From Agromyces fucosus (lineage in GTDB: Bacteria; Actinomycetota; Actinomycetes; Actinomycetales; Microbacteriaceae): 64,000 nucleotides of DNA. Under the pieces are notes generated by a model that saw only the letters and a program-made list of their open reading frames with translations, did no database searches and was not told where the DNA came from. Below, piece after piece: positions 1 through 64,000 of the stretch (positions are counted from its first letter, which is position 1; each line of letters opens with the position of its first letter). A program made the position numbers and the translations under genes. The stretch is taken from NCBI RefSeq assembly GCF_004134865.1, contig NZ_SDPO01000002.1, positions 310,001 through 374,000 on the forward strand. The letters run 5' to 3'.

Positions 1-2
1 TG

Positions 3-572
3 CCGACCAGCCCGCCGACCGATTCGCTCGCCGCGCTCTACAACAACGTGGGCATCACGGCCCTGTCGCAGACGACCGCCGGCAACTTCGACGGCGAGGG
101 CAACACGTTCTCGGCGGAGCAGCTCGCCGCGGTGGGCGCAGCGCCGGGAGCGACGCTCGAGGCGCTCGGCGCCACGCTGACGATGCCGGCGTCCCAGCCG
201 GGCACCGCCGACAACGTGACGGCGGCCGGGCAGGCGCTCCGCATCAGCGGGCAGGGTCAGCGCCTCGTCTTCCTCGGCTCCGGATCGAGCCTCGGCGCGA
301 CCGGCACGGCGACCGTCTTCTACACCGACGGCACGACGAGCTCGGGCGCGATCGGATTCCCGAACTGGTCGTTCCACGACGAGAATGCGCACGGCGCCGA
401 ACTCGCGATCTCGACGAACGGCCGCAACCGACCGAGCGGCTACGGCGATGCCGCCTACCAGTACCGCATGTTCGCGCACTCGGTGCCGCTGACGGCGGGC
501 AAGACGGTCGACTTCGTCGTACTGCCCACGAACGCGACGATGCACATCTTCTCGATCGCGGTCGCTCCCTGA
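3..572 (+). CDS. C-terminal part of a secreted glycoside hydrolase-like protein (5' end outside window)
   Basis: The frame is open from the left edge, so only the last 189 codons are present. The segment starts with a Tyr-Asn-Asn-Val-Gly-Ile stretch and continues with a beta-rich sequence ending in HIFSIAVAP. Actinobacterial secreted glycosidases often carry this kind of C-terminal accessory domain after the catalytic module, with a 'NFDG...YSA..LA' motif and a terminal 'VFAI..A' strand; here the motif reads NFDGEGNTFSAEQLAAVG. The catalytic domain is missing, so the family and substrate cannot be named. A strong hairpin follows the stop. The assignment to a glycosidase is inference from the accessory domain. 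Confidence 0.6.
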   Translation, partial: PTSPPTDSLAALYNNVGITALSQTTAGNFDGEGNTFSAEQLAAVGAAPGATLEALGATLTMPASQPGTADNVTAAGQALRISGQGQRLVFLGSGSSLGATGTATVFYTDGTTSSGAIGFPNWSFHDENAHGAELAISTNGRNRPSGYGDAAYQYRMFAHSVPLTAGKTVDFVVLPTNATMHIFSIAVAP

Positions 573-590
573 CCCGTTCGCGTTGAACGA

Positions 591-625
591 TTCGCGCCCG
601 GCCGATCGCATCGGCCGGGCGCGAA
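591..625. terminator. Bidirectional hairpin between convergent genes
   Basis: A perfect 16-bp stem (591-606 pairs with 610-625) closes a three-base loop. It lies between the stops of the glycosidase fragment (+) and the methyltransferase gene (-). There is no T run, which is usual for terminators in high-GC actinobacteria. Confidence 0.75.
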
Positions 626-650
626 CGTGTGAGCGGGGCTGCTCAGTGAC

Positions 651-1997
651 TCACGGCGTCCACCACGGTCGGAGCGGGAGGTCGCCGTTGCCGCCGCGCT
701 CGTCGGGTCGCACGGCGAGCACCTGGTGCAGCTGGATGCCGCCGGTCTCGAATGCGAGACGCGAGCCGGCCATGTACAGGCCCCACACCTTCGCGGTCGG
801 CAACCCGACCTCGGCGACCGCTTCGTCCCAGTGCGCGACGAGGTTCGCGCACCAGTCGCGCAGCGTCATCGCGTAGTGCAGTCGCAGGTTCTCCTCGTGC
901 ATCACCTCGAGGCCCACGTCCTGCGCCTCGGTGATGATGCGGCCCGAGCCGGTGAGCTCGCCGTCGGGGAAGACGTAGCGGTCGATGAACCCCTTCGCCG
1001 CGGGCTCGGAGCGGTTGTCGGGGCGCGTGATGCAGTGGTTCAGCAGCAACCCGCCGGTACGCAGCCGCGACTGCAGGAACGTGAAGTACGACGCGTAATT
1101 GCGCACCCCGATGTGCTCGAGCAGGCCGATCGAGGAGACTGCATCGAACCCGGTCTCGGTGATGTCGCGGTAGTCGCCGTACCGCACCTCGGCGAGGTCG
1201 CCGAGCCCCTCGTCGACGATCGCCTGCTGCGCCCATGCCGTCTGCTCCGCTGACAGCGTGACACCGAGGGCGCGGATGCCTCGGCGCGCGGCGTATCGCA
1301 CCATGCCGCCCCATCCGCAGCCGACGTCGAGCAGCCGGTCGCCCGGTTGCAGGCGCAGCTTCTCGAACACCAGCCGGTACTTGTTCTCCTGCGCCTCGTC
1401 GAGCGAGGCCCCGGCGTCGGGGTAGCACGCGCACGTGTAGGTCATCGAGGGCCCGAGCACCCACTCGTAGAAGGTGTTCGAGACGTCGTAGTGATGGTGG
1501 ATCGCCTCGGCGTCGCGGTGCTTCGAGTGCCGAAGGCCCTCGGCCACTCGCCGCCAGCGGGGCGGCGCCTCCTGCGGCGGCGGCGCGATGGGGCGCAGGT
1601 GCTCCAGGCCGATCGAGCGGATGACATGGGCCATCGTGCGCGGCGGCGGCAGCTTGAACACGAGTTCGTCGGCCAGCGCCTTCAGCAGCTCGTAGGGGTC
1701 GCCGGGGTGCACACCGTGGATGTCGATGTCACCGGCGATGTACGCGCGGGCGAGCCCGAGGTCGCCGCGGCCGGTGGCGAGGTAGGTCGTGCCCCTCGGG
1801 CTCTTCAGTTCGATGCCGAGTGCCGCGTCGGCCGGCCCGGCCGAGCTGCCGTCGTAGGCGGTGAAGCGCAGCGGCAGCCGGCCGCCGGCGAAGATCTCGA
1901 GGATCTCGGCGAGGGTGAGCTTGCCCGAGGCATCCGTCGCCTCATGCTGGTCGCCCGTCGCCGTCGTCTCGGCCGCCGTGCCCTTGGTCGTGGTCAT
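651..1997 (-). CDS. tmsB: Cyclopropane-synthase-family SAM methyltransferase, 10-methylene fatty acid synthesis
   Basis: 448 residues. The Cfa-family signature HHYDVSNTFYEWVLGPSMTYTCACY-type region lies at about residues 168-192 and the SAM-binding motif LLDVGCGWGG at 222-231. Position next to a FAD-linked oxidoreductase is the known arrangement of TmsB/TmsA (BfaB/BfaA). There the methyltransferase adds a methylene at C10 of oleoyl phospholipid and the oxidoreductase reduces it to 10-methylstearate (tuberculostearate). The ATG at 1997 is chosen because GAAGGCGG lies upstream, the family N-terminus fits, and it overlaps an upstream stop as ATGA. A longer reading from 2078 would only translate the duplicated junction. 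The symbol rests on gene context; an ordinary cyclopropane synthase cannot be excluded. Confidence 0.85.
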   Translation of the reverse strand: MTTTKGTAAETTATGDQHEATDASGKLTLAEILEIFAGGRLPLRFTAYDGSSAGPADAALGIELKSPRGTTYLATGRGDLGLARAYIAGDIDIHGVHPGDPYELLKALADELVFKLPPPRTMAHVIRSIGLEHLRPIAPPPQEAPPRWRRVAEGLRHSKHRDAEAIHHHYDVSNTFYEWVLGPSMTYTCACYPDAGASLDEAQENKYRLVFEKLRLQPGDRLLDVGCGWGGMVRYAARRGIRALGVTLSAEQTAWAQQAIVDEGLGDLAEVRYGDYRDITETGFDAVSSIGLLEHIGVRNYASYFTFLQSRLRTGGLLLNHCITRPDNRSEPAAKGFIDRYVFPDGELTGSGRIITEAQDVGLEVMHEENLRLHYAMTLRDWCANLVAHWDEAVAEVGLPTAKVWGLYMAGSRLAFETGGIQLHQVLAVRPDERGGNGDLPLRPWWTP

Positions 1998-2097
1998 CGT
2001 CGTTGCACCGCCTTCGCGTAGAGGTCGAGGAGTCGTGATGCACAGAGCGTCGTCATCGTCGTTGCACCGCCTTCGCATAGAGGTCGAGGAGTCGTGA
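1993..2097. repeat. 46-bp direct repeat over the tmsA/tmsB junction
   Basis: Positions 1993-2038 and 2052-2097 are identical except for one base (G/A at 2017/2076 by alignment), with 13 unrelated bases between them. Each copy holds the last codons of tmsA, an ATGA stop/start overlap and the same ribosome-binding region. Confidence 0.9.
1994..2056 (-). CDS. 20-codon coupled mini-ORF made by the junction duplication
   Basis: ATG at 2056 overlaps the tmsA stop as ATGA. The frame reads MTTLCAS and then repeats the last 13 residues of TmsA (RLLDLYAKAVQRR), and its own stop overlaps the tmsB ATG at 1997 as ATGA. The duplication therefore inserted a short frame that keeps stop/start coupling from tmsA to tmsB. 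No separate function for the peptide is implied. It could act as a leader that sets tmsB translation, or be neutral. Confidence 0.4.
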   Translation of the reverse strand: MTTLCASRLLDLYAKAVQRR

Positions 2098-3432
2098 ATC
2101 GGGGTCGTACCGCACCTTCGCGGCGCGATAGGCGTCGCCGCCGTAGAGCGCGTCGAACTCGGCGCGCTCGTAGAACGCGTCGGAGTAGAGCGACTTGTGG
2201 CCGTCGAGCGCGCTGACCTCGCGCTCGATGCGCCGGTTCGTCTCGCCCTCGCTCGCGCCGACCGGCACCGTCGACCAGAAGCCGACGTTCACGTAGCTGC
2301 GGTGCGGCTCGAGGGGGTAGAGCGGCCAGGCGTCGTCGCCGCGCAGGCGCAGCGGGCACAGCCAGATCGGCTCGATCGGCACGTGCTCGAGGAACCAGTC
2401 GAGGAACTCCGCGCATCGCTCGATCGGCACCTCGACGTCTTGGATGACGCGTTCGCGGGGCGGCAGGCCCTTCAGCGCCTCGATGCGGTTGCCGAGGTCG
2501 TAGCGGCGTTCGAGGCGCATGAGCTTCGCATAGGAGCGGCTGCCTCGGTACCGGCGCGGCCAGAGGCGGCGAACGAGCGGATGCTGCGCGCCGAACGCCT
2601 CGGAGCACCAGAACCAGTCGGTGTCCCACCGCCAGAGGTAGTCGTGGGTCGTGAGCCGGTCGCGTGCAGCGCCGTCGTCGTGCTGGATGGAGCGGTAGAA
2701 GACGCGCTGTCCGGTGTAGTCGCTGACGGGTCCGGATGCCGCGGTACGCCGGCCGAGGCAGAGGTACGACTCCTCGGCGCTGAACACGACGCCGTCGAGG
2801 GAGTCGACGTCGACGCCGTCGTGCCGGCCCGTGTCGATGATGGCCGTCATCGCGGCGACGAGCTCGTCGATCGCATGGAATCGCAGGTGGGTGAGCGCGA
2901 CGTACGGGAGCACCGGTTCGAGCGCGATGCGAAGGCGCACCGCGTATCCGAGGGTGCCGTACGAGTTCGGGAAGGCGCGGAAGAGGTCGGCATGCTCGGT
3001 CGGCGATGCCGTGAGCACCTCCCCGGCCCCGGTGAGGACGTCCATCTCGAGCACGGACTCGTGCGGCAGGCCGTTCCGGAACGAGGTCGACTCGATGCCG
3101 AGGCCGGTCACGGCACCGCCGAGGGTGATCGTCTTCAGCTGCGGCACGACGAGCGGCGCGAGCCCGAACGGCAGCGTCGCCGCGACGAGATCCTCGTAGG
3201 TGCACATGCCCGCGACGTCGGCGGTGCGCGCCTCGACGTCGACCGCGATGACGTGCGTCAGACCCGAGGTGTCGAGGCCGGGGGCATCCGTCGCGGCCCT
3301 CGACCGGAAGAGGTTGGAGGTGCGCTTGGCGAGTCGCACCGGCGAACCCGCCGGCACCGCCCGATAGCTCGCCAGCAGTCGCTCCACGCCGTCGGCGTGA
3401 GCGGCCCGTGCGTCGGTCGCGGGTGCGGACAC
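2053..3432 (-). CDS. tmsA: FAD-linked oxidoreductase, 10-methylene to 10-methyl fatty acid reductase
   Basis: 459 residues with an FAD_binding_4 (PCMH-type) N-terminal half: VVPQLKTITLGGAVTGLGIES and the following SFRNGLPHESVLEMDVLTG are characteristic. The C-terminal half carries a PIEPIWLCPLR segment typical of DprE1/BfaA-like proteins. It stands first in a two-gene unit with the Cfa-type methyltransferase, matching the TmsA/BfaA role of reducing the methylene intermediate. The start is GTG at 3432, the most upstream in-frame start because a TAG lies just above it. GGAGG sits only one base before it, which is unusually close, so the true start could be further in. Confidence 0.85.
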   Translation of the reverse strand: MSAPATDARAAHADGVERLLASYRAVPAGSPVRLAKRTSNLFRSRAATDAPGLDTSGLTHVIAVDVEARTADVAGMCTYEDLVAATLPFGLAPLVVPQLKTITLGGAVTGLGIESTSFRNGLPHESVLEMDVLTGAGEVLTASPTEHADLFRAFPNSYGTLGYAVRLRIALEPVLPYVALTHLRFHAIDELVAAMTAIIDTGRHDGVDVDSLDGVVFSAEESYLCLGRRTAASGPVSDYTGQRVFYRSIQHDDGAARDRLTTHDYLWRWDTDWFWCSEAFGAQHPLVRRLWPRRYRGSRSYAKLMRLERRYDLGNRIEALKGLPPRERVIQDVEVPIERCAEFLDWFLEHVPIEPIWLCPLRLRGDDAWPLYPLEPHRSYVNVGFWSTVPVGASEGETNRRIEREVSALDGHKSLYSDAFYERAEFDALYGGDAYRAAKVRYDPDSRLLDLYAKAVQRR

Positions 3433-3533
3433 GCCTCCAAACTAGTCCGCGGTGCCGTCGTGCGCACCAGCTCGAACGCATGATCTCGTGCACGTGGGCC
3501 CAGCACATCAGTGGGTGCTGGCAGACTCGGGGC

Positions 3534-4211
3534 ATGACGACGGAGATCGGCACTCCCGGCGGCACTCCCGAGCGTCCGGCACGCTTCTTCGCCTCGCCCG
3601 AGGAGTTCCGCGCGTGGCTCGAGGCCAACCACGACACGGCGACCGAGCTCTGGATGGGCCTGTACAAGAAGCACGTACCCGATCGCGGGCTGACGTGGGA
3701 GCAGGCGGTGCCCGAGGCGCTGTGCTTCGGCTGGATCGACTCGGTCTCCCAGCGCATCGACGACGACGCGCGCCGCCAGCGGTGGACCCCACGCAAGGCC
3801 GCGAGCACCTGGTCGAGTGTCAACATCGCGCTCGTCGAGCAGCTCACCGCTGCTGGGCGCATGCACGAGGCGGGTCTCGCGGCCTTCGAGCGACGGCGCG
3901 AAGACCGCTCGGGCATCTACTCCCACGAGAACCCCGATCAGGAGCTGCCGGCCGAGGCCGCCGCGCGGCTCGCCGCGAACCCCGCGGCATCCGCATTCTG
4001 GCAGGCCGCGACCCCGACGTACCGCCGTCAGGCGACGCACTGGGTGCTGACCGCGAAACAGGAGGCCACTCGCGAACGGCGGCTCGTGCAGCTCATCGAC
4101 GACAGCGCGGCCGGCCGCCTCGTCTCGTTCCAGCGCTACGGCGAGACACCCAAGTGGGTCGAGCGCGCCGCGGCTGCAGCGCGAGCGGCGGCGTCGGGCT
4201 CGGCCGGCTGA
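3534..4211 (+). CDS. YdeI/OmpD-associated family protein
   Basis: 225 residues. The N-terminal half has the family's FASPEEFRAWLEANHDTATELWMGLYKK and ALCFGWIDS blocks; the C-terminal third has the helical WVLTAKQEATRERRL and GRLVSFQRYG motifs of the YdeI-like domain. The family is cytosolic and described loosely as bacteriocin-protection or OmpD-associated; its biochemical role is unclear. The start is the ATG at 3534, since longer frames run into the tmsA promoter region. It is convergent with the hydrolase gene and has no obvious partner. Confidence 0.85.
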   Translation: MTTEIGTPGGTPERPARFFASPEEFRAWLEANHDTATELWMGLYKKHVPDRGLTWEQAVPEALCFGWIDSVSQRIDDDARRQRWTPRKAASTWSSVNIALVEQLTAAGRMHEAGLAAFERRREDRSGIYSHENPDQELPAEAAARLAANPAASAFWQAATPTYRRQATHWVLTAKQEATRERRLVQLIDDSAAGRLVSFQRYGETPKWVERAAAAARAAASGSAG

Positions 4212-4224
4212 GGCGCGACGGCGG

Positions 4225-5037
4225 TCAGGCGGCCGGCGCGCCGAAGAACTCGAGCGCGGCCTCGCGGAACACCCGCGAGCCCGGCGCGTTGAAGTGGTGC
4301 CGCCCCGGCAGTTCGACGAACGTGCCGTTCGGCGTCGCGCGCGCCAGCAGCTTCGACTGCGCGAGGATCGCGTCCTCACTGCCCGTGGCGAAGAGGATCG
4401 GCTGCAGCGGCGGGTGCGCGACATCGGGGTCGGCGTCGCCGAGGCGCATGCCCTCGGCGAGCGCGACGAGCGCGCGCAGGTCGTTGCCGGGCACGCGTTC
4501 GGCCAGGGTCACGTAGTTGCGGGTGACCTGGTCTTCGACCGGGGTGCCGTGGTCGGCGAACGCCCGCGCCTGCTCGATCTGCAGTCGCGCGAGGGGGCGC
4601 CCGTCGGGGATGCCGCCGAGCACGGCGCGCTCGACGTGATCCGGCAGCTGCACGGCGACCTGCCAGCCCACGCGCGCGCCGAGCGAGTACCCGGCATAGA
4701 CGACGGTGTCGAGCAGGTAGGTGTCGAGCACGGTCGTGATGTCGTCGACGAAGGCGTCCATGCCGTAGGCGGATGCCTCGTGCGGCTTGTCGCTCGCACC
4801 GTGACCGCGCTGGTCGATGCCGAGCACGCGGTAGCCGGCACGCGTGAGGTCGCGCACCCAGCCGGTGTTCACCCAGTTGTCGCGGCAGCTCGAGGCGAAG
4901 CCGTGCACGCACAGCACGGTCGGTGCGTCGTCGTCGCCCCACAGGTAGGTCGCGATGCGGATGCCGTCGCCCGACATCACGTACTGCGGCGCGGGCATCT
5001 CGGTGAGGGCGGGGAGGGAGGCATCCATGTCAGCCAT
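4225..5037 (-). CDS. Alpha/beta hydrolase
   Basis: 270 residues with a complete alpha/beta-hydrolase fold pattern: VLCVHGF (oxyanion region), GIDQRGHGASDKP after strand 4, the nucleophile elbow AGYSLG, a late acid segment around ILFATGSEDAI and a terminal PGRHHFN histidine. It has no signal peptide, so it is probably a cytosolic esterase, lactonase or haloalkane-dehalogenase-like enzyme of unknown substrate. ATG at 5037 gives the full N-terminus; a second ATG at 5028 is possible. It stands alone between a convergent and a divergent gene. Confidence 0.85.
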   Translation of the reverse strand: MADMDASLPALTEMPAPQYVMSGDGIRIATYLWGDDDAPTVLCVHGFASSCRDNWVNTGWVRDLTRAGYRVLGIDQRGHGASDKPHEASAYGMDAFVDDITTVLDTYLLDTVVYAGYSLGARVGWQVAVQLPDHVERAVLGGIPDGRPLARLQIEQARAFADHGTPVEDQVTRNYVTLAERVPGNDLRALVALAEGMRLGDADPDVAHPPLQPILFATGSEDAILAQSKLLARATPNGTFVELPGRHHFNAPGSRVFREAALEFFGAPAA

Positions 5038-5050
5038 TGTCGCGCGGGCG

Positions 5051-5086
5051 TGGTCTCGATACGGCGCTGGCGCGCCTACTCGACCG
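5051..5086. repeat. REP-like palindromic element
   Basis: Begins TGGTCTCGATACGGCGC and ends CGCCTACTCGACCGA, two imperfectly complementary arms around a short loop. From memory, elements starting GGTCTCGATACG and ending ACTCGACC are common between genes in Microbacteriaceae. Only one copy lies in this window. Confidence 0.55.
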
Positions 5087-5178
5087 ACGGAGGCGGCGGC
5101 GCGCCTCGGCCGAAGGGATGAGACCGATCGGGCCGATCGCCCGATGCCGAGCGCGACCGTTCCCGCGAGCATCGGGTC

Positions 5179-5889
5179 ATGACCGAAGCATCCGCTCGCC
5201 CCACCGTTCCGCGCACGACCCGGCACCCCGGCCGGGAGTGGCTCGCGCCGGCCGGCCTCATCCTCCTCAGCCTCGTGCCGGTCGTCGCCGGCAGCATGCG
5301 GCTCACCGAGCTCGCGAGCGATCCGGTCGTGACGGCCGACAACGCGCGATTCGTCGTCTTCCCCGCCCCGGTCGTCGTGCACATCGTCGGCGCGACAGTC
5401 TTCGCGTTGCTCGGCGCCCTGCAGTTCGCACCGTCGCTGCGTCGGCACCGCTGGCATCGCATCTCGGGGCGCATCGCGGCGCCGGCGGGCTTCCTCGCCG
5501 CTGTGTCGGGCCTCTGGCTGACGGTCTTCTCCGACCTGCCGGCCTCCGACGGTCAGGCGCTCGGCGTCATCCGCCTGGTGTTCGGCACCGCGATGGCCGG
5601 GAGCATCGTCGTCGCCGTCGTGGCCGTGCGTCGCGGCGACATCCGCCGGCACAGTGCGTGGATGACCCGGGGGTACGCGATCGGCCTGGCGGCCGGCACG
5701 CAGGTGTTCACGATGCTCCCGTGGTTGCTGCTCTTCGGCGAGCCCGACGTGAACGTGCGCGCCGCGCTCATGGCGGCCGGCTGGGTGATCAACCTCGCCG
5801 TCGCCGAGATCGTCATCCGGCGCCGCGACGCGCGCGGCATGTTCCGTCCTTCCGGCCGATCCGCTCGTGCCGCCGCAGCCCTACGATGA
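5179..5889 (+). CDS. DUF2306 membrane protein
   Basis: 236 residues with about six hydrophobic segments, starting WLAPAGLILLSLVPVVAGSM. The RRHRWHRISGRIAAPAG motif, with His residues near a membrane face, and the HSAWMTRGYAIGLAAGTQV segment are typical of DUF2306, an integral membrane family of unknown function that resembles heme-binding or transport proteins. Its stop overlaps the ATG of the histidine kinase gene. Translation is therefore coupled, and the protein may feed or sense a signal for that system. Confidence 0.8.
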   Translation: MTEASARPTVPRTTRHPGREWLAPAGLILLSLVPVVAGSMRLTELASDPVVTADNARFVVFPAPVVVHIVGATVFALLGALQFAPSLRRHRWHRISGRIAAPAGFLAAVSGLWLTVFSDLPASDGQALGVIRLVFGTAMAGSIVVAVVAVRRGDIRRHSAWMTRGYAIGLAAGTQVFTMLPWLLLFGEPDVNVRAALMAAGWVINLAVAEIVIRRRDARGMFRPSGRSARAAAALR

Positions 5890-7049
5890 GGGGCATGACG
5901 AGCCCCGTCCGCTCGCTGTGGGATGCGCCGGCCGCATCACCGCCGCCGCCCCGTCGCGTGTGGCGCGACTGGGTGCTGGTGACCGTGATCCCGCCGCTCG
6001 TACTGCTCGAGGCGGCGCTGCGCACCGAGGTGGCGTGGCGCTGGCTCTGGGCCGTCGTGCTCATCGCCCTCGTGCCGACCCTGCTCTGGCGCCGCACCCG
6101 GCCGCTGCTCATGCTCGTCATCGCGTTCGGCACCGGCGCGGTGGTCGCCGTCGCGACGGGCGGCGACCCGCAGTTCGTGTCGACCGCCTACATGCTCCTG
6201 CTCGTCTACGCCGCGTTCCGGTGGGGCGACGGTCGTGCCCGCATCGCCGGCGCCGCGCTGCTCGCCGCCTCGACGACGCTCTCCCTCGCCTTCGGGCCGA
6301 TGACGCCGACCGACCTCATCGGCGGCACCGCCGTGCTCGTCGCCACCGTCTCGCTCGGCGCCGGCCTCCGCTGGCGGGCGGCGTCGCGAGCCCGTGAGCT
6401 CGATCGGGTGAAGCTCGACGAGCGCGAGCAGCTCGCACGCGACCTGCACGACACCGTGGCCCACCACGTCTCGGCGATCGCGATCCAGGCGCAGGCGGGC
6501 ACGGCGCTGGCGCCCACCGATCCGGCCGCCGCGGCCGCCGCACTGCGGACGATCGAGGGCGAGGCGTCGCGCACCCTCGCCGAGATGCGCTCGATCGTGC
6601 GGGTGCTGCGCCGAGCGGATGCCGCCGAGCTCGCGCCGGGGCCGGGCCTCGGCGATCTCGGCGCGCTCGCCTCGGGTGACTCGACCGGCGCCGCCGATGC
6701 CGCTGCTCGTGCCCCGCACGTCGACGTGCACCTCACCGGTGACCTCGCGTCCGTGCCGCCGACGATCGGCGCCGCCGTCTACCGCATGGCGCAGGAGTCG
6801 GTCACGAACGCACGCCGCCACGCACGCGGTGCCACCCGCGTCGAGGTGCTCGTGCGGGTCGACGACGCCGGGATCCGGCTCGACGTGCACGACGACGGTG
6901 ACGCCGCGGCATCCGCCTCGCCCGGTTTCGGCATCGTCGGCATGGTCGAGCGCGCGACCCTGCTCGGGGGCACCTGCACCGCCGGCCCGGCACCCGACGG
7001 CGGATGGACGGTCGTCGCCGCACTCCCCCGCAGCGGGTGGTCGACATGA
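5886..7049 (+). CDS. Sensor histidine kinase (HisKA_3, NarL-type partner)
   Basis: 387 residues from the ATG at 5886, which overlaps the upstream stop; the ATG at 5895 is an alternative. Several hydrophobic segments fill residues 28-160. The dimerisation H-box ARDLHDTVAHHVSAIA follows, with phospho-His about residue 188, then the ATPase region with the N-box QESVTNARRHA and the G-box PGFGIVGMVERA. It is a membrane-bound kinase without a large extracellular sensor, as in many DesK/LiaS-like systems. It overlaps its response regulator gene as ATGA. The signal is unknown. Confidence 0.9.
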   Translation: MRGMTSPVRSLWDAPAASPPPPRRVWRDWVLVTVIPPLVLLEAALRTEVAWRWLWAVVLIALVPTLLWRRTRPLLMLVIAFGTGAVVAVATGGDPQFVSTAYMLLLVYAAFRWGDGRARIAGAALLAASTTLSLAFGPMTPTDLIGGTAVLVATVSLGAGLRWRAASRARELDRVKLDEREQLARDLHDTVAHHVSAIAIQAQAGTALAPTDPAAAAAALRTIEGEASRTLAEMRSIVRVLRRADAAELAPGPGLGDLGALASGDSTGAADAAARAPHVDVHLTGDLASVPPTIGAAVYRMAQESVTNARRHARGATRVEVLVRVDDAGIRLDVHDDGDAAASASPGFGIVGMVERATLLGGTCTAGPAPDGGWTVVAALPRSGWST

Positions 7050-7735
7050 CCGTGCGCGTGCTGATCGCCGACGACCAGGAACTCGTGCGCGCCGGCCTCC
7101 GCGTGCTCCTCGACACGCAGCCCGGCATCGAGGTGATCGCCGAGGCCGCCGACGGCGCCGAGGCGATCGCGCTCGCCCGGCGCCTGCGGCCAGACGTGTG
7201 CCTCCTCGACATCCGCATGCCGGGCACCGACGGGCTCGAGGCCACGAGGGCGCTCGCCGGTCCGGATGTCGCGGAGCCGATCCCCGTCGTCGTGATCACG
7301 ACCTTCGACCTCGACGAGTACGTCTACGCAGCACTCCGAGCCGGCGCCCGCGGCTTCCTCTTGAAGGATGCCGGCCCGACGATGCTCGCCGAGGCCGTGC
7401 ACGCCGCCGCCCGCGGCGACGCGCTGATCGCGCCGAACGTGACGGTGCGGCTGCTCGAGGCCTTCGCCGGCACGGGATCGGCGGGCTCGCCGTCGTCGAC
7501 CACGCGACCCGGCTCGCAGCCCGCCCGGCCGTTCGAACCACCGACCGCCCGTGAGCGCGAGGTGCTCGCCGCCGTCGCCCGCGGCCTCGGCAACACCGAG
7601 ATCGCGAGCGAGCTGCACATCTCGCTCAGCACGGTGAAGACGCACGTCGCGAGCCTCATGACGAAGCTCGGTGCGCGCAATCGCGTCGAGCTCGCGATCT
7701 GGGCGCTGGGCGAGAAGCACCGCCGTCGCGACTGA
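7046..7735 (+). CDS. LuxR/NarL-family response regulator
   Basis: 229 residues. The receiver domain (about 3-120) has the acidic pair DD at 9-10, phospho-Asp 55 in LLDIRMPG and the conserved Lys in FLLKDAGP. A Ser/Thr/Pro linker leads to a C-terminal LuxR helix-turn-helix (about 165-225) with the TAREREVLAAVARGLGNTEIA and LHISLSTVKTHV helices. The start ATG overlaps the kinase stop, so the two proteins are co-translated cognates. Confidence 0.93.
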   Translation: MTVRVLIADDQELVRAGLRVLLDTQPGIEVIAEAADGAEAIALARRLRPDVCLLDIRMPGTDGLEATRALAGPDVAEPIPVVVITTFDLDEYVYAALRAGARGFLLKDAGPTMLAEAVHAAARGDALIAPNVTVRLLEAFAGTGSAGSPSSTTRPGSQPARPFEPPTAREREVLAAVARGLGNTEIASELHISLSTVKTHVASLMTKLGARNRVELAIWALGEKHRRRD

Positions 7736-7748
7736 AGCCCTCCGCCGC

Positions 7749-8252
7749 TCAGCCCTGGAAGTCCTCGGGATCCACATCGTCGAGGAACCGCTTGAACTCG
7801 TCGAGCCGCGCCTCGTCGCCGGACTCTGCTGCGAAGTCCACCATCTCCGCGGGGATGCCGGCCGCTTCGAGCACGTCGTCGGCCACCCAGATCGGCGCGT
7901 CGGCGCGCAGCGCGAGCGCGATGGCGTCCGACGGGCGCGAATCGATGGTCTGGGGGCCCGAGGGCGTGATGAGCGAGATCTCGGCGAAGAACGTGCCCTC
8001 GTCGATGCGCGTCAGGTCCACCCGGCGGAGTTCTGCGCCGACGGCGGTGAACAGCGTTGCGATGAGGTCGTGCGAGAGCGGCCGGGGCGCCTGCCGCCCC
8101 TCGAGGGCGATGAGGATCGACGTGGCCTCCTGCGTGCCGATCCAGACCGGCAGCACGAGCCCGGTCCCGGACTCCTCGTGCAGCGGCTTCAGCAGCACGA
8201 GGTTGCGTTGCAGGGAATCGAGCGCGATTCCGATGACCCGGACCTGGACCAT
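7749..8252 (-). CDS. Bifunctional nuclease family protein (DUF151)
   Basis: 167 residues. The core LPVWIGTQEATSILIALEG, the PLSHDL motif and the SRPSDAIALALR block define the bifunctional-nuclease/DUF151 family, whose plant founder has DNase and RNase activity. The C-terminal acidic tail (DEFKRFLDDVDPEDF) resembles the UvrB/C-interaction-like tail common in actinobacterial members. GGGAGG lies six bases before the ATG. It is convergent with the response regulator, leaving only 13 bases between stops. Confidence 0.9.
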   Translation of the reverse strand: MVQVRVIGIALDSLQRNLVLLKPLHEESGTGLVLPVWIGTQEATSILIALEGRQAPRPLSHDLIATLFTAVGAELRRVDLTRIDEGTFFAEISLITPSGPQTIDSRPSDAIALALRADAPIWVADDVLEAAGIPAEMVDFAAESGDEARLDEFKRFLDDVDPEDFQG

Positions 8253-8416
8253 GGCGCCTCCCGTCCGATGCTCGGGCGTGACCCTGCCATGGTACGTCGG
8301 GCACCGCTCGGCCGCCTCCGACCGCTGGGCGGCGACACGGAGCAGCCCGTCCGTCCGCGGCGTCACGCGCCGGACTAGGCTCGGCCTCACCGGCAGCGAC
8401 GAAGGCCGAGGGGGCC

Positions 8417-9556
8417 ATGGGGAACGCACTCACCGAAGACCAGCTCGCGATCGTCGACGCGGTCCGCGACTTCACGGCGGCCGAGCTGGCCCCGTACGCG
8501 AACGAGCGCGATCAGGCGAAGCACTTCCCGATCGAGGCGCTCGAGCACGCGGGCCGGCTCGGACTCGGCGGGATCTACGTGCGCGAGGACGTCGGCGGGT
8601 CAGAGCTCGGCCGATTCACCGCCGCCTTGATCTTCGAGGAGCTCGCCAAGGGCGACACCGCGATCGCAGCCTACGTCTCCATCCACAACATGGTCGCCTG
8701 GATGATCGACCGGTACGGCGACGACGGGCAGCGCGAGCAGTGGCTTCCGGCGCTCACCACGTTCGTGAACCGCGGCAGCTACTGCCTGACCGAGCCGTCG
8801 GCCGGGTCGGATGCCGCGGCGATCACGACGACCGCCAGGCGCGAGGGCGACGAGTACGTGCTGAACGGCGTGAAGCAGTTCATCTCCGGCGCCGGATCGT
8901 CGGCGGTCTACCTCGTCTTCGCTCGCACTGGGGAGCCCGGGTCGCACGGCATCAGCGCGATCATCGTGCCCGCCGCGGCATCCGGCCTCTCGTTCGGCCC
9001 CGACGAGAAGAAGATGGGCTGGAACGCCCAGCCGACGCGACAGGTCGTGCTCGACGCGGTGCGGGTTCCCGTCGGCAACCGTCTCGGGGCCGAGGGCGAT
9101 GGCTTCGCGATCGCGATGTCGGGACTCGACGGGGGCCGCGTGAACATCGCCGCCTGCTCGATCGGGGGCGCGCAGTGGGCGCTCGACCAGACCCTCCGCT
9201 ACGTCAGCGAGCGCGAGACCTTCGGGCATCCGCTCAGCGACCACCAGTCGGTCGTCTTCACGCTCGCCGACATGGCGACCGACCTCCACGCCGCCCGCCT
9301 GCTCGTGCACGATGCAGCGGAGGCGCTCGACGCCCGGCTGCCCGACGCCACCTCGAGGTGCGCGATGGCGAAGCGCTTCGCGACGGACGCCGCGTTCACC
9401 GTCGCGAACAGCGCGCTGCAGCTGCACGGCGGCTACGGCTACCTCTCGGAGTACGGCATCGAGCGGGTCGTGCGCGACCTGCGGGTGCACCAGATCCTCG
9501 AGGGCACGAACGAGATCATGCGCATGATCGTCGGCCGGCGGCTGCTCGGCCGCTGA
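8417..9556 (+). CDS. Acyl-CoA dehydrogenase (short/branched-chain type)
   Basis: 379 residues, the standard length. The three-domain pattern is complete: an N-terminal helical domain, the middle FAD loop YCLTEPSAGSDAA (about 128-140), and the C-terminal QLHGGYGYLSEYGIERVVRDLRV region followed by ILEGTNEIMRMIVGRRL. A catalytic Glu of the short-chain group is likely in the EGTNE segment. It would oxidise an acyl-CoA to the enoyl-CoA and pass electrons to the ETF encoded 3 kb away. A purine-rich AGGGGG stands before the ATG. Confidence 0.92.
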   Translation: MGNALTEDQLAIVDAVRDFTAAELAPYANERDQAKHFPIEALEHAGRLGLGGIYVREDVGGSELGRFTAALIFEELAKGDTAIAAYVSIHNMVAWMIDRYGDDGQREQWLPALTTFVNRGSYCLTEPSAGSDAAAITTTARREGDEYVLNGVKQFISGAGSSAVYLVFARTGEPGSHGISAIIVPAAASGLSFGPDEKKMGWNAQPTRQVVLDAVRVPVGNRLGAEGDGFAIAMSGLDGGRVNIAACSIGGAQWALDQTLRYVSERETFGHPLSDHQSVVFTLADMATDLHAARLLVHDAAEALDARLPDATSRCAMAKRFATDAAFTVANSALQLHGGYGYLSEYGIERVVRDLRVHQILEGTNEIMRMIVGRRLLGR

Positions 9557-9583
9557 CGCGACGCGCCCGCTGCGAGCGCCGTC

Positions 9584-10174
9584 TCAGCCCTCGACCGTGA
9601 GCATCCCGTGGTGCAGCAGGTCGAGGTAGTTCTCGCTGACGCTCGCCGCCGTGTGGCTGCCGCCCGGCCGGAACCAGAACACCGTCGACCACACCGCGTC
9701 TCGGATGAAGCGGAAGGCGAGCCGAGGGTCGATCGTGTCGCGGAACACGCCGGCGGCCTGCCCCTCGGTGATCTGCTCGAGCCAGAGCTCCTCGATGCGC
9801 TCCGCCCCGTCGGCGAGGAACTCGAACCCGGGCTGGGTCATGAGGAACCCGGTCTCGTTCTGGTAGATGCGCACGTCGTCGGGCCGCTGCTCGATCGTGA
9901 GGAACGCGTGCTCGATGAGCTGGTCGAGCCGCTCGCGGGCGCTGCCGCCGCTCGCGGCGATGCGCTCGAACGCAGAGAGCGTGTCGTGCTGGAAGCCGTG
10001 CAGGATCTCGTGCAGCACCGCCTCCTTCGAGGCGAAGTGGTGGTAAAGGCTGCCCGAGAGGATCCCCGCCTCGTCGGCGATGTCGCGCACCGTCGTCGCC
10101 GAGTAGCCGCGCGCGGCGATGAGCCGTCTCGCGATGACGATGATCTGGTCGCGCCGTTCGGAGCCGTCGCCCAC
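9584..10174 (-). CDS. TetR regulator of the beta-oxidation/ETF cluster (KstR2-like)
   Basis: 196 residues. The HTH (about 10-55) reads GYSATTVRDIADEAGILSGSLYHHFASKEAV, with the GSLYHHF recognition helix and SKE ending seen in KstR2/FadR-like TetR proteins that bind acyl-CoAs. The C-terminal ligand domain contains FRFIRDAVWSTVFWF. GTG at 10174 starts one base after the cytochrome b stop, so it is the last gene of the etf operon. The divergent promoter of that operon carries a perfect KstR2-type site, supporting autoregulated control of the whole cluster by an acyl-CoA ligand (inference). Confidence 0.85.
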   Translation of the reverse strand: MGDGSERRDQIIVIARRLIAARGYSATTVRDIADEAGILSGSLYHHFASKEAVLHEILHGFQHDTLSAFERIAASGGSARERLDQLIEHAFLTIEQRPDDVRIYQNETGFLMTQPGFEFLADGAERIEELWLEQITEGQAAGVFRDTIDPRLAFRFIRDAVWSTVFWFRPGGSHTAASVSENYLDLLHHGMLTVEG

Positions 10175-10175
10175 G

Positions 10176-11780
10176 TCAGCGCCCGCTGACCTTGCCGAAG
10201 AGGCGTGCGATCGGTGCGAGCACGAGCGGCCGTGCGGCGACCCAGGCTGCGGCGATCACGACGAGCGACGCGACGAAGATCCAGAACCCGGTCCAGTTTA
10301 CGACGTCTTGACTCGCGTACATGTGGTTGAGATTGCGCAGCGCCCCGGTCGCGAAGACGAGCCCGACGTGCACGATGATGAACAGCACGAAGTAGAGCAT
10401 CACGGGGAAGTGCACGGCGCGCGCCCACTCCACCGGGTAGATGCGGTTCAGCGTCTTCGCGTTCTTCGGCCAGAGGCCCGACATGCGCACGCCCGTGATC
10501 ACGGCGAGCGGCGCGGCGATGAAGACGGTGACGAAGTAGGCGATCTGCTGCAGGCTGTTGTAGTTCACCCAGCCGTTCTCGGTCGGCCAGTCGAGCGAGA
10601 GGTACTGCAGCAGCGCCGACAGCGCGTTCGGGAAGACCTCCCAGCTCGTGGGCACGAGTCGCATCCACTGCCCCGTCATGAAGAGGAGCACGACGAACAC
10701 CACGCCGTTGACGAGCCACAGGATGTCGAGCGACTGGTGGAACCACAGCGAGAGGCTGATCTTGCGCTTCGAGTTCCAGCGCGGCGACCAGAACGCGGTC
10801 GGCCGCTTCTGCGTGCGCACCTCGAGGCCCGAGCGGATGATGAGCACGATCAGGAACACGTTGAAGAAGTGCTGCCAGCCGATCCAGGCCGGGATGCCGA
10901 CCGGAGCGGACTCGGGCAGGTGGTACTCGCCCGGGTAGCGCGCGATGAACTCCTCCATCGGCGCGAGGCCGAGCAGCCAGTTGACCCCGACGACGACACC
11001 CGTGGCGGCGAGCAGCAGCCCGAAGCCGCCGATGACGAGCGCTCCCGCCCACTCCGCACGGGAGTACGGACCGTACAGCTTCGGCCACGGCTCGGCAGCA
11101 GGGCGAGCGGATGCCGCGGCGACCGCGACCGGGCGACGCGGCGGCTGCATCGGGGTGCGCTGTGGCGCCGGCGCCGGGGCTGCGGCGGCCGCGGGTGCGA
11201 TGACCGGTTCGGGGTTCGGCTCGAGGACGGGCTCGGAAACGGGCTCCGGCGCTGACTCGAGCACCGGTGCCGCGACGACGCGGTCGGGCCTCGCGGGCGC
11301 CGAACCTGCGGGCGGCCAGGGCTCGCCGTCGGGGGTGCGCGGGAGTCCACGACGGAGCGCCGTTCCGCCGGCCGCCGACGGCGCCGAGGCCGCGGTGGCG
11401 GTCGAGACCGCGGTGAGCGGTTCGACGGGAGGAGCCGCGGCCGGGACATCCGTCGCGGTGCTCACCGGCACCTCGACCGTTGCCGCCGTCGCCGCGAGCG
11501 GGGCTGCGGAGGCGGGTGGCCACGGCTCCCCGCCGGGCACGCGAGGCAGCCCGCGCCGAACCGCACGAGAAGTCGGAGCGGCTGCGGGCACAGCGGCCTG
11601 AGCGACCGTGGCAGCCGTCGCCACGGGTGCCGAGACATCCGCGACCGCCGCCGGAGCGCTCGCCTCGTCGACTTCAGTGGGCGCAGCAGCGCCCCCTGCG
11701 ATCTCGAACACCGGGGGCCAGGGTTCACCGCCGGCGACGCGGGGCAGGCCCTGCCGCGTCGTTCGCCCGTACGTCGCCAT
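10176..11780 (-). CDS. Membrane cytochrome b with N-terminal GLPR..GEPWPP repeats, ETF-linked
   Basis: 534 residues. The first ~230 are Ala/Pro-rich and carry three copies of the motif GLPR(V/T)x(G/D)GEPWPP at about 10-23, 76-89 and 144-157. A fourth, weaker EPWP comes directly before the membrane domain. The remainder has about five transmembrane helices of the formate-dehydrogenase-gamma/cytochrome b561 type with buried His residues in [17 protein letters not shown] and [19 protein letters not shown], likely heme b ligands. The gene starts six bases after etfA, so a role in passing electrons from ETF to menaquinone is a reasonable inference. No separate ETF dehydrogenase gene lies in the window. 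Confidence 0.8.
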
Positions 11781-11786
11781 CGCGCG

Positions 11787-12773
11787 CTACGCCTTCCGCG
11801 CCTCGAGCGCGGCGATCAGCTGCGGCACGACCGTGAACAGGTCGCCGACGATGCCGAAGTCGGCGATCTCGAAGATGGGGGCGTCGGCGTCCTTGTTGAT
11901 CGCGACGATCGTCTTCGCGGTCTGCATGCCGGCGCGGTGCTGGATCGCGCCCGAGATGCCGAGCGCGATGTAGAGCTGGGGCGACACCGAGACGCCGGTC
12001 TGGCCGACCTGGTGCGACTGCGGGATGTAGCCAGCGTCGACCGCGGCGCGCGATGCGCCGACGGCGGCGCCGAGCACGTCGGCGAGCTGGTCGACGAGTG
12101 CGAACTTGTCTTCGGAGCCGAGCCCGCGACCGCCCGAGACGACCTTCGCGGCGCCGCGCAGTTCGGGGCGCGACGATGCCACGACCTCTTCCTCGAATGC
12201 GCCGATGACGGCGGCCTTCCGACCGGATGCCGCGACGTCGAGCCGCTCGACCGAGACGGGCTGCGCCTCGGCGCGGGCATCGATCGAGCCCTCGCGCACG
12301 GTGATGACGGGTGCACCCCATGTGACGGCCGAGTCGACGTTGTAGGCGCCGCCGTACACCGAGTGATGGGCGACGACGCCTTCGGCATCGCGCGAGACCC
12401 CGACGGCGTCGACCGCGAGGCCCGACCGCGAACGGGCGGCGAAGCGGGCGGCGATCTCGCGGCCCTCGATCGAGTTGGAGACGAGGATCGCGTCGGGTCG
12501 CACGAGTTCGGCGGCCGCGGCGAGCGCGTCGGCGCCCGGCACGGTGAGGCCTGAGCCGGCGGCGGCGTGCTCGGCGACGAGCACGTGGCTCGCGCCGAGC
12601 GCGGCGGCATCCGTCGCGGCCTGCTCGCCCTCGCCCGGAGCTGCGACGATCACGGCGACGGGGGTGCCGACGCCGGCTGCGGCGCCGAGCAGGCCGGCGG
12701 CGCTCTTGGCGAGCGCACCCGACGGCGTGACGTCGAGGAGCACGAGGATCGAGTCTGCGGAGTAGTCAGTCAT
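11787..12773 (-). CDS. etfA: Electron transfer flavoprotein alpha subunit
   Basis: 328 residues. The C-terminal FAD domain is intact, with [13 protein letters not shown], the [18 protein letters not shown] segment and [14 protein letters not shown], followed by [22 protein letters not shown]. The N-terminal half is the alternating alpha/beta ETF domain. It pairs with EtfB, encoded nine bases upstream, to accept electrons from acyl-CoA dehydrogenases in the cytosol. Confidence 0.96.
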
Positions 12774-12782
12774 CGTGGTCCC

Positions 12783-13559
12783 TTACGCGAGCCGGTTCTG
12801 GACGAGGTACTCGGCGAGGCGCTCGCCGGCGTCGCCCTCGTCGACGATCTTGGTGCCCGCCGAGCGGGGCGGCTTCTCGCCGAGGGAGATCACGATCGAG
12901 CGCGACGCCTCGGTGCTCTCGGCGTCGACGCCGAGGTCCGCGAGCGTGAGCGTCTCGAACGGCTTCTTCTTGGCCGCCATGATGCCCTTGAAGTTCGGGA
13001 ACCGGGCATCGGGCAGCGCCTCGGTGATGGAGATCACCGCAGGCAGCGACGCCGAGACCTGCATCGTGCCGTGATCGGTCGCGCGCTCGCCGCGGAGCTC
13101 GGCGCCGTCGATCTCGACCGAGTTCAGGCTCGTCGCGTTCGGCACGTCGAGGAGCTCGGCGATCATCGCCGGGAGCACTCCGCCCGAGCCGTCGGTCGAC
13201 TGGTTGCCGGCGATCACGAGGTCGAAGCCGATGCGCTGCAGCGCTGCCGCGAGCACCTCGGCGGTGAGACCGAGGTCGGCGCCGAGGAGCGCCTCGTCGG
13301 CCACCTGCACGGCGCCGGCGGCGCCCATCGCGAGGCCCTTGCGCACCGTGGCAGCAGCGGACCCGGGCGACATCGACAGCACGACGACCTCGGTGTCGGG
13401 GTGGGAGTCGGCGTACGAGAGCGCCACCTCGAGCGCGCGCTCGCCGATCTCGTCGAGCACCGTCTCGCTCGCCGCACGATCGGCGAGGCCGGTCTGCAGG
13501 TCGAGCTTCCGATCCCCGTAGGTATCGGGGACTTCCTTGACCAGGACGACGATCTTCAT
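12783..13559 (-). CDS. etfB: Electron transfer flavoprotein beta subunit
   Basis: 258 residues starting MKIVVLVKEVPDTYGDRKLD, the family N-terminus. The AMP-binding loop region DLVIAGNQSTDGSGGVLPAMIAELL and the PNFKGIMAAKKKPFE recognition segment are present; the latter is the loop that docks on partner dehydrogenases. GGAG lies at SD distance before the ATG. First gene of etfB-etfA-cytochrome b-tetR, divergent from the long acyl-CoA dehydrogenase gene. Confidence 0.96.
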   Translation of the reverse strand: MKIVVLVKEVPDTYGDRKLDLQTGLADRAASETVLDEIGERALEVALSYADSHPDTEVVVLSMSPGSAAATVRKGLAMGAAGAVQVADEALLGADLGLTAEVLAAALQRIGFDLVIAGNQSTDGSGGVLPAMIAELLDVPNATSLNSVEIDGAELRGERATDHGTMQVSASLPAVISITEALPDARFPNFKGIMAAKKKPFETLTLADLGVDAESTEASRSIVISLGEKPPRSAGTKIVDEGDAGERLAEYLVQNRLA

Positions 13560-13589
13560 TCCGCTCCTTCGACGAGTTGCTTCATCCTA

Positions 13590-13603
13590 ACCAAGCACTT
13601 GCT
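13590..13603. promoter_or_regulatory. KstR2-type operator in the etfB/acyl-CoA dehydrogenase divergent promoter
   Basis: ACCAAGCACTTGCT fits the published mycobacterial KstR2 consensus AnCAAGnnCTTGnT (recalled) at every fixed base. The longer CAAGCA-CT-TGCTTG inverted repeat is also perfect. It lies 30 bases upstream of etfB and about 120 upstream of the dehydrogenase ATG, so one dimer could control both directions. Confidence 0.65.
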
Positions 13604-13724
13604 TGCCCGAAAAGGGGCCTGTTTTGTGGGATGCCGCCAAACCATGCCGAGTCCCGGCCCGCACCCATCGTGGAACCCGCACAGTTCCCGCCCTGTTGCG
13701 AGGTGCCGGGCTTACGCTGCGGGC

Positions 13725-15521
13725 ATGAGTGGATTCCGACCCCCTGTTGCAGATATCGCCTTCGCCCTCGAGCATGTCGTCGACTACGACGCCGTCGCAC
13801 AGCTGCCCGGATTCGAGCACGCCGATCTCGAGACCGTCACCGAGATCCTCGACGAGGCCGGCAACTTCATGGCCGAAGTCGTCGCCCCCACCAACCGAGC
13901 CGGCGACCTCGAGGGTTCGAAGCTGAACCCCGACGGCACCGTCACCACGGCCACCGGTTTCAAGGAGGCCTACTCGGCCTACGTCGACGCAGGCTGGGGC
14001 TCGGTGCCGCTGCCCGAGGCGTTCGGCGGCGGCGGGTTCCCCCGCACCATCGGCCTCGCGCTCCAGGAGCTCATGGCGACCGCCAACATGGCCTTCGCAC
14101 TCGCACCGCTGCTCACGCAGGGCGCGATCGAGGCGCTGCTGCACTACGGCAGCGACGGGCAGAAGCAGCAGTGGCTGCCGAAGATGGTCTCCGGCGAGTG
14201 GGCCGGCACCATGAACCTCACCGAGCCGCACGCCGGCACCGACGTCGGCGCGCTCACCACCAAGGCCGTCAAGCGCGACGACGGCACCTACGCCATCACC
14301 GGCCAGAAGATCTTCATCACCTTCGGCGACCACGACCTCAGCGAGCAGATCGTGCACCTCGTGCTCGCCCGCACCCCCGACGCGCCCGCCGGCACCAAGG
14401 GCATCTCGATCTTCATCGTGCCGAAGTTCCTCATGAACGACGACGGCTCGCTCGGCGAGCGCAACGGCGTGCACACCGTCGGCGTCGAGCACAAGATGGG
14501 CATCCACGGTTCGCCCACCTGCGTGCTCTCGTACGAGGACGCGACCGGCTACCTCGTCGGTGAGGAGAACATCGGCATGCGCATCATGTTCGTCATGATG
14601 AACAGCGCCCGCCTCTCGGTCGGCATGCAGGGCCTCGCCGTGTCGGAGCGCGCGTACCAGCAGTCGCTCGACTACGCCCGCGAGCGCATCCAGGGTCGCG
14701 CGATCGGCGCCACCCAGGACTCCCCCATCATCGACTTCCCCGACGTGCGCCGCATGCTCATGACGCAGAAGGCGTACATCGCCGCGATGCGCCGCATGAT
14801 GCTGCTGACCGCCACCTACACCGACGTGTCGACCCACCACCCCGACCCCGCCGTGCGGGCCCGGGCCAACGAGATCGTCGGCCTGCTCACCCCGATCAAC
14901 AAGTCGTTCGGCACCGACCTCGGCAACGAGCTCACCTCGCTCGCACTGCAGATCCACGGCGGCATGGGGTTCATCGAGGAGACCGGCGCTGCACAGCACT
15001 ACCGGGATGTCCGCATCGCGGCGATCTACGAGGGCACGAACGGCGTGCAGGCCGCCGACCTCGTCGGCCGAAAGCTCCCGGTTCGCGGCGGTGCATCCGC
15101 TCTCGAGTTCATCGCCACCATGCGGGAGCTCGACGGCGAACTGGCAGCCGCGGGTGACGAGTTCGCGACGATCCGCACGCAGCTGAACGCCCAGTTCGAC
15201 GCGCTCGAGCAGACGACGGCGTGGATGCTCCGCACCGGCGCCACCGACCCGAACGCCGTGCTCTCCGGCTCGACGCCGTACCAGCGCATCTGGGGCCTCG
15301 TCGTCGGCGGATGGCTCATGGCCAAGTCGGCGCTCGCCGCTCGTGGCCTCGACGATGACGGCATCGCGGAGACGCAGCTGCCGCTCGCCCGCTTCTACGC
15401 CGAGCAGCTGCTGCCGCAGGCCGCAGGGCTCGCCGGGGCGGCCACCGCAGGTTCGCGCGACCTCTTCGCCCTCGGCGCCGACGCCCTTGGAAACGTGGCG
15501 CTCCGCGGAGCTCGCGTCTGA
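13725..15521 (+). CDS. Long-type acyl-CoA dehydrogenase (about 600 residues)
   Basis: 598 residues, longer than the classical 380-400 because of an N-terminal segment and a C-terminal extension (about 470-598) like the AcylCoA_dehyd_C domain of FadE5-type enzymes. Key motifs are MNLTEPHAGTDVGAL (FAD loop), GIHGSPTCVLSYEDATGYLVG, LQIHGGMGFIEETGAAQHYRD and IYEGTNGVQAADLVGRK. It is expected to oxidise medium to long acyl-CoAs. It is divergent from etfB, sharing the operator described above, so it is likely induced together with its electron acceptor. Confidence 0.93.
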   Translation: MSGFRPPVADIAFALEHVVDYDAVAQLPGFEHADLETVTEILDEAGNFMAEVVAPTNRAGDLEGSKLNPDGTVTTATGFKEAYSAYVDAGWGSVPLPEAFGGGGFPRTIGLALQELMATANMAFALAPLLTQGAIEALLHYGSDGQKQQWLPKMVSGEWAGTMNLTEPHAGTDVGALTTKAVKRDDGTYAITGQKIFITFGDHDLSEQIVHLVLARTPDAPAGTKGISIFIVPKFLMNDDGSLGERNGVHTVGVEHKMGIHGSPTCVLSYEDATGYLVGEENIGMRIMFVMMNSARLSVGMQGLAVSERAYQQSLDYARERIQGRAIGATQDSPIIDFPDVRRMLMTQKAYIAAMRRMMLLTATYTDVSTHHPDPAVRARANEIVGLLTPINKSFGTDLGNELTSLALQIHGGMGFIEETGAAQHYRDVRIAAIYEGTNGVQAADLVGRKLPVRGGASALEFIATMRELDGELAAAGDEFATIRTQLNAQFDALEQTTAWMLRTGATDPNAVLSGSTPYQRIWGLVVGGWLMAKSALAARGLDDDGIAETQLPLARFYAEQLLPQAAGLAGAATAGSRDLFALGADALGNVALRGARV

Positions 15522-15539
15522 CCTGACGCTCGACTCAAT

Positions 15540-15568
15540 CGCCGGCCCGTCCCATGGACGGGCCGGCG
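15540..15568 (+). terminator. Hairpin terminator after the acyl-CoA dehydrogenase gene
   Basis: A perfect 13-bp stem with a CAT loop is followed by GTCGTGTTT, starting 19 bases after the stop. Confidence 0.85.
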
Positions 15569-15721
15569 TCGTGTTTCCCCCATGGGCGACGTCCTTCGCC
15601 ATGTACCGGGACGATGCCCTCGCGCCGCTTTCCTCCCGGTCAAGCCCCTGACGTCTCGCTGCCCGGTGTGATGGAATGATCTGTATCCGGTCGAGGAGAT
15701 CGGGCGCATTTGGAGGACTCG

Positions 15722-16423
15722 GTGGGCGATTTCGGCTCTGCAGTCGATGCACTGGAACGTTGGGCGGAGTCGCCCGACGGGCTGGCCGCGCTCTTCGTCG
15801 GCGCCTTCCCGATCACGGGGGCGTCCGTCTCGACGGTCGGCAACATCCTCGGCAGCGAGACCCTGTCGGCGACCGATCAGCGGGCCCTCCGAATCGACGA
15901 GCTCCAGTTCGATCTCGGTGAGGGTCCGTGCTGGGATGCACTGCGCTCGGCACGCCCCGTGCTCGTGCCCGACGTTCGGCGCGACGCTCCCACGATCTGG
16001 CCCGCCTTCACCGCCGCAGTGCTGCGTGAGGACCTGAGCTCGATCTTCGCCTTCCCGATGACCGTCGGGCCACTCCGGCTCGGCGCCGTCGACCTGTACT
16101 CCGTGGCACCGGTGCGCCTGAATCCGACGCAGACGTCGCAAGTCGGGGTCATGGCCGATCTCGTCGGCAAGCAGGTGCTGCGCCGGGCCCTCGACGCCGT
16201 CGGGCAGCACGAGGAGGACCTCGGCAACGCCTACTCGCGCCGCTTCGTGCACCAGGCGACGGGCGTCGTGCTCGCGCAGCTCGGACTGTCGCCGGACGAG
16301 GCGAGGCTCGTCATCCAAGGGCACGCCTTCGCCGAGTCCCGCACGATGATCGACGTCGCCCAAGACATCGTGGAGGGCAGGTTGAAGTTCACGAACGGCC
16401 CCACGGGCATCGAGGCGATATGA
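15722..16423 (+). CDS. GAF-ANTAR putative antiterminator 1
   Basis: 233 residues. GAF domain about 20-160, including FDLGEGPCWDALRSARPVLVPD; ANTAR domain about 175-230, with HQATGVVLAQLGLSPDEARLVIQGHA. ANTAR domains bind paired RNA hairpins to block termination. GTG at 15722 is preferred because GGAGGA sits five bases before it; the TTG at 15710 would overlap that SD. The stop overlaps the ATG of a second GAF-ANTAR gene. The ligand is unknown. Confidence 0.85.
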   Translation: MGDFGSAVDALERWAESPDGLAALFVGAFPITGASVSTVGNILGSETLSATDQRALRIDELQFDLGEGPCWDALRSARPVLVPDVRRDAPTIWPAFTAAVLREDLSSIFAFPMTVGPLRLGAVDLYSVAPVRLNPTQTSQVGVMADLVGKQVLRRALDAVGQHEEDLGNAYSRRFVHQATGVVLAQLGLSPDEARLVIQGHAFAESRTMIDVAQDIVEGRLKFTNGPTGIEAI

Positions 16424-17139
16424 ACAGCCGCACCCGCGAGCAAGAGCTGCTGCGCACCTTCGCGTCCCTCGCCGACACCCTCGTGGAGGGCTACGACGTC
16501 GTCGAACTCCTGCAACTGCTCGTCGACAGCTGCCAGCAGTTGCTCGACACGACGGCAGCGGCGATCCTGCTCGCCGACGCCGACGGCGAACTCGACGTGA
16601 TCGCATCCACGAGCGAGGCGAGTCGCCTCGTCGAGCTCATCCAGATCGGTGCCGAAGCCGGCCCGTGCGTGGAGAGCTTCACCACGGGAACGTTCGTCTC
16701 CGTGCCCGACATCAGCGATTCTCCCGAGCGATGGGGCCGATTCCGCGACGGTGCCATCGCTCAGGGATTCGCATCGGTGCACGCCTTCCCGATGCGATTG
16801 CGCGAGACCCGGATCGGCACCTTGAATCTGCTTCGCGACTCGGTCGGCGAGCTCGACCCCGACGACCGGGCCGCCGCGCAGGCCTTCGCCGACGTGGCCA
16901 CGATCGGCATCCTGCACGAACGCTCGATCCACGAGAGCCACGTCCTCTCCGAACAGCTCGAACGCGCGTTGCAGAGCCGGGTGGTCATCGAACAGGCGAA
17001 GGGGGTCGTCGCACACACCAGGGGCGTGCCCATCGAAGAGGCGTTCACGCTCATCCGCGCCTACGCGCGAGCCAACCGGATCGGCATCAGCCAGGTGGCG
17101 GCCGGGCTCGTCGACCGCAGCCTCGCGCTGCCCGAGTAG
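16420..17139 (+). CDS. GAF-ANTAR putative antiterminator 2
   Basis: 239 residues. GAF domain about 20-165, with EAGPCVESFTTGTFVSVPDI, the same PC motif as its neighbour; ANTAR domain about 180-235, with SRVVIEQAKGVVAHTRGVPIEEAF. Overlaps the preceding gene by ATGA, so the two are made together and may form a heteromeric sensor. The two proteins are clearly paralogous in layout but diverged in sequence. Confidence 0.87.
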   Translation: MNSRTREQELLRTFASLADTLVEGYDVVELLQLLVDSCQQLLDTTAAAILLADADGELDVIASTSEASRLVELIQIGAEAGPCVESFTTGTFVSVPDISDSPERWGRFRDGAIAQGFASVHAFPMRLRETRIGTLNLLRDSVGELDPDDRAAAQAFADVATIGILHERSIHESHVLSEQLERALQSRVVIEQAKGVVAHTRGVPIEEAFTLIRAYARANRIGISQVAAGLVDRSLALPE

Positions 17140-17255
17140 GCGCCCAATGACCGGCCGAGCACACGGGTCACCATGCAGCAGACGGGTTTACACTGGAATG
17201 GTGTCGACCCGGACCCCGCCGGCCAACTCGCATCGAGATGCTGCTGGGGGTTCCC

Positions 17256-17618
17256 ATGAAATTGCTCATCAATCGGCTCGGTTCCTACCTCACCGGTGAT
17301 GATCTCGCAGACGCCGTCTTGAACTACGGTCTCGCGCTGGCGCGTCAACGCCGGCTCGATCTCGTCGACGTTCCCTATCGTCGCAACGACGGCTCCATCG
17401 CCCGCGTGCGGATGACCGTCGGCTGGCGCTCCGACACCTCGTCGGTCGAGCTCGCGTCCTCCCGCGAAGCCCACGACGACGAACTCGTCGAGCCCGACAC
17501 AACCCTCGCCATGTACGACAAGGCGTCGTCGATCGACGAGGCTCGCTCCACCGTGTTCTCCGTCACGGAGGCGACGACGCAGCTCGACTGGGACGTGGAC
17601 CTCACACAACAGCCCTGA
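17256..17618 (+). CDS. Small conserved hypothetical protein
   Basis: 120 residues from the ATG at 17256, with GGGGG eight bases upstream; an in-frame ATG at 17238 lacks an SD. The sequence begins MKLLINRLGSYLTGDDLADAV and is acidic and soluble, without membrane segments or Cys. Its layout faintly recalls the small Microbacteriaceae proteins often mis-annotated as 'ATP-dependent DNA ligase', but no ligase motif is present. Function unknown. A possible -10 (TACACT, 17189-17194) lies upstream. Confidence 0.65.
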   Translation: MKLLINRLGSYLTGDDLADAVLNYGLALARQRRLDLVDVPYRRNDGSIARVRMTVGWRSDTSSVELASSREAHDDELVEPDTTLAMYDKASSIDEARSTVFSVTEATTQLDWDVDLTQQP

Positions 17619-17750
17619 CCCGAAGCCGCGGCCGAGCGGCGCGCCGGTGTCAAGCCCCACGGCGTTTCTTGTGCACCCTGCCGAACGAGCAATACGTTTC
17701 CTCCAACCGGCCTCGATCACGGTCGGCACGAGCGACCGACCGGAGCGGAC

Positions 17751-18572
17751 ATGACGAGCACCTCGGCAGAACTCACCACACCCCGCGGCGACCTCGCCCG
17801 GCAGATCACGGTCGCGGTGAGCGCGGCGCTCGCGGTGATCGGCGCGTTCATCGGCTCGGGAGCGGCCGGAGGCACGCCGGTCCAGGATGCCTCGGGCGGT
17901 GCGCTCGCCGCCGACGCCACGCTCCTCGCGCCCGGCGGCGGCGCCTTCAGCATCTGGTCGGTCATCTACGTGGGACTGGTGGCGTATGCGGTGTGGCAGT
18001 TCCTCCCGGCGCAACGCGCTGCCGAACGGCAGCGCCGCCTCGGCTACCTGGTCGCCGCGTCCCTGGTGCTGAACGCCGCGTGGATCCTCTCGATCCAGTT
18101 CGACCAGCTCGCGCTCAGCGTCCCGGTCATCGTTGCCCTGCTCGTCGTGCTCATCCTGGCATTCCGGATCTGCCGTGCGACCCGCCCGGCTGGTCCGGTC
18201 GACGCCGTGCTGACGGATGGCACGATCGGCCTCTACCTCGGTTGGGTCAGCGTCGCCACGGCCGCGAACATCACCGCCGTGCTCGTGGCGGCGGGATTCG
18301 ACGGCTGGGGGCTCGCGCCCGAAGTGTGGGCGATCGGCGTGCTCGCCGTCGTCGGCATCATCGGGGTCTGGCTCGCCGTCTGGGATCGCGGCCGCATCGC
18401 CCCGACGATCTCGCTGGCCTGGGGCCTGTCATGGATCGCGGCCGCGAGGCTCACGGACGCTCCGCCGTCGACCCCCACCGCGGTGGCGGCCATCGCAGCA
18501 GCGGCGGCCATCGTCATCGCGACGATCTGGAGCCGGCTCGCGACGATGCGGGCGCGGTCGACCTCCGCCTGA
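17751..18572 (+). CDS. Tryptophan-rich sensory (TspO/MBR-like) membrane protein
   Basis: 273 residues with about seven to eight hydrophobic segments. The FSIWSVIYVGLVAYAVWQFLP block near residue 65 and the LGYLVAASLVLNAAWI segment are typical of the larger TspO/MBR-like group. Canonical TspO is about 160 residues with five helices; this longer version is common in actinobacteria and its tetrapyrrole binding is untested. GGAG precedes the ATG at SD distance. Confidence 0.75.
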   Translation: MTSTSAELTTPRGDLARQITVAVSAALAVIGAFIGSGAAGGTPVQDASGGALAADATLLAPGGGAFSIWSVIYVGLVAYAVWQFLPAQRAAERQRRLGYLVAASLVLNAAWILSIQFDQLALSVPVIVALLVVLILAFRICRATRPAGPVDAVLTDGTIGLYLGWVSVATAANITAVLVAAGFDGWGLAPEVWAIGVLAVVGIIGVWLAVWDRGRIAPTISLAWGLSWIAAARLTDAPPSTPTAVAAIAAAAAIVIATIWSRLATMRARSTSA

Positions 18573-18596
18573 ACGGCGGGTTCCGCGGCGGTCAGC

Positions 18597-18612
18597 GGAT
18601 GCCGCGGCATCC
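18597..18612. terminator. Palindrome between convergent genes
   Basis: GGATGCCGCGGCATCC is a perfect 16-base palindrome in the 64-bp gap between the TspO-like and transglycosylase stops. It is two inverted copies of the over-represented word GGATGCC. A terminator role is plausible but the loop would be tight. Confidence 0.45.
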
Positions 18613-18636
18613 ACTGTTCGGATCGTCCCCGCTCGG

Positions 18637-19566
18637 CTAGTGGCCGAGCTCGGCCACCGACTCCGCGAACTCGAGCGCGACCTTGGCGATGTTGTCGACG
18701 TAGTCGTTGTCGTGGTTGTACGAGAAGACGGCCGCTCGCCATCCCTCGGAGCTCGTCATCGGACCCGACTCGCAGAGGTACCGTGCCGTCGACAGCGCAG
18801 CGTCGTCGATCTGGTGCGGGTCGGCGACTCCGTCGCCGTTCGCGTCGGTGCCCCACTTGTGCCAGGTCGACGGGATGAACTGCATCGGTCCGACGGCGCG
18901 GTCCCAGGTGGTGTCGCCGTCGAGCGCACCGTCGTCGGTGTCATCGATCCTCGCCACATCGGCACTCCCGTCGAGAGCGGGCCCGATGATCGGCGGCGTG
19001 GTGCGGCCGTCGTCGTCGAGCTTCGACGTGCCGTGGCTGCCGTGCTTCGACTCGATCGCTCCGATCGCGGCGATCGTCGCCCAGTCGAGGCCGCACTCGG
19101 CGTCGTCTTGGGCGATGGTGACGTGCGCGAGCGCATAGGCCGCGAGAGCGCGCTTCGGGATGCCGGTGGCATCGGCGACCGTGGCGATCCACTCGGGATC
19201 GACCGACGACATCGGGGCGAGCTTCGAGCCCGAGAGCCCGGTCGGCTCCTCGACGACGCCGGCGTCGACGGTCTCGCCGTTGTCGCCGTCGTCGACCGAT
19301 TCGTCGGCTTCCCCGTCGGGCTGCGAGGTGAGCGGCGGCATCGCGACGGCGGGACCGTAGGCGTCGGGAGCCGCGAACCCGTCGGGGTTCACGGCGGTGC
19401 CGACGAGGTTCACGGCGAAGACCGCGCCGATCACGAGGCCGATGGCCCCGACCATGACGCCGACGTACGCGGCGGTGCGACGCACGAGCCGCCACTTCGA
19501 GGTCGGGGCTCGATTCGGGCGACGCTCGCCGTACTCGTCGTCGTCGAAATCGTCATGCCAGGACAT
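18637..19566 (-). CDS. Membrane-anchored lytic murein transglycosylase (MltB/SLT_2 type)
   Basis: 309 residues. A charged cytoplasmic N-terminus is followed by one transmembrane segment (about 31-58, VGVMVGAIGLVIGAVFAVNLVG), a low-complexity acidic linker, then a transglycosylase domain (about 125-305). The catalytic Glu is in IGAIESKHGSHG and the VGPMQFIPSTW motif follows. DANGDGVADPHQIDDAALSTARYLC is typical of this family. It should cleave peptidoglycan outside the membrane with 1,6-anhydro-MurNAc formation. Confidence 0.9.
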   Translation of the reverse strand: MSWHDDFDDDEYGERRPNRAPTSKWRLVRRTAAYVGVMVGAIGLVIGAVFAVNLVGTAVNPDGFAAPDAYGPAVAMPPLTSQPDGEADESVDDGDNGETVDAGVVEEPTGLSGSKLAPMSSVDPEWIATVADATGIPKRALAAYALAHVTIAQDDAECGLDWATIAAIGAIESKHGSHGTSKLDDDGRTTPPIIGPALDGSADVARIDDTDDGALDGDTTWDRAVGPMQFIPSTWHKWGTDANGDGVADPHQIDDAALSTARYLCESGPMTSSEGWRAAVFSYNHDNDYVDNIAKVALEFAESVAELGH

Positions 19567-19756
19567 CGGTGTCGCGCTCCGTTCAGGCGTGGGTGCAGGG
19601 TTCCCACCGGGTCGATCACCGCAGGCTCTCGAAGCCCGGGGCGATTCGACCCGCTCCTTCACAGTACCCGCGCGCCGCCGCTCCCGCATCAGTCGAAGCC
19701 GATGCTCAGGAAGCCCGATGCTGGGGTCGCGGCCAGCGACCGACGACCGACGGCCG

Positions 19757-20539
19757 TCAGCCGGCTCGGCCGATGCTCAGCCAGCCATCGGGTCCGGGGC
19801 GCTCCGCCGCACCGCCGCCGGCCTGCCCGCTTCCGCTCTTCAGCGCCTGCAGCTGACGATCGATCTCGGCCTGCGCCGAGACGGCGGCGAGCTGACGCTC
19901 GATGTCGGCGTCAGGCGCAGCAGTGAGGTCGGTCAGGGCGCCGCTCGCGAGCAGCTCGTCGGTCGCGGCCGCGCGCGCCTGCATCTGCTGGACGCGATCG
20001 CGGGCACGATCGAGGCTCGATCCGACATCGGTGATCGTGTTGCTGATGCCCGACACCGCCTCGTTGGCGCGCACCTGCGCCTCGGACGCCGTGTACGTCG
20101 CCTTGATCGTCTCCTTCTCGATGCGGAAGGCGGCCACCTGGTCGGTGAGTCGGCGCTCCCGGTCTTGCAACTGCGCCGTCTGTCGATCGAGCGCGGTGAA
20201 CTGCTGCTGCAGCTGCGCGACCTGCCCCTCGAGCATGGCCCGGCGTTCGAGCGCGGCTCGCGCGAGGTCTTCGCGCCCCTGCGCGAGCGCCTCGGCGGCC
20301 TGCGATCCCAGGCGCTGGTAGCGCGTGCCCATCTCCTCGCCCTGCAGTTCGATGCGCTTCTTCGCCGTCGCGACGTCGGCGACCGCGAGCCGAACCTGCT
20401 GCAGCAGCTTCACCTGCTGGTCGTAGCTGTCGTCGAGCGTCTCCCGCGGGTCCTCCATGCGGTCGAGCGCCTTCGACGTCTTGCTCCGGAAGATCGTCCG
20501 CATCCGCGCCGAATTGCTGTTGGCGTTGCTGCTGCTCAT
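19757..20539 (-). CDS. pspA: PspA/IM30 family membrane-stress protein
   Basis: 260 residues, mostly long coiled coil: RSKTSKALDRMEDPRETLDDSYDQ at the N-terminus and heptads through about 200, then a disordered tail. The family binds stressed membranes and forms ESCRT-III-like assemblies. The ATG overlaps the stop of a membrane-protein gene that itself encodes a coiled coil, suggesting a membrane receptor for PspA. GGGGAA precedes the start. Confidence 0.9.
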   Translation of the reverse strand: MSSSNANSNSARMRTIFRSKTSKALDRMEDPRETLDDSYDQQVKLLQQVRLAVADVATAKKRIELQGEEMGTRYQRLGSQAAEALAQGREDLARAALERRAMLEGQVAQLQQQFTALDRQTAQLQDRERRLTDQVAAFRIEKETIKATYTASEAQVRANEAVSGISNTITDVGSSLDRARDRVQQMQARAAATDELLASGALTDLTAAPDADIERQLAAVSAQAEIDRQLQALKSGSGQAGGGAAERPGPDGWLSIGRAG

Positions 20540-21177
20540 GGTCGGTTCCCCTCGTCTCGGATGATGGAAGTCGTCGGCGGTCTCGTGACATCGACGCGAC
20601 CGTCGCGGCGATTGAGTGCCTGGAGTTCTTCGATGCCCGTCTGCAGGGCGGCGACCTCCCGGTCGACGTCGGAGCCGAGCGCGGAGAGCGCGTCGTCGGT
20701 CGCGCCGGAGAGCCCGGATGCCACGGCGTCGCGCACCCGTCGGACGAGCGCCTCGACCTGCTCGACGCGAAGACGGGCCGCGGGCAGTTCTTGTGCGAGC
20801 ACGCCGGCGTTCGTCTCGGACTCCATCAGGCGCAGTTGCAGGTCGAGCACGTCGCCCTCGTCGCTGATGCGCCGGAAGAGCCGAGGCAGTTCGCCGCGGA
20901 ACCCGCGTGGGCGGGAGCCGCTCGCTGCGCCGGTGAGCTCGACGGCGGCGCGTCCGCTCCGCAGCGCGTCGTCGAGCCGCACTCGCAGTGCGAGAACCGT
21001 TCGCTGCGGTCCGTGACTCACGCGGGCCCGGGCGCGGAGGGTCGTCGCCCCGAAAGCTCGGCTCCGGCGGACGCGACGCACGAGTGCCCGCACGACGAGC
21101 ACGACCGTCACCATGACGCCGATCGAGAGCAGCACGATCACGCCGAGCCCGATCAAGATCGCTTCGATGCCGGTCAC
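20536..21177 (-). CDS. Single-pass membrane protein with coiled coil, PspA partner candidate
   Basis: About 213 residues from GTG 21177; GGCGGGG lies eight bases upstream, and GTGs at 21183 and 21186 are alternatives. An N-terminal transmembrane segment (AILIGLGVIVLLSIGVMVTVVLVV) is followed by a basic stretch RALVRRVRRSR and about 150 residues rich in Leu, Glu and Arg likely to form helices. No known domain is recognised. The ATGA overlap with pspA argues for a shared role in envelope stress. Confidence 0.7.
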   Translation of the reverse strand: MTGIEAILIGLGVIVLLSIGVMVTVVLVVRALVRRVRRSRAFGATTLRARARVSHGPQRTVLALRVRLDDALRSGRAAVELTGAASGSRPRGFRGELPRLFRRISDEGDVLDLQLRLMESETNAGVLAQELPAARLRVEQVEALVRRVRDAVASGLSGATDDALSALGSDVDREVAALQTGIEELQALNRRDGRVDVTRPPTTSIIRDEGNRP

Positions 21178-21211
21178 ATGCACCACCCCGCCCAGTTCGA
21201 CCACTTCGCCG

Positions 21212-21229
21212 ATAACGCGATATAACGCG
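21212..21229. repeat. Two ATAACGCG direct repeats upstream of the pspA operon
   Basis: ATAACGCG occurs at 21212-21219 and 21222-21229, ten bases apart (one helical turn), 35-52 bases upstream of the operon start in an AT-richer patch. It may be a regulator site or promoter element. The rest of 21178-21440 shows no gene. Confidence 0.3.
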
Positions 21230-21440
21230 TGTCGTAAAGATACCCCCGTTTCGCCGGATCCGTGAGTCCCGACAGCCGATTCGCAGGTGCGCGGCTCCAT
21301 CCGCACGCGTCAGCGCTGCGGCTCCTCCCTGTGCGAGCGCAGTGGGTATAGGTGGGCACGCTCGGCGAACTCCACTGGATCGCGCGTCCCTCCGGTGCCG
21401 TCCGCACTGGTGAGGAAGACGCGGCGACGTATCGCTGCGA

Positions 21441-22307
21441 TCATCGATCGTGCCCGTCCGCTGAAGCGGCGAGCCACCGCGTCACTCGTGCGATTCCCTC
21501 GTCGAACGCCGGCGATCCGGGTCGATCGAGGAAGCCGTGGGTCGACTCGGGCACGACGTCGTAGGAGACATCGACCCCACCGTCGGCCAACTCGGCCGCG
21601 AAGCGCTCACCCGAGGCGCGAAGCGAATCGCGGTCGGCGTCGAGCACCATGGTCGGGGGCAGCCCACGAAGGTCATGCCCACCGGGGAAGGCGAACGGAT
21701 CGTCCATCGCCTCGATACGCCCGGCATAGTTGCGGTTCATCCGCTCGACGGTGGAGGGCCGGAACTGCATGAACCCGTGCCGACCACGGATCCGCGCATG
21801 CAACGCGGGCGGTACGGACGGCAGCTGGGCGTGGAAGGTCCCATACGCGAGCAGGAGCCCGTTGGGCACCGTGTCACCTTCCCGGACCAGTCGCAACGCC
21901 GCAGCGGCGGCGAGACATGCCCCCGCGCTGGCGCCGCCGACCACGAGCCCCCGCCCTGAGACGGCTGCCTCGCCGCGTGCATGGCCGATGACGTCGACGA
22001 CATCGTCGAGCGGCACCGGGTAGCGGATGCCTGACAGGATGCCCGGGCGCGGGCGCGCCCACCACTTCCACGGCGGCACACGCCGATAGTCGACCGCGAG
22101 AACCGGGTGCCCCGCCTCGACCAGACCTCGCGCGACGGCATCAGATTCCGGCATCTCGAGGTCGCCATGCGAGAAGGCCCCGCCGTGCAGCCACACGACG
22201 AGCGGCGCCGGTCGCTCACCGCCAGGCCGGGGTCGATAGCGGCGCACCGGTACTGGTCCGTGACGCCCGATCACCACGTCATCCGACGTCGCCTCCGGAT
22301 GCCTCAC
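21441..22307 (-). CDS. Alpha/beta hydrolase, HSL/GH-operon esterase
   Basis: 288 residues. The hormone-sensitive-lipase pattern is present: VVWLHGGAFSHGD (HGG oxyanion motif), the VLAVDYRRVP segment, nucleophile GGASAGACLAAA (GxSxG-like GASAG), an Asp in MVLDADRDSLR and a His in VPESTHGFLD. No signal peptide. GTG 22307 overlaps the GH3 stop as GTGA, so it is the last gene of the rhamnosidase-glucosidase operon. It probably removes acyl groups from imported glycosides or aglycones (inference). Confidence 0.85.
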   Translation of the reverse strand: MRHPEATSDDVVIGRHGPVPVRRYRPRPGGERPAPLVVWLHGGAFSHGDLEMPESDAVARGLVEAGHPVLAVDYRRVPPWKWWARPRPGILSGIRYPVPLDDVVDVIGHARGEAAVSGRGLVVGGASAGACLAAAAALRLVREGDTVPNGLLLAYGTFHAQLPSVPPALHARIRGRHGFMQFRPSTVERMNRNYAGRIEAMDDPFAFPGGHDLRGLPPTMVLDADRDSLRASGERFAAELADGGVDVSYDVVPESTHGFLDRPGSPAFDEGIARVTRWLAASADGHDR

Positions 22308-24595
22308 GCGGCTGGCTCCGCCTCCGCTGCCGCGACGCTCAATGCGATGAGCTGTTCGAGCGCCTCCTCGGGGATCTCCACGCCGGGGAACCGCGCGAAC
22401 TGGCCCATGGGCATCGACTCGACCATCTTCAGCGCATTCGAGTTCGCGGCGGCCGCGTCCTGTTGCTCGGGCGTCGCATTGGCCATCATGCTCTGCATGA
22501 GTGCCGGCCCGACGACGGCGTGACCGAACCACTCCTTCACGGTCGAATCGAGGCTGAGGGGGTTCGGGCGCTCGACGTCGCCCTCGAGCGCCAGCTCGCG
22601 CACTTCGACGATGTCGTTCGCCGAACGACCGAGCTCGACCCGGTACATGCCGGGGTCGACCCACCAGCGTGCGCCGCGCGCGTCCCAGTGCGCGAACGCG
22701 CGGCGCTCGAGTTCGAGCGAGACGGTCGTGGCCTGCCCGGGTTCGAGCGAGATCTTCGCGAACGCGCCGAGCTCCCGAACCGGGCGGCGGACCGACGAGG
22801 GAGCGGGTGCGACGTAGAGCTGCACCACTTCGGAGCCTGCCACCTCGCCCGTGTTCCGTACGGTCACACGCGCGGTCGCGGCATCCGAGCCGATCGCCTC
22901 GACCTCGAAGCCCTCGATGCTGAACGTCGTGTAGCTGAGCCCGTGTCCGAACGGATACCGCACCGCGCGGTCGGCACTCGTGTAGTACCGGTAGCCGACG
23001 AAGACGCCCTCGCCGTGCCGCACGACCTCCTGCTCGCCTGGGAAGTTGAGATAGGTGGGAGTGTCGGTGAGCGCGACCGGAATCGTCTCCGCGAGGTGGC
23101 CCGATGGGTTCACGGCTCCGGTCAGCACGTCGGCGAGCGCGCTGCCGACCGCCTGGCCGAGCGCCCAGCCCTCGACGATCGCGTCGACCCGGTCGTGCCA
23201 CGACTCGAGCGTGACGACGCCGCCGTTCGAGAGCACGACGACCGTCCTCGGCGCGACCTCCGCCACCGCGTCGATGAGTGCGACGTGGGCAGCGGGCAGG
23301 TCGAGGTGCTCCCGGTCGAAGCCCTCCGACTGGTCCTCCTCGTACAGGCCGACGAAGACGACGGCCACGTCGACGGATGCCGCCACCGCACGAGCCTCGG
23401 CGAGCAACGTCAGTGCGGTTTCGTCGGTCGCGTCCTTCTCATAACCCGCTGTATAGGCGACGTAGTCGTCGCCGAGTGCACCGCGCAGCTCATCGAGCGG
23501 CACGTCGACCCGGGTCGGGTTCACGTGGGAGCTACCGCCGCCCTGGTACTGCGGCGAGACGGCCAGTTCGCCGATGACGGCGACCTTGCGACCGGCGCGA
23601 AGCGGCAGGGTCTGCGCCTCGTTCCGAAGCAGCACGACGGATGCCGCGGCCGCACGTCGGGCGAGTGCATGATGCGCCTCGGCATCGAAGCCCTCCGCGG
23701 CATCCGCCGCCGTTGCCGTACGTTCGGCGAGCCGCCGCAGCCGCTCCACGCTCGCCTCGACGAGCGAGCGGTCGAGCCGCCCGTCGCGAACCGCCTGGAG
23801 GATCGCCTCGGTGCCCTCGTCACCGGTGCCCGGCATCTCGAGGTCGAGTCCCGCGGCGAGCGCCTCGACCCGGTCCTTGATCGCACCCCAGTCCGAGACG
23901 ACGAGGCCGTCGAAGCCCCACTCCTCGCGCAGCAGCTCGGTGAGCAGCCAGCGATTCTCCGACGAGAAGACGCCGTTGATCGCGTTGTAGGCGCTCATGA
24001 CCGAGGTCGGCGCCGCCTCCTTCACGACGCGTTCGAAGGCCGGAAGGTAGATCTCGCGCAGCGTGCGGTCGTCGACCTCGGCGCTCACCCGCATGCGCTC
24101 GGTCTCCTGGCTGTTCACCGCGAAGTGCTTGACCGACGTGCCGACACCCGTGCTCTGCACGCCGCGCACATACTCGACGGCGAGCGCGCCCGTGAGCCGC
24201 GGATCCTCCGAGAAGTACTCGAACGTGCGCCCGCCGAGCGGTGAGCGCTTGATGTTGATGGCCGGTCCGAGCAGCACGTCGACGTCGAGCGCGCGTGCTT
24301 CGCGGCCGAGCGCCTCGCCCACCTCGCGCACGAGCGCCGGGTCCCAGCTCGAGGCGATTCCCGCACCGGGCGGGAAGCACGTCGACGGCAGGCTCTGGTT
24401 GAAGCCGAGGTTGTCAGCGGTGCCGCCCTGGCGCCGGACGCCGTGCGGGCCGTCGACCATGACGATCGAGCGGATGCCGCTGCCGCCCCGCGTCGACCAG
24501 AAGTCGTGCCCGCTCAGTAGGGCGGCCCGTGCGTCGAACGTCGCATCGTCCGCTTCGGCGCTGGGGTCGAGGTTCTCGTCGTGGATGCCGGTCAT
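22304..24595 (-). CDS. GH3 beta-glucosidase
   Basis: 763 residues in the normal GH3 order: TIM-barrel domain with KH at 156-157 and nucleophile Asp235 in GLVVSDWGA, alpha/beta sandwich domain, then a C-terminal fibronectin III-like domain (AGSEVVQLYVAP, VRELGAFAKI). RTFEYFSEDPRLTG is the typical substrate loop. No signal peptide, so it acts on imported glycosides. Its ATG overlaps the rhamnosidase stop and its own stop overlaps the esterase GTG. Confidence 0.93.
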   Translation of the reverse strand: MTGIHDENLDPSAEADDATFDARAALLSGHDFWSTRGGSGIRSIVMVDGPHGVRRQGGTADNLGFNQSLPSTCFPPGAGIASSWDPALVREVGEALGREARALDVDVLLGPAINIKRSPLGGRTFEYFSEDPRLTGALAVEYVRGVQSTGVGTSVKHFAVNSQETERMRVSAEVDDRTLREIYLPAFERVVKEAAPTSVMSAYNAINGVFSSENRWLLTELLREEWGFDGLVVSDWGAIKDRVEALAAGLDLEMPGTGDEGTEAILQAVRDGRLDRSLVEASVERLRRLAERTATAADAAEGFDAEAHHALARRAAAASVVLLRNEAQTLPLRAGRKVAVIGELAVSPQYQGGGSSHVNPTRVDVPLDELRGALGDDYVAYTAGYEKDATDETALTLLAEARAVAASVDVAVVFVGLYEEDQSEGFDREHLDLPAAHVALIDAVAEVAPRTVVVLSNGGVVTLESWHDRVDAIVEGWALGQAVGSALADVLTGAVNPSGHLAETIPVALTDTPTYLNFPGEQEVVRHGEGVFVGYRYYTSADRAVRYPFGHGLSYTTFSIEGFEVEAIGSDAATARVTVRNTGEVAGSEVVQLYVAPAPSSVRRPVRELGAFAKISLEPGQATTVSLELERRAFAHWDARGARWWVDPGMYRVELGRSANDIVEVRELALEGDVERPNPLSLDSTVKEWFGHAVVGPALMQSMMANATPEQQDAAAANSNALKMVESMPMGQFARFPGVEIPEEALEQLIALSVAAAEAEPAA

Positions 24596-27078
24596 GCGAG
24601 TGCTCCTTCAGTGTTCGAGTCGGTCACGGCGCGTTCGAGGTCGGCGCGCAGCTCGTCGGATGCCCCGGGGATGTACCCGAGCACGATGGAGAGGCTCATC
24701 GCGGCCGCCTCGGGTGCGGTGCCGTCGATGGGGATACCGGGCAGGTGCTTCGCGAACACCTCGGTGACGTCCCGCCAGACGACCGGGTCGGCCGCGAGCA
24801 CGTTCAGCATCGTGTCCATCGAGTACTCGGGGCGAGAAACCGCGGGCAGTTCATAGCGCCACGAGTGCGCCCCGCCGCCGACGACGGCGGTCGCGGCATC
24901 CGGATGCAGCGGCAGCACGACCTCGGCCTCGACGCCGTCGGGCACCGTGACCTCGAGCGTCACCTCCGCGCCCGCGATCTGCCAGGCGACGGCGATCTCG
25001 CCGTGCACCGACTCGTGGCGAGTGTTCGCCGAGGTGAGCCCGCCGCCCGGCTGCGGGGCGATGCGCACGCGGCGATAGCCGGGCTCGACCGCCTCGATGC
25101 CGCCGACGATGCGGTGCAGCCACGAAGCGACCGCGCCGAGCGCGTAGTGGTTCAGCGAGGTCATGCCAGAGGGGTTGATGGTGCCGTCGGGGCGGATCGA
25201 GTCCCACCGCTCCCAGATCGTCGTCGCGCCCATGGTCACCGGGTAGAGGAACGACGGGCATCGCGTTTCGGTGAGCAGCGCGTAGGCCTCGTCGAGGTGG
25301 CCGGTGCTCGAGAGCGCGTCGGTCACGAGCGGGGTGCCGGCGAAGCCGGTCGAGATCGTGAAGCCCGCCTTCGCGACGAGCTTCGCGAGTTGATCGCCGG
25401 CGTGCCGGCGCTCGTCGGGTTCGAGGATGCCGAAGACGATCGCGAGCGCGTACGCCGTCGCGGTCTCGTTGACGATGCGCCCCGCTTCGGTCACGTACTC
25501 GCGGCGGAAGGCGGCGCGCACCCGGTCGGCGAGCGCCGAGAAGTGCGCCGCGTCGGCATGCTCGCCGAGCAGCGCCGCGGTCTCCGCGAGCTCGCGCGTC
25601 GTCTTGCAGAGGTAGGCGGATGCCACGAGGTGACGATCGGTCTTGCCGCCGGCGGGGTTGTCGCTCGGCGCGTCGGGGTCGAGCCAGTCGCCGTACTGGA
25701 AGCCGGTCGACCACAGACCGTGTTCATCGAGCGACGGCTCGACGCTGCGGATGAACGTCGTCATCGAGGGGTACGCGCGCCGCAGGATCTCGAGGTCGCC
25801 GTACTCCTGATACAGCACCCACGGCAGGCTCACCGCGACATCCGACCACAGCGCCGTCGGCGACGAGGGCGTCGAGAGCACGTCGGGCACGACCCACGGC
25901 ACGAAGCCCTTCTCGCGCTGCTCGGCCGCGAGGTCGTCGAGCCACGAGCCGAGCACGCCGCGCACATCGTAGAGGAATGCGGCCGTCGGCGCGAAGGCGT
26001 TGAGGTCGCCGGTCCAGCCGAGGCGCTCGTCGCGCTGCGGGCAGTCGGTCGGCACGCCGACGAAGTTGTCGCGCATCGACCACACGACGTTCTCGTGCAG
26101 GCGGTTCACGAGCGGGTTCGAGGTCTCGAACCAGCCGGTGCGGGTCATGTCGCTGTGCACCACGACGGCGCGCAGGTCATCGGCAGCAAGCTCGCCGGGC
26201 CAGCCGTCGACCTCGACGTAGCGGAACCCGTGGAACGTGAACCGCGGCTCGAACGTCTCAGCGTCGCCGCCTCGCGCGGTGTAGACGTCGGTCGCCTTCG
26301 CGGTGCGGATCGTCTCGAGATCGAGCTCGCCGTCGGTGAGCGTCTCGGCGTGCCGAAGCGTGATCACATCACCGGATGCCGCGTGCACCGTGAAGCGCAC
26401 CCAGCCCGAGATGTTCTGTCCGAAGTCGACGACGGTGCGGCCGCTCGGGCTCGTCTCGATCGACACGGGTGCCAGTTCCTCGACGCGCCGGATCGGCTCT
26501 GCCGTCGGCTCGAAGAGCGCCTCGGCCGGCCAGTCGAAGGGCTCGACCGCGGTCCAGCTCGCGTCGTCGAAGCCCGGTTCGCTCCACCCCGCGGGTTCGA
26601 GCCGGGCGTCGACGACCTCGCCGTCGTAGATGCTCGAGGAGCGGATCGCACCGAACGAGGTGCGGAACGCGGCATCCGTCGCCACGGTCTCGACCCGGTC
26701 GGGGTACTCCAGCACGAGTACCGCCCAGAGCGCCGGCCGCTCGCTGTAGTGGTTGCGTCGGTGCTCCCAGCCGAGGCGCCCGAGCGCCCAGCCCTCGCCG
26801 ACGATGGCGCCGACCACGTTCTCACCCTCGCGCACGAGTTCGGTGACGTCGTGGCTCGACACCGCGAGGCGGTGCCGGTACGACGTCCACCCCGGCGCGA
26901 GCACCTCATCGCCCACGCGGGCGCCGTTGAGCCAAGGCTCCACGACGCCGATCGCGGTGATGCGCAGCGTCGCGCGTTGCAGGGCAGCGGATGCCTCGAA
27001 CGCTCGTCGGAAGTAGGGCGCCGGGTCTCCCTCTCGCCCGGTCGGGGCCGCGGGGGTGATGAAGGCGGCAGTGGTCAT
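24592..27078 (-). CDS. GH78 alpha-L-rhamnosidase
   Basis: 828 residues. N-terminal beta domains (FEPRFTFHGFRYVEV, GWVRFTVHA) precede an (alpha/alpha)6 barrel with DNFVGVPTDCPQRDERLGWT, which contains the general-acid Glu of the family. GATTIWERWDSIRPDG and MTSLNHYALGAVASWL are also GH78 hallmarks. It would release L-rhamnose from plant glycosides. No signal peptide. GGAGAG precedes the ATG; the gene follows the MFS gene by 37 bases and is translationally coupled to GH3. Confidence 0.94.
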   Translation of the reverse strand: MTTAAFITPAAPTGREGDPAPYFRRAFEASAALQRATLRITAIGVVEPWLNGARVGDEVLAPGWTSYRHRLAVSSHDVTELVREGENVVGAIVGEGWALGRLGWEHRRNHYSERPALWAVLVLEYPDRVETVATDAAFRTSFGAIRSSSIYDGEVVDARLEPAGWSEPGFDDASWTAVEPFDWPAEALFEPTAEPIRRVEELAPVSIETSPSGRTVVDFGQNISGWVRFTVHAASGDVITLRHAETLTDGELDLETIRTAKATDVYTARGGDAETFEPRFTFHGFRYVEVDGWPGELAADDLRAVVVHSDMTRTGWFETSNPLVNRLHENVVWSMRDNFVGVPTDCPQRDERLGWTGDLNAFAPTAAFLYDVRGVLGSWLDDLAAEQREKGFVPWVVPDVLSTPSSPTALWSDVAVSLPWVLYQEYGDLEILRRAYPSMTTFIRSVEPSLDEHGLWSTGFQYGDWLDPDAPSDNPAGGKTDRHLVASAYLCKTTRELAETAALLGEHADAAHFSALADRVRAAFRREYVTEAGRIVNETATAYALAIVFGILEPDERRHAGDQLAKLVAKAGFTISTGFAGTPLVTDALSSTGHLDEAYALLTETRCPSFLYPVTMGATTIWERWDSIRPDGTINPSGMTSLNHYALGAVASWLHRIVGGIEAVEPGYRRVRIAPQPGGGLTSANTRHESVHGEIAVAWQIAGAEVTLEVTVPDGVEAEVVLPLHPDAATAVVGGGAHSWRYELPAVSRPEYSMDTMLNVLAADPVVWRDVTEVFAKHLPGIPIDGTAPEAAAMSLSIVLGYIPGASDELRADLERAVTDSNTEGALA

Positions 27079-27115
27079 GATCGATCTCTCCTGGAGGTCT
27101 CGGGTCGGGAAAGGG

Positions 27116-28459
27116 TCAGCGGACGGACTTGATGCGCAGGATGACGAGTCCGCCGAGCAGCACGAACGCAGCGGCGATGAAGAACAGCAGCGAGTAGTTC
27201 TTCGCGTCGCCGGTCACGCCGATCAGGAGGATTCCCGATGCGATGAAGGGCGCCGCGGCCTGCGGGATCGACGTGGCGAAGCCCGTGATGCCCATGAAGC
27301 GGCCGGCATCCGTCTCCTTCTCAGGCAGCACGTCGAGGAGCAGCGCCATGTCGACCGCGGCGAAAAGGCCGATGCCGAGCGAGACGATCAGCGAGCCCGC
27401 GAAGAGGAACGCGAGATCCGACGACAGAGCCATCGTGACCATGCCGGCCGCCATGATCGCGCCGCCGATCACGAGGAACACCCTGCGGCGGCGCAAGCGG
27501 TCGGAGAGGAAGCCGCCGCCGAGCGCGCCGGCCGTCGTGGCGAGCACGCCGACGGCGCCGAGGGTCCCGATGATGCCCGAGACCTCGGTGATCGAGACAC
27601 CGAGACGCGAGGCGAAGAAGTAGGCCGTGAAGGTCGTATTGAGGGTGAGCCCGAAGTAGAAGAGGAAGCGGCCGAGCCAGTTCCACGAGAAGTCGGGGAA
27701 GCGGCGCGGGTTGTAAACGTACTTCGCCAGCACACCGACCAGGCCGATGCGCTCGAGTGGCAGGGCGCGGCTGTCGTCCTCGTGCACGAGCGTCACGAAG
27801 AGGGTGACGAAGACGACACCGACGACGCCGGGCACCAGGAAGAGCAGCAACGGGTCACCGGTCAAGCCCATGGTGGCGATGACGCCGATGACCGGCGCCA
27901 CCTGAGTCGCGAAGCCGGTGAGGCCGGCCACCTTGCCGCGCTGGGCTTCGGGGAGGCGATCGGCGGTGGAGTTCTGCAGATTGCCGAGCACGGTTCCCCA
28001 GCCCCACTGTGCGAGGATCCAGCCTGCGCCGAGCACGAGCACCGACGGAGCCAACGCCATCACCACCAGTGAGACGACGCCGACGATCATTCCGCCGATC
28101 ATGAACGGGCGCCGCCGCCCGAGTCGTGAACGCGTGCGATCACTCCAGATGCCCATGAACGGGGCGGTCAGCATCACCCAGAGTGCGCCGGCACCGGTGA
28201 TGTAGCCGAGGTACTCCTGGTTGCTCGGAGCCAACTCCCCCAGTCGCACCGCGAGCGAGATCGCGATCGGCGTGATGAACGCCATGAAGACGCCGAACTG
28301 CGCCAGCACCATGAACCAGATGTAGCGAGCGCTGACCTTCGGGAGTTCGGGCGGAGTCGATTGCATCGCGCTCACCGTCTCGGGATCGACGGTGGCGGTG
28401 GCAAGCGGGGAGGGAACGGGAACGACGAGTGGCTCGTCGTCGCGGGCATCGTTGCGCAT
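27116..28459 (-). CDS. MFS sugar/glycoside transporter
   Basis: 447 residues with 12 predicted helices. The cytoplasmic motif SDRTRSRLGRRRPFMIGG after helix 2-3 is typical of the glycoside-pentoside-hexuronide-like MFS group. First gene of the rhamnosidase operon, so it likely imports rhamnosylated glycosides, which the downstream GH78, GH3 and esterase then dismantle. The start ATG at 28459 has GGAG four bases upstream. Divergent from a LacI regulator with two operators between. Confidence 0.88.
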   Translation of the reverse strand: MRNDARDDEPLVVPVPSPLATATVDPETVSAMQSTPPELPKVSARYIWFMVLAQFGVFMAFITPIAISLAVRLGELAPSNQEYLGYITGAGALWVMLTAPFMGIWSDRTRSRLGRRRPFMIGGMIVGVVSLVVMALAPSVLVLGAGWILAQWGWGTVLGNLQNSTADRLPEAQRGKVAGLTGFATQVAPVIGVIATMGLTGDPLLLFLVPGVVGVVFVTLFVTLVHEDDSRALPLERIGLVGVLAKYVYNPRRFPDFSWNWLGRFLFYFGLTLNTTFTAYFFASRLGVSITEVSGIIGTLGAVGVLATTAGALGGGFLSDRLRRRRVFLVIGGAIMAAGMVTMALSSDLAFLFAGSLIVSLGIGLFAAVDMALLLDVLPEKETDAGRFMGITGFATSIPQAAAPFIASGILLIGVTGDAKNYSLLFFIAAAFVLLGGLVILRIKSVR

Positions 28460-28487
28460 GGGACTCCATTGTCTGGGGGAACGGCAG

Positions 28488-28543
28488 CTAGCGCGTGCTA
28501 GTGAATGGCGTCGATGCTACATTGGGGAACTAGCGCGCGCAAG
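28488..28543. promoter_or_regulatory. Twin LacI-type operators between MFS operon and lacI
   Basis: Site 1, CTAGCGCGTGCTAG (28488-28501), is an inverted repeat CTAGC-N4-GCTAG; site 2, CTAGCGCGCGCAAG (28530-28543), differs by one base per arm. They are 42 bp apart, four helical turns, which suits cooperative binding by the LacI protein encoded next to them. Confidence 0.7.
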
Positions 28544-28568
28544 TCCCGCGAGCGAAGAGAGGCAACGG

Positions 28569-29570
28569 ATGTCCCAGTCGACGAGCAACCGCCGTGTCAC
28601 CGCGGCCGACATCGCGCGCTCGCTCGGCATCTCGCGTGCGACGGTCGGGTTCGTGCTCAACGAGACCCCGGGACAGACCATCTCCGAGGCGACGCGCTCG
28701 CGAGTGCTCGACGAGGCGAAGCGGCTCGGCTACCGACCGCACATCGCCGCGCGGGCCCTCGCGAGCGGACGAACCCGCATCGTGCTGCTCGTGCTGCCCG
28801 ACTGGCCCCTCGACTTCAACCTGCGCCGCAACATCGAGGAGGCCTCGCTCGCACTCGACGAGGCAGGCTACGCGCTCATCACCTACACGCCGCACCCGAC
28901 CGGCCTCTCCCGCCCGCTTTGGGAGACCCTGCAACCCGACGTGGTGATGTCGATGGCAGCGTTCGCGCCGGGGGTGGCGGAATCGATCCGCGCCTCCGGC
29001 GTCACGCGACTCATCCCCGATCCCGAGATGCCCGTGGCCGACGAGTATTCCGAAGACGGCCCGGTGCTCCAGTTGCAGCACCTGTTCGACCTCGGGCACC
29101 GATCGATCGCGTTCGCGGGATCAGCCGACCCGCGCGTCGCCGACCTCGTCGAGCTCCGTCGACAGCGCGCGGGCGAGGCCGCGGAGTCGTTGGGACTTCC
29201 GCCGCTGCGCTTTGCCGACATCGAGCTGACGGATGCCTCGGCAGCCGCCGCCATTCACGATTGGCGCTCGTCGGGCGTCACGGCCGTCGCGGCATACAAC
29301 GACGACGTCGCCGCCTCGCTCGTCGGCGCTGCGCTCCGCGCCGGGATCTCGGTGCCGCGCGAGCTCTCGGTCGTCGGCCACGATGACACTCCGCTCGCGT
29401 CGATGTTCGAGCCGCGCCTCTCCACGATCCACATGAACACCGTCGGGCTCGGGCGCTATCTCGCGGCACTCGCGCTCAGTGCGGTGGAGGAACGGCCGGT
29501 ACCGAGCGCAGGTCCCGAGCTGCAGCTCGCGGTCGTTCCGCGAGACTCGTCGGCACCGGCGCCGCTCTGA
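28569..29570 (+). CDS. LacI-family regulator of the rhamnoside operon
   Basis: 333 residues. N-terminal HTH VTAADIARSLGISRATVGFVLNE and the hinge RPHIAARALASGRTRIV precede a periplasmic-binding-protein-like effector domain ending in VVGHDDTPLASMFEPRLSTIHM. ATG 28569 is used because it fits the family N-terminus; longer frames read through the operators. It likely represses both its own gene and the divergent MFS operon. Confidence 0.93.
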   Translation: MSQSTSNRRVTAADIARSLGISRATVGFVLNETPGQTISEATRSRVLDEAKRLGYRPHIAARALASGRTRIVLLVLPDWPLDFNLRRNIEEASLALDEAGYALITYTPHPTGLSRPLWETLQPDVVMSMAAFAPGVAESIRASGVTRLIPDPEMPVADEYSEDGPVLQLQHLFDLGHRSIAFAGSADPRVADLVELRRQRAGEAAESLGLPPLRFADIELTDASAAAAIHDWRSSGVTAVAAYNDDVAASLVGAALRAGISVPRELSVVGHDDTPLASMFEPRLSTIHMNTVGLGRYLAALALSAVEERPVPSAGPELQLAVVPRDSSAPAPL

Positions 29571-29585
29571 TCGGCACTTGCGCAC

Positions 29586-30527
29586 TCACGCGCTCACGGT
29601 GATCGAGCGAAGCGCGTACTGCCGCACCCGCACGAACCGCGTCGCGGCGCACGTCGACAGCAGGGGTTCGGAGTGCGTCTCCTCCAGGTCGACCACGATG
29701 TTGCCGGCACCGGCGGCATGACCGTCAGCGGTGCCCGCATCGGTACCACCGGCGCCCCCGGCCCCGGCCAGTCGCACGCGCCAACCGCCTTCCGCCGCCT
29801 CCTCCGCGATCGGCGCGAACGAGTCGATGCGCTCATCGCCGAAGGCTTCGCGGGCGAAGTGCTGTGCGGCCTGCACGGGATGCGTCAGCGAGCTGCGACC
29901 CCGGAACTGCTCGGGCACGATGCGGCCGTCGTCGAAGGCGTCGGCGATGCGCACGGGGTCGCCGTCGTCGGCGTACCCGTAGTAGAGGCCGTGCGGGAAG
30001 ACCACCATGGTTCCGGCGAACCGGTCGCCGCCGAGGTGCGAGCACTCCCAGGTCTCCTCGGGGCGCGCTTCGGCGAGCGCGGTCACGACCCGGCGGCCGC
30101 GCACGGCGCAGCACTGGTCGTGCCTGGCGTGGGTGCAGATGCAGTAGACGGGTCGGGTCGAGGGCGTGCCCGTCGACCCGTCGAGCGGCACGTCGAGCAG
30201 CGCCGCGGCATCCGCCACCTCACCCCACACGACACGTTCCCGACCCGGCCGTGAATCGACGATCGCCCACCGCTGCGTCGCCGGGGCGGCGCGCCGACCC
30301 GTTCGACGGATCGCGAGCGGCCGCATGCCCGCGCCCTCGATTCGACGCACGAGGGCACGGCCGAGCTCGCGGTCGAACGGCGCGTCGAGCAGGGCGTTCT
30401 GACCCCAGCTTCCTGCGACCTCGATGAGGAACCATCGCAGACCGCGAGGGCCCGTGCCGACGAGCGGGTCGTGCCGTTCGCGAGCGCGATCGCTGCACGG
30501 GGCCCAGTGCTCGACGGCGAGCGTCAC
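29586..30527 (-). CDS. Sucrase/ferredoxin-like protein (thioredoxin-fold, possible 2Fe-2S)
   Basis: 313 residues. The Suc_Fer-like motifs are clear: YCICTHARHDQCCAVRG with Cys 129, 131, 139 and 140, then WECSHLGGDRFAGTMVVFPHG with Cys162. Family members are thioredoxin-fold ferredoxin-like proteins, sometimes with [2Fe-2S]; the function is poorly known. GTG 30527 overlaps the JmjC gene stop as GTGA. It is last in a three-gene operon with the repeat peptide and the dioxygenase, so it may supply electrons there (inference). Confidence 0.8.
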   Translation of the reverse strand: MTLAVEHWAPCSDRARERHDPLVGTGPRGLRWFLIEVAGSWGQNALLDAPFDRELGRALVRRIEGAGMRPLAIRRTGRRAAPATQRWAIVDSRPGRERVVWGEVADAAALLDVPLDGSTGTPSTRPVYCICTHARHDQCCAVRGRRVVTALAEARPEETWECSHLGGDRFAGTMVVFPHGLYYGYADDGDPVRIADAFDDGRIVPEQFRGRSSLTHPVQAAQHFAREAFGDERIDSFAPIAEEAAEGGWRVRLAGAGGAGGTDAGTADGHAAGAGNIVVDLEETHSEPLLSTCAATRFVRVRQYALRSITVSA

Positions 30528-31759
30528 GCGGGCGCCACCACGAATCCCTCGCGCACGAGGCGTCGCACGACGACGACCGCGCTCTCGGTGTCGAGGCCCG
30601 GCAGCTCGCTGGGCGCGACGACCCCGCCCGCGACGAGCCGTCGCACCGCCGGTTCCGCCTCGACCGGCAACGACAACGTCTTCGCGCGCCCGACGATGCG
30701 CACCCGGTCGTCGATCGTGGTGACCCGCACGGGCAGCGACGCACGCCAGCGCACGGGCGTCGACGCATCCAACGTCGCGAGCGCCTCGAGCGTCGAGAGG
30801 GGCGCGATCGGTTCCGCGCGGGTCGCGGCATCGAACCGGTCTGCGAGCACGGCGGCCGGCCGCGAGGCATCCGTCTGCTGCAGCGTCTCGATGAGGGCCT
30901 GAATCGTCTGCGCGACGACCGGTGCGATCGCCTCCGTGTCGCGCAGGTCGATGCCGAGTGGAAGCGACCCTCGCAGGGCGGCGTTGTCGCCGACCTCGCG
31001 GAGGAGCGCGTCGACGAGGTCGGCGCGCGTGTACGCCGCCATGCCGACGGTCAGGTGCACGGATGTCGCGCCGAGCGCGGTCGCCGAATGGATCCACCCG
31101 CGCGGCAGGTAGAGCGCATCGCCGGGGCGCAGCACCGCATCGATCACCGGCTCGCCCGTGGCAGCTCGGGCGACCGCACCGCGATGCCGGTCCCACGGCT
31201 GGGAGCGCAGCGGGTCGACGAGCACCGGCGCGTGGATGCGCCAGTGCTTCTCGCCCGAGACCTGCAGCACGAACACGTCGTGGGTGTCGTAGTGCGCGTC
31301 GAACCCCTGCGACGACGGCGGGGTGACATAGGCGTTGACCTGCGCCGGGTGCCCGAGGTCGTCGATGAGCTCGCGCGTGAAGTCGATGATCGGCGGCCAC
31401 AGGCGGTGCAGCCCCTGCAGCACGATGGTCGCGCCGCCCGCGAACTCGGCGAGCACCTTGTCGCTCGAGACCTGGTCGGCGATCTCGGCGCCGAAACCAC
31501 CTGGTGCGGTGTACGACGATGCCGCGAGCACCGACCCCTCGTTCGCCATGCGGATGAACGGGGTGCGCACTCCGCGACGCGTGATGAGCTCGTCGACGGC
31601 GGCGACCGAGAACAGGTCGTCGAAGCCGCGGTCGAGCTCGGCGGCCGGCGAGAGCAGCGGTTGACTGCCCCAGTACCGGGCGGCGAACTCGTCGGCGGGA
31701 ACGCTGATGCAGCGCGAGAGCGCGGGTCGACTGCTCGACCCGCGCTCCGGGTCGGTCAC
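30524..31759 (-). CDS. JmjC/cupin Fe(II)/2-oxoglutarate protein hydroxylase
   Basis: 411 residues, the length of ribosomal oxygenases (YcfD/RoxA, NO66, MINA53). The JmjC core has metal ligands H156 and D158 in GFDAHYDTHDVF and H224 in PRGWIHSA, after the LQVSGEKHWRIH strand. A C-terminal helical/winged-helix part follows, as in that clade. The family hydroxylates Arg or His in ribosomal proteins. Here the gene begins with a GTG overlapping the stop of a small repeat peptide gene, so the peptide is a candidate alternative substrate. Confidence 0.85.
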   Translation of the reverse strand: MTDPERGSSSRPALSRCISVPADEFAARYWGSQPLLSPAAELDRGFDDLFSVAAVDELITRRGVRTPFIRMANEGSVLAASSYTAPGGFGAEIADQVSSDKVLAEFAGGATIVLQGLHRLWPPIIDFTRELIDDLGHPAQVNAYVTPPSSQGFDAHYDTHDVFVLQVSGEKHWRIHAPVLVDPLRSQPWDRHRGAVARAATGEPVIDAVLRPGDALYLPRGWIHSATALGATSVHLTVGMAAYTRADLVDALLREVGDNAALRGSLPLGIDLRDTEAIAPVVAQTIQALIETLQQTDASRPAAVLADRFDAATRAEPIAPLSTLEALATLDASTPVRWRASLPVRVTTIDDRVRIVGRAKTLSLPVEAEPAVRRLVAGGVVAPSELPGLDTESAVVVVRRLVREGFVVAPA

Positions 31760-32019
31760 TCCGCCGAACCGTCCGCGCCGCCGTCGTGGCCACCGGGGTT
31801 CGCGCCGCCATCCGCGACGCCCTCCCCCGCAGCCGCCGAGCCGTCGGCGCCGCCGTCGTGGCCTCCGGGGTTCGCGCCGCCGTCGGCCGTGCCTTCGCCG
31901 CCGGCCTCGGCCGACCCGTCGGCACCGCCGTCGTGGCCCTCGGGGTTGGCACCGCCGTCGGCGGTGCCTTCGCCTTCAGCGCCGGGCTCGCGGGTGATGT
32001 CGTCATCGTTGATCGTCAT
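31756..32019 (-). CDS. 87-residue acidic Gly/Ala/Asp repeat peptide
   Basis: A 16-residue leader-like start (MTINDDDITREPGAEG) is followed by three near-identical 22-25-residue repeats of the type EG(T/V)ADGGANPxGHDGGADGSA. His lies at 29, 54 and 78 and Asn at 25, 50 and 74. No Cys, aromatic residue, signal peptide or membrane segment. ATG 32019 has the strong SD GAGGAGAGGA. The stop overlaps the GTG of the JmjC oxygenase. I recognise no named family. A substrate or precursor of the co-encoded oxygenase, or a disordered accessory protein, are the options. Confidence 0.75.
   Translation of the reverse strand: MTINDDDITREPGAEGEGTADGGANPEGHDGGADGSAEAGGEGTADGGANPGGHDGGADGSAAAGEGVADGGANPGGHDGGADGSAE
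31759..31971 (-). repeat. Three in-frame tandem repeats of about 72-75 bp
   Basis: They encode residues 17-87 of the small peptide: units at about 17-41, 42-65 and 66-87. Units 2 and 3 differ by T to V and small changes in the Ala spacer; unit 1 has Glu for Gly in NPxG. Confidence 0.9.
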
Positions 32020-32125
32020 GAGCATTCCTCTCCTCGCCTGCCCGCTCAGCGTATCGAGGGCATGCCGTCTGCGGAACCGGTTGACGGATCGCGTTCGTCG
32101 CCTCCACGGCCAGGATCGAACGCGA

Positions 32126-32159
32126 CGAAGGGCGGATGCCACGTGGCATCCGCCCTTCG
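32126..32159. terminator. Terminator at the end of the GH3 operon
   Basis: A perfect 34-base inverted repeat whose arms begin CGAAGGGCGGATGCCAC, between the membrane GH3 stop (32207) and the peptide-gene start (32019). It ends the GH3 transcript and separates the next operon, whose promoter must lie in 32020-32125. Confidence 0.75.
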
Positions 32160-32206
32160 TCCGCTCGCGCTCGTTCGCGCTCGTTCGCGGCCCGTGGCCG
32201 CTCAGC

Positions 32207-34951
32207 TCACTGGAACAGCTCGGTCTGGAGCAGCGCGTAGCTCACGGCGTGCACGCGGTCGCGGAGGCCGTTGCCCACGCCGACCGGGTCCTCGTCGTAC
32301 GCCTGCTTCACCGAGCTGACGACCGAGCTCGACAGCGGGGCGAGCATGAGGTCGTTGCCGTAGCGCACGGCGAGCGCCGGGTCCATGAACCCGCCGAGCA
32401 CCGCGTCCGTCGAGACGACGCCGTCGAAGCCCCACTCGCCGCGCAGCACCTCCTGGAGGAGCTGCTCGTTGCCGCCCGCCCAGCTGCCGCCGATGTTGAT
32501 GAACGAGGACATCGCGCCCATCGCGCCGCCCTCCTTCACGCTGATCTCGAAGGGCTTCAGGTAGAGCTCGCGCAGCGCCTGCTCGTCGACGAAGACGTTG
32601 ACGCCGGGGGCCCGCGCGTTGATCTCCTGGTCGTTCAGCACGAAGTGCTTCATGAAGGTGAGCACGTGCTTGCTCTGCGCGCCCGAGATCATGCCGGCCG
32701 CCATCTTGCCCGAGAGCAGCGGGTCCTCGGAGAAGTACTCGAAGTCGCGACCGCCCATCGCGGTGCGGTGCAGGTTCATGCCCGGGGCGTACCAGCCCTC
32801 GATGCCGTAGGCGTTCGCCTCTGCGCCGACCGATTCGCCGAGTTCGAAGGCGAGCTCGTCGTTCCAGGTCGAGGCGACGACGATCTCGGTCGGGTACGCG
32901 GCCGCCGTGATGTCGCCGAAGAAGAAGCTCAGGCCCGACGGGCTGTCGAGCAGCACCGCCGAGGGCACTCCGAGCCGCTCGACCGCCGCGGTCTCGTAAG
33001 CGCCCTTCGCGAAGAGGTCGATGAGCTCGTCGCGGGTGAACTGGTCGAGGAACAGCTCCCACTTCGGGTCGTCGTAGTCGAGGCCGGCGAGGTCCTCGAG
33101 CATGAGGCCGTTGTCGGCTTCGTAGGTGGGCACCTCGCCCTCGGCCGGTGCGATCTCAGGGTCCATCAACGCGAGGGTCTCCTCGGATGCCTCGTGGTCG
33201 ATGTCGTCGGCGCTCGGGTAGGTGCCCTCCCAGTCGGCCCGAGAGAGGTACTCCACGTCGCCTTCCGCGTAGCCGAAGCGGTTCTCGAGCTCCACGCCCG
33301 TGGTCTCGTCGGTGCCGTAGACCGTCGTGTCGGCGACCGCGATCGGGAACTCGGCGACGGGCGTGTGCACGTCGGTCGCGACGGAGATGTCGTACTGTCC
33401 CGCGTCGAGCACGTAGGCGCCTTCGGCTGTGTTCCACGACGCGAGGTCGCGCAGTGCGAACTCGACGGTGACGGTCTCCGACGCCCCGGGCTCGAGCAGA
33501 GAGGTCTTCGCGTAGCCGGTGAGCGTGATCGCCGACTTCTCGACGCCGCCCGGCGTGTACGGTGCCGAGGCGTAGACCTCGACGATGTCCTTGCCGGCCG
33601 TGTCGCCCGTGTTGGCGACCGTCACGTCGACGCTGACCCGACCCTCGGCGACGACCGGCGTGCTCGCCGTCCACTCGAAGTCGGTGTAGCTCAGGCCGTA
33701 GCCGAAGGGGTACTGCACGGCGGCCTGGTAGCCCGCCTCGTCGTCGACGTATCGGGTCTCGTAGTAGCGGTAGCCGACGTAGATGCCCTCGGCGTAGTCG
33801 AGGAAGCCGCGCTTGGTGTTGTCGTACTGGAAGTCACCGTAGTTGACCGTCGAGGGCGCGCTCGTGACGTCGTAGGCGTAGGTGTCGGTCAAGCGGCCCG
33901 AGGGGTTGACCTCGCCGGTCAGCACCTTCGCGAGCGAGACCGCTCCGCGCGGACCCGGGGTGCCGATCCAGACGGCGCCGGTGATCTGCGGGTACTCGTC
34001 GAGGAAGCCGAGCTCCATCTGGTTGCCCGAGTTGACGATCACGACGACCTGGTCGAACGACGCCGTCACGGTGTCGAACAGTTCGCGCTGCTCGTCGGTG
34101 AGCGCGAGCTCGCCCGCCGTCATGTCGGCGCTTTCGACGCCGTCGTTGCCGATGACGACGAGCGCGGTGTCGGCGAAGCCCTTCGCCTGCGCTATGACGT
34201 CGTCGGTCAGGTAGTCGGGTGCGGGCTCCGTGCCCTTGCCGCTCCCCGACACCATCTGGGCGATCGCGATGAGGCCGTTGGCGGCGCCCTCCTCGGTCTT
34301 CGCGCCGGCGTCCTGCATGGCACCGTACAGCTCGGGGTTGTAGGCGACGCCCTGCTCCTCGAGCGCGTCGTAGAGGGTGACGGCGCTCGACTGATCGGAG
34401 CCGCCCGAGCCGTTGCCCCCGTACCGCAGGTTGAACGACGCGAAGCTGAAGACGTTGACCTTCTGCTCGGCGAGCGGAAGTACGCCGTCGTTCTTCAGCA
34501 GCACGATGCCCTCGTCGGAGATCTGCTCGGCCACCACGGCACCATGCTCGCGAGCGGCGACGCCGTCGGCGGTCGACGAGTCGACGGTGATCGACAGCAG
34601 CCGGCTGATGTCCGAGACGACGGGCGCGGCCAGCACGGCCAGGATCGCGACGACGGCGACCACGACGGTCCAGCCGATCGCACGCTGCGGCCGGTGCTTG
34701 ACCTTGCGGTACACCCGCTCGCGGCGCGAGTCGAGGCGGCGCTCGGCGCGCGTCATCGTGGCGCGCCGGGCGGCGCGCTCCGCCTTCGCTGCCTTCTTCG
34801 CCGCACGGGCCTCAGCCCGGTGGGCGGCCTTCGCGGCCGCGCGCTCCTCGCGCGGCATCGCCTTCAGCTCGGCGCGCCACTGCTTCGCGAGTTCGCGCTC
34901 CGCTCTGACGCGGGCCACGGCCTCCTGCTTGATCTCCTTGCGTGTCGCCAC
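32207..34951 (-). CDS. Membrane-anchored, domain-permuted GH3 beta-glycosidase
   Basis: 914 residues. A very basic helical N-terminus (1-90, many Ala, Lys, Arg, Glu) is followed by one transmembrane segment (about 92-112). The alpha/beta sandwich domain (DEGIVLLKNDGVLPLAE onward) and the fibronectin III-like domain come first; the TIM barrel comes last, with DFEYFSEDPLLSG, KH in FMKHFVLND and the likely nucleophile Asp in FDGVVSTDAVLGG. This order is the reverse of standard GH3 and is known from some permuted members. The catalytic part should face outside. GTG 34951 starts two bases after the upstream GH3 stop. Confidence 0.88.
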   Translation of the reverse strand: MATRKEIKQEAVARVRAERELAKQWRAELKAMPREERAAAKAAHRAEARAAKKAAKAERAARRATMTRAERRLDSRRERVYRKVKHRPQRAIGWTVVVAVVAILAVLAAPVVSDISRLLSITVDSSTADGVAAREHGAVVAEQISDEGIVLLKNDGVLPLAEQKVNVFSFASFNLRYGGNGSGGSDQSSAVTLYDALEEQGVAYNPELYGAMQDAGAKTEEGAANGLIAIAQMVSGSGKGTEPAPDYLTDDVIAQAKGFADTALVVIGNDGVESADMTAGELALTDEQRELFDTVTASFDQVVVIVNSGNQMELGFLDEYPQITGAVWIGTPGPRGAVSLAKVLTGEVNPSGRLTDTYAYDVTSAPSTVNYGDFQYDNTKRGFLDYAEGIYVGYRYYETRYVDDEAGYQAAVQYPFGYGLSYTDFEWTASTPVVAEGRVSVDVTVANTGDTAGKDIVEVYASAPYTPGGVEKSAITLTGYAKTSLLEPGASETVTVEFALRDLASWNTAEGAYVLDAGQYDISVATDVHTPVAEFPIAVADTTVYGTDETTGVELENRFGYAEGDVEYLSRADWEGTYPSADDIDHEASEETLALMDPEIAPAEGEVPTYEADNGLMLEDLAGLDYDDPKWELFLDQFTRDELIDLFAKGAYETAAVERLGVPSAVLLDSPSGLSFFFGDITAAAYPTEIVVASTWNDELAFELGESVGAEANAYGIEGWYAPGMNLHRTAMGGRDFEYFSEDPLLSGKMAAGMISGAQSKHVLTFMKHFVLNDQEINARAPGVNVFVDEQALRELYLKPFEISVKEGGAMGAMSSFINIGGSWAGGNEQLLQEVLRGEWGFDGVVSTDAVLGGFMDPALAVRYGNDLMLAPLSSSVVSSVKQAYDEDPVGVGNGLRDRVHAVSYALLQTELFQ

Positions 34952-34953
34952 GT

Positions 34954-37401
34954 CTAGTCCTCTCCCCGCGTCCGTGCGGTTCGTCGATGGGTGCGCCATG
35001 CGGCCACGAAACGGGCGGCACCGCGCCAGAAGCGGCCGTTGACCGCGATGAGCAGCGCGTCGACCATCTCGTCGCTGACCGATCCGCCCGACAGGCGGGA
35101 GATCGATCGGAACGGGAGGTCGAGCGCGAAGCGGATGTTGTTGGCCGTGAGCGGGCGGCCGAGCCGCATGACGAGTCGGCTCGCGCCGTCGATCACGCCG
35201 TGCATCAGGCTCGCGAATCCGCCGCGGCCGCGCGTGCGGGCGACGATGTCGTCGCGGGTGAGCGGCTGGTTGGCGGGCCACATCGAGGGCGGCAGCTCGC
35301 GACCGAGCAGGGCCGCGTACTCGGCGTCGCCCACCAGCTCGACCCGGCCCGTCGCGTAGTGCGGCAGGGCGGAGGTCCCGGTGGACGGCATCGGCGAACC
35401 TGCGACCTCGAGTTCGGCACGCAGACGGATGTCGCGCGACGACGCCGCGGCCAGGACGGAATACCTGCCCCCGATCGTGCGCCAGTCGTCCGCATCGGCG
35501 TCGAAGACGTCGAACGCGTGCTCGGCGTACGGGATCTCGACGGTCGCCGATTCGCCGGGCGCGAGGTCGACCTTCGCGAAGCCGCGCAGCTCGCGCGGCG
35601 CCCGGATGACTCCCGCCGCGGCATCCGGGGCCTCGACGTAGAGCTGCACCGTCTCGGTGCCCGCTCGATCGCCGGTGTTGGTGACGGTGACGATCGCGGA
35701 CGTCGGGCCGGCGCTCAGGTCGGAGTAGGCGAACGTCGTGTAGCCGAGGCCGTGCCCGAAGGGGTAGCGCACGGCCGCGTCGACCTTGTCGAAGTACCGG
35801 TAGCCGACGTAGACGTGTTCGCGGTGCTCCGAGGTGGCCTCGGTGCGTCCGTACGTGGCCGACGACGGGACATCCTCGTATCGGATCGGGTAGGTCTCGG
35901 CGAGGCGACCGCCGGGGTTCACTTGGCCCGTGAGCACCTCGGCGACCGCGCGACCGCCGCCCTGGCCGGCCAGGGAGCTGTGCACGATCGCGTCGACGTC
36001 ATCGGCGAACGGGAGCTCGACGGCTGCGCCGCCCGCGAGCACGACGACGACGGGCACGTCGAGCGCCGTGAGCTCGCGCACGAGCGCGAGCTGGTTCTCG
36101 GCGAGGCGCATGTGCGATCGGTCGACGCCCTCGGCCTCGGCCGATTCGTCGAGGCCGAGGAAGAGCAGCACCACGTCGGCGCGTCGGGCCAAGCGGATGG
36201 CGCGGCGACGGCAGCCGCTCGATCGCCGGTCCATGCGTGCGAAGCCCGGCTCGTAGCCGATCACGTCGAGCTCGGACTCGCGAAGGGCGTCGAGCGCGGC
36301 GTCGATCCTCGTCGGGTTCACGAGCGAACTGCCGGCGCCCTGGTAGCGCGGCCGGGCCGCGAAGTCGCCGATGACGGCGACCTTGCCTGCGCCCTCGCCG
36401 AGCGGGAGGATCGAGCGGCGGTTCTCGAGCAGCACGATCGAGCGGCGTGCCGCCTCGACGGCCAGGTCGTGGTGCGCGTCGTAGTCGACGGCGGATGCCT
36501 CGACCGGCTGCGTCCGCGTCCGGGCCCGCGTCCGCTCGATGAGCGCGAGCAGTTCGCCGACCCGGTCGTCGAGCACGGCCTCGTCGAGGTCGCCGTGCTC
36601 GACCGCATGAACGACCTCCCGGTCGGTCACGCCGTTCGTCGACGGCATCTCGAGGGCGTTGCCGGCGAGGAGCCCGCGCACCCGGTCGTTGTTGCCGCCC
36701 CAGTCGGTGACGACGAGCCCGTCGAAGCCCCACCGCTGCCGGAGGATGTCGCCCAGCAGGTGCCGATTCTCGTTCGCGTAGGTGCCGTTGACCTTGTTGT
36801 AGGCGCTCATCACTGTCCACGCGTCGCCCTCGGTGATCGCGATGCGGAAGCCCTCGAGGTAGATCTCGTGCAGCGCGCGCTCATCGACGATCTCGTCGAT
36901 GCTCATGCGGTGCGTCTCCTGGCTGTTGACCGCGAAGTGCTTGACGCTCGCCGCGACGCCGCGGGACTGGATGCCGCGCACCTTCGCCGCGGCCAGCACG
37001 CCGGACAGCAGGGGATCCTCGGAGAAGTACTCGAAGTTCCGGCCCGCGAGGGGGTTGCGCTTGATGTTGAGCCCCGGGCCGAGCAGCACGCTCACGCGCT
37101 CGGCCGCCGCCTCGTCGCCGAGCGCCTGGCCCACTCGACCGACGAGGTCGCGATCCCAGCTGTTCGCCAAAGCGGCGGCCGGAGGGAAGCAGGTCGCGGG
37201 AATGCTCGCGTTGAGCCCGAGGTGGTCGGCGGCGCCGCCCTGCTTGCGCAGGCCGTGCGGACCGTCGGTGAGCATGATCGAGGGCACGCCGAGGCGCGCG
37301 ACGGGCTTCGTATTCCAGAAGTTCGCGCCCGAGGTCAGCGACGCCTTCTCGGCCAGCGTCATGCGCTCGATCAGTTCAGCGTCGTTGCGTGGAGTGGACA
37401 C
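34954..37401 (-). CDS. GH3 beta-glucosidase with C-terminal extension
   Basis: 815 residues, standard domain order: LTDGPHGLRKQ, NFEYFSEDPLLSG, KH at 154-155 and nucleophile Asp233 in LVVTDWGGNND. An alpha/beta domain and fibronectin III-like domain follow, then about 130 extra residues (AEYAALLGRELPPSMWPANQ onward) seen in a subset of actinobacterial and firmicute GH3s. No signal peptide. Start GTG 37401. It is divergent from a TetR gene across an 18-bp palindrome and is co-transcribed with the membrane GH3, suggesting outside-then-inside hydrolysis of one substrate. Confidence 0.9.
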   Translation of the reverse strand: MSTPRNDAELIERMTLAEKASLTSGANFWNTKPVARLGVPSIMLTDGPHGLRKQGGAADHLGLNASIPATCFPPAAALANSWDRDLVGRVGQALGDEAAAERVSVLLGPGLNIKRNPLAGRNFEYFSEDPLLSGVLAAAKVRGIQSRGVAASVKHFAVNSQETHRMSIDEIVDERALHEIYLEGFRIAITEGDAWTVMSAYNKVNGTYANENRHLLGDILRQRWGFDGLVVTDWGGNNDRVRGLLAGNALEMPSTNGVTDREVVHAVEHGDLDEAVLDDRVGELLALIERTRARTRTQPVEASAVDYDAHHDLAVEAARRSIVLLENRRSILPLGEGAGKVAVIGDFAARPRYQGAGSSLVNPTRIDAALDALRESELDVIGYEPGFARMDRRSSGCRRRAIRLARRADVVLLFLGLDESAEAEGVDRSHMRLAENQLALVRELTALDVPVVVVLAGGAAVELPFADDVDAIVHSSLAGQGGGRAVAEVLTGQVNPGGRLAETYPIRYEDVPSSATYGRTEATSEHREHVYVGYRYFDKVDAAVRYPFGHGLGYTTFAYSDLSAGPTSAIVTVTNTGDRAGTETVQLYVEAPDAAAGVIRAPRELRGFAKVDLAPGESATVEIPYAEHAFDVFDADADDWRTIGGRYSVLAAASSRDIRLRAELEVAGSPMPSTGTSALPHYATGRVELVGDAEYAALLGRELPPSMWPANQPLTRDDIVARTRGRGGFASLMHGVIDGASRLVMRLGRPLTANNIRFALDLPFRSISRLSGGSVSDEMVDALLIAVNGRFWRGAARFVAAWRTHRRTARTRGED

Positions 37402-37422
37402 GGTTGCCTACACTAACCCAAG

Positions 37423-37440
37423 TTCCACCACTTGGTGGAA
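37423..37440. promoter_or_regulatory. TetR operator palindrome
   Basis: TTCCACCACTTGGTGGAA is a perfect 8-bp inverted repeat with a two-base centre, 22 bases upstream of the GH3 GTG and 56 upstream of the divergent tetR GTG. Confidence 0.75.
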
Positions 37441-37495
37441 TTTGAGTCGGCTACCCTCGAGAGCTGCCGATTCCACACCGACGAAGGAGCCGATC

Positions 37496-38107
37496 GTGCC
37501 CGAGTTGCCCACCGAGTGGCTCTCCACCGGTTACGCGACCGGCAACGCCACGAAGCGCCTGATCGTCGCCAGGGCGGCCGAGGCCTTCGCCCAGAAGGGC
37601 TTCTACGGCGCCTCCCTGCGAGCGATCGCCCGCGAGGCCGGCGTCGACCACTCCACGCTCCTGCACCACTTCGGCAACAAGGTCGCACTCCTGCTCTCCG
37701 TCATCGAGTGGCACGACCTGCAGGGCGCCCCGCCCGAGTTCCCCGAGACGATTCCGCCCGCCACGCTCGTCGACGGGTTCGTCGCGGTCGCGAGACAGAA
37801 CGAGTCGGCGCCGGGCCTCGTGAACCTGCTGTCGACGCTGTCGGCCGAGGCCGGCGCGGCCGCCCACCCGGCCCGCCCCGCCCTGCAGGAGCGGCACCGC
37901 GTGCTCACGTCGATCATGGCGTCGACGATCCGCAGCCAGCGCGAGAGCGGGGCGGTCGCCGACGACGGCCTCACCCCCGAGCAGAGCGCCGCCGTCGTGG
38001 TGGCGACCTGGGAGGGCCTGCAGGTCTACAGCGCGCTGCACCCCGGCGAGCTCGACGTGCCGGCGCTGCTCGGGCAGACGTTGCAGCGGGCGTTCGGGCT
38101 CAGCTGA
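37496..38107 (+). CDS. TetR regulator of the GH3 operon
   Basis: 203 residues. HTH about 20-65: IVARAAEAFAQKGFYGASLRAIAREAGVDHSTLLHHFGNKVALL. The C-terminal ligand domain has WEGLQVYSALHPGELDVPALL near its end, typical of TetR members found beside glycosidases. GTG 37496 has AAGGAG six bases before it. Divergent position across a perfect palindrome supports local repression of the two GH3 genes. Confidence 0.9.
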   Translation: MPELPTEWLSTGYATGNATKRLIVARAAEAFAQKGFYGASLRAIAREAGVDHSTLLHHFGNKVALLLSVIEWHDLQGAPPEFPETIPPATLVDGFVAVARQNESAPGLVNLLSTLSAEAGAAAHPARPALQERHRVLTSIMASTIRSQRESGAVADDGLTPEQSAAVVVATWEGLQVYSALHPGELDVPALLGQTLQRAFGLS

Positions 38108-38337
38108 TCCGTGCCGGCGTCTGCTCGGCGCCGGACTCGCGAAGGTCCATAAGGTCACCGACTCGGCGCCGACGCGGCTGCCTGTGCAGGGCACGCGACC
38201 TCGACCACGGCAAATGACGTCCATAGCCACAAACACCGTACGTCAAGCACCTTTCATCTCGAATCCGGTGGCTTTCGTCTGCTCCATGCGCAAAACTCGG
38301 GGTTTCGTGCATCGACTGTCTCCGAGGAAGTAGACCA

Positions 38338-40911
38338 ATGACTGCGAATCTGCCGGACCCTCCGATCTCCGAACCCGGCCGCGCCCACGCGGCTCGGCCG
38401 ACTCGGCGCACCGTGCTGCAGGGCGTGGTGCTCGCCGGCGTCGGCGCCTGGGCGATGCCCGCCCCCGCGACGGCTTGGGCTGCGCCCGCAGCATTCGGGG
38501 GCTCGGCCGCGGGTGCCGTCGCTGCTCTGCCACGGGCGGTCTCGGGCATCTATCCGACCTTGGCGATGTTCAACACCGAGGGCGAGTGCGGCACCGGTGC
38601 CGTCGTTCCCTGGGCCGGGCGCCTGTGGGCGATCACGTATGGGCCGCACCTCGTGCGCGGCTCGAGCGACAAGCTCTATGAGATCACCCCTGAACTGCAA
38701 CAGGTGGTGCGCCCCGAGAGCGTCGGCGGCACCAACGCCAACCGCATGATCCACGAGGAGTCGAACCAGCTCTTCATCGGCCCCTACGTCATCGCCGCCG
38801 ACGCGACCGTGCGGGTCATCGACCGATCGGTGATGCCGGGCCGCCTGACCGGCACGTCGCGCCACTGGGCCGACCCGGTGAACAAGGTCCATTTCGCCAC
38901 GATGGAGGAGGGCCTCTACAGCGTCGACGTCAACAGCCTCGCCGTGTCGGGTGACATCAAAGACGGCAACGGCGGCATCACGAGCCCGACCGATCCCGCG
39001 ACGATCAGCTCGACCCTTCCCGGCTATCACGGCAAGGGCCTCTACACCCACGGCGACGTGGTCATCTACAGCAACAACGGCGACGCCGCCCCCGCGGCCC
39101 AGACCGACCCCACGACCGAGTCGGGTGCGCTCGGCGAGTGGCACGGCAGCGGAGACTGGCAGCTCGTGCGCCGTAACCAGTTCACCGAGGTCACGGGGCC
39201 CGCCGGCATCGTCGGCGGCAGCCGAACAGCGGACGACCCGGTGTGGGCGGTCGGCTGGGACTACCGCTCGATCATCCTGCAGATCCGTCGCAACGACGAA
39301 TGGGTCACGTTCCGTCTGCCGAAGAGCAGCCACAGTTACGACGGCGCCCACGGCTGGAACACCGAGTGGCCGCGCATCCGCGAGGTCGGGCAGGGCGAAG
39401 ACCTGCTCATGACGATGCACGGTGCCTTCTGGCGGTTCCCGGCGGCATTCGACATCGGCAGCGCCGCCGGCATCCGCCCGCGCAGCAGCTACCTCAAGGT
39501 GATCGGAGACTTCGCACGCTGGGGCGACCGCATCGTGCTCGGCAGCGACGATACGGCGCAAGCCGAGTTCTACAACAAGCGCAGACACAAGGGCAACCTG
39601 ATCGGCCCCGGCCAGTCGCAGTCGAACCTCTGGTTCGTCGATCCCGGCCAGCTCGACGACCTCGGCTTCGCGATCGGCCGTGGTTCCGTCTGGGACGACG
39701 ACGAAGTGCCCGCCGCCACCCCCTCCGACCCGTTCCTCATCGCCGGCTTCGACCGACGCGTGCTGCACCTCAGCCATGGTTCCAGCGAGCCCGTGACGTT
39801 CGACCTCGAACTCGACGCCGACGGTTCGGGCGCGTTCTCCCGCTGGCAGCGCGTGACGGTGCCGGCCAACGGCTACCAGTGGATCCCGATGCCGAGCCAC
39901 GTGCTCGGCGAGTGGATCAGGCTGACCACCGACCGCGCCGCGACACGGGTGACAGCCACCGTCTCGATGCGGCAGCTCGACGAGCGCCCGGCCGAGGCCG
40001 ACGCCATGTTCGACGGCCTGGCCGGGATCGGCGACACGGCCGTCACCGGCGGCCTGGTGCGTGCCCGCGGCGGCAACCTGCGCAGCCTCGCCTTCGTCGT
40101 CGACCGGCCCACCGCCAACGGGCCGCAGTCGGTCGGCTACTACGAGATGGACGGCAACTTCGAGCTCAAGAAGGTCGAAGATCCCGACTCGGACGCCTGG
40201 CACCGTCTCAACTGCGCCATTCCCACCGGCGTCCTCGACGTCGACGCCGCGTCGGTGCTGGTGATCGACGACGCCGGTCGGCGCTGGCGACTGCCCAAGT
40301 TCAACGCGGCCTACGAGACATCCGCCCCTCTCGGGCCCGAGCGCATCGACCGCGAGATCTGCACCGAGCGCGACCTGTTCAACGCCCACGGCACGTTCTA
40401 CGAGGTACCGGCCGAGAACGCCGGTGGGTTCGCGAAGATGCGCCCGATCGCAACCCACGGCCGCCGCATCAAGGACTACTGCTCGTATCGCGGCATGGCC
40501 ATCCTCACCGGTGTGCGCGACGACGCCCCAGCCGGCGAGCACATCGTTCGCTCGACCGACGGCAAGACCGCGCTGTGGGTCGGCGCGGTCGATGATCTCT
40601 GGAAGCTCGGTCGTCCGCGCGGCGTCGGCGGGCCGTGGAAGAACACCTCGGTCGTGGCAGGCCAGCCCTCCGACCCGTACCTGATGACCGCCTACGAGGA
40701 GAAGTTCATCGCGCTGTCCCATCAGGGTGAGGCGGCGGTCGACTTCGACGTGCAGGTCGACATCACCGGCGAGGGCAACTGGGTCAGCTACCGCACGTTC
40801 ACGGTCGAGCGCCAGCTGCGCCACCGATTCCCGGTGCACTTCTCGGCGTACTGGGTGCGGGTGGTCGCGAGTACGAGCGTGGTCGCGAGCGCGCAGCTCA
40901 CGTACAGCTGA
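38338..40911 (+). CDS. Tat-exported 857-residue protein of unknown function
   Basis: The N-terminus has the twin-arginine motif TRRTVLQGVVLAGVGAWA followed by AxA-type sites, so export in folded form is likely. The mature part is beta-rich with many Trp and Gly, for example GRLWAITYGPHLVRGSSDKLYEI and NANRMIHEESNQLFIGPYVI, suggesting a beta-propeller. No catalytic motif is recognised. GAGGAAG precedes the ATG. The 230-bp upstream gap holds an inverted TGACGT (38215)/ACGTCA (38240) pair that may be a regulator site. It could bind or cleave a carbohydrate, given the GH3 neighbours. Confidence 0.75.
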   Translation: MTANLPDPPISEPGRAHAARPTRRTVLQGVVLAGVGAWAMPAPATAWAAPAAFGGSAAGAVAALPRAVSGIYPTLAMFNTEGECGTGAVVPWAGRLWAITYGPHLVRGSSDKLYEITPELQQVVRPESVGGTNANRMIHEESNQLFIGPYVIAADATVRVIDRSVMPGRLTGTSRHWADPVNKVHFATMEEGLYSVDVNSLAVSGDIKDGNGGITSPTDPATISSTLPGYHGKGLYTHGDVVIYSNNGDAAPAAQTDPTTESGALGEWHGSGDWQLVRRNQFTEVTGPAGIVGGSRTADDPVWAVGWDYRSIILQIRRNDEWVTFRLPKSSHSYDGAHGWNTEWPRIREVGQGEDLLMTMHGAFWRFPAAFDIGSAAGIRPRSSYLKVIGDFARWGDRIVLGSDDTAQAEFYNKRRHKGNLIGPGQSQSNLWFVDPGQLDDLGFAIGRGSVWDDDEVPAATPSDPFLIAGFDRRVLHLSHGSSEPVTFDLELDADGSGAFSRWQRVTVPANGYQWIPMPSHVLGEWIRLTTDRAATRVTATVSMRQLDERPAEADAMFDGLAGIGDTAVTGGLVRARGGNLRSLAFVVDRPTANGPQSVGYYEMDGNFELKKVEDPDSDAWHRLNCAIPTGVLDVDAASVLVIDDAGRRWRLPKFNAAYETSAPLGPERIDREICTERDLFNAHGTFYEVPAENAGGFAKMRPIATHGRRIKDYCSYRGMAILTGVRDDAPAGEHIVRSTDGKTALWVGAVDDLWKLGRPRGVGGPWKNTSVVAGQPSDPYLMTAYEEKFIALSHQGEAAVDFDVQVDITGEGNWVSYRTFTVERQLRHRFPVHFSAYWVRVVASTSVVASAQLTYS

Positions 40912-40942
40912 ACCGGACGAGGGGGAGCTCTGCAACATCCCC

Positions 40943-41875
40943 TCACTCGCTCGCGGCGAGCCGCATCGTCGCGCCTGCCCGCGCGGCGAATGCCGTCGCA
41001 CTCGCCGAGATCGTCTGTCGCATGACCTCGACGGCCGCGGTCGGCGCGACGTCGGTGGGCCGCGCGACGCTGATGGTGCGGTCGAGTGTGGGCTCGCCGA
41101 GTCGCACCGGCCGCAGGCCGGGCCGATCGATGAGCACCATCGCGGGCACGATCGCGACCCCGAGCCCGCGTTCGACGAACCGCAGCACGGCGTCCATCTC
41201 GGCCCCCTCGAGCACGACCTCGGGCGTGAGGCCGGCGGCCCGGAACGCCGCGTCGGTCGCGCTCCGCAGGTCGTACGTCGCGCTGAAGACGATCTGCGGC
41301 AACGCCGCGACATCCGCCAGCTCGATGGTGTCGCGGGAGGTGACCGGCGGCGCGCCGGCCGATGAGATCACCACGAGCTCCTCGACGAGGAGCGGCGTCA
41401 CGGTGAACCGCTCGGCGGCCGTGGCGTCCGAGGTGGTGATGAGCGCGAGGTCGAGCTCGCCGCTCGCGAGCTCGTCGAGGAGGCGGCGCGAGCCCTGTTC
41501 CGAGAGGTGCAGCTCGATGCCCGGATGCTCCGCGTGGAACGCGCTCAGCACCTCGGCGACGAGGCTGATGCAGAGGGTCGGCGTCGCGCCGAGGCGCACC
41601 CGCCCTCGCTCGAGACCGGCCAGCTCGGCGAGCTCACGGCGCACCGACTCGGCATCGGCGAGCATGCGGCGGGCGAGCGGCAGCAGCGACTCCCCCGCGG
41701 TCGTCAGGGTGCTGCCGCCGCGGGCTCGGTGGAAGAGCTCGGCGCCCAGATCGTGCTCGAGCGCGGCGATCTGACGGCTCAGCGAGGGCTGGGCGAGGTA
41801 GAGCTCCTCTGCGGCCCGGGTGAAGTTGCCGAAGCGGGCCACCTCGACGAAGCTGCGGAGTTGCTCGAGGTTCAT
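40943..41875 (-). CDS. LysR-family regulator
   Basis: 310 residues. The N-terminal HTH is classical: MNLEQLRSFVEVARFGNFTRAAEELYLAQPSLSRQIAALE. The effector domain has RGRVRLGATPTLCISLVAEVL and FVERGLGVAIVPAMV. ATG 41875 is the family start. Upstream genes lie in the opposite direction (HxlR, flavoprotein), which are its likely targets. The palindromic core CGTACG (41884-41889) just above the start could be part of its box. Confidence 0.92.
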   Translation of the reverse strand: MNLEQLRSFVEVARFGNFTRAAEELYLAQPSLSRQIAALEHDLGAELFHRARGGSTLTTAGESLLPLARRMLADAESVRRELAELAGLERGRVRLGATPTLCISLVAEVLSAFHAEHPGIELHLSEQGSRRLLDELASGELDLALITTSDATAAERFTVTPLLVEELVVISSAGAPPVTSRDTIELADVAALPQIVFSATYDLRSATDAAFRAAGLTPEVVLEGAEMDAVLRFVERGLGVAIVPAMVLIDRPGLRPVRLGEPTLDRTISVARPTDVAPTAAVEVMRQTISASATAFAARAGATMRLAASE

Positions 41876-42059
41876 GTCGATAACGTACGCGCATCGTCGC
41901 CGCGACATCCATGCGGCGCACGGATGCGTCGACCCAGGCATGTCTCGAGCGGATGCCGCGGCGGCTCCTCACCCCAGGATGCCGCGGTCCGCCGGTTACT
42001 CAGGGTGCGTGACGCACGACCTGATAGCGTCCATCGAGATCAGGCACCAGGAGGACAGC

Positions 42060-42488
42060 ATGACGACCGACCCCGTCCGCGTGCTCTCGACCGCACCCAT
42101 CGGCGCCGAGGCCGGGCACGAGGGCATCGAGGCATGCAGCGTCGACAACCCGGCGAGCCGCGTCATTCGCGAGACCCTCGCCCGCGTCGGCGACAAGTGG
42201 AGCATGCTCGTCATCGGCGTGCTGCACGACGGCCCGCTGCGCTTCACCGAACTGCAGCGCAAGATCGACGGCATCTCGCACCGCATGCTCACGCAGACCG
42301 TGCGCAGCCTCGAGCGCGACGGGCTCGTCACGCGCACGAGCTACCCCGAGATCCCGCCGCGGGTCGAGTACGCGGCGACGGAGCTCGGCCGCTCGCTCTC
42401 GGTGCCGGTCATCGAGCTCGCCCGCTGGGCCGCCGCGCACCACGACGACATCCTCGCCGCCCGGGACGCGTTCGACGACGAGCGCTGA
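42060..42488 (+). CDS. HxlR-family winged-helix regulator
   Basis: 142 residues. The HxlR core RVGDKWSMLVIGVLHDGPLRFTELQRKIDGISHRMLTQTVRSLERDGL-type pattern covers about 40-100, followed by PRVEYAATELGRSL. Cys26, just before the first helix, is at the position used for redox or aldehyde sensing in some members. ATG 42060 is preferred for its AGGAGGA SD. It lies directly upstream of the flavoprotein gene, with a candidate operator between. Confidence 0.9.
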   Translation: MTTDPVRVLSTAPIGAEAGHEGIEACSVDNPASRVIRETLARVGDKWSMLVIGVLHDGPLRFTELQRKIDGISHRMLTQTVRSLERDGLVTRTSYPEIPPRVEYAATELGRSLSVPVIELARWAAAHHDDILAARDAFDDER

Positions 42489-42508
42489 GGGCGTAGATCG
42501 ATAGCCAG

Positions 42509-42537
42509 AATGCATGATGCTGACGACATAAATGCAT
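42509..42537. promoter_or_regulatory. Paired AATGCAT sites before the flavoprotein gene
   Basis: AATGCAT occurs at 42509-42515 and 42531-42537, 22 bp apart (two helical turns), in an AT-rich patch. Position fits a promoter just downstream. Likely bound by the adjacent HxlR or by LysR. Confidence 0.45.
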
Positions 42538-42573
42538 TGGAGTAATGGACCGCGCAAACCTAGCGTTGAGCCC

Positions 42574-44337
42574 ATGAGCACCTCCAGCACCCCGAGCACC
42601 TCCAGCACCACCTCAGAACGCCAGATCTCCACGACCGTCCTCGTCATCGGCACCGGCGGTTCGGGCCTGCGCGCCGCGATCGAACTCGCCGAGGCGGGCG
42701 TCGACGTGCTCGCCCTCGGCAAGCGCCCCAAGTCCGACGCGCACACCTCGCTCGCGGCCGGCGGCATCAACGCGGCGCTGTCGACGATGGACCCCGACGA
42801 CAGTTGGCAGCAGCACGCCGCCGACACCTTGAAAGAGAGCTACCTGCTCGCCGACCCGCGCACCGTCGTCACGGTCACGGAAGGCGCGGCCCGCGGCATC
42901 GACGACCTCGAGCGCTACGGCATGCCCTTCGCCCGCGAAGACGACGGCCGCATCTCGCAGCGCTTCTTCGGCGCCCATACCTACCGCCGCACGGCCTTCG
43001 CCGGCGACTACACCGGCCTCGAGATCCAGCGCACGCTCGTCAACCGGGCCGCGCAGCTGAACGTGCCGATCCTCGACACCGTCTACGTCACGCGCATCCT
43101 CGTGAACGACGACGGCGCGGTGTTCGGCGCCTACGGCTTCGACCTCGAAGACGGCACCCGCTACCTCATCCACGCCGACGCGGTCATCCTCGCCGCCGGC
43201 GGGCACAACCGCATCTGGCGGCGCACCTCCTCCCGTCGCGACGAGAACACCGGCGACTCGTGGCGTCTCGCCGTCGAGGCGGGCGGCCGGGTGCGCGACC
43301 CCGAGCTCGTGCAGTTCCACCCGTCGGGCATCATCGAGCCCGAGAACGCGGCCGGCACCCTCATCTCCGAAGCCGCCCGCGGCGAGGGCGGCATCCTCAC
43401 GAACGGCCTCGGCGAGCGCTTCATGCACAAGTACGACCCCGAGCGCCTCGAGCTCTCGACCCGCGACCGGGTCGCCCTCGCCTGCTACACCGAGATCAAG
43501 GAGGGCCGCGGCACGCCCAACGGCGGTGTCTGGCTGGATGTCTCGCACCTGCCCCGCGAGACGATCATGACCCGCCTCCCCCGCGTCTACCAGACCATGC
43601 TCGAGCTGCAGATGCTCGACATCACGAAGGAGCCGATCGAGATCGCGCCCACCGCGCACTACTCGATGGGCGGCGTGTGGGTGCGCCCCGACGACCACGG
43701 CACGGATGTCCCGGGGCTCTACGCCATCGGCGAGGCATCCAGTGGCCTGCATGGCGCCAACCGGCTGGGCGGCAACTCGCTCATCGAACTGCTCGTCTTC
43801 GGCCGCATCGTCGGGCAGGCCGCCGCCTCGTACTCGGCCGCCCTCCCGGCGCAGACGCGTTCAGCAGCCGCGGTGCAGACGGCGCGCGACGAGATCGCGG
43901 GGCTGCTCGCCTCCGACGGCACCGAGAACGTGCGCGCCCTCCAGCGCGCCATCCGCGACACCATGACCGAGCACGCCGGCGTCGTGCGCGACGAGCAGGG
44001 CCTCGTCGCCGGACTCGCCGAGCTCGAGGCGATCGAGACCCGCATCGCCGACATCGGCGTGCACCCCGACATCGCCGGCTACCAGGACCTCGCGCACGCC
44101 TTCGACCTCAAGTCGGCCGCGCTGGCGGCCCGCGCAACTCTCGAGGCGGCGCTCGAGCGTCGCGAGACGCGCGGCTGCCACAACCGCAGCGACTACCCCG
44201 AGACGGATGCCGCGCTGCAGGTGAACCTCGTCTGGTCGCCGTCGACCGGTGTGACGCGCGAGTCGATCCCGCCGATCCCGGCGGAGATCGCGTCCCTCAT
44301 GCGCGAGGTTTCGGTGGCGGGCAAGCTCGTGGAGTAG
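42574..44337 (+). CDS. Stand-alone fumarate reductase/succinate dehydrogenase-type flavoprotein
   Basis: 587 residues. The dinucleotide fold TVLVIGTGGSGLRAAIELAEAG, the covalent-FAD-type loop SDAHTSLAAGGINAAL, the PTAHYSMGGVWV active-site strand and GLHGANRLGGNSLIELLVFG define the SdhA/FrdA/L-aspartate oxidase superfamily. The AHTSLAAGG loop is nearer SdhA-like proteins than NadB. No iron-sulfur or membrane subunit gene is nearby and no nadA/nadC, so its acceptor is unknown. It may be a soluble oxidase or reductase. Regulated by HxlR or LysR neighbours (inference). Confidence 0.8.
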   Translation: MSTSSTPSTSSTTSERQISTTVLVIGTGGSGLRAAIELAEAGVDVLALGKRPKSDAHTSLAAGGINAALSTMDPDDSWQQHAADTLKESYLLADPRTVVTVTEGAARGIDDLERYGMPFAREDDGRISQRFFGAHTYRRTAFAGDYTGLEIQRTLVNRAAQLNVPILDTVYVTRILVNDDGAVFGAYGFDLEDGTRYLIHADAVILAAGGHNRIWRRTSSRRDENTGDSWRLAVEAGGRVRDPELVQFHPSGIIEPENAAGTLISEAARGEGGILTNGLGERFMHKYDPERLELSTRDRVALACYTEIKEGRGTPNGGVWLDVSHLPRETIMTRLPRVYQTMLELQMLDITKEPIEIAPTAHYSMGGVWVRPDDHGTDVPGLYAIGEASSGLHGANRLGGNSLIELLVFGRIVGQAAASYSAALPAQTRSAAAVQTARDEIAGLLASDGTENVRALQRAIRDTMTEHAGVVRDEQGLVAGLAELEAIETRIADIGVHPDIAGYQDLAHAFDLKSAALAARATLEAALERRETRGCHNRSDYPETDAALQVNLVWSPSTGVTRESIPPIPAEIASLMREVSVAGKLVE

Positions 44338-44380
44338 CCGGAGTCGGCGGGAGAATGAGCAGCGCGCCTCGTTCATCGAC

Positions 44381-45151
44381 ATGTTCTACTGGAAGCCCTT
44401 CGCTCCCCGCACCACCTCAGGACTGAACATGACCCGCGCCGCTCGCGATGCCGACCTCTCCCGGTGGCAGCGGTCGGGCGAGTTCAGCGCGCTCGAGCGC
44501 ATCGGACACTCGTCGTGGGTTCCCACGCTGCTCGTGGAGCTCTTCGCGCTCGTGATGGTCGTCGTCGTCGCAGCGAGCTGGCTCGTGCCGGCCGTCGTCG
44601 CGGGCGTGACTCTCGGTTGGGACACGACCCTCGACGGCGGGCCGCTCCGTGCCGCCTCCATCTCGGGACCGGCATGGATGTACGGCCTGTTCGGCCTCGC
44701 CTTCCTCGCGATCGCGGTCGGCGGGCTTCCCGTCATCGTGCGCGAAACCCGGAGGAACCGCCGTCCGACAGCGATCCTGACGCTGGCGCCGGGATTCGTG
44801 ACGGTGCACGCGGTCCGTGATGTCAGGCACGGCACGGGTGCCGGCAAGCCACGGCTGCGAGAGTCTCCGACGGTGTTCGAGTGGCACCACATCGACGGGG
44901 TCGAACCGAGTGCCGACCTGCACGACGAGCGGCCGATGCTCGTCATCCGCCGCGCCGTGGCTGCCGACCGGGGTCTGCCCTTCGACCGCGACGGCGACAG
45001 CGACGTGCGGGTCCCCTTCCGCGGGGACGCTCGCGACATCCCGGTCCTCTCCGGCTTCCTGGCGAAGCCTCACCGGCAGCAACAGCTCGGATCGGTCGAG
45101 TCGCTCAGGTTTGCGCAGCAGTTGTCGGGCACCGAGCCTCCCGCCCGCTGA
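44381..45151 (+). CDS. Hypothetical membrane protein with two helices
   Basis: 256 residues from ATG 44381; the ATG at 44429 is an alternative. Two hydrophobic segments (about 52-78 and 95-118) are separated by a short outer loop (TLGWDTTLDGGPL). A soluble C-terminal half resembles PH-like beta structure (AILTLAPGFVTVHAVRDV). No family recognised. It follows the flavoprotein gene by 43 bases without a terminator and may be co-transcribed. Confidence 0.6.
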   Translation: MFYWKPFAPRTTSGLNMTRAARDADLSRWQRSGEFSALERIGHSSWVPTLLVELFALVMVVVVAASWLVPAVVAGVTLGWDTTLDGGPLRAASISGPAWMYGLFGLAFLAIAVGGLPVIVRETRRNRRPTAILTLAPGFVTVHAVRDVRHGTGAGKPRLRESPTVFEWHHIDGVEPSADLHDERPMLVIRRAVAADRGLPFDRDGDSDVRVPFRGDARDIPVLSGFLAKPHRQQQLGSVESLRFAQQLSGTEPPAR

Positions 45152-45187
45152 CTGACGAGACGACGCGCCGACGCACGCCTCATCGGG

Positions 45188-45787
45188 TCACGGCGTGGCG
45201 ACGCCCGTCAGCGAGCTGAGCACGGCGTCGATCGTGGCGTCGGCGGCTTCTCGCCACGGCACCCCGTCGAGCAGGTCGTCGGTGGCGAGCGCGGCGACGC
45301 CGTGCACGGCGGCGAACACGACGAGCGACTGTCGTTCGACGTCGCCCGGCCGCACCTCGCCCGTCGCCTGCGCCGCGCCGACGAACTCGACGACCACGGC
45401 CATGCTCGCCCGACTGAGTCCGAGGAGGTCGGGCGACGCGTCGGGATGGTGCTTCGCCTTGTACATCAGGTCGAGGATCGCCGGATGCTCGACCGCGAAC
45501 CCGATGTAGGCGAGGCCCGCGGCGCGCAGTTGCCCGGCGAACGTCGTCTCGGTCGTCGCCGCCGCCGCGAGCGCGTCGTTCATGCGCGTGAAGCCGGCGA
45601 CGGCGATCGCGTCGAGCAGTGCCGTGCGGTCGGCGAAATGGCGAGCGGATGCACCGTGGCTGACGCCGACGTCGCGTGCGAGCTGTCGCAGCGACAGGGC
45701 GTCGATGCCGTCATCGTCGATCGTCGCCCACGCACGCTCGAGGAGCGCCTGACGCAGGTTGCCGTGGTGATAGGCGCGTTCGGTCAC
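45188..45787 (-). CDS. TetR regulator, divergent from SDR gene
   Basis: 199 residues. HTH MTERAYHHGNLRQALLERAW followed by LSLRQLARDVGVSHGASARHFADRTALL. The YHHGNLR start and the downstream effector region (AYIGFAVEHPAILDLMY) are typical of the TetR_C/WHG group. Start GTG 45787. Its promoter faces the SDR promoter inside one nested palindrome, so it should repress both. Confidence 0.9.
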   Translation of the reverse strand: MTERAYHHGNLRQALLERAWATIDDDGIDALSLRQLARDVGVSHGASARHFADRTALLDAIAVAGFTRMNDALAAAATTETTFAGQLRAAGLAYIGFAVEHPAILDLMYKAKHHPDASPDLLGLSRASMAVVVEFVGAAQATGEVRPGDVERQSLVVFAAVHGVAALATDDLLDGVPWREAADATIDAVLSSLTGVATP

Positions 45788-45806
45788 TCGTGCACTCTAT
45801 CGGAAA

Positions 45807-45842
45807 GTAGACATTGACAACAATGCTGTCACTGTCTACATT
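45807..45842. promoter_or_regulatory. Nested palindromic operator over divergent promoters
   Basis: On the + strand TTGACA (45814-45819), a 17-bp spacer and TACATT (45837-45842) form a near-ideal promoter. Inverted arms GTAGACA/TGTCTAC (45807-45813, 45833-45839) and TGACA/TGTCA (45815-45819, 45827-45831) cover it. The minus strand mirrors it with GTGACA-N17-TACTTT for tetR. Confidence 0.8.
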
Positions 45843-45849
45843 AGCGAAC

Positions 45850-46647
45850 ATGACCATTGACTTCACCGGGACCACCGCCCTCATCACCGGCGCCAGTTCG
45901 GGCCTCGGCACCGCCTTCGCGACCGAGTTCGCCCGCCGGGGCGCCGACGTCGTGCTCGTCGCCCGCCGCGAGGAGCGACTGCGCGAGCTCGCCGATCGCA
46001 TCGAACGCGAGCACGGCGTGCGCGCGACGCCGATCGCGCTCGACCTCGCGACATCCGACGCCCACACGGCGCTGCGGGTCGCGCTCGACGAACGGGGCAT
46101 CCGCATCGGCACCCTCGTCAACAACGCCGGCTTCGGAGTCAAGGGCGCGTTCGTCGACGCCGACCCGGCCCGCATCGCCGAGATGGTGCAGCTGAACGTC
46201 GCCTCCCTCGTGGCGATCACGCGCGAGTTCCTGCCCGACCTCGTGCGCGAGGGCCGAGGCGCCCTGGTGAACATCGCGAGCACCGCGGCGTACCAGCCCT
46301 GCCCCGACATGGCGGTGTACGGGGCGTCGAAGGCCTTCGTGCTGAGCTTCACCGAGGCACTCGCCTACGAGAACCGTGCATCGTCGCTGCGGGTGCTCAC
46401 GCTCAGCCCCGGCGCGACGCGTACGGAGTTCTTCGACATCGTCGGCACCGGCGATGCCGCGGTGGGCAGCTTCCAGTCCCCCGAGGAGGTCGTGGGGCTC
46501 GCGCTCCGTCGCCTCGACCGTCGCCGCACGCCCGCGAGCGTCGTCTCCGGCCGGGCCAATGCGATCACGAGCACGCTCGTCCGCTTCATGCCGCGGCGCC
46601 TCGCGCTCTCGGCGAGCGGCCGGGTGCTCGCCGATCCGAAGCGATGA
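45850..46647 (+). CDS. Short-chain dehydrogenase/reductase
   Basis: 265 residues. Cofactor motif TALITGASSGLGTAFA, NNAG in GTLVNNAGFGVKGAF, and the catalytic Ser-Tyr-Lys set in NIASTAAYQ and VYGASKAF. Classical SDR, probably NADP-dependent given the Arg pair after strand 2 (VARREERL). The ATG lies seven bases after the -10 box, with no SD, so the mRNA is probably leaderless. A hairpin terminator follows. Substrate unknown; controlled by the divergent TetR. Confidence 0.9.
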   Translation: MTIDFTGTTALITGASSGLGTAFATEFARRGADVVLVARREERLRELADRIEREHGVRATPIALDLATSDAHTALRVALDERGIRIGTLVNNAGFGVKGAFVDADPARIAEMVQLNVASLVAITREFLPDLVREGRGALVNIASTAAYQPCPDMAVYGASKAFVLSFTEALAYENRASSLRVLTLSPGATRTEFFDIVGTGDAAVGSFQSPEEVVGLALRRLDRRRTPASVVSGRANAITSTLVRFMPRRLALSASGRVLADPKR

Positions 46648-46668
46648 ACGCAGCGCCCTGGTGAACGC

Positions 46669-46702
46669 CGAAGGGCGGGTGGCTCGCGCCACCCGCCCTT
46701 CG
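46669..46702. terminator. Hairpin between SDR and PG-binding genes
   Basis: A perfect 15-bp stem starting CGAAGGGCGGGTGGC with a TCGC loop, between convergent stops. Its arms begin like the hairpin at 32126-32159. Confidence 0.85.
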
Positions 46703-46718
46703 TTCATCGCTGCTGCGA

Positions 46719-47198
46719 CTAGTACTTCGAGATGGTGACGTACCCGGGCGATCCCGAGGCGGGCTTCTCCACGTAGCATCCGGCGTCGTAGGCGGCCTGC
46801 CACGCCGTGCGCTTCGCCGCGCTCGAACTCGCGTAGGCGAAGTTGACCTGGCCGGCGTAGGAGCACAGCGTGTTCCACGTATTGCGTCCGACGATGCCGT
46901 CTGAGGTGATGTGCACCCAGGTCTGGAACTTGCGCACCTGCGACTCAGTGGCGGGGCCGAACGAGTTGTCGACGGCGAGGGCGCTGCCCAGGCTGTACGC
47001 CGACTGCACCCCGTTCAGCATGCGCTGGATCTGACCGACGCACGTGGCGTATCCGCCACGCGAGTACTGGTAGGCGGTGCAGCCCTGGCCGGTCGTGCCG
47101 CTGTAGGCAGTCGCCGCGGTCGCCGGCGCGATCGCGCAGAGCCCTGCGATCGCGAGCGCCAGCGCCCCACCGGCGATTCCTCTTCCGAACTTCTTCAT
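46719..47198 (-). CDS. Secreted peptidoglycan-binding domain protein
   Basis: 159 residues from ATG 47198 with GGGGA upstream. Signal peptide: MKKFGRGIAGGALALAIAGLCA with cleavage near ATA-ATAY. The mature part has a PG_binding_1-like fold (RMLNGVQSAYSLGSALAVDNSFGPATESQVRKFQ and ITSDGIVGRNTWNTLC). Four Cys in the mature part may form two disulfides. No catalytic domain, so it may bind cell wall or act as a small secreted factor. Confidence 0.8.
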   Translation of the reverse strand: MKKFGRGIAGGALALAIAGLCAIAPATAATAYSGTTGQGCTAYQYSRGGYATCVGQIQRMLNGVQSAYSLGSALAVDNSFGPATESQVRKFQTWVHITSDGIVGRNTWNTLCSYAGQVNFAYASSSAAKRTAWQAAYDAGCYVEKPASGSPGYVTISKY

Positions 47199-47346
47199 CA
47201 ACGTCCCCTTCTCGGGCGCCGAAGCGGCGCCGGTGTGTTCAGCGCCCCTTGTGCGCGTCATGATCACACCACGAAGCACGGCGTGCGGAGAATGGGCAGC
47301 GCTGCCCATTGCCGTGGCAGGCCCGCCGCGACGGCCCATACAGAAC

Positions 47347-47375
47347 GAGCGGCCCGCCGGATCGGCGGGCCGCTC
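47347..47375 (-). terminator. Terminator of the sugar ABC operon
   Basis: Perfect 13-bp stem GAGCGGCCCGCCG/CGGCGGGCCGCTC with a three-base loop, 34 bases past the substrate-binding protein stop on the minus strand, followed by GTTCTGT. Confidence 0.85.
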
Positions 47376-47408
47376 ATCTGGTGATCCTCGGTTCTCCGGG
47401 ACGTCAGC

Positions 47409-48527
47409 TCACTGTGCAGCGGTGACGATCTCGAGGAGGTTCGGGTTGTTGGCGTACGCCTCGGCCGCGTTCTCCTTGGTCACGATGACCGGGTCCAGCA
47501 GGTAGGCGGGCACGACCTTGACGCCGTTGTCGTACTGCTCGGTGTCGTTGACGTCGGCCTCCTCGCCCTTCTGGAGCTGCTGGATCATCTTGATCGTCTG
47601 CTCCACCAGCAGGGTGGTGTCCTTGTTGATGGTCGAGTACTGCTCGCCGGCCATGATCGACTTGACCGATTCGACCTCGGAGTCCTGACCGGTGACCGTG
47701 ATCTTCGAGATGTCCTTGCCGGCCTGCTTGGCCGACGTGATGATCGCGCGAGCGAGGTTGTCGTTCGGCGAGAGCACGCCGTCGATGTCGGAGCTCGAGT
47801 AGGTCGAGGTCAGGATCGAGTCCATGCGGCTCTGGGCGTTCTCAGCTTCCCAGCCCTGCGTCGCGGTCTGCGCGATGTCGGTCTGGCCGGAGGCGACGAC
47901 GAGGGTGCCGTCGTCGATCTTCGGCTGGAGGACCTCCATGGCGCCGTCGAAGAAGACGGCCGAGTTCGCGTCGTCGGGCGAGCCCGAGAAGAGCTCGATG
48001 TTCCACGGCGCGGCGTGGCCGGAGCGTGCCTCGAGGCCCTCGAGCAGCGCCTGGCCCTGCAGCTGGCCGACCTTGAAGTTGTCGAACGCGACGTAGTAGT
48101 CGACGTTCTCCGTGTTCTCGATCAGGCGGTCGTAGGCGATGATCTTGACGCCGGCGTCGGCAGCCTGCTGCAGCTGCGTGCCGAGCTGCTTGCCGTCCTT
48201 CGCACCGATGACGATGACCTTGGCCCCGTTGGTGACCATGGCCGAGATTTGGTTCTGCTGCTCGGCGACGGTGTTCGAGGCGGGCGCGTACTGCACGTCG
48301 CCCTTGAACCCGGCTTCCTCGAGGCCGTCTTCGAACAGGCCGCCCGCGAGCACCCAGTTCTCAGAGGTCTTGTCGGGCAGCGCGACGCCGATCGTGGAGT
48401 CGGCGGCGAATCCGGCTGCGTCGGACGCCCCGCCGGCGTCACCACCGCGCTCTCCGCCGGAGCATCCCGACAGGGCGAGTGCAGCGACCGCGGCGAGCGC
48501 CGTGGCCGCGAGAGTGATCTTCTTCAT
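47409..48527 (-). CDS. Sugar ABC transporter substrate-binding lipoprotein (ChvE/XylF type)
   Basis: 372 residues. Lipoprotein signal MKKITLAATALAAVAALALSGC with lipid-attachment Cys. The periplasmic-binding fold has IGVALPDKTSENWVLAGGLF, KVIVIGAKDGKQLG, IIAYDRLIENTENVDYYVAFDN and VTGQDSEVESVKSIMAGEQYSTI, closest in pattern to ChvE/XylF (aldose binding). Third gene of the ATPase-permease-binding protein operon. Confidence 0.92.
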   Translation of the reverse strand: MKKITLAATALAAVAALALSGCSGGERGGDAGGASDAAGFAADSTIGVALPDKTSENWVLAGGLFEDGLEEAGFKGDVQYAPASNTVAEQQNQISAMVTNGAKVIVIGAKDGKQLGTQLQQAADAGVKIIAYDRLIENTENVDYYVAFDNFKVGQLQGQALLEGLEARSGHAAPWNIELFSGSPDDANSAVFFDGAMEVLQPKIDDGTLVVASGQTDIAQTATQGWEAENAQSRMDSILTSTYSSSDIDGVLSPNDNLARAIITSAKQAGKDISKITVTGQDSEVESVKSIMAGEQYSTINKDTTLLVEQTIKMIQQLQKGEEADVNDTEQYDNGVKVVPAYLLDPVIVTKENAAEAYANNPNLLEIVTAAQ

Positions 48528-48603
48528 TGATCTTTCACTTTCTTGTTGGATTGACGGATTCTCTTGGGATGGGACGGCCGGCGGATGTCGCGGCCGACGT
48601 TCC

Positions 48604-49959
48604 TCAGCGCCGGGTGACGTCCTCGGGCTGCGACGAGAGGTTGGACTGCGAGCTCGGAACCACCGTCGGAGCCTCGTCGGGCGCCTGCGCCTCGAGGCGC
48701 GACTTCCGACGGCTGCCCCAGATGCCGAGGATCGAGGGGCGCCCCTGGCTCTTGCTCCAGACGTCGACGCCGACGGCGAAGAGCAGCACGAGGCCCTTGA
48801 TGATCTGCACGACGTCGGCGTCGGCGCCGATGAGCTGCAGGCCGTTGTTGAGGAACGCCATCACGAGACCACCGATGACGGACCCGATGACGGTGCCGAT
48901 GCCGCCCGAGACCGCGGCGCCGCCGATGAAGACGGCCGCGATCGCGTCGAGCTCCCAGCCGTTGCCGTCCTGCGGGCCGGATGCGGTCGCACGGGCGACG
49001 TAGATCATGCCGGCGACGGCGGCGAGCACCGACATGTTCATCATGACGAAGAAGTCGACCCGGCGATCCTTGACGCCCGAGAGCGTGGCGGCGATGCGGT
49101 TGCCGCCGACGGCGTAGATGTGGCGGCCGAAGATCGTGTTGTTCGTGATGAAGGAGTAGAGGATGACGAGGGCGACGAGGATGATGCCCGAGATCGGGAA
49201 GCTCGTGCCGGGGCGCCCGGTCGCGAACAGCCAAGCGGCCCAGAGGATGACGCCGGCGAGCACGACGACCTTCACGATGCTCACCCACACGGGCGCCATC
49301 TCGGAGCCCATCTTCTTCTGCACGCGGCGAGCGCGGATCTCGTTCCAGACGATCCATCCGGCGCCGATGACGCCGAGGATCATCGTCAGCACGTTGAAGT
49401 TCAGCGGCACCGCGAGCTCGGGGAGGTAACCGGCTCCGATGATGCCGAACTCCTGCGGAACGGGCGTGGTGGTCGACTGGCCGATGAACTGGTTGCCACC
49501 GCGGAAGATGAGCATGCCGGCCAGGGTCACGATGAACGCCGGGACCCCGATGAACGCGACCCAGAATCCCTGCCAGGCTCCGATCGCGGCGCCCACGGCG
49601 ATGCCGAGCAGGATCGCCCACGGCCAGGGCAGGTTCCAGTCGGCCATCGACTTCGCGACGATGATGCCGGTGAACGCCGCCACCGAGCCGACCGAGAGGT
49701 CGATGTGTCCCATGATGATGACCATCACCATGCCGATCGCGAGGATCAGGATGTAGGAGTACTGGTTGACGACGTTGATGAGGTTCGTCGGCGACAGGGT
49801 GAGGCCGCCCGTCCAGATCTGGAAGATCAGGATGATGACGATCAGGCTGCCGAGGATGCCGAACTGGCGGAGGCTGGACTGGCCGCCTCCGAAGACCTTG
49901 CGCAGGTCGGAGAGTCCGCCCTTCTTCGGGGCGGCCGGGTCGTTCGCCGTCGTGCTCAT
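48604..49959 (-). CDS. Sugar ABC transporter permease (GguB/XylH type)
   Basis: 451 residues with about ten to twelve helices. [19 protein letters not shown] and [16 protein letters not shown] are the RbsC/XylH family blocks, and [25 protein letters not shown] is the coupling region. [29 protein letters not shown] closes it. ATG 49959 overlaps the ATPase stop. The C-terminal 40 residues are polar and unlike the family. Confidence 0.92.
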
Positions 49960-51512
49960 GCGTTCGCCTTCTTCTTCGCGGAGGTCATGCTGCGCATGAG
50001 TGCCTCGGGGTTCGCTTCGTGTGCTGGGATGTTGTCGGTGATCTGGCCTTCGAACACCGTGTAGATGCGGTCGGCCATGCCGAGCAGTTCGGGCAGCTCG
50101 CTCGAGATGAGGATGACGCCCTTGCCCTGTGCGGCGAGCGCCTGGATGATCAGGTAGATCTCGTACTTCGCGCCGACGTCGATGCCGCGGGTCGGCTCGT
50201 CGAGGATCAGCAGGTCGGGGTCGGTGAACATCCACTTCGCCAGCACGACCTTCTGCTGGTTGCCGCCCGAGAGCTTCGAGACGCCGGCGTCGACGCTCGG
50301 GGTCTTGATGCGCAAGAGCTTCCGGTAGTCCTCGGCGATCCCGAACTCCTGCGAGTCGTCGATGACGCCGCCCTTGGCGATCTTCGTCAGCTTCGCGGCG
50401 ACGATGGAGCGCTTGATCGTGTCGAGCAGGTTGAGGCCGAGCTGCTTGCGGTCTTCGCTCACGTAGGCGAGCCCGTGGTCGATCGCGGACTCGACGTCCT
50501 TCAGGACGATCTCCTGCCCGTCCTTCACGATGGTGCCCGACAGGTAGTTGCCGTAGGAGCGCCCGAAGATGCTCATCGCCAGTTCGGTGCGCCCGGCGCC
50601 CATGAGGCCGGCGATGCCGACGATCTCGCCGCGACGCACGTTGAAGCTGGACCCCTTCACCACGAGGCGCTCGGGCACCTGCGGGTGCTGGATGGTCCAG
50701 TCCTTCACCTCGAAGAACACATCGCCGATGCTCGGCGTGCGCTCCGGGTACCGGCTCTCGAGCGAGCGCCCCACCATGCCGCGGATGATGCGATCCTCAT
50801 CGACCCCGCCGGCGTGCACGTCGAGCGTCTCGATCGCACGGCCGTCGCGGATGATCGTGATCTGGTCGGCGACGGCCTCGATCTCGTTGAGCTTGTGGGA
50901 GATCATGATCGACGCGATGCCCTTGCCCTTGAGCCCCCTGATGAGGTCGAGCAGGTGCTGGGAGTCGTCTTCGTTGAGGGCCGCGGTCGGCTCGTCGAGG
51001 ATCAGCAGCTTGACCTCCTTCACGAGCGCCTTCGCGATCTCGACGAGCTGCTGCTTGCCGACGCCGAGGTGCTTGATCTGCGTGTCGGGGTCTTCGTCGA
51101 GACCCACTCGCGCAAGGAGGTCGAGGGCCCGCGCCTTCTGGGCGACCCAGTCGATGCGGCCGCCGTGGTTGATCTCGTTGCCGAGGAAGATGTTCTCGGT
51201 GATCGACAGCTCGGGGATGAGCGCGAGCTCCTGGTGGATGATCGCGATGCCGGCCTGTTCAGACGAGCGGATGTCCCTGAACTCGACCCGCTGGCCGCGG
51301 AACCAGATCTCGCCCGTGAAGGTGCCGGTCGGGTAGACGCCCGAGAGCACTTTCATGAGCGTCGACTTGCCGGCGCCGTTCTCACCGCAGATCGCGTGGA
51401 TCTCTGCGGGACGCACCGTGATCGAGACATCCGAGAGGGCTTTGACCCCTGGGAATTCCTTCGTGATCGAACGCATCTCGAGGAGCGCGTGCGGTTCGGT
51501 GGTCAACTTCAT
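49956..51512 (-). CDS. Sugar ABC transporter ATPase, double cassette (GguA/XylG type)
   Basis: 518 residues with two nucleotide-binding domains. The first has Walker [14 protein letters not shown] and Walker [16 protein letters not shown]. The second has a degenerate Walker A ([11 protein letters not shown]), the signature [15 protein letters not shown] and Walker [19 protein letters not shown]. This is the standard pattern of RbsA/XylG-type carbohydrate importers. Start ATG 51512. A TTGACA box (51583-51578, minus strand) and a LacI-type operator (51537-51550) precede it. Confidence 0.94.
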
Positions 51513-51536
51513 CGTCTTCTTTCGGGAACGAGGCCA

Positions 51537-51550
51537 TGTCAGCGTTGTCA
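51537..51550. promoter_or_regulatory. LacI-type operator before the ABC operon
   Basis: On the minus strand TGACAACGCTGACA, an imperfect inverted repeat that matches the site at 52758-52772. It lies near the expected start of transcription if the TTGACA at 51583-51578 is the -35 box. Confidence 0.6.
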
Positions 51551-51630
51551 TGGCAGGTTTGCACACCCTGATGATCATGTCAATGCGGCGATTCGCCGCC
51601 GGTGATGCGATCGGGTGAGGCGGCGATCGG

Positions 51631-52695
51631 TCAGCCGGTCGGTGCGGGGATCTCGCCGGAGCCGCGCTTCACGAGGCGGGTCGGCAGCTCGATGCGCCGG
51701 ATGGGCCCGCCGTGGTGCTCGATGCGCTCGAGGGCGAGGCGGCCGGCGGCGCGGCCGAGTTCGACCGGGTCGTGCGCGACGACCGAGATGCCGAGCATCT
51801 CGGCGAGCTCGAAGTCGTCGAAGCCGATGAGGGCGACCGGATCCTCGCGGGTGCGCAGCTCGCGGAGCGCGCCCATGGTCGCACGGTTGTTGCCCGTGAC
51901 GATCGCGGTCGGCGGGTCGCTCGAGTCGAGCAGCGAGCGCACCTGCGACTCGGGCGTGATCGACGGATCGTTGCCGAGCCGCTCCCACGGCGTGCTGTCG
52001 GCGACCCCGGCCTCCATGAGTGCCTGCCGGTAGCCCGCGAGTCGCTCCGAGAGCGTGTACATCTCGCTCGGGTTGCTCACGAACCCGATCTTGCGATGGC
52101 CGTTGGCCGTCAGCGACCGCACCGCGTCGGCCATGCCGCTCCGGTTCGCGAGCACGACGGTGTCGGCGACGAGATCGGTTGCCGGGCGATCGACGGTGAT
52201 GATGGGCGTGCCGAGCTGCCGCTCGCCCTCGAGGTAGGACTGGTCGCCCGCGATCGGGATCAGCACCAGCGCGCGCACCAGCTGGCTGAGCAGGGCGTCG
52301 ACGACGACGGGCTCGCTGTCGGGGGCATCACCCGTGCTGGCCCACAGCATCGTGAACCCGCCCTTCGCGAGCTCCTGCTCGATGCCGGCGGCGACGTGGA
52401 AGTAGAACGGGTTGTGGATATCGCCCATCACGAACGCGACCGTGTCGGTCTTGCCGCCCTGGCGGAGGTTGCGTGCCACGGTGTTCGGCCGGAAGCGCAA
52501 TCGCTTCGCCGCCGCGAGGATGCGCTCGCGGGTCTCGGGGAGCACCCGCGGCGAACCGCTGTACACCCGCGAGACGGTCTTGGCGCTGACTCCGGCGAGC
52601 CGCGCCACATCGTGAAGGGTCGCCCTGGACTGAATCGGAATCCTCCATGTCGGCGTGAGGTCGGGGACGTGGGTCTCCGACGGCGCCCGTGGCAT
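51631..52695 (-). CDS. LacI-family regulator of the sugar ABC importer
   Basis: 354 residues. [26 protein letters not shown] and hinge [13 protein letters not shown], then a ribose-binding-like effector domain ending [28 protein letters not shown]. Lies upstream of and in the same direction as the ABC operon, and divergent from a BadF-type sugar kinase. Matching operators before both the ABC genes and this divergent promoter indicate it controls uptake, phosphorylation and itself. Confidence 0.93.
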
Positions 52696-52757
52696 CGAGT
52701 GCTGTCTTCAGCTTTCCACAATTCGCACCGCGACAGGTAACATGCCACGAAGGGCCG

Positions 52758-52772
52758 TGTCCAACGTTGACA
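52758..52772. promoter_or_regulatory. LacI-type operator in the lacI/kinase divergent promoter
   Basis: TGTCCAACGTTGACA, an inverted repeat around CAACGTTG. It shares CAACG(T/C)TGACA with the site before the ABC operon. Confidence 0.65.
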
Positions 52773-52824
52773 TGCCGAGTCGGCGAACGAGGGCGGTGCG
52801 CCGAGGACGACAGGAGAACTGAGG

Positions 52825-53784
52825 GTGATGGGGGCGGAGGAGATGGCGTCCGTGGGAGCGGACCGTGACCGTGCTCCGACACTGGCGGTCGACGCCGGCC
52901 AGTCGGGGATCAAGGTCCGGTATCGCGGCGCCGAGCTGCAGCAGTGGTCGCTGCCCGGCATCCGCACCGACCTGCCATTGCGCCCGCAACTCGCCGAGGT
53001 GATCCGCGATGCCTTCGAACGCGGCTGCCGGCCGGCCTCGGCCGGTGTCGGCGTGTCGGGGCTGACGCGCAGCGAGGCAGACGCCGAAGGGCTCTACCGA
53101 ACCGGCGCGCACGAACTCGGCGTCGAGTCGATCACGCTCGCGCACGACTCGGTCACCGCGTTCCTCGGCACGCTGGGCGAGGAGCGGGGCGTCGTCGTCG
53201 CGGCGGGCACCGGAACCGTCGCGTTCGCGGTCGGTGCTTCGGCGGTCGCACGCATCGACGGCTGGGGCAACCTCATGGGCGACGCCGGTAGCGCGTACTG
53301 GCTCGGCCGGGAGGCGCTCGACGCCGCGATGCGGGCCCACGACGGCCGCGGCCCCGAGACGGCGCTGCTCGACGTCGTCAGGGCCGAGTTCCCCGATGTC
53401 GAGAGCGCCTACATCGAACTGCAGTCCGACCCGAGTCGCGTGGAACGCATCGCGAGGTACGCGCGGCAGGTCTCCGCCGTCGCCGATGACGATGAGGTCG
53501 CGCGGTCCATCCTCACGCGCGGAGCACGCGAACTCGCCCTCTCGGCGTTCACGGGGCTCCGCCGCGTCGGCGAGCACCTCGCACCGGCCCCGACCATCCG
53601 GGCGACGGGCGGAGTGTTCCGCAGCGCGCACATCGTAGACGAGTTCTCGTCCGAGCTGTACGCCCGCCTGCCGGGCGCCGACATCCGAGTCGCCGACGCG
53701 GATCCGCTCGACGGAGCCGAGCTCCTCGCGCAGATCGCGGACTCGAGCGTGCTCGCATCACTCGTCTCCCGCGTACACTCCTGA
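52825..53784 (+). CDS. BadF/BadG-family sugar kinase (N-acetylglucosamine kinase-like)
   Basis: 319 residues. ASKHA fold: phosphate-1 loop LAVDAGQSGIKVRYRG, phosphate-2/hinge VVAAGTGTVAFAV and adenosine motif TIRATGGVFRSAHIV. WGNLMGDAGSAYWLGREAL is the BadF/NagK-type signature. Probably phosphorylates the amino sugar or sugar imported by the adjacent ABC transporter. GTG 52825 is best spaced from GGAG; ATG 52828 is equally possible. Confidence 0.85.
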   Translation: MMGAEEMASVGADRDRAPTLAVDAGQSGIKVRYRGAELQQWSLPGIRTDLPLRPQLAEVIRDAFERGCRPASAGVGVSGLTRSEADAEGLYRTGAHELGVESITLAHDSVTAFLGTLGEERGVVVAAGTGTVAFAVGASAVARIDGWGNLMGDAGSAYWLGREALDAAMRAHDGRGPETALLDVVRAEFPDVESAYIELQSDPSRVERIARYARQVSAVADDDEVARSILTRGARELALSAFTGLRRVGEHLAPAPTIRATGGVFRSAHIVDEFSSELYARLPGADIRVADADPLDGAELLAQIADSSVLASLVSRVHS

Positions 53785-53848
53785 TCTGGACTCCGTGAGC
53801 GCGGCCGATCCCGGCACCACCGTCTCATCCCTGCACGAAAGGCGCGAA

Positions 53849-54232
53849 GTGCTGACCGACACCGCTCGAGAGTTCCTCTCGGAGTACCACCTCGCGACGC
53901 TCTCGACCCTCGATCGCCACGGCCGCATCCACTCGGTGCCGGTCGGCATCACGTACCTCGACGGCGTCGTGCGCATCATCGGCAGCAGCGGCTCGCAGAA
54001 GTTCCTGAACGCCGAGCGCAGCGGGCGGGCGAGCGTCAACACGGTCGACGGCGTGCGCTGGATCAGTTTCGAGGGCCCGGCTCGCGTGCTTGACGATCCA
54101 GAGGCGGTCGCGTTGGCGGTCGAGCTCTACGCCGCGCGCTACCGGCAGCCGCGCCCGAATCCGCAGCGGGTCGTGCTCGAGCTCACGGTCGAGCGCGTGC
54201 TCGGGTCGGCCGGGATGCGCCCGGCTCGATAG
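53849..54232 (+). CDS. F420/FMN-dependent PPOX-class oxidoreductase
   Basis: 127 residues from GTG 53849; GTG 53795 would add 18 residues. Split-barrel pattern: FLSEYHLATLSTLDRHGRIHSVPVG, the VVRIIGSSGSQKFLNAERSGRASV strand-helix and WISFEGPARVL. Actinobacterial members of this group use F420 or FMN/heme. It partners no obvious gene; the next gene is RidA. Confidence 0.85.
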   Translation: MLTDTAREFLSEYHLATLSTLDRHGRIHSVPVGITYLDGVVRIIGSSGSQKFLNAERSGRASVNTVDGVRWISFEGPARVLDDPEAVALAVELYAARYRQPRPNPQRVVLELTVERVLGSAGMRPAR

Positions 54233-54268
54233 CCTGTTCGTCCACCCCCACGAACACAAGGAGATGCT

Positions 54269-54610
54269 GTGAGCATTCAGCGCATCGAGCCCGGCGCCCG
54301 CATGAGCCAGGCGGTCGTCCACGGCGACACGGTCTACCTCGCCGGCCAGGTGGCCGAGGGCGCCACGGTCGTCGAGCAGAGCCGGGCCGCGCTGCAGCGC
54401 GTCGACGAGCTGCTCGCGGGCGTCGGCAGCGACAAGTCGAAGCTGCTCAGCGTCACCATCTACCTCGCCGACATCGCGACCTTCGCCGACATGAACTCGG
54501 TCTGGGACGCCTGGGTCGACGGCGCCAACCCGCCCGCCCGCGCCACGGTCGAGGCGAAGCTCGCCACCCCCGACTACTTCGTCGAGTTCGCGGTCACCGC
54601 CGCGATCTGA
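54269..54610 (+). CDS. ridA: RidA family enamine/imine deaminase
   Basis: 113 residues. The start SIQRIEPGARMSQAVVHGDTVYLAGQVA and the end NPPARATVEAKLATPDYFVEFAV contain the substrate-binding Arg (in PARATVEA) of active RidA. It hydrolyses reactive 2-aminoacrylate-type imines in the cytosol. GTG 54269 has AAGGAG five bases upstream. The gene is directly followed by a decayed fragment of another gene. Confidence 0.93.
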   Translation: MSIQRIEPGARMSQAVVHGDTVYLAGQVAEGATVVEQSRAALQRVDELLAGVGSDKSKLLSVTIYLADIATFADMNSVWDAWVDGANPPARATVEAKLATPDYFVEFAVTAAI

Positions 54611-54614
54611 GGGG

Positions 54615-54712
54615 CAACAGCACGACGGCATCGCAGCGGATGTCGCGAAGGCCCGCCGACCGCACCTACGGCATGTACACCGGCGAGGCGCCGCCGCCCG
54701 ACGCGGGCTGAC
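54615..54712 (+). pseudogene. Remnant of a second SRPBCC gene (3' end only)
   Basis: This 98-base stretch matches the last 100 bases of the SRPBCC gene (57650-57749) at about 90% identity, including GCGGATGTCGCGAAGGCC, CGGCATGTACACCGGCGAGG and the GGGCTGA stop. A two-base deletion within the Ala codons shifts the frame, and no upstream part of the gene remains. It is a leftover of a duplication or recombination, inserted right after the ridA stop. Confidence 0.85.
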
Positions 54713-54719
54713 GGCGTAC

Positions 54720-56084
54720 TCAGCGCACGAGCGAGCTCAGCCGCTCGCTTCGACGCCGCACCAGCGGGAGCACCGCGGCAGCCGTCACGACGGCGGCTGC
54801 GACCAGCACCGCGACGACGAAACCTCCGGTGACCAGCACGGCGGCGATGGTGCCGAACACCGCGACGCCCAGCCCGCCGCCGAGCGCGAACCCCACCTCC
54901 TGAATCGCACCCACCTGCCCGGCCTGATCCTCGGTCGTCACCTCGAACAGCGTGGTCGCGGCGAGCGTCGCGCCGACTCCGAACCCGAGTCCCACGAGCA
55001 CGAGCGGTATGGCCATGAGACTCGGATCGAGTGCGAGCCAGCCGAGTCCGACGGCCTGCAGGAGGAGGGCGACGACGGTGAGACGGCTCGCCGACAGCCA
55101 GCGGAGGGCGAGGGGTGCCACGACACCTCCGATGGCGATGGCCACGGCTTGCGGCAGCAGCGCGATTCCCGCCTCGGCGGCGTTCTGGCCCCGAGTGTCC
55201 TGCAGGTGCAGGCTGACCAGCAGCACCGAGGCAGCGGAGGCTCCGCTGCTGGCGATGATGCGGATGGCGGCAGGGCTGAAGCCTGGCACGCGGAACAGGC
55301 GGATGTCGAGGAACGGTTCGCTGAGCCGCCATTGCCTGCGCACGAAGAACACGAGCCCCACGACGGCGACGAGTGCACTGACCACCGCCGATGCGGGCGC
55401 GACGAGGGCCTCGTGCAGCGCGAAGACGAGAGCCCCGAGCCCGATGATCGAGGAGATGATGCTCGGTGCATCCCAGGAGGGCTGCTGCGAGCTGCGCGAG
55501 TCGGGCACGAGCCAGAGGGCGAGCAGGCCCGCGATCACGGCGAGCGGAACGCTTCCCAGCATCAACCAGCGCCACCCGGGGCCTTCGGCGAGCAGGCCGC
55601 CGATCACCGGGCCGAGCGCGCTCCCGGTGCCGAATGTCGCGGTCCACAGCCCGTATGCGAGCACGCGCTCCCGCTCGTGGAACTTGGCGCCGATCGTCGC
55701 GACGACCCCCGCGATGACGAAGGCTTCGGCAACGCCGAGCAGGGCACGGACGAGGATGAGTACGACGCCGCTCGTCGCAAACCCTCCCACTGCGTTGAGC
55801 ACCGCGAACCCGGCCAGGCCGATGAGGATGATGGTCTTCCGCCCGAAGGCGTCTCCGAACCGGGCCGCCACGATGAGGGTGGCGGCCAGCGACAGTGCGT
55901 ACACATCGACGAGCCAGAGGCTCTCGGTGTCGGTGAGGGCCAGATCGCCGCGGATTGCGGGAAGGGCGGTGGAGACGCTGCTGATCGCGAGCGCGCCGAT
56001 GAGGACGCCGAGAAGGAGCGGGACCATCGCGAGCCAGAGGCGGAGGGTCGAACGCTGGCCGACGAAAGTAGGGATTGAAGTCAC
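54720..56084 (-). CDS. MFS multidrug-type transporter (DHA2-like)
   Basis: 454 residues with 12-14 helices. Starts with GTG 56084 (TSIPTFVGQRSTLRLWLAMV). Motif DSESLWLVDVYALSL-like is present as TDTESLWLVDVYALSLAATL, motif A as RFGDAFGRKTIILIG, and GPVIGGLLAEGPGWRWLMLG is motif C-like. Proton-driven efflux of lipophilic or cationic compounds is likely. Divergent from an HxlR regulator across a candidate operator. Confidence 0.9.
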   Translation of the reverse strand: MTSIPTFVGQRSTLRLWLAMVPLLLGVLIGALAISSVSTALPAIRGDLALTDTESLWLVDVYALSLAATLIVAARFGDAFGRKTIILIGLAGFAVLNAVGGFATSGVVLILVRALLGVAEAFVIAGVVATIGAKFHERERVLAYGLWTATFGTGSALGPVIGGLLAEGPGWRWLMLGSVPLAVIAGLLALWLVPDSRSSQQPSWDAPSIISSIIGLGALVFALHEALVAPASAVVSALVAVVGLVFFVRRQWRLSEPFLDIRLFRVPGFSPAAIRIIASSGASAASVLLVSLHLQDTRGQNAAEAGIALLPQAVAIAIGGVVAPLALRWLSASRLTVVALLLQAVGLGWLALDPSLMAIPLVLVGLGFGVGATLAATTLFEVTTEDQAGQVGAIQEVGFALGGGLGVAVFGTIAAVLVTGGFVVAVLVAAAVVTAAAVLPLVRRRSERLSSLVR

Positions 56085-56118
56085 GCTTTCATTCTGTAAA
56101 GTACAGGCAGGAGCAACA

Positions 56119-56143
56119 AGTACGGTCATTTCTGATACGTACT
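56119..56143. promoter_or_regulatory. HxlR operator candidate
   Basis: AGTACG (56119-56124) and CGTACT (56138-56143) form an inverted repeat with a 13-base centre, between the MFS and HxlR starts. Confidence 0.55.
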
Positions 56144-56170
56144 GACCAAGTGGATACCAAGGAGGCTCCG

Positions 56171-56557
56171 ATGCGCGAGAAGACTGCACGGATCATCCAC
56201 GAGTGGGCGGACTCGTGCGACACCGAGGTTTCGATCGCGGTTCTGGGCGGCGCCTGGAAGCCGAGCATCCTGATGCTTCTCGATGAGCACGGGGTCTTGC
56301 GCTTCGGCGAGCTCGGACGCCTTCTGCAGGACCCCACCGCGCGCGTGCTCACCCGTCAGCTGCGCGAGCTCGAGGACGACGGCCTGGTCATCCGAACCGT
56401 GTATCCGCAGGTGCCACCCAAGGTCGAGTATCGACTCAGCGAGCTCGGCGCGAGCGCGACACCCGTGCTCGCAGAACTGACCCGCTGGGGCACGCTCTAC
56501 TCGACCCGGCAGCGTGCGGCCGCGGCGGAAGACGCGGAAGCTGCCGCGACGATGTGA
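56171..56557 (+). CDS. HxlR-family regulator of the MFS exporter
   Basis: 128 residues. HxlR pattern IAVLGGAWKPSILMLLDEHGVLRFGELGRLL and LTRQLRELEDDGLVIRTVYPQVPPKVEY; Cys16 may be the sensing residue. ATG 56171 has AAGGAGG five bases before it; longer frames read through the operator. It likely controls the divergent efflux gene and itself. Confidence 0.9.
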   Translation: MREKTARIIHEWADSCDTEVSIAVLGGAWKPSILMLLDEHGVLRFGELGRLLQDPTARVLTRQLRELEDDGLVIRTVYPQVPPKVEYRLSELGASATPVLAELTRWGTLYSTRQRAAAAEDAEAAATM

Positions 56558-56612
56558 CGCCGCGGGCGCGCTCAACCGTTTCGCATCAGAATCCGAAGAT
56601 ACAATAAGACTT

Positions 56613-56626
56613 GACTTATATAAGTC
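56613..56626. promoter_or_regulatory. ArsR operator candidate
   Basis: GACTTATATAAGTC is a perfect 14-base palindrome 20 bases upstream of the arsR-like ATG, in one of the most AT-rich patches of the window. A TACAAT (56600-56605) just upstream may be the -10 box. Confidence 0.7.
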
Positions 56627-56645
56627 GTGATGCAATCATGGTCGC

Positions 56646-57065
56646 ATGCACGCTCTTGATGTCCTCGGCGATCCGGTACGACGCCGCATCCTCGAACTGA
56701 TCGCCGACGGCGAGGCGCCGGCCGGCGACGTCGGCCGGGTCATCCAAGCGGAGTTCGGCATCTCCCAGCCCGCCGTCTCACAGCACCTCCGCGTGCTGCG
56801 CGAGTCGGGCTTCGTGACCGTGCGACCCGACGGAGCGCGGCGGCTGTACGCCGTCGACCCCGCACCGCTGGCCCAGGCCGACGCCTGGTTCGACACCTTC
56901 CGCAGCTTCTGGCAACCGAAGCTCGACGCCCTCGGCACCGAGCTCGCACGGGGCCGGCTGGCGAAGCGGAAGGCGGCCGAGGCCGAACGCGAGGTCAGCG
57001 ACCCACCCATGAACGGCGGCGCGGCCACACTCGTCGACCGCCGCGACCCAGAAGGAGAGGAGTAA
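56646..57065 (+). CDS. ArsR-family regulator
   Basis: 139 residues. Winged helix: MHALDVLGDPVRRRILELIADGEAPAGDVGRVI and GISQPAVSQHLRVLRESGFVTVRPDGARRLYAV. No metal-binding Cys pair. The SRPBCC gene follows five bases later with its SD inside the stop context (GAGGAGTAA), the usual ArsR-SRPBCC pairing in actinobacteria. Probably represses this operon through the palindrome upstream. Confidence 0.92.
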   Translation: MHALDVLGDPVRRRILELIADGEAPAGDVGRVIQAEFGISQPAVSQHLRVLRESGFVTVRPDGARRLYAVDPAPLAQADAWFDTFRSFWQPKLDALGTELARGRLAKRKAAEAEREVSDPPMNGGAATLVDRRDPEGEE

Positions 57066-57070
57066 GCAAA

Positions 57071-57748
57071 ATGGTTGACGTGAACGCGCAGATCGACGCC
57101 GTCACCCGCAGCATCGAGACGAAGGAGGTCGACGACGCGCTCGCCTACGTGCAGACGCTCGCCCAGACCTATCCCTCCCCCATCGACGACGTGTGGGACG
57201 CCGTGACCTCCGCCGAGCGCATCCCGCGCTGGTTCCTGCCGGTCAGCGGCGACCTGCGGCTCGGCGGCAACTACCAGTTCGAAGGCAACGCGGGCGGCGA
57301 GATCCGGCGCTGCGACCCGCCGAACGGCGGGCAGGCCGGCTACACCGTCACCTGGGGCATGGGCATGGGCGAACCCGCGATCGTGAACGTCCGGCTCGTC
57401 GCAGTGGATGCCTCGTCCACTCGCCTCGAGCTCGAGAACGTCGCGACCGCGGCGAGCGTCCCCGAGGGCTTCTGGGAGCAGTTCGGCCCCTCCGCGACCG
57501 GCATCGGCTGGGACCAGGGCCTGCTCGGCCTCGCGCTGCACTTCGCCGGCGGCGCCGACGGCATCGCGCCCGAAGAGGCGGCAGCCTGGGTCGCGACCGA
57601 CGAGGGCAAGTCGTTCATGCGGCGCTCGGCCGACGCGTGGGCTGCCGCTCAACAGCACGATGGCACCGCAGCGGATGTCGCGAAGGCCGCCGCCGACCGC
57701 ACGTACGGCATGTACACCGGCGAGGTGCCCCCGACCGACATGGGCTGA
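57071..57748 (+). CDS. SRPBCC (AHSA1-like) protein
   Basis: 225 residues. AHSA1/START-like fold about 25-165: YPSPIDDVWDAVTSAERIPRWFLPVSGDLRLGGNYQFEGNAGGEI. A C-terminal segment YGMYTGE follows. These proteins bind hydrophobic ligands and are usually paired with ArsR regulators. A decayed copy of its 3' end lies at 54615-54712. Confidence 0.9.
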   Translation: MVDVNAQIDAVTRSIETKEVDDALAYVQTLAQTYPSPIDDVWDAVTSAERIPRWFLPVSGDLRLGGNYQFEGNAGGEIRRCDPPNGGQAGYTVTWGMGMGEPAIVNVRLVAVDASSTRLELENVATAASVPEGFWEQFGPSATGIGWDQGLLGLALHFAGGADGIAPEEAAAWVATDEGKSFMRRSADAWAAAQQHDGTAADVAKAAADRTYGMYTGEVPPTDMG

Positions 57749-57816
57749 CTGTCACAAATCACCCCGCACAAGGGTCTTTACTGGTGAAGGTCGAGCTGAA
57801 TCGAGAGGACGCACGA

Positions 57817-58566
57817 ATGAGGATCGCCGTCGCCGGAGGAACCGGAACCGTGGGCCGCCACGTCGTCGATGTCGCGCGTGAGCGTGGACATGACGTCGTC
57901 ATCCTCTCCCGCTCCACGGGAGTGGATCTCATGACGGGCGCCGGCCTCACCGGGGCGATCGACGGAACGGCTGCCGTCATCGACGTCGCTTCCGTGGCGA
58001 CGCAGTCGGCGAAGAAGTCGATCGAGTTCTTCGAGACCACGACGAACAACCTGCTCGCCGCGGAGCAGGCCGCAGGCGTTCCCCACCACCTCGCGCTCTC
58101 GATCGTCGGCAGCGACCGCGCACCCTTCGGCTACTACGCCGGGAAGCAGCGGCAGGAGGAGGTCGTGAGCGCCGGCCCGGTCCCGTGGACGATCCTTCGC
58201 GCCACCCAGTTCCACGAGTTCGCCCAGCAGCTCTCGGGGCAGATGAGGTTCGGTTCGATCACGGTCGTTCCCAAGATGGTCTCGCAGCCGGTCGCCGCCC
58301 GCGAGGTCGGTGAACGCCTGGTCGCTCTTGCCGAAGGCGGGCTCGCCGGGCGACCTGCCGATCTCGCCGGCCCTGAAGAACTCCGCATGGCGGACATGGT
58401 GCGGGCCTATTCTGCAGCGGTCGGCAACACGGGCCCGATCTGGGAGATCGCGCTGCCCGGCGGCTTCGGCAAGGCGCTGCGCGACGGCACCATCCTTCCG
58501 GGGCCGTCTGCCGACCACGGCGTTCAGACGTATGCCGACTGGGTCGCCGCAGTTCGTCATTCGTGA
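57817..58566 (+). CDS. NmrA-like NAD(P)-binding protein
   Basis: 249 residues. Rossmann start MRIAVAGGTGTVGRHVVDVARERGHDVVILSRS; an NmrA/atypical-SDR pattern with AGVPHHLALSIVGSD, YYAGKQRQEEVV and PWTILRATQFHEF. Likely binds NAD(P) and either reduces a small substrate or senses redox state. The stop is followed in the same frame by the CPBP ORF with no other stop between. Confidence 0.88.
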   Translation: MRIAVAGGTGTVGRHVVDVARERGHDVVILSRSTGVDLMTGAGLTGAIDGTAAVIDVASVATQSAKKSIEFFETTTNNLLAAEQAAGVPHHLALSIVGSDRAPFGYYAGKQRQEEVVSAGPVPWTILRATQFHEFAQQLSGQMRFGSITVVPKMVSQPVAAREVGERLVALAEGGLAGRPADLAGPEELRMADMVRAYSAAVGNTGPIWEIALPGGFGKALRDGTILPGPSADHGVQTYADWVAAVRHS

Positions 58567-58638
58567 CCCTCGGGTTCCGGTACGGTCGTCGTCGTAGACA
58601 CTTCAGCGCTGCCCGCCCAGGCCCCCGCGCCCGCCCCC

Positions 58639-59364
58639 GTGATCCCATCGGCTCATCGATGGGGTCTTCTTCATGCCCTCGTCGGCGTCGGCATCTTCGT
58701 CGCCTGCATCCTGGGGCCGTCGATCATTCCGATCGAGTTGATGACGTACCCGGTCTGGCTGGCAGTGAGCATCGCCATGCCGTTGCTCGTCGTCAGCTGG
58801 ATCGTGTTCGTCTCGCGAAGATGGGGCACCGGCAGCCTCATCCGCGACTACGGTCTGTCGTTCCGGTGGATCGACCTGCTCGCGATTCCAGCAGCGCTTG
58901 CCACGATCTGGTTCGTGGGGCCGATCTTCATCGGCATCGCCCTGATGATCTTCGGTGACCCCGGCGGGCTCCCCAGCAACGTCATCGTAACCCCCGACCC
59001 GATGGTCTGGGTTCCGATGCTCATCCTCTCCGTCGTCAGTGCGCCGTTCATCGAAGAGGTCGTCTTCCGCGGCATGCTGCAGCCCTCGCTCAAGCGTTTG
59101 TTCGACGGGTACGCGCCGGACCAGGACCGCAGCTTCCGGGCCACGAACGCCGCCGTGCTCGTCACCGCGCTGATCTTCGCCTCACTCCATCTTCCACAGG
59201 TGCTCGGCGGCGTCAACGGCGTCATCTTGGCCGCGGGCACCCTGTTCGCGGGCATCGTCTACGGCGCACTGGCGATGGCGACCCGTCGCACGGCGCCGTC
59301 GATCGTCGCGCACGCCGCGTGGAACCTCCTCGCGACGGCCGGCGCCTACGGCCTCATCAGCTGA
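58639..59364 (+). CDS. CPBP family intramembrane glutamic protease
   Basis: 241 residues with about eight helices. The CPBP/Abi motifs are intact: SAPFIEEVVFRGMLQPSL (EExxxR) and, later, ALIFASLHLP and PSIVAHAAWNLLATAG with the two His. GTG 58639 is the first start after the NmrA stop; the frame between is open and Pro/Ala-rich. A hairpin (58644-58663, CCCATCG/CGATGGG then TCTTCTTC) overlaps the start and could attenuate transcription or move the true start downstream. Confidence 0.85.
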   Translation: MIPSAHRWGLLHALVGVGIFVACILGPSIIPIELMTYPVWLAVSIAMPLLVVSWIVFVSRRWGTGSLIRDYGLSFRWIDLLAIPAALATIWFVGPIFIGIALMIFGDPGGLPSNVIVTPDPMVWVPMLILSVVSAPFIEEVVFRGMLQPSLKRLFDGYAPDQDRSFRATNAAVLVTALIFASLHLPQVLGGVNGVILAAGTLFAGIVYGALAMATRRTAPSIVAHAAWNLLATAGAYGLIS

Positions 59365-59399
59365 CCTCGCAGCACGCGTGAGCGACGCCCCGGCGCGCC

Positions 59400-59939
59400 T
59401 CAGTGCACGAGCGAGCTCAGCCAGATGACCGCAAGCCCCAGCACCGTCGTGATCGCCGCGCTGAGCAGCCGGAGGTACCAAGCGCCGTTGTTGCGCTCGG
59501 AATTGACCCAGCCGATGACGGCGAGACTCACGATCCCGACCCAGAGCGCGATGTAGTACGCGACATACTGGTCGATCCATCCCAGCGTTGCGAGGGCGAG
59601 TGCCAGCGCGGGCAGCAGCATGGCCAGCAGCATCCCGACTGAATGCGAGGCGGTGCGCGCGATGGCCCGGCCGATCGGAACCGCGCGCCCCTCTGCCGTG
59701 CGGCGGCTCGCGACGACGACGGCATAGATGTGCGTGAGCCAGAACACCCCGACCGTGCCGACGATGAACAGCAGCACTTCGAAGTCGGTGTCGAACTTCC
59801 ACCCGACGGTGATGAGTGCCGTGACGAGCACCAGCCCGTAGACGGCGTGCTCTGTGTTGTACGCGTCGAGCACGAACCTCACGGGGCGGGCTGCCGCCAC
59901 CGCAGCGGTACGACGAGAACGCGCCACCTCTTCCCCCAT
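59400..59939 (-). CDS. Four-helix hypothetical membrane protein
   Basis: 179 residues from ATG 59939. Four to five hydrophobic segments, e.g. HAVYGLVLVTALITVGW, LLFIVGTVGVFWLTHIYAVVVA, SVGMLLAMLLPALALALATLGW and YIALWVGIVSLAVIGWV. No motif recognised; similar to small actinobacterial integral membrane proteins of unknown function. Convergent with the CPBP protease. Confidence 0.7.
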   Translation of the reverse strand: MGEEVARSRRTAAVAAARPVRFVLDAYNTEHAVYGLVLVTALITVGWKFDTDFEVLLFIVGTVGVFWLTHIYAVVVASRRTAEGRAVPIGRAIARTASHSVGMLLAMLLPALALALATLGWIDQYVAYYIALWVGIVSLAVIGWVNSERNNGAWYLRLLSAAITTVLGLAVIWLSSLVH

Positions 59940-60025
59940 GCACACAGATTCCCACGCGGCGGTGCCTTCTGGCGAGCACGCGGCGAACTTCGTCGGCGCC
60001 CGAACCGCCCGTCAGCTGCGTGGCG

Positions 60026-60769
60026 TCAGCCTCGAGGCGTCCACCCCGACGGCAGGGGCCCGTCGATCGCCGCCCGCTCGAGGTCCGCCGCGGCAGACCA
60101 GCCCTGCGCGGCATCCGTCGTCTCGAAGCCGCCGCGCGCGACACGGAAGCCGACGTCCGGATGGTGCATGCGCGGCGCGCCGCCCCGGCGCACCGAGGCG
60201 CGCACGCTCCACGCGTCGTCGGCGAATCCGCCACCCCGGAACACGCGGTACTCGTCGTAGCGGGCCGGGTCGAGCAGGTCCCAGCACCATTCCCACACGT
60301 TGCCGAGCGTGTCGAAGAGCCCATTGAGATTCGGATGCTTGCCGCCCACGTCTTGCGGCGCGGTCACGCCGTCGGCGCTCGTCCAGGCGACCTCGTCGAG
60401 CGGGCCGTAGTGCGGTCGCGTCGAGCCGGCCCGGCACGCGAACTCCCACTCGGCCTCGGTCGGCAGGCGGAACCCGTCGGAGTCGACGTGCCAGGTGACG
60501 TCTTCGCCGTCGTACGTGTAGGCGGGCTCGAGGCCCTCCCACTCGGATGCCGCGTTGCAGAAGCGGATGGCCCGCAGCCAGCTCACGTCGGTCGCCGGGC
60601 GCCGCGGGTGCGTCGCGGTCTCGCCGAGCAGCTCGGCGAGCTGCTCCTGCGTCACCGGGTACACCCCGATCTCGAACGGCTCGAGCTCGACGCTCCAGCG
60701 CACCTGGCGGCGCGCATCGTGCAAGCCGACGCTGCCGCCGTCGATGCTCGCCATCTCGATGTCCGTCAC
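60026..60769 (-). CDS. SUMF1/FGE-fold protein lacking the catalytic cysteines
   Basis: 247 residues. FGE-sulfatase-domain motifs: PVTQEQLAELLG, VSWLRAIRFCNAASEWEGLEPAY, GFRLPTEAEWEFACRAG, GLFDTLGNVWEWCWD and the terminal HHPDVGFRVARG. Active formylglycine-generating enzymes have Cys in the GFR-C segment; here it is Val, so sulfatase activation is unlikely. Start GTG 60769; the ATG at 60754 is possible. Role unknown. Confidence 0.85.
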   Translation of the reverse strand: MTDIEMASIDGGSVGLHDARRQVRWSVELEPFEIGVYPVTQEQLAELLGETATHPRRPATDVSWLRAIRFCNAASEWEGLEPAYTYDGEDVTWHVDSDGFRLPTEAEWEFACRAGSTRPHYGPLDEVAWTSADGVTAPQDVGGKHPNLNGLFDTLGNVWEWCWDLLDPARYDEYRVFRGGGFADDAWSVRASVRRGGAPRMHHPDVGFRVARGGFETTDAAQGWSAAADLERAAIDGPLPSGWTPRG

Positions 60770-60812
60770 CGAGGCAGTCTCGCACGCCGGCGCACGTGTG
60801 ACGTCGATCGGG

Positions 60813-61946
60813 TCAGCCGGCGGGCGGACTCGACGGCGACGGACTCGGCGAGGCATCCGGAGCAGTGAGCTCGGCGATCGCGCGCTCGAAGGCGGCGATC
60901 GTCGCGGCATCCACCGCACCGGTCGGCTCGACGCCGAGCTCCGTCTGGATTGCCTGCAGCGCCGCCGTGAGCTCGTCGGTCCACACCCCGTCGACCGGCC
61001 CGTCCCAGAAGCCGGCGAGCTTCAGCGTCTGCTGCACGGCCGCCGTCGACGCGAGCGACTCCTGCGCGGCCGCACCGCCGAGCGCCACGAGTTCGGCCTG
61101 GAGCGCCTCGGCCGTCGCCTTGTCGACCGTGCCCGTGACCGGCAGGCCGTTCGCCTCCTGCAGGTCTTCGATCGCCTGCACGGTCAGCGGCCCCGACACC
61201 CCGTCAACGGTGCCGGTGTAGTACCCGGCCGTGGCGAGGTCCTGCTGCAGTGCGTACGTGTACGCGGTGACCGACGCCACGGCCTCCACCTGCTGGTCGT
61301 CGGTGAGGCAACCGGCATCGGCGAAGAGCCTGAGCCATGCCATCTCGAGCGCGACGACCGCACTGTTGAACTGCTCGGATGCCTCGACCAGCGGTGTCTG
61401 CGGGGTGACGGCTGCCTGCGCGTCATCGAAGTCGGCTTCAGCCTGCTTCACGCGGTCGACGGAGGCGGCAGGTGCCAGCGGCGCGCTGGTCGGCACCTCG
61501 GTCGGAACGACGGAGGGCGTGCCGGTCGGCCCGGCCTCGGCCGCGGCGAGCGCGACCTGCGCGTCGACGAGTTCCTGCTGGGCGGTCACGAGCGCCTGCT
61601 GCGCATCGACCGCGGCTTCGGCGCCGTCGAACGCATCGTCGCGAGGGTCGGCGAGGTCGGTGCCGGCCGTCTGCACGTCGCCGACGGTGATCGCGGTGTC
61701 GTGCAGCACGTCGCCGTACACATCGAGCGCGTCGATGTAGTCGCGGCTCGCGCCGCAGAACTCATCGGATGCGGCGTCGAACTCGGCCTGGGCGGTCGCC
61801 ACGGCCTTCTCCTTCGCGGTGACCTGCGCCTGGGCCCGATCCACCGGGTCGGTGCCCTCAGCGCATCCGGTAAGTCCCAGCACGACGACGACCGACACCA
61901 CGGCAGTTGCGAGGAGCCCCGACATCCTCGCGCGATCTCTGTTCAC
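60813..61946 (-). CDS. Lipoprotein with two peptidoglycan-binding domains
   Basis: 377 residues. Lipobox VVLGLTGC near residue 28. A long Ala/Gln-rich coiled coil (about 40-140, DRAQAQVTAKEKAVATAQAEF) is followed by a PT-rich linker and two PG_binding_1 domains (about 230-285, GYYTGTVDGVSGPLTVQAIEDLQ; about 305-360, GFWDGPVDGVWTDELTAALQAIQ). It likely tethers membrane to cell wall. Confidence 0.85.
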   Translation of the reverse strand: MNRDRARMSGLLATAVVSVVVVLGLTGCAEGTDPVDRAQAQVTAKEKAVATAQAEFDAASDEFCGASRDYIDALDVYGDVLHDTAITVGDVQTAGTDLADPRDDAFDGAEAAVDAQQALVTAQQELVDAQVALAAAEAGPTGTPSVVPTEVPTSAPLAPAASVDRVKQAEADFDDAQAAVTPQTPLVEASEQFNSAVVALEMAWLRLFADAGCLTDDQQVEAVASVTAYTYALQQDLATAGYYTGTVDGVSGPLTVQAIEDLQEANGLPVTGTVDKATAEALQAELVALGGAAAQESLASTAAVQQTLKLAGFWDGPVDGVWTDELTAALQAIQTELGVEPTGAVDAATIAAFERAIAELTAPDASPSPSPSSPPAG

Positions 61947-62022
61947 GCATATCCCCCGATACTGAGCTGAAACGTGCTCACATCATGGCACCGGGGCTGG
62001 TCGCGGCGCGGGACATCCGCCG

Positions 62023-62499
62023 TCACGATTCCGGCAACAGGCGTTCGCTCTCCCACCGATCGACGATGCGATTCGCCCGAGTCGCATCGACACCCTCCAG
62101 TCGCTCGAGCAGCGGACGCAAAACGTCGGCGACGAGCGGATCGATGAGTTCTCGCGCCCCCGCCGATCGCAGCAACTGCTCGAGGCGGGTGAAGTCGCTG
62201 ACGAGCAGCGTCGGCACCTGCCCCTGGAGTAGCACGACTGCGGCGAGCCGGCGCTCGTACACCGGCTCGGCCCACAGCTCAGATGCGAGTGCGGCGACCT
62301 CGTCATGCGACAGTTCAGGATGCCGCCGCCGCGCGTCTCTCACAACGCCCCGTACAGCCCCGACTGATGCGCCGTAGAACCGCAGGCCGCCGCCGATCCT
62401 CGTGGCATCAGCGCTCGCGCGCTCGTCCGACCCCTCGGCTCGGAGGGTGCGGTCGATGAACGCTGCGGCAGGGCTTTCCACTCTGAAATCGTGCCTCAT
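62023..62499 (-). CDS. Shortened AlkD-like DNA alkylation repair protein
   Basis: 158 residues. FYGASVGAVRGVVRDARRRHPELSHDEVAALASELW and ERRLAAVVLLQ match the N-terminal HEAT-like repeats of AlkD, which excises alkylated bases. AlkD is usually about 220-240 residues, so the last third with its active-site repeats is missing; no continuation is seen downstream in other frames. It may be inactive or a distant short member. Confidence 0.65.
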   Translation of the reverse strand: MRHDFRVESPAAAFIDRTLRAEGSDERASADATRIGGGLRFYGASVGAVRGVVRDARRRHPELSHDEVAALASELWAEPVYERRLAAVVLLQGQVPTLLVSDFTRLEQLLRSAGARELIDPLVADVLRPLLERLEGVDATRANRIVDRWESERLLPES

Positions 62500-62510
62500 A
62501 GGATGGCCGG

Positions 62511-62918
62511 ATGCGCCTCTTCGACCACATCGGGCTCTCCGTTGAAGACCTGCCCCGCTCGATCGCCCAGTTCGACCCGGTGATGGTCGCACTCGGCTGC
62601 ACGCGGCAAGATGCCGACAACAGCGTGTCCTGGTCCTTGGGTGAAGACGAGCTCATCCTCTTCCCGACTCGAGAACCGGGCAGCGGTCCGCACCGCCACG
62701 GCAAGGTCGGATGGCAGCACCTCGCCTTCCCCGTTGATTCGCGCGAGACGGTCAACCGCTTGCACGCAATCGCGATCGATGCGGGCTGGACGGCCGTCAG
62801 TGGCCCGAAGGTATTCACGCGATTCAGCGACCGCTACTACGCGGCGTTCGTCGAAGACGACAACGGCATCCGAATCGAGTTCATGTTCAACCCGCCGAAG
62901 GACGTGGCTGCGGACTGA
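62511..62918 (+). CDS. VOC/glyoxalase superfamily protein
   Basis: 135 residues. MRLFDHIGLSVEDLPRSIAQFD and WQHLAFPVDSRETVNRLHAIA, ending AFVEDDNGIRIEFMFN, are the paired beta-alpha-beta-beta-beta modules of VOC proteins with His8, His71 and a terminal Glu as metal ligands. It starts 11 bases after the AlkD-like gene's divergent ATG. Substrate unknown. Confidence 0.85.
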   Translation: MRLFDHIGLSVEDLPRSIAQFDPVMVALGCTRQDADNSVSWSLGEDELILFPTREPGSGPHRHGKVGWQHLAFPVDSRETVNRLHAIAIDAGWTAVSGPKVFTRFSDRYYAAFVEDDNGIRIEFMFNPPKDVAAD

Positions 62919-62964
62919 CTCTCACCGACGTGTCCTGCCGTCCTGGCGCTGGGCAGCGGCTTCG

Positions 62965-64000
62965 TTACGCGACGATCCGGTCTTCGATCGCGTCACGATC
63001 CCAGTCGATGCCGAGTCCGACGCTCTCGGGCGCGTATGCGCGGCCACTCTCGATGAGCATCTCCTTCTTGGTGACCGCACGCAGCTGAGGGATGTGCTCC
63101 ACATACCGCCCGTTCGGGACGGCTGCGACCAGGCTCACGTGAAGCTCCATCAGGAAGTGCGGACACACGTCGACGTTGAACGCCTCGGCGAGATGGGCGA
63201 CCTTCAGCCATGGCGTGATCCCGCCCACCCGGGCGACATCGACCTGGATGATGCTGGCCGCGCCACGGTCGAGGTACTCACGGAACTGGGCGATCGAATA
63301 CATCGACTCCCCCACTGCGATCGGTGTCGCCGTCGATCGCGACAGGCGCACGTGGCCTTCGATGTCGTCCGCTGGAAGCGGCTCCTCGATCCAACCGAGA
63401 TCGAGCCCATCGAACAGCCTGGCACGGCGGATCGCCTCCGCCGCGGTCATGGACTGGTTCGCGTCGACCATGAGGTCGAACTGGGATCCGACCGCGTCAC
63501 GTATGGCGGCCAGCCGCTCGAGGTCCTCTTGGCCATTCGGCTTCCCGATCTTGACCTTCACCCCGCTCAGCCCCTTCCGCTGGGAGCTCAGGGCTCCGTC
63601 CACCAACTCGTCGATCGGAAGATGGAGCCAGCCGCCCTCGGTGTCGTAGAGCGGCACGTCGCGTCGGAACCCGCCGGCGAGTCGCCACAACGGCAGCCCG
63701 GCTCGCTGGCATGCCACGTCCCACAGCGCGGTATCGATCGCGGCCAGTGCAAGCGATGTGATGGCGCCGGTGGTCGTCGCCCGCGTTGACGCGAATAGAC
63801 GATGCCAGACCGCCTCGATGCGGTCGGCATCCTGACCGATCAGCACATCGAGGAGGTGCTCGCGCAGCATCGACAGCACCGCCCGGCCACCGGTGCCGAT
63901 GGTGTACGCGTAGCCGCGGCCATGCAGGCCGTCGCTCGTGGACACTTCGACGAAAATGGTCTCTTGCTTCACGAAGCTCTGCACCGCATCGGTGCGCTCC
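62965..64000 (-). CDS. Enolase-superfamily enzyme (mandelate racemase/muconate lactonizing type), N-terminus outside window
   Basis: About 345 residues visible, open to the right edge. KxK in SGVKVKIGK, metal ligands Asp in LMVDANQSM, Glu in WIEEPLP and Glu in IAVGESMYS, and His in VCPHFLMEL give the mandelate-racemase-like pattern. Likely a sugar-acid dehydratase or racemase. The GTG at 63984 is probably internal since the frame continues upstream. Confidence 0.88.
   Translation of the reverse strand, partial: ERTDAVQSFVKQETIFVEVSTSDGLHGRGYAYTIGTGGRAVLSMLREHLLDVLIGQDADRIEAVWHRLFASTRATTTGAITSLALAAIDTALWDVACQRAGLPLWRLAGGFRRDVPLYDTEGGWLHLPIDELVDGALSSQRKGLSGVKVKIGKPNGQEDLERLAAIRDAVGSQFDLMVDANQSMTAAEAIRRARLFDGLDLGWIEEPLPADDIEGHVRLSRSTATPIAVGESMYSIAQFREYLDRGAASIIQVDVARVGGITPWLKVAHLAEAFNVDVCPHFLMELHVSLVAAVPNGRYVEHIPQLRAVTKKEMLIESGRAYAPESVGLGIDWDRDAIEDRIVA

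What the first reader, a model, noticed from the sequence alone, without database searches (positions are those of the whole stretch)
29586..32019. Candidate new peptide-modification system: repeat peptide, JmjC oxygenase, ferredoxin-like protein
Three genes overlap by GTGA. The first encodes a leader-like stretch plus three repeats each holding ADGGANPxGHDGGADGSA, with one His, one Asn and several Asp in fixed register. The second is an intact 2-oxoglutarate hydroxylase of the ribosomal-oxygenase clade, which acts on protein His/Arg side chains. The third is a Cys-rich thioredoxin-fold protein. Together they could hydroxylate the peptide repeats, giving either a RiPP-like product or a modified metal-binding protein.
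Basis: partly seen in the sequence, partly recalled or inferred. Interest (0 to 1): 0.75.

Follow-up and report, generated by a model that had tools for sequence, protein, structure and literature searches.

The report
Oxygenase-paired Asp-repeat peptide cassette
Actinobacteria carry a three-gene set that makes a small aspartate-rich repeat peptide together with an oxygen-using enzyme and an iron-sulfur-type protein that probably modify it, and what the product does is still open.

Summary
On the minus strand of an Agromyces contig three genes overlap by GTGA: an 87-aa peptide with three 18-aa repeats, an intact JmjC_2 (ribosomal-oxygenase fold) protein, and a Suc/Fer thioredoxin-like ferredoxin. 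The set behaves as one unit. Each gene occurs in the same 17 of 60 Agromyces genomes. The peptide lies upstream of the oxygenase in 80 of 80 of its closest relatives, and the ferredoxin follows in 71 of 80. The 30 genomes with a peptide match, of 388 in the class, all have it beside an oxygenase. The repeats are under protein-level purifying selection.

His/Asn as modified residues is less well supported. In the wider phylum both are often missing, while cores stay Asp-rich and change from DGGA to DADGTDGD- or DADASDAD-type repeats. Best reading: a leader-guided oxygenase hydroxylates side chains, most likely Asp, of a disordered acidic repeat peptide. Gly and Ala are as universal as Asp, so the site is inferred. 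Metal binding is plausible but unproven. No protease or exporter is conserved, so a classical RiPP is not shown. New variant of a known kind.

The parts
31756..32019 (-). precursor / repeat peptide gene, 87 aa
   Evidence: homologues upstream of the oxygenase in 80 of 80 loci; pN/pS about 0.1 in the repeats
31993..32019 (-). leader-like N-terminus MTINDDDIT; I3, D5, D7 and I8 invariant in 25 aligned Microbacteriaceae peptides
   Evidence: relaxed acidic-[IMV]-[TS] motif in 137 of 161 distinct upstream frames; stricter form at 4 of 471 control gene starts
31909..31962 (-). repeat 1, residues 20-37 ADGGANPEGHDGGADGSA
   Evidence: read
31834..31887 (-). repeat 2, residues 45-62 ADGGANPGGHDGGADGSA
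   Evidence: read
31762..31815 (-). repeat 3, residues 69-86 ADGGANPGGHDGGADGSA
   Evidence: read
32026..32035 (-). ribosome-binding-like GAGGAGAGGA, 6 bases before the ATG
   Evidence: read; no test made
31756..31759 (-). GTGA overlap of peptide stop and oxygenase start
30524..31759 (-). JmjC_2 2-oxoglutarate/Fe(II) oxygenase, 411 aa; H156, D158, H224, K171 invariant; C-terminal strand-strand-strand / helix domain 345-403
30524..30527 (-). GTGA overlap of oxygenase stop and ferredoxin start
29586..30527 (-). Suc_Fer-like thioredoxin-fold [2Fe-2S] ferredoxin-type protein

Best explanation
The cassette is a self-contained peptide-modification unit. The acidic N-terminal stretch (DDDIT and its variants DEDIxT, DDDMT) acts as a leader that docks on the oxygenase, probably on its C-terminal winged-helix domain. 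The JmjC_2 oxygenase then uses Fe(II), O2 and 2-oxoglutarate to hydroxylate side chains along the disordered acidic repeat, most likely the beta-carbon of Asp, several times per peptide. The thioredoxin-like [2Fe-2S] protein supplies electrons, either to keep the oxygenase iron ferrous or to reduce metal held by the product. The product is a multiply hydroxylated acidic polymer suited to binding hard metal ions. Shown: the gene set, its co-inheritance, its conservation in many actinobacterial families, intact active-site residues, predicted folds, and Asp-rich cores throughout. Inferred: that the peptide is the substrate, that Asp is the site, the leader docking, the bound cluster and its electron role, and the metal role.
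For: All-or-none presence of the three genes in the same 17 of 60 Agromyces genomes. Peptide directly upstream in 80 of 80 nearest oxygenase loci. No orphan peptide: in all 30 genomes with a match, of 388 searched, it lies beside an oxygenase. Ferredoxin downstream in 71 of 80. In other classes of the phylum 11 of 12 fetched loci show an Asp-rich precursor of another repeat type (the twelfth is cut by a contig end) and 11 of 12 the ferredoxin. An upstream frame with over 12% Asp is seen in 157 of 160 distinct cases against 33 of 469 control gene starts in the same loci. Purifying selection on the repeats. Model of the oxygenase (pLDDT 91.5) matches the NO66 histidyl hydroxylase, TM 0.71 of query, rmsd 6.0. 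Precedent: the JmjC protein BipG hydroxylates Orn in a ribosomal precursor (PMC12707348, passages), as does the related cupin PbsQ (PMC12257519, passages).
Against: No hydroxylation was observed; nothing here is biochemical. Asp is not alone: of 138 distinct cores chosen by their leader, 138 hold Asp, 138 Gly, 138 Ala and 136 Ser; Asp is preferred for density and chemistry. The count of 163 of 163 cores with Asp is circular, since that script picked frames by Asp content. The nearest solved enzymes act on His or Arg, not Asp. 9 of 80 loci lack the ferredoxin next door (in one, L114, the contig ends 226 bases after the oxygenase), so it is not strictly needed. Two genomes (G433, G615; L206, L175) keep the oxygenase but have neither a DGGA peptide nor the ferredoxin beside it. 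24 of 161 distinct frames lack the leader motif even in relaxed form (L053 and L104 among them are cut by a contig end). No metal-related gene is seen next to this clade.
Confidence: 0.45

Rival explanations
1. Same system, but the modified residue is the His or Asn of each repeat, in line with the His/Arg chemistry of known ribosomal oxygenases; Asp is only spacer or metal ligand.
For: Nearest solved relatives are the histidyl hydroxylases NO66 and MINA. His and Asn are nearly invariant in the Microbacteriaceae peptides, and 123 and 112 of 138 leader-chosen cores hold a His and an Asn.
Against: L161, L163, L166, L176, L178, L181, L207-L211, L213-L216 and L218 have cores without His (read); peptides of Actinokineospora type lack the Asn, all next to homologous oxygenases. 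Specificity could have changed in those clades, so this is not excluded for the window's own peptide.
Confidence: 0.22
2. The peptide is not a substrate but an intrinsically disordered acidic partner: a chaperone, inhibitor or metal buffer for the oxygenase and ferredoxin, whose real target is elsewhere, for example a ribosomal protein.
For: Low-complexity acidic sequence; enzyme fold shared with ribosomal oxygenases; no further conserved gene in the set.
Against: Oxygenase and peptide are strictly co-inherited in Agromyces, and the rest of the genus lives without both. A leader-like N-terminus is conserved separately from the repeats.
Confidence: 0.2
3. A classical RiPP: leader removed, core exported as a bioactive or metallophore-like product, using housekeeping protease and transporter.
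For: Distant JmjC_2 paralogues sit with short leader-core peptides and an S9 peptidase (4 of the 4 loci with that peptide, L183, L186-L188), in L188 also with a FhuF-type 2Fe-2S protein and an MFS transporter; a Streptomyces clavuligerus plasmid has peptide, JmjC, S9 peptidase and ABC transporter genes near one another.
Against: tblastn with the L188 S9, FhuF and MFS proteins found none of them in the 80 loci (flanks of up to 6 kb), and no fourth family exceeds 8 of 80.
Confidence: 0.12
4. Chance or artefact: a GC-rich low-complexity frame beside an unrelated cupin.
For: Sequence is repetitive and 87 aa long; Asp-rich frames by chance are not rare in these genomes (33 of 469 control starts).
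Against: Co-occurrence and selection data above.
Confidence: 0.01

Closest known systems
BipG / BpmG and PbsQ, JmjC or cupin ornithine hydroxylases of biphenomycin-type RiPPs
   Same: 2-oxoglutarate JmjC-type enzyme that hydroxylates a side chain of a ribosomal precursor encoded nearby (PMC12707348, PMC12257519; passages seen)
   Different: There: one Orn in a short core, with MNIO, arginase, B12 radical SAM and TldD protease. Here: acidic repeat core without Orn, partner is a thioredoxin-like ferredoxin, no other conserved maturation gene
Ribosomal oxygenases NO66, MINA53, YcfD (RoxA)
   Same: Fold, HxD...H and Lys in register, C-terminal winged-helix-like domain
   Different: Their substrates are ribosomal proteins; here a dedicated peptide gene is co-inherited and the set is dispensable
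Suc_Fer-like / Apd1-Aim32 thioredoxin-like [2Fe-2S] proteins
   Same: PF06999 domain, thioredoxin-like ferredoxin fold, CX8C (family motif from PMC8482512 passages)
   Different: The HX3H of Aim32 reads HX3D here (H166, D170 invariant in 39 rows); frequent partner of a JmjC enzyme
RRE-bearing JmjC_2 proteins noted in PMC12710340
   Same: PF08007 protein with a strand-strand-strand / helix C-terminal domain; that paper says bacterial homologues of its eukaryotic cases appear in RiPP-like contexts (section 6 read)
   Different: No particular precursor, repeat or ferredoxin is described in that section

Membership tests
JmjC_2 / ribosomal-oxygenase fold | PF08007 above gathering score | tested here: met
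   104.7 bits against 22
JmjC_2 / ribosomal-oxygenase fold | HxD...H iron triad and 2OG lysine | tested here: met
   H156, D158, H224, K171 invariant in 36 rows, in register with NO66; the naming as ligands is recalled
JmjC_2 / ribosomal-oxygenase fold | acts on a ribosomal protein | not testable with these tools
   indirect evidence against it as sole role: absent from 43 of 60 Agromyces genomes
RiPP pathway | precursor gene next to a modifying enzyme, conserved as a pair | tested here: met
   80 of 80 loci; 30 of 30 genomes
RiPP pathway | leader conserved apart from a more variable core | tested here: met
   DDDIT-type motif in 137 of 161 distinct frames while the core type changes, stricter form at 4 of 471 control starts; 24 of 161 lack it
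RiPP pathway | peptide-recognition domain (RRE-like) on the enzyme | tested here: inconclusive
   model order E345-349 E352-356 E361-365 H366-376 (383-385) H391-403 fits, but ordinary ribosomal oxygenases have a winged-helix domain too; Pfam found nothing in this stretch
RiPP pathway | protease and/or exporter in the set | tested here: not met
   no fourth neighbour family in more than 8 of 80 loci
RiPP pathway | chemical modification of the precursor | not testable with these tools
   needs mass spectrometry
Suc_Fer / thioredoxin-like ferredoxin | domain and fold | tested here: met
   PF06999 58.4 bits against 34.9; Aquifex thioredoxin-like ferredoxin best by sequence (E 0.0091) and by fold (E 4.3e-3), both modest
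Suc_Fer / thioredoxin-like ferredoxin | CX8C and HX3H of bis-histidinyl [2Fe-2S] proteins | tested here: inconclusive
   CX8C (C133, C142) kept; HX3H reads HX3D; other invariant His (H135, H138) could serve

The most novel reading that the evidence does not exclude
A phylum-wide class of ribosomally encoded hydroxy-aspartate polymers. One leader-guided JmjC enzyme hydroxylates many Asp residues per chain, a dedicated thioredoxin-like [2Fe-2S] protein drives the redox side, and the product stays in the cell as a tunable iron or calcium binder, its capacity set by the number of repeats.
Probability: 0.2. Interest if true: 0.85.

Novelty: new variant of a known kind. Interest (0 to 1): 0.62.

Why it matters
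It turns an unannotated 87-aa frame into the substrate candidate for a large group of uncharacterised JmjC_2 enzymes in actinobacteria, and links a Suc/Fer ferredoxin to a usual partner. The natural series of cores (DGGA, DADGTDGD, DADASDAD) narrows the likely site towards Asp and can be tested in one co-expression experiment. If Asp is hydroxylated many times per chain, this is a substrate preference unlike the His/Arg hydroxylases found, and a gene-encoded way to make beta-hydroxy-Asp polymers.

Tried and rejected
Chance low-complexity frame: rejected. DNA-level repeat slippage: rejected, since repeats of one gene differ at 45% of synonymous sites. A fourth partner gene: not found (flanks of up to 6 kb, frames of 120 aa or more; an earlier longest-frame version was marred by antisense frames). 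Fixed genomic site: not supported; one flank protein on each side (LacI, GH3) was looked for, and among L001-L048 (1.5 kb flanks) only the window's own loci hold them, nor do the four Agromyces loci L049-L051 and L056 with 6 kb flanks. Conserved upstream operator: looked at 29 upstream stretches by eye and saw none; no statistical test. Known family for the peptide: none in Pfam or NCBIfam. Literature: ten searches of an open-access library listed no paper that by title or abstract is about this cassette; the repeat strings searched are in no held paper. Subscription papers were not searched. The annotation name 'BatC' for such peptides is a recollection that no call confirmed.

Limits of counts: loci include some genomes twice. 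In one search the start codon and frame were chosen by script for Asp content and the core taken after residue 18, so its Asp count (163 of 163) is circular and its His (135) and Asn (115) counts are rough; one search was run as a control for this, and my confidence in the Asp reading was lowered from 0.5 to 0.45 for it. One search picks cores by leader, so precursors without leader are left out of it (138 distinct cores, from 205 loci with repeats of the same genome collapsed). In one search, the L175, L206 and L180 frames are doubtful precursors. The class, family and phylum scans drew genomes evenly, not all. One search used a Microbacteriaceae-type profile, so other core types are missed there; searches drew 394 and 388 genomes, not quite the same set.
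Full report
What is there. The window is G000:C2:310001-374000 of a 4.0 Mb genome; the nearest named relatives are Agromyces. The minus strand holds, in order, an 87-aa peptide gene (31756-32019), a 411-aa JmjC_2 protein (30524-31759) and a Suc_Fer-like protein (29586-30527), each overlapping the next by GTGA. The peptide has no Pfam or NCBIfam match.

It is a unit. In 60 Agromyces genomes each of the three genes is found in 17, and they are the same 17. In 299 genomes of the family the peptide is found in 34. In the 48 loci fetched (some genomes twice) the peptide is in all 48 and the oxygenase beside it in 47; L047 ends at a contig end. A script found the peptide upstream in 77 of 80, and reading the other three shows it there too, cut by a contig end in L053 and L104 and by masked bases in L078. 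The ferredoxin follows in 71 of 80; L068, L071, L093, L107-L109, L113, L114 and L119 lack it, L114 because the contig ends. A separate peptide-profile scan of 388 genomes of the class gave 30 with a match, and in all 30 it lies beside an oxygenase (by coordinates).

The repeats are protein-level features. In 21 Microbacteriaceae peptides the 17-codon repeat core shows pN 0.052 and pS 0.525 between species, and 0.046 and 0.451 between repeats of the same gene.

What is conserved in the core. In the nearest family the pattern is DGGANxxGHDGGADGSA with His and Asn nearly invariant. Mycobacteria, Gordonia and Rhodococcus use DGGSNPxGHDGGADG(T/S/P)A. Further out, DGGADGGADGGA runs and EGTPGVQDGGADGGA units appear, often without Asn and sometimes without His. 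In genomes of other classes of the phylum (L207-L218; 11 of 12, L217 being cut by a contig end) and in some of the same class (L176, L178, L179, L181, L185) the oxygenase stands with a different Asp-rich repeat such as DADGTDGDGTDG, TDTDTTDTD or DADASDADA; the ferredoxin was found in 13 of the 15 loci. One search counted residues in 163 distinct precursors, but picked them for Asp content. As a control, an upstream frame with more than 12% Asp in its last 60 residues is seen in 157 of 160 distinct real cases and at 33 of 469 starts of other long frames in the same loci; and of 138 distinct cores picked by the leader motif instead, 138 hold Asp, 138 Gly, 138 Ala, 136 Ser, 132 Pro, 123 His and 112 Asn. 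So Asp is universal together with Gly and Ala; it is the one of the three with a functional side chain. An acidic leader motif in relaxed form remains in 137 of 161 distinct frames; a stricter form occurs at 4 of 471 control starts. On a tree of 62 oxygenases the context labels (DGGA, other Asp repeat, RiPP-like, outlier) are clustered (5 changes against 24.7 in shuffles), with 12 of the 15 other-repeat rows in one starred branch (98/95); the deep branches are weak. Exceptions: L175 and L206 (two genomes of one genus) keep an oxygenase with no DGGA peptide and no ferredoxin next to it; L175 groups with the DGGA oxygenases on the tree.

Folds. The oxygenase model (36 rows, pLDDT 91.5) matches NO66 (TM 0.71 of the query, rmsd 6.0, E 2.2e-26), then MINA53 and YcfD. 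H156, D158, H224 and K171 are invariant and in register with NO66. Its end (345-403) has three strands followed by helices, the order given for RRE domains; a 2025 survey reports RRE-like folds on some PF08007 proteins and RiPP-like contexts for bacterial homologues (PMC12710340, section 6). A winged-helix domain is part of ordinary ribosomal oxygenases too, so this is suggestive only. The third protein (39 rows, pLDDT 87.8) contains a thioredoxin-like [2Fe-2S] ferredoxin domain, by modest matches. CX8C is kept, while HX3H of Aim32 (PMC8482512, passages) reads HX3D.

Surroundings. The window's neighbours are a rhamnosidase, an MFS transporter, a LacI regulator and two GH3 glycosidases, a sugar-use cluster with no evident tie to the cassette: neither of the two flank proteins tested is near the cassette in other Agromyces loci, and in 80 loci no fourth family is shared by more than 8. 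So the cassette seems to work alone and to be kept or lost as a block. In contrast, distant JmjC_2 paralogues stand with short leader-core peptides ending in DSDGTDSSSDFI-like cores and an S9 peptidase in the 4 of 4 loci with that peptide, one also with a FhuF-type 2Fe-2S protein and an MFS transporter, and one on a S. clavuligerus plasmid with an S9 peptidase and an ABC transporter nearby. These look like RiPP clusters with acidic cores and place the cassette in that neighbourhood.

How it most likely works. The oxygenase binds the acidic leader and hydroxylates Asp along the repeat; the ferredoxin provides electrons; the product is a hydroxylated acidic chain that may bind metal. The pairing of enzyme and peptide is well supported (about 0.8 by my judgement), Asp as the site moderately (about 0.45, lowered from 0.5 after one search showed Gly and Ala equally universal), a metal role weakly (about 0.2). 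The precedent for chemistry is BipG, which hydroxylates Orn in a precursor (PMC12707348, passages).

Verdict. Observation confirmed; interpretation partly supported: the system is real and wider than thought, the proposed His/Asn sites are not those that are best conserved, and RiPP membership fails the protease/exporter feature and cannot be tested for modification here.

Noticed in passing
window 32207-34969 (-): GH3 protein whose Pfam domains come in reversed order: the C-terminal domain (155-400) lies before the N-terminal domain (661-862); the next gene, 34954-37401, has the usual order.
   Followed up: no
window 24592-37401: Sugar-use cluster around the cassette: alpha-L-rhamnosidase, MFS, LacI regulator, two GH3 enzymes; the cassette lies inside it.
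   Followed up: partly
L183, L186, L187, L188: Probable RiPP clusters: short peptide ending ...DxDGTDxSSDFI, JmjC_2 paralogue, S9 peptidase; L188 also FhuF-type 2Fe-2S protein and MFS.
   Followed up: partly
L222 5760-7155: Streptomyces clavuligerus plasmid: 48-aa peptide with ADNDPSDPPIAIADPDPFDPVI before a JmjC_2 protein, S9 peptidase and ABC transporter nearby.
   Followed up: partly
G616:C1:60589-61768: Oxygenase match falls in two adjoining pieces in different frames, peptide still upstream: perhaps a frameshifted copy.
   Followed up: no
L175 and L206: Oxygenase with a different, conserved, non-repetitive acidic frame upstream (L206...DDPELSGADLPEDQADGQGPTVEPGA) and no ferredoxin.
   Followed up: no
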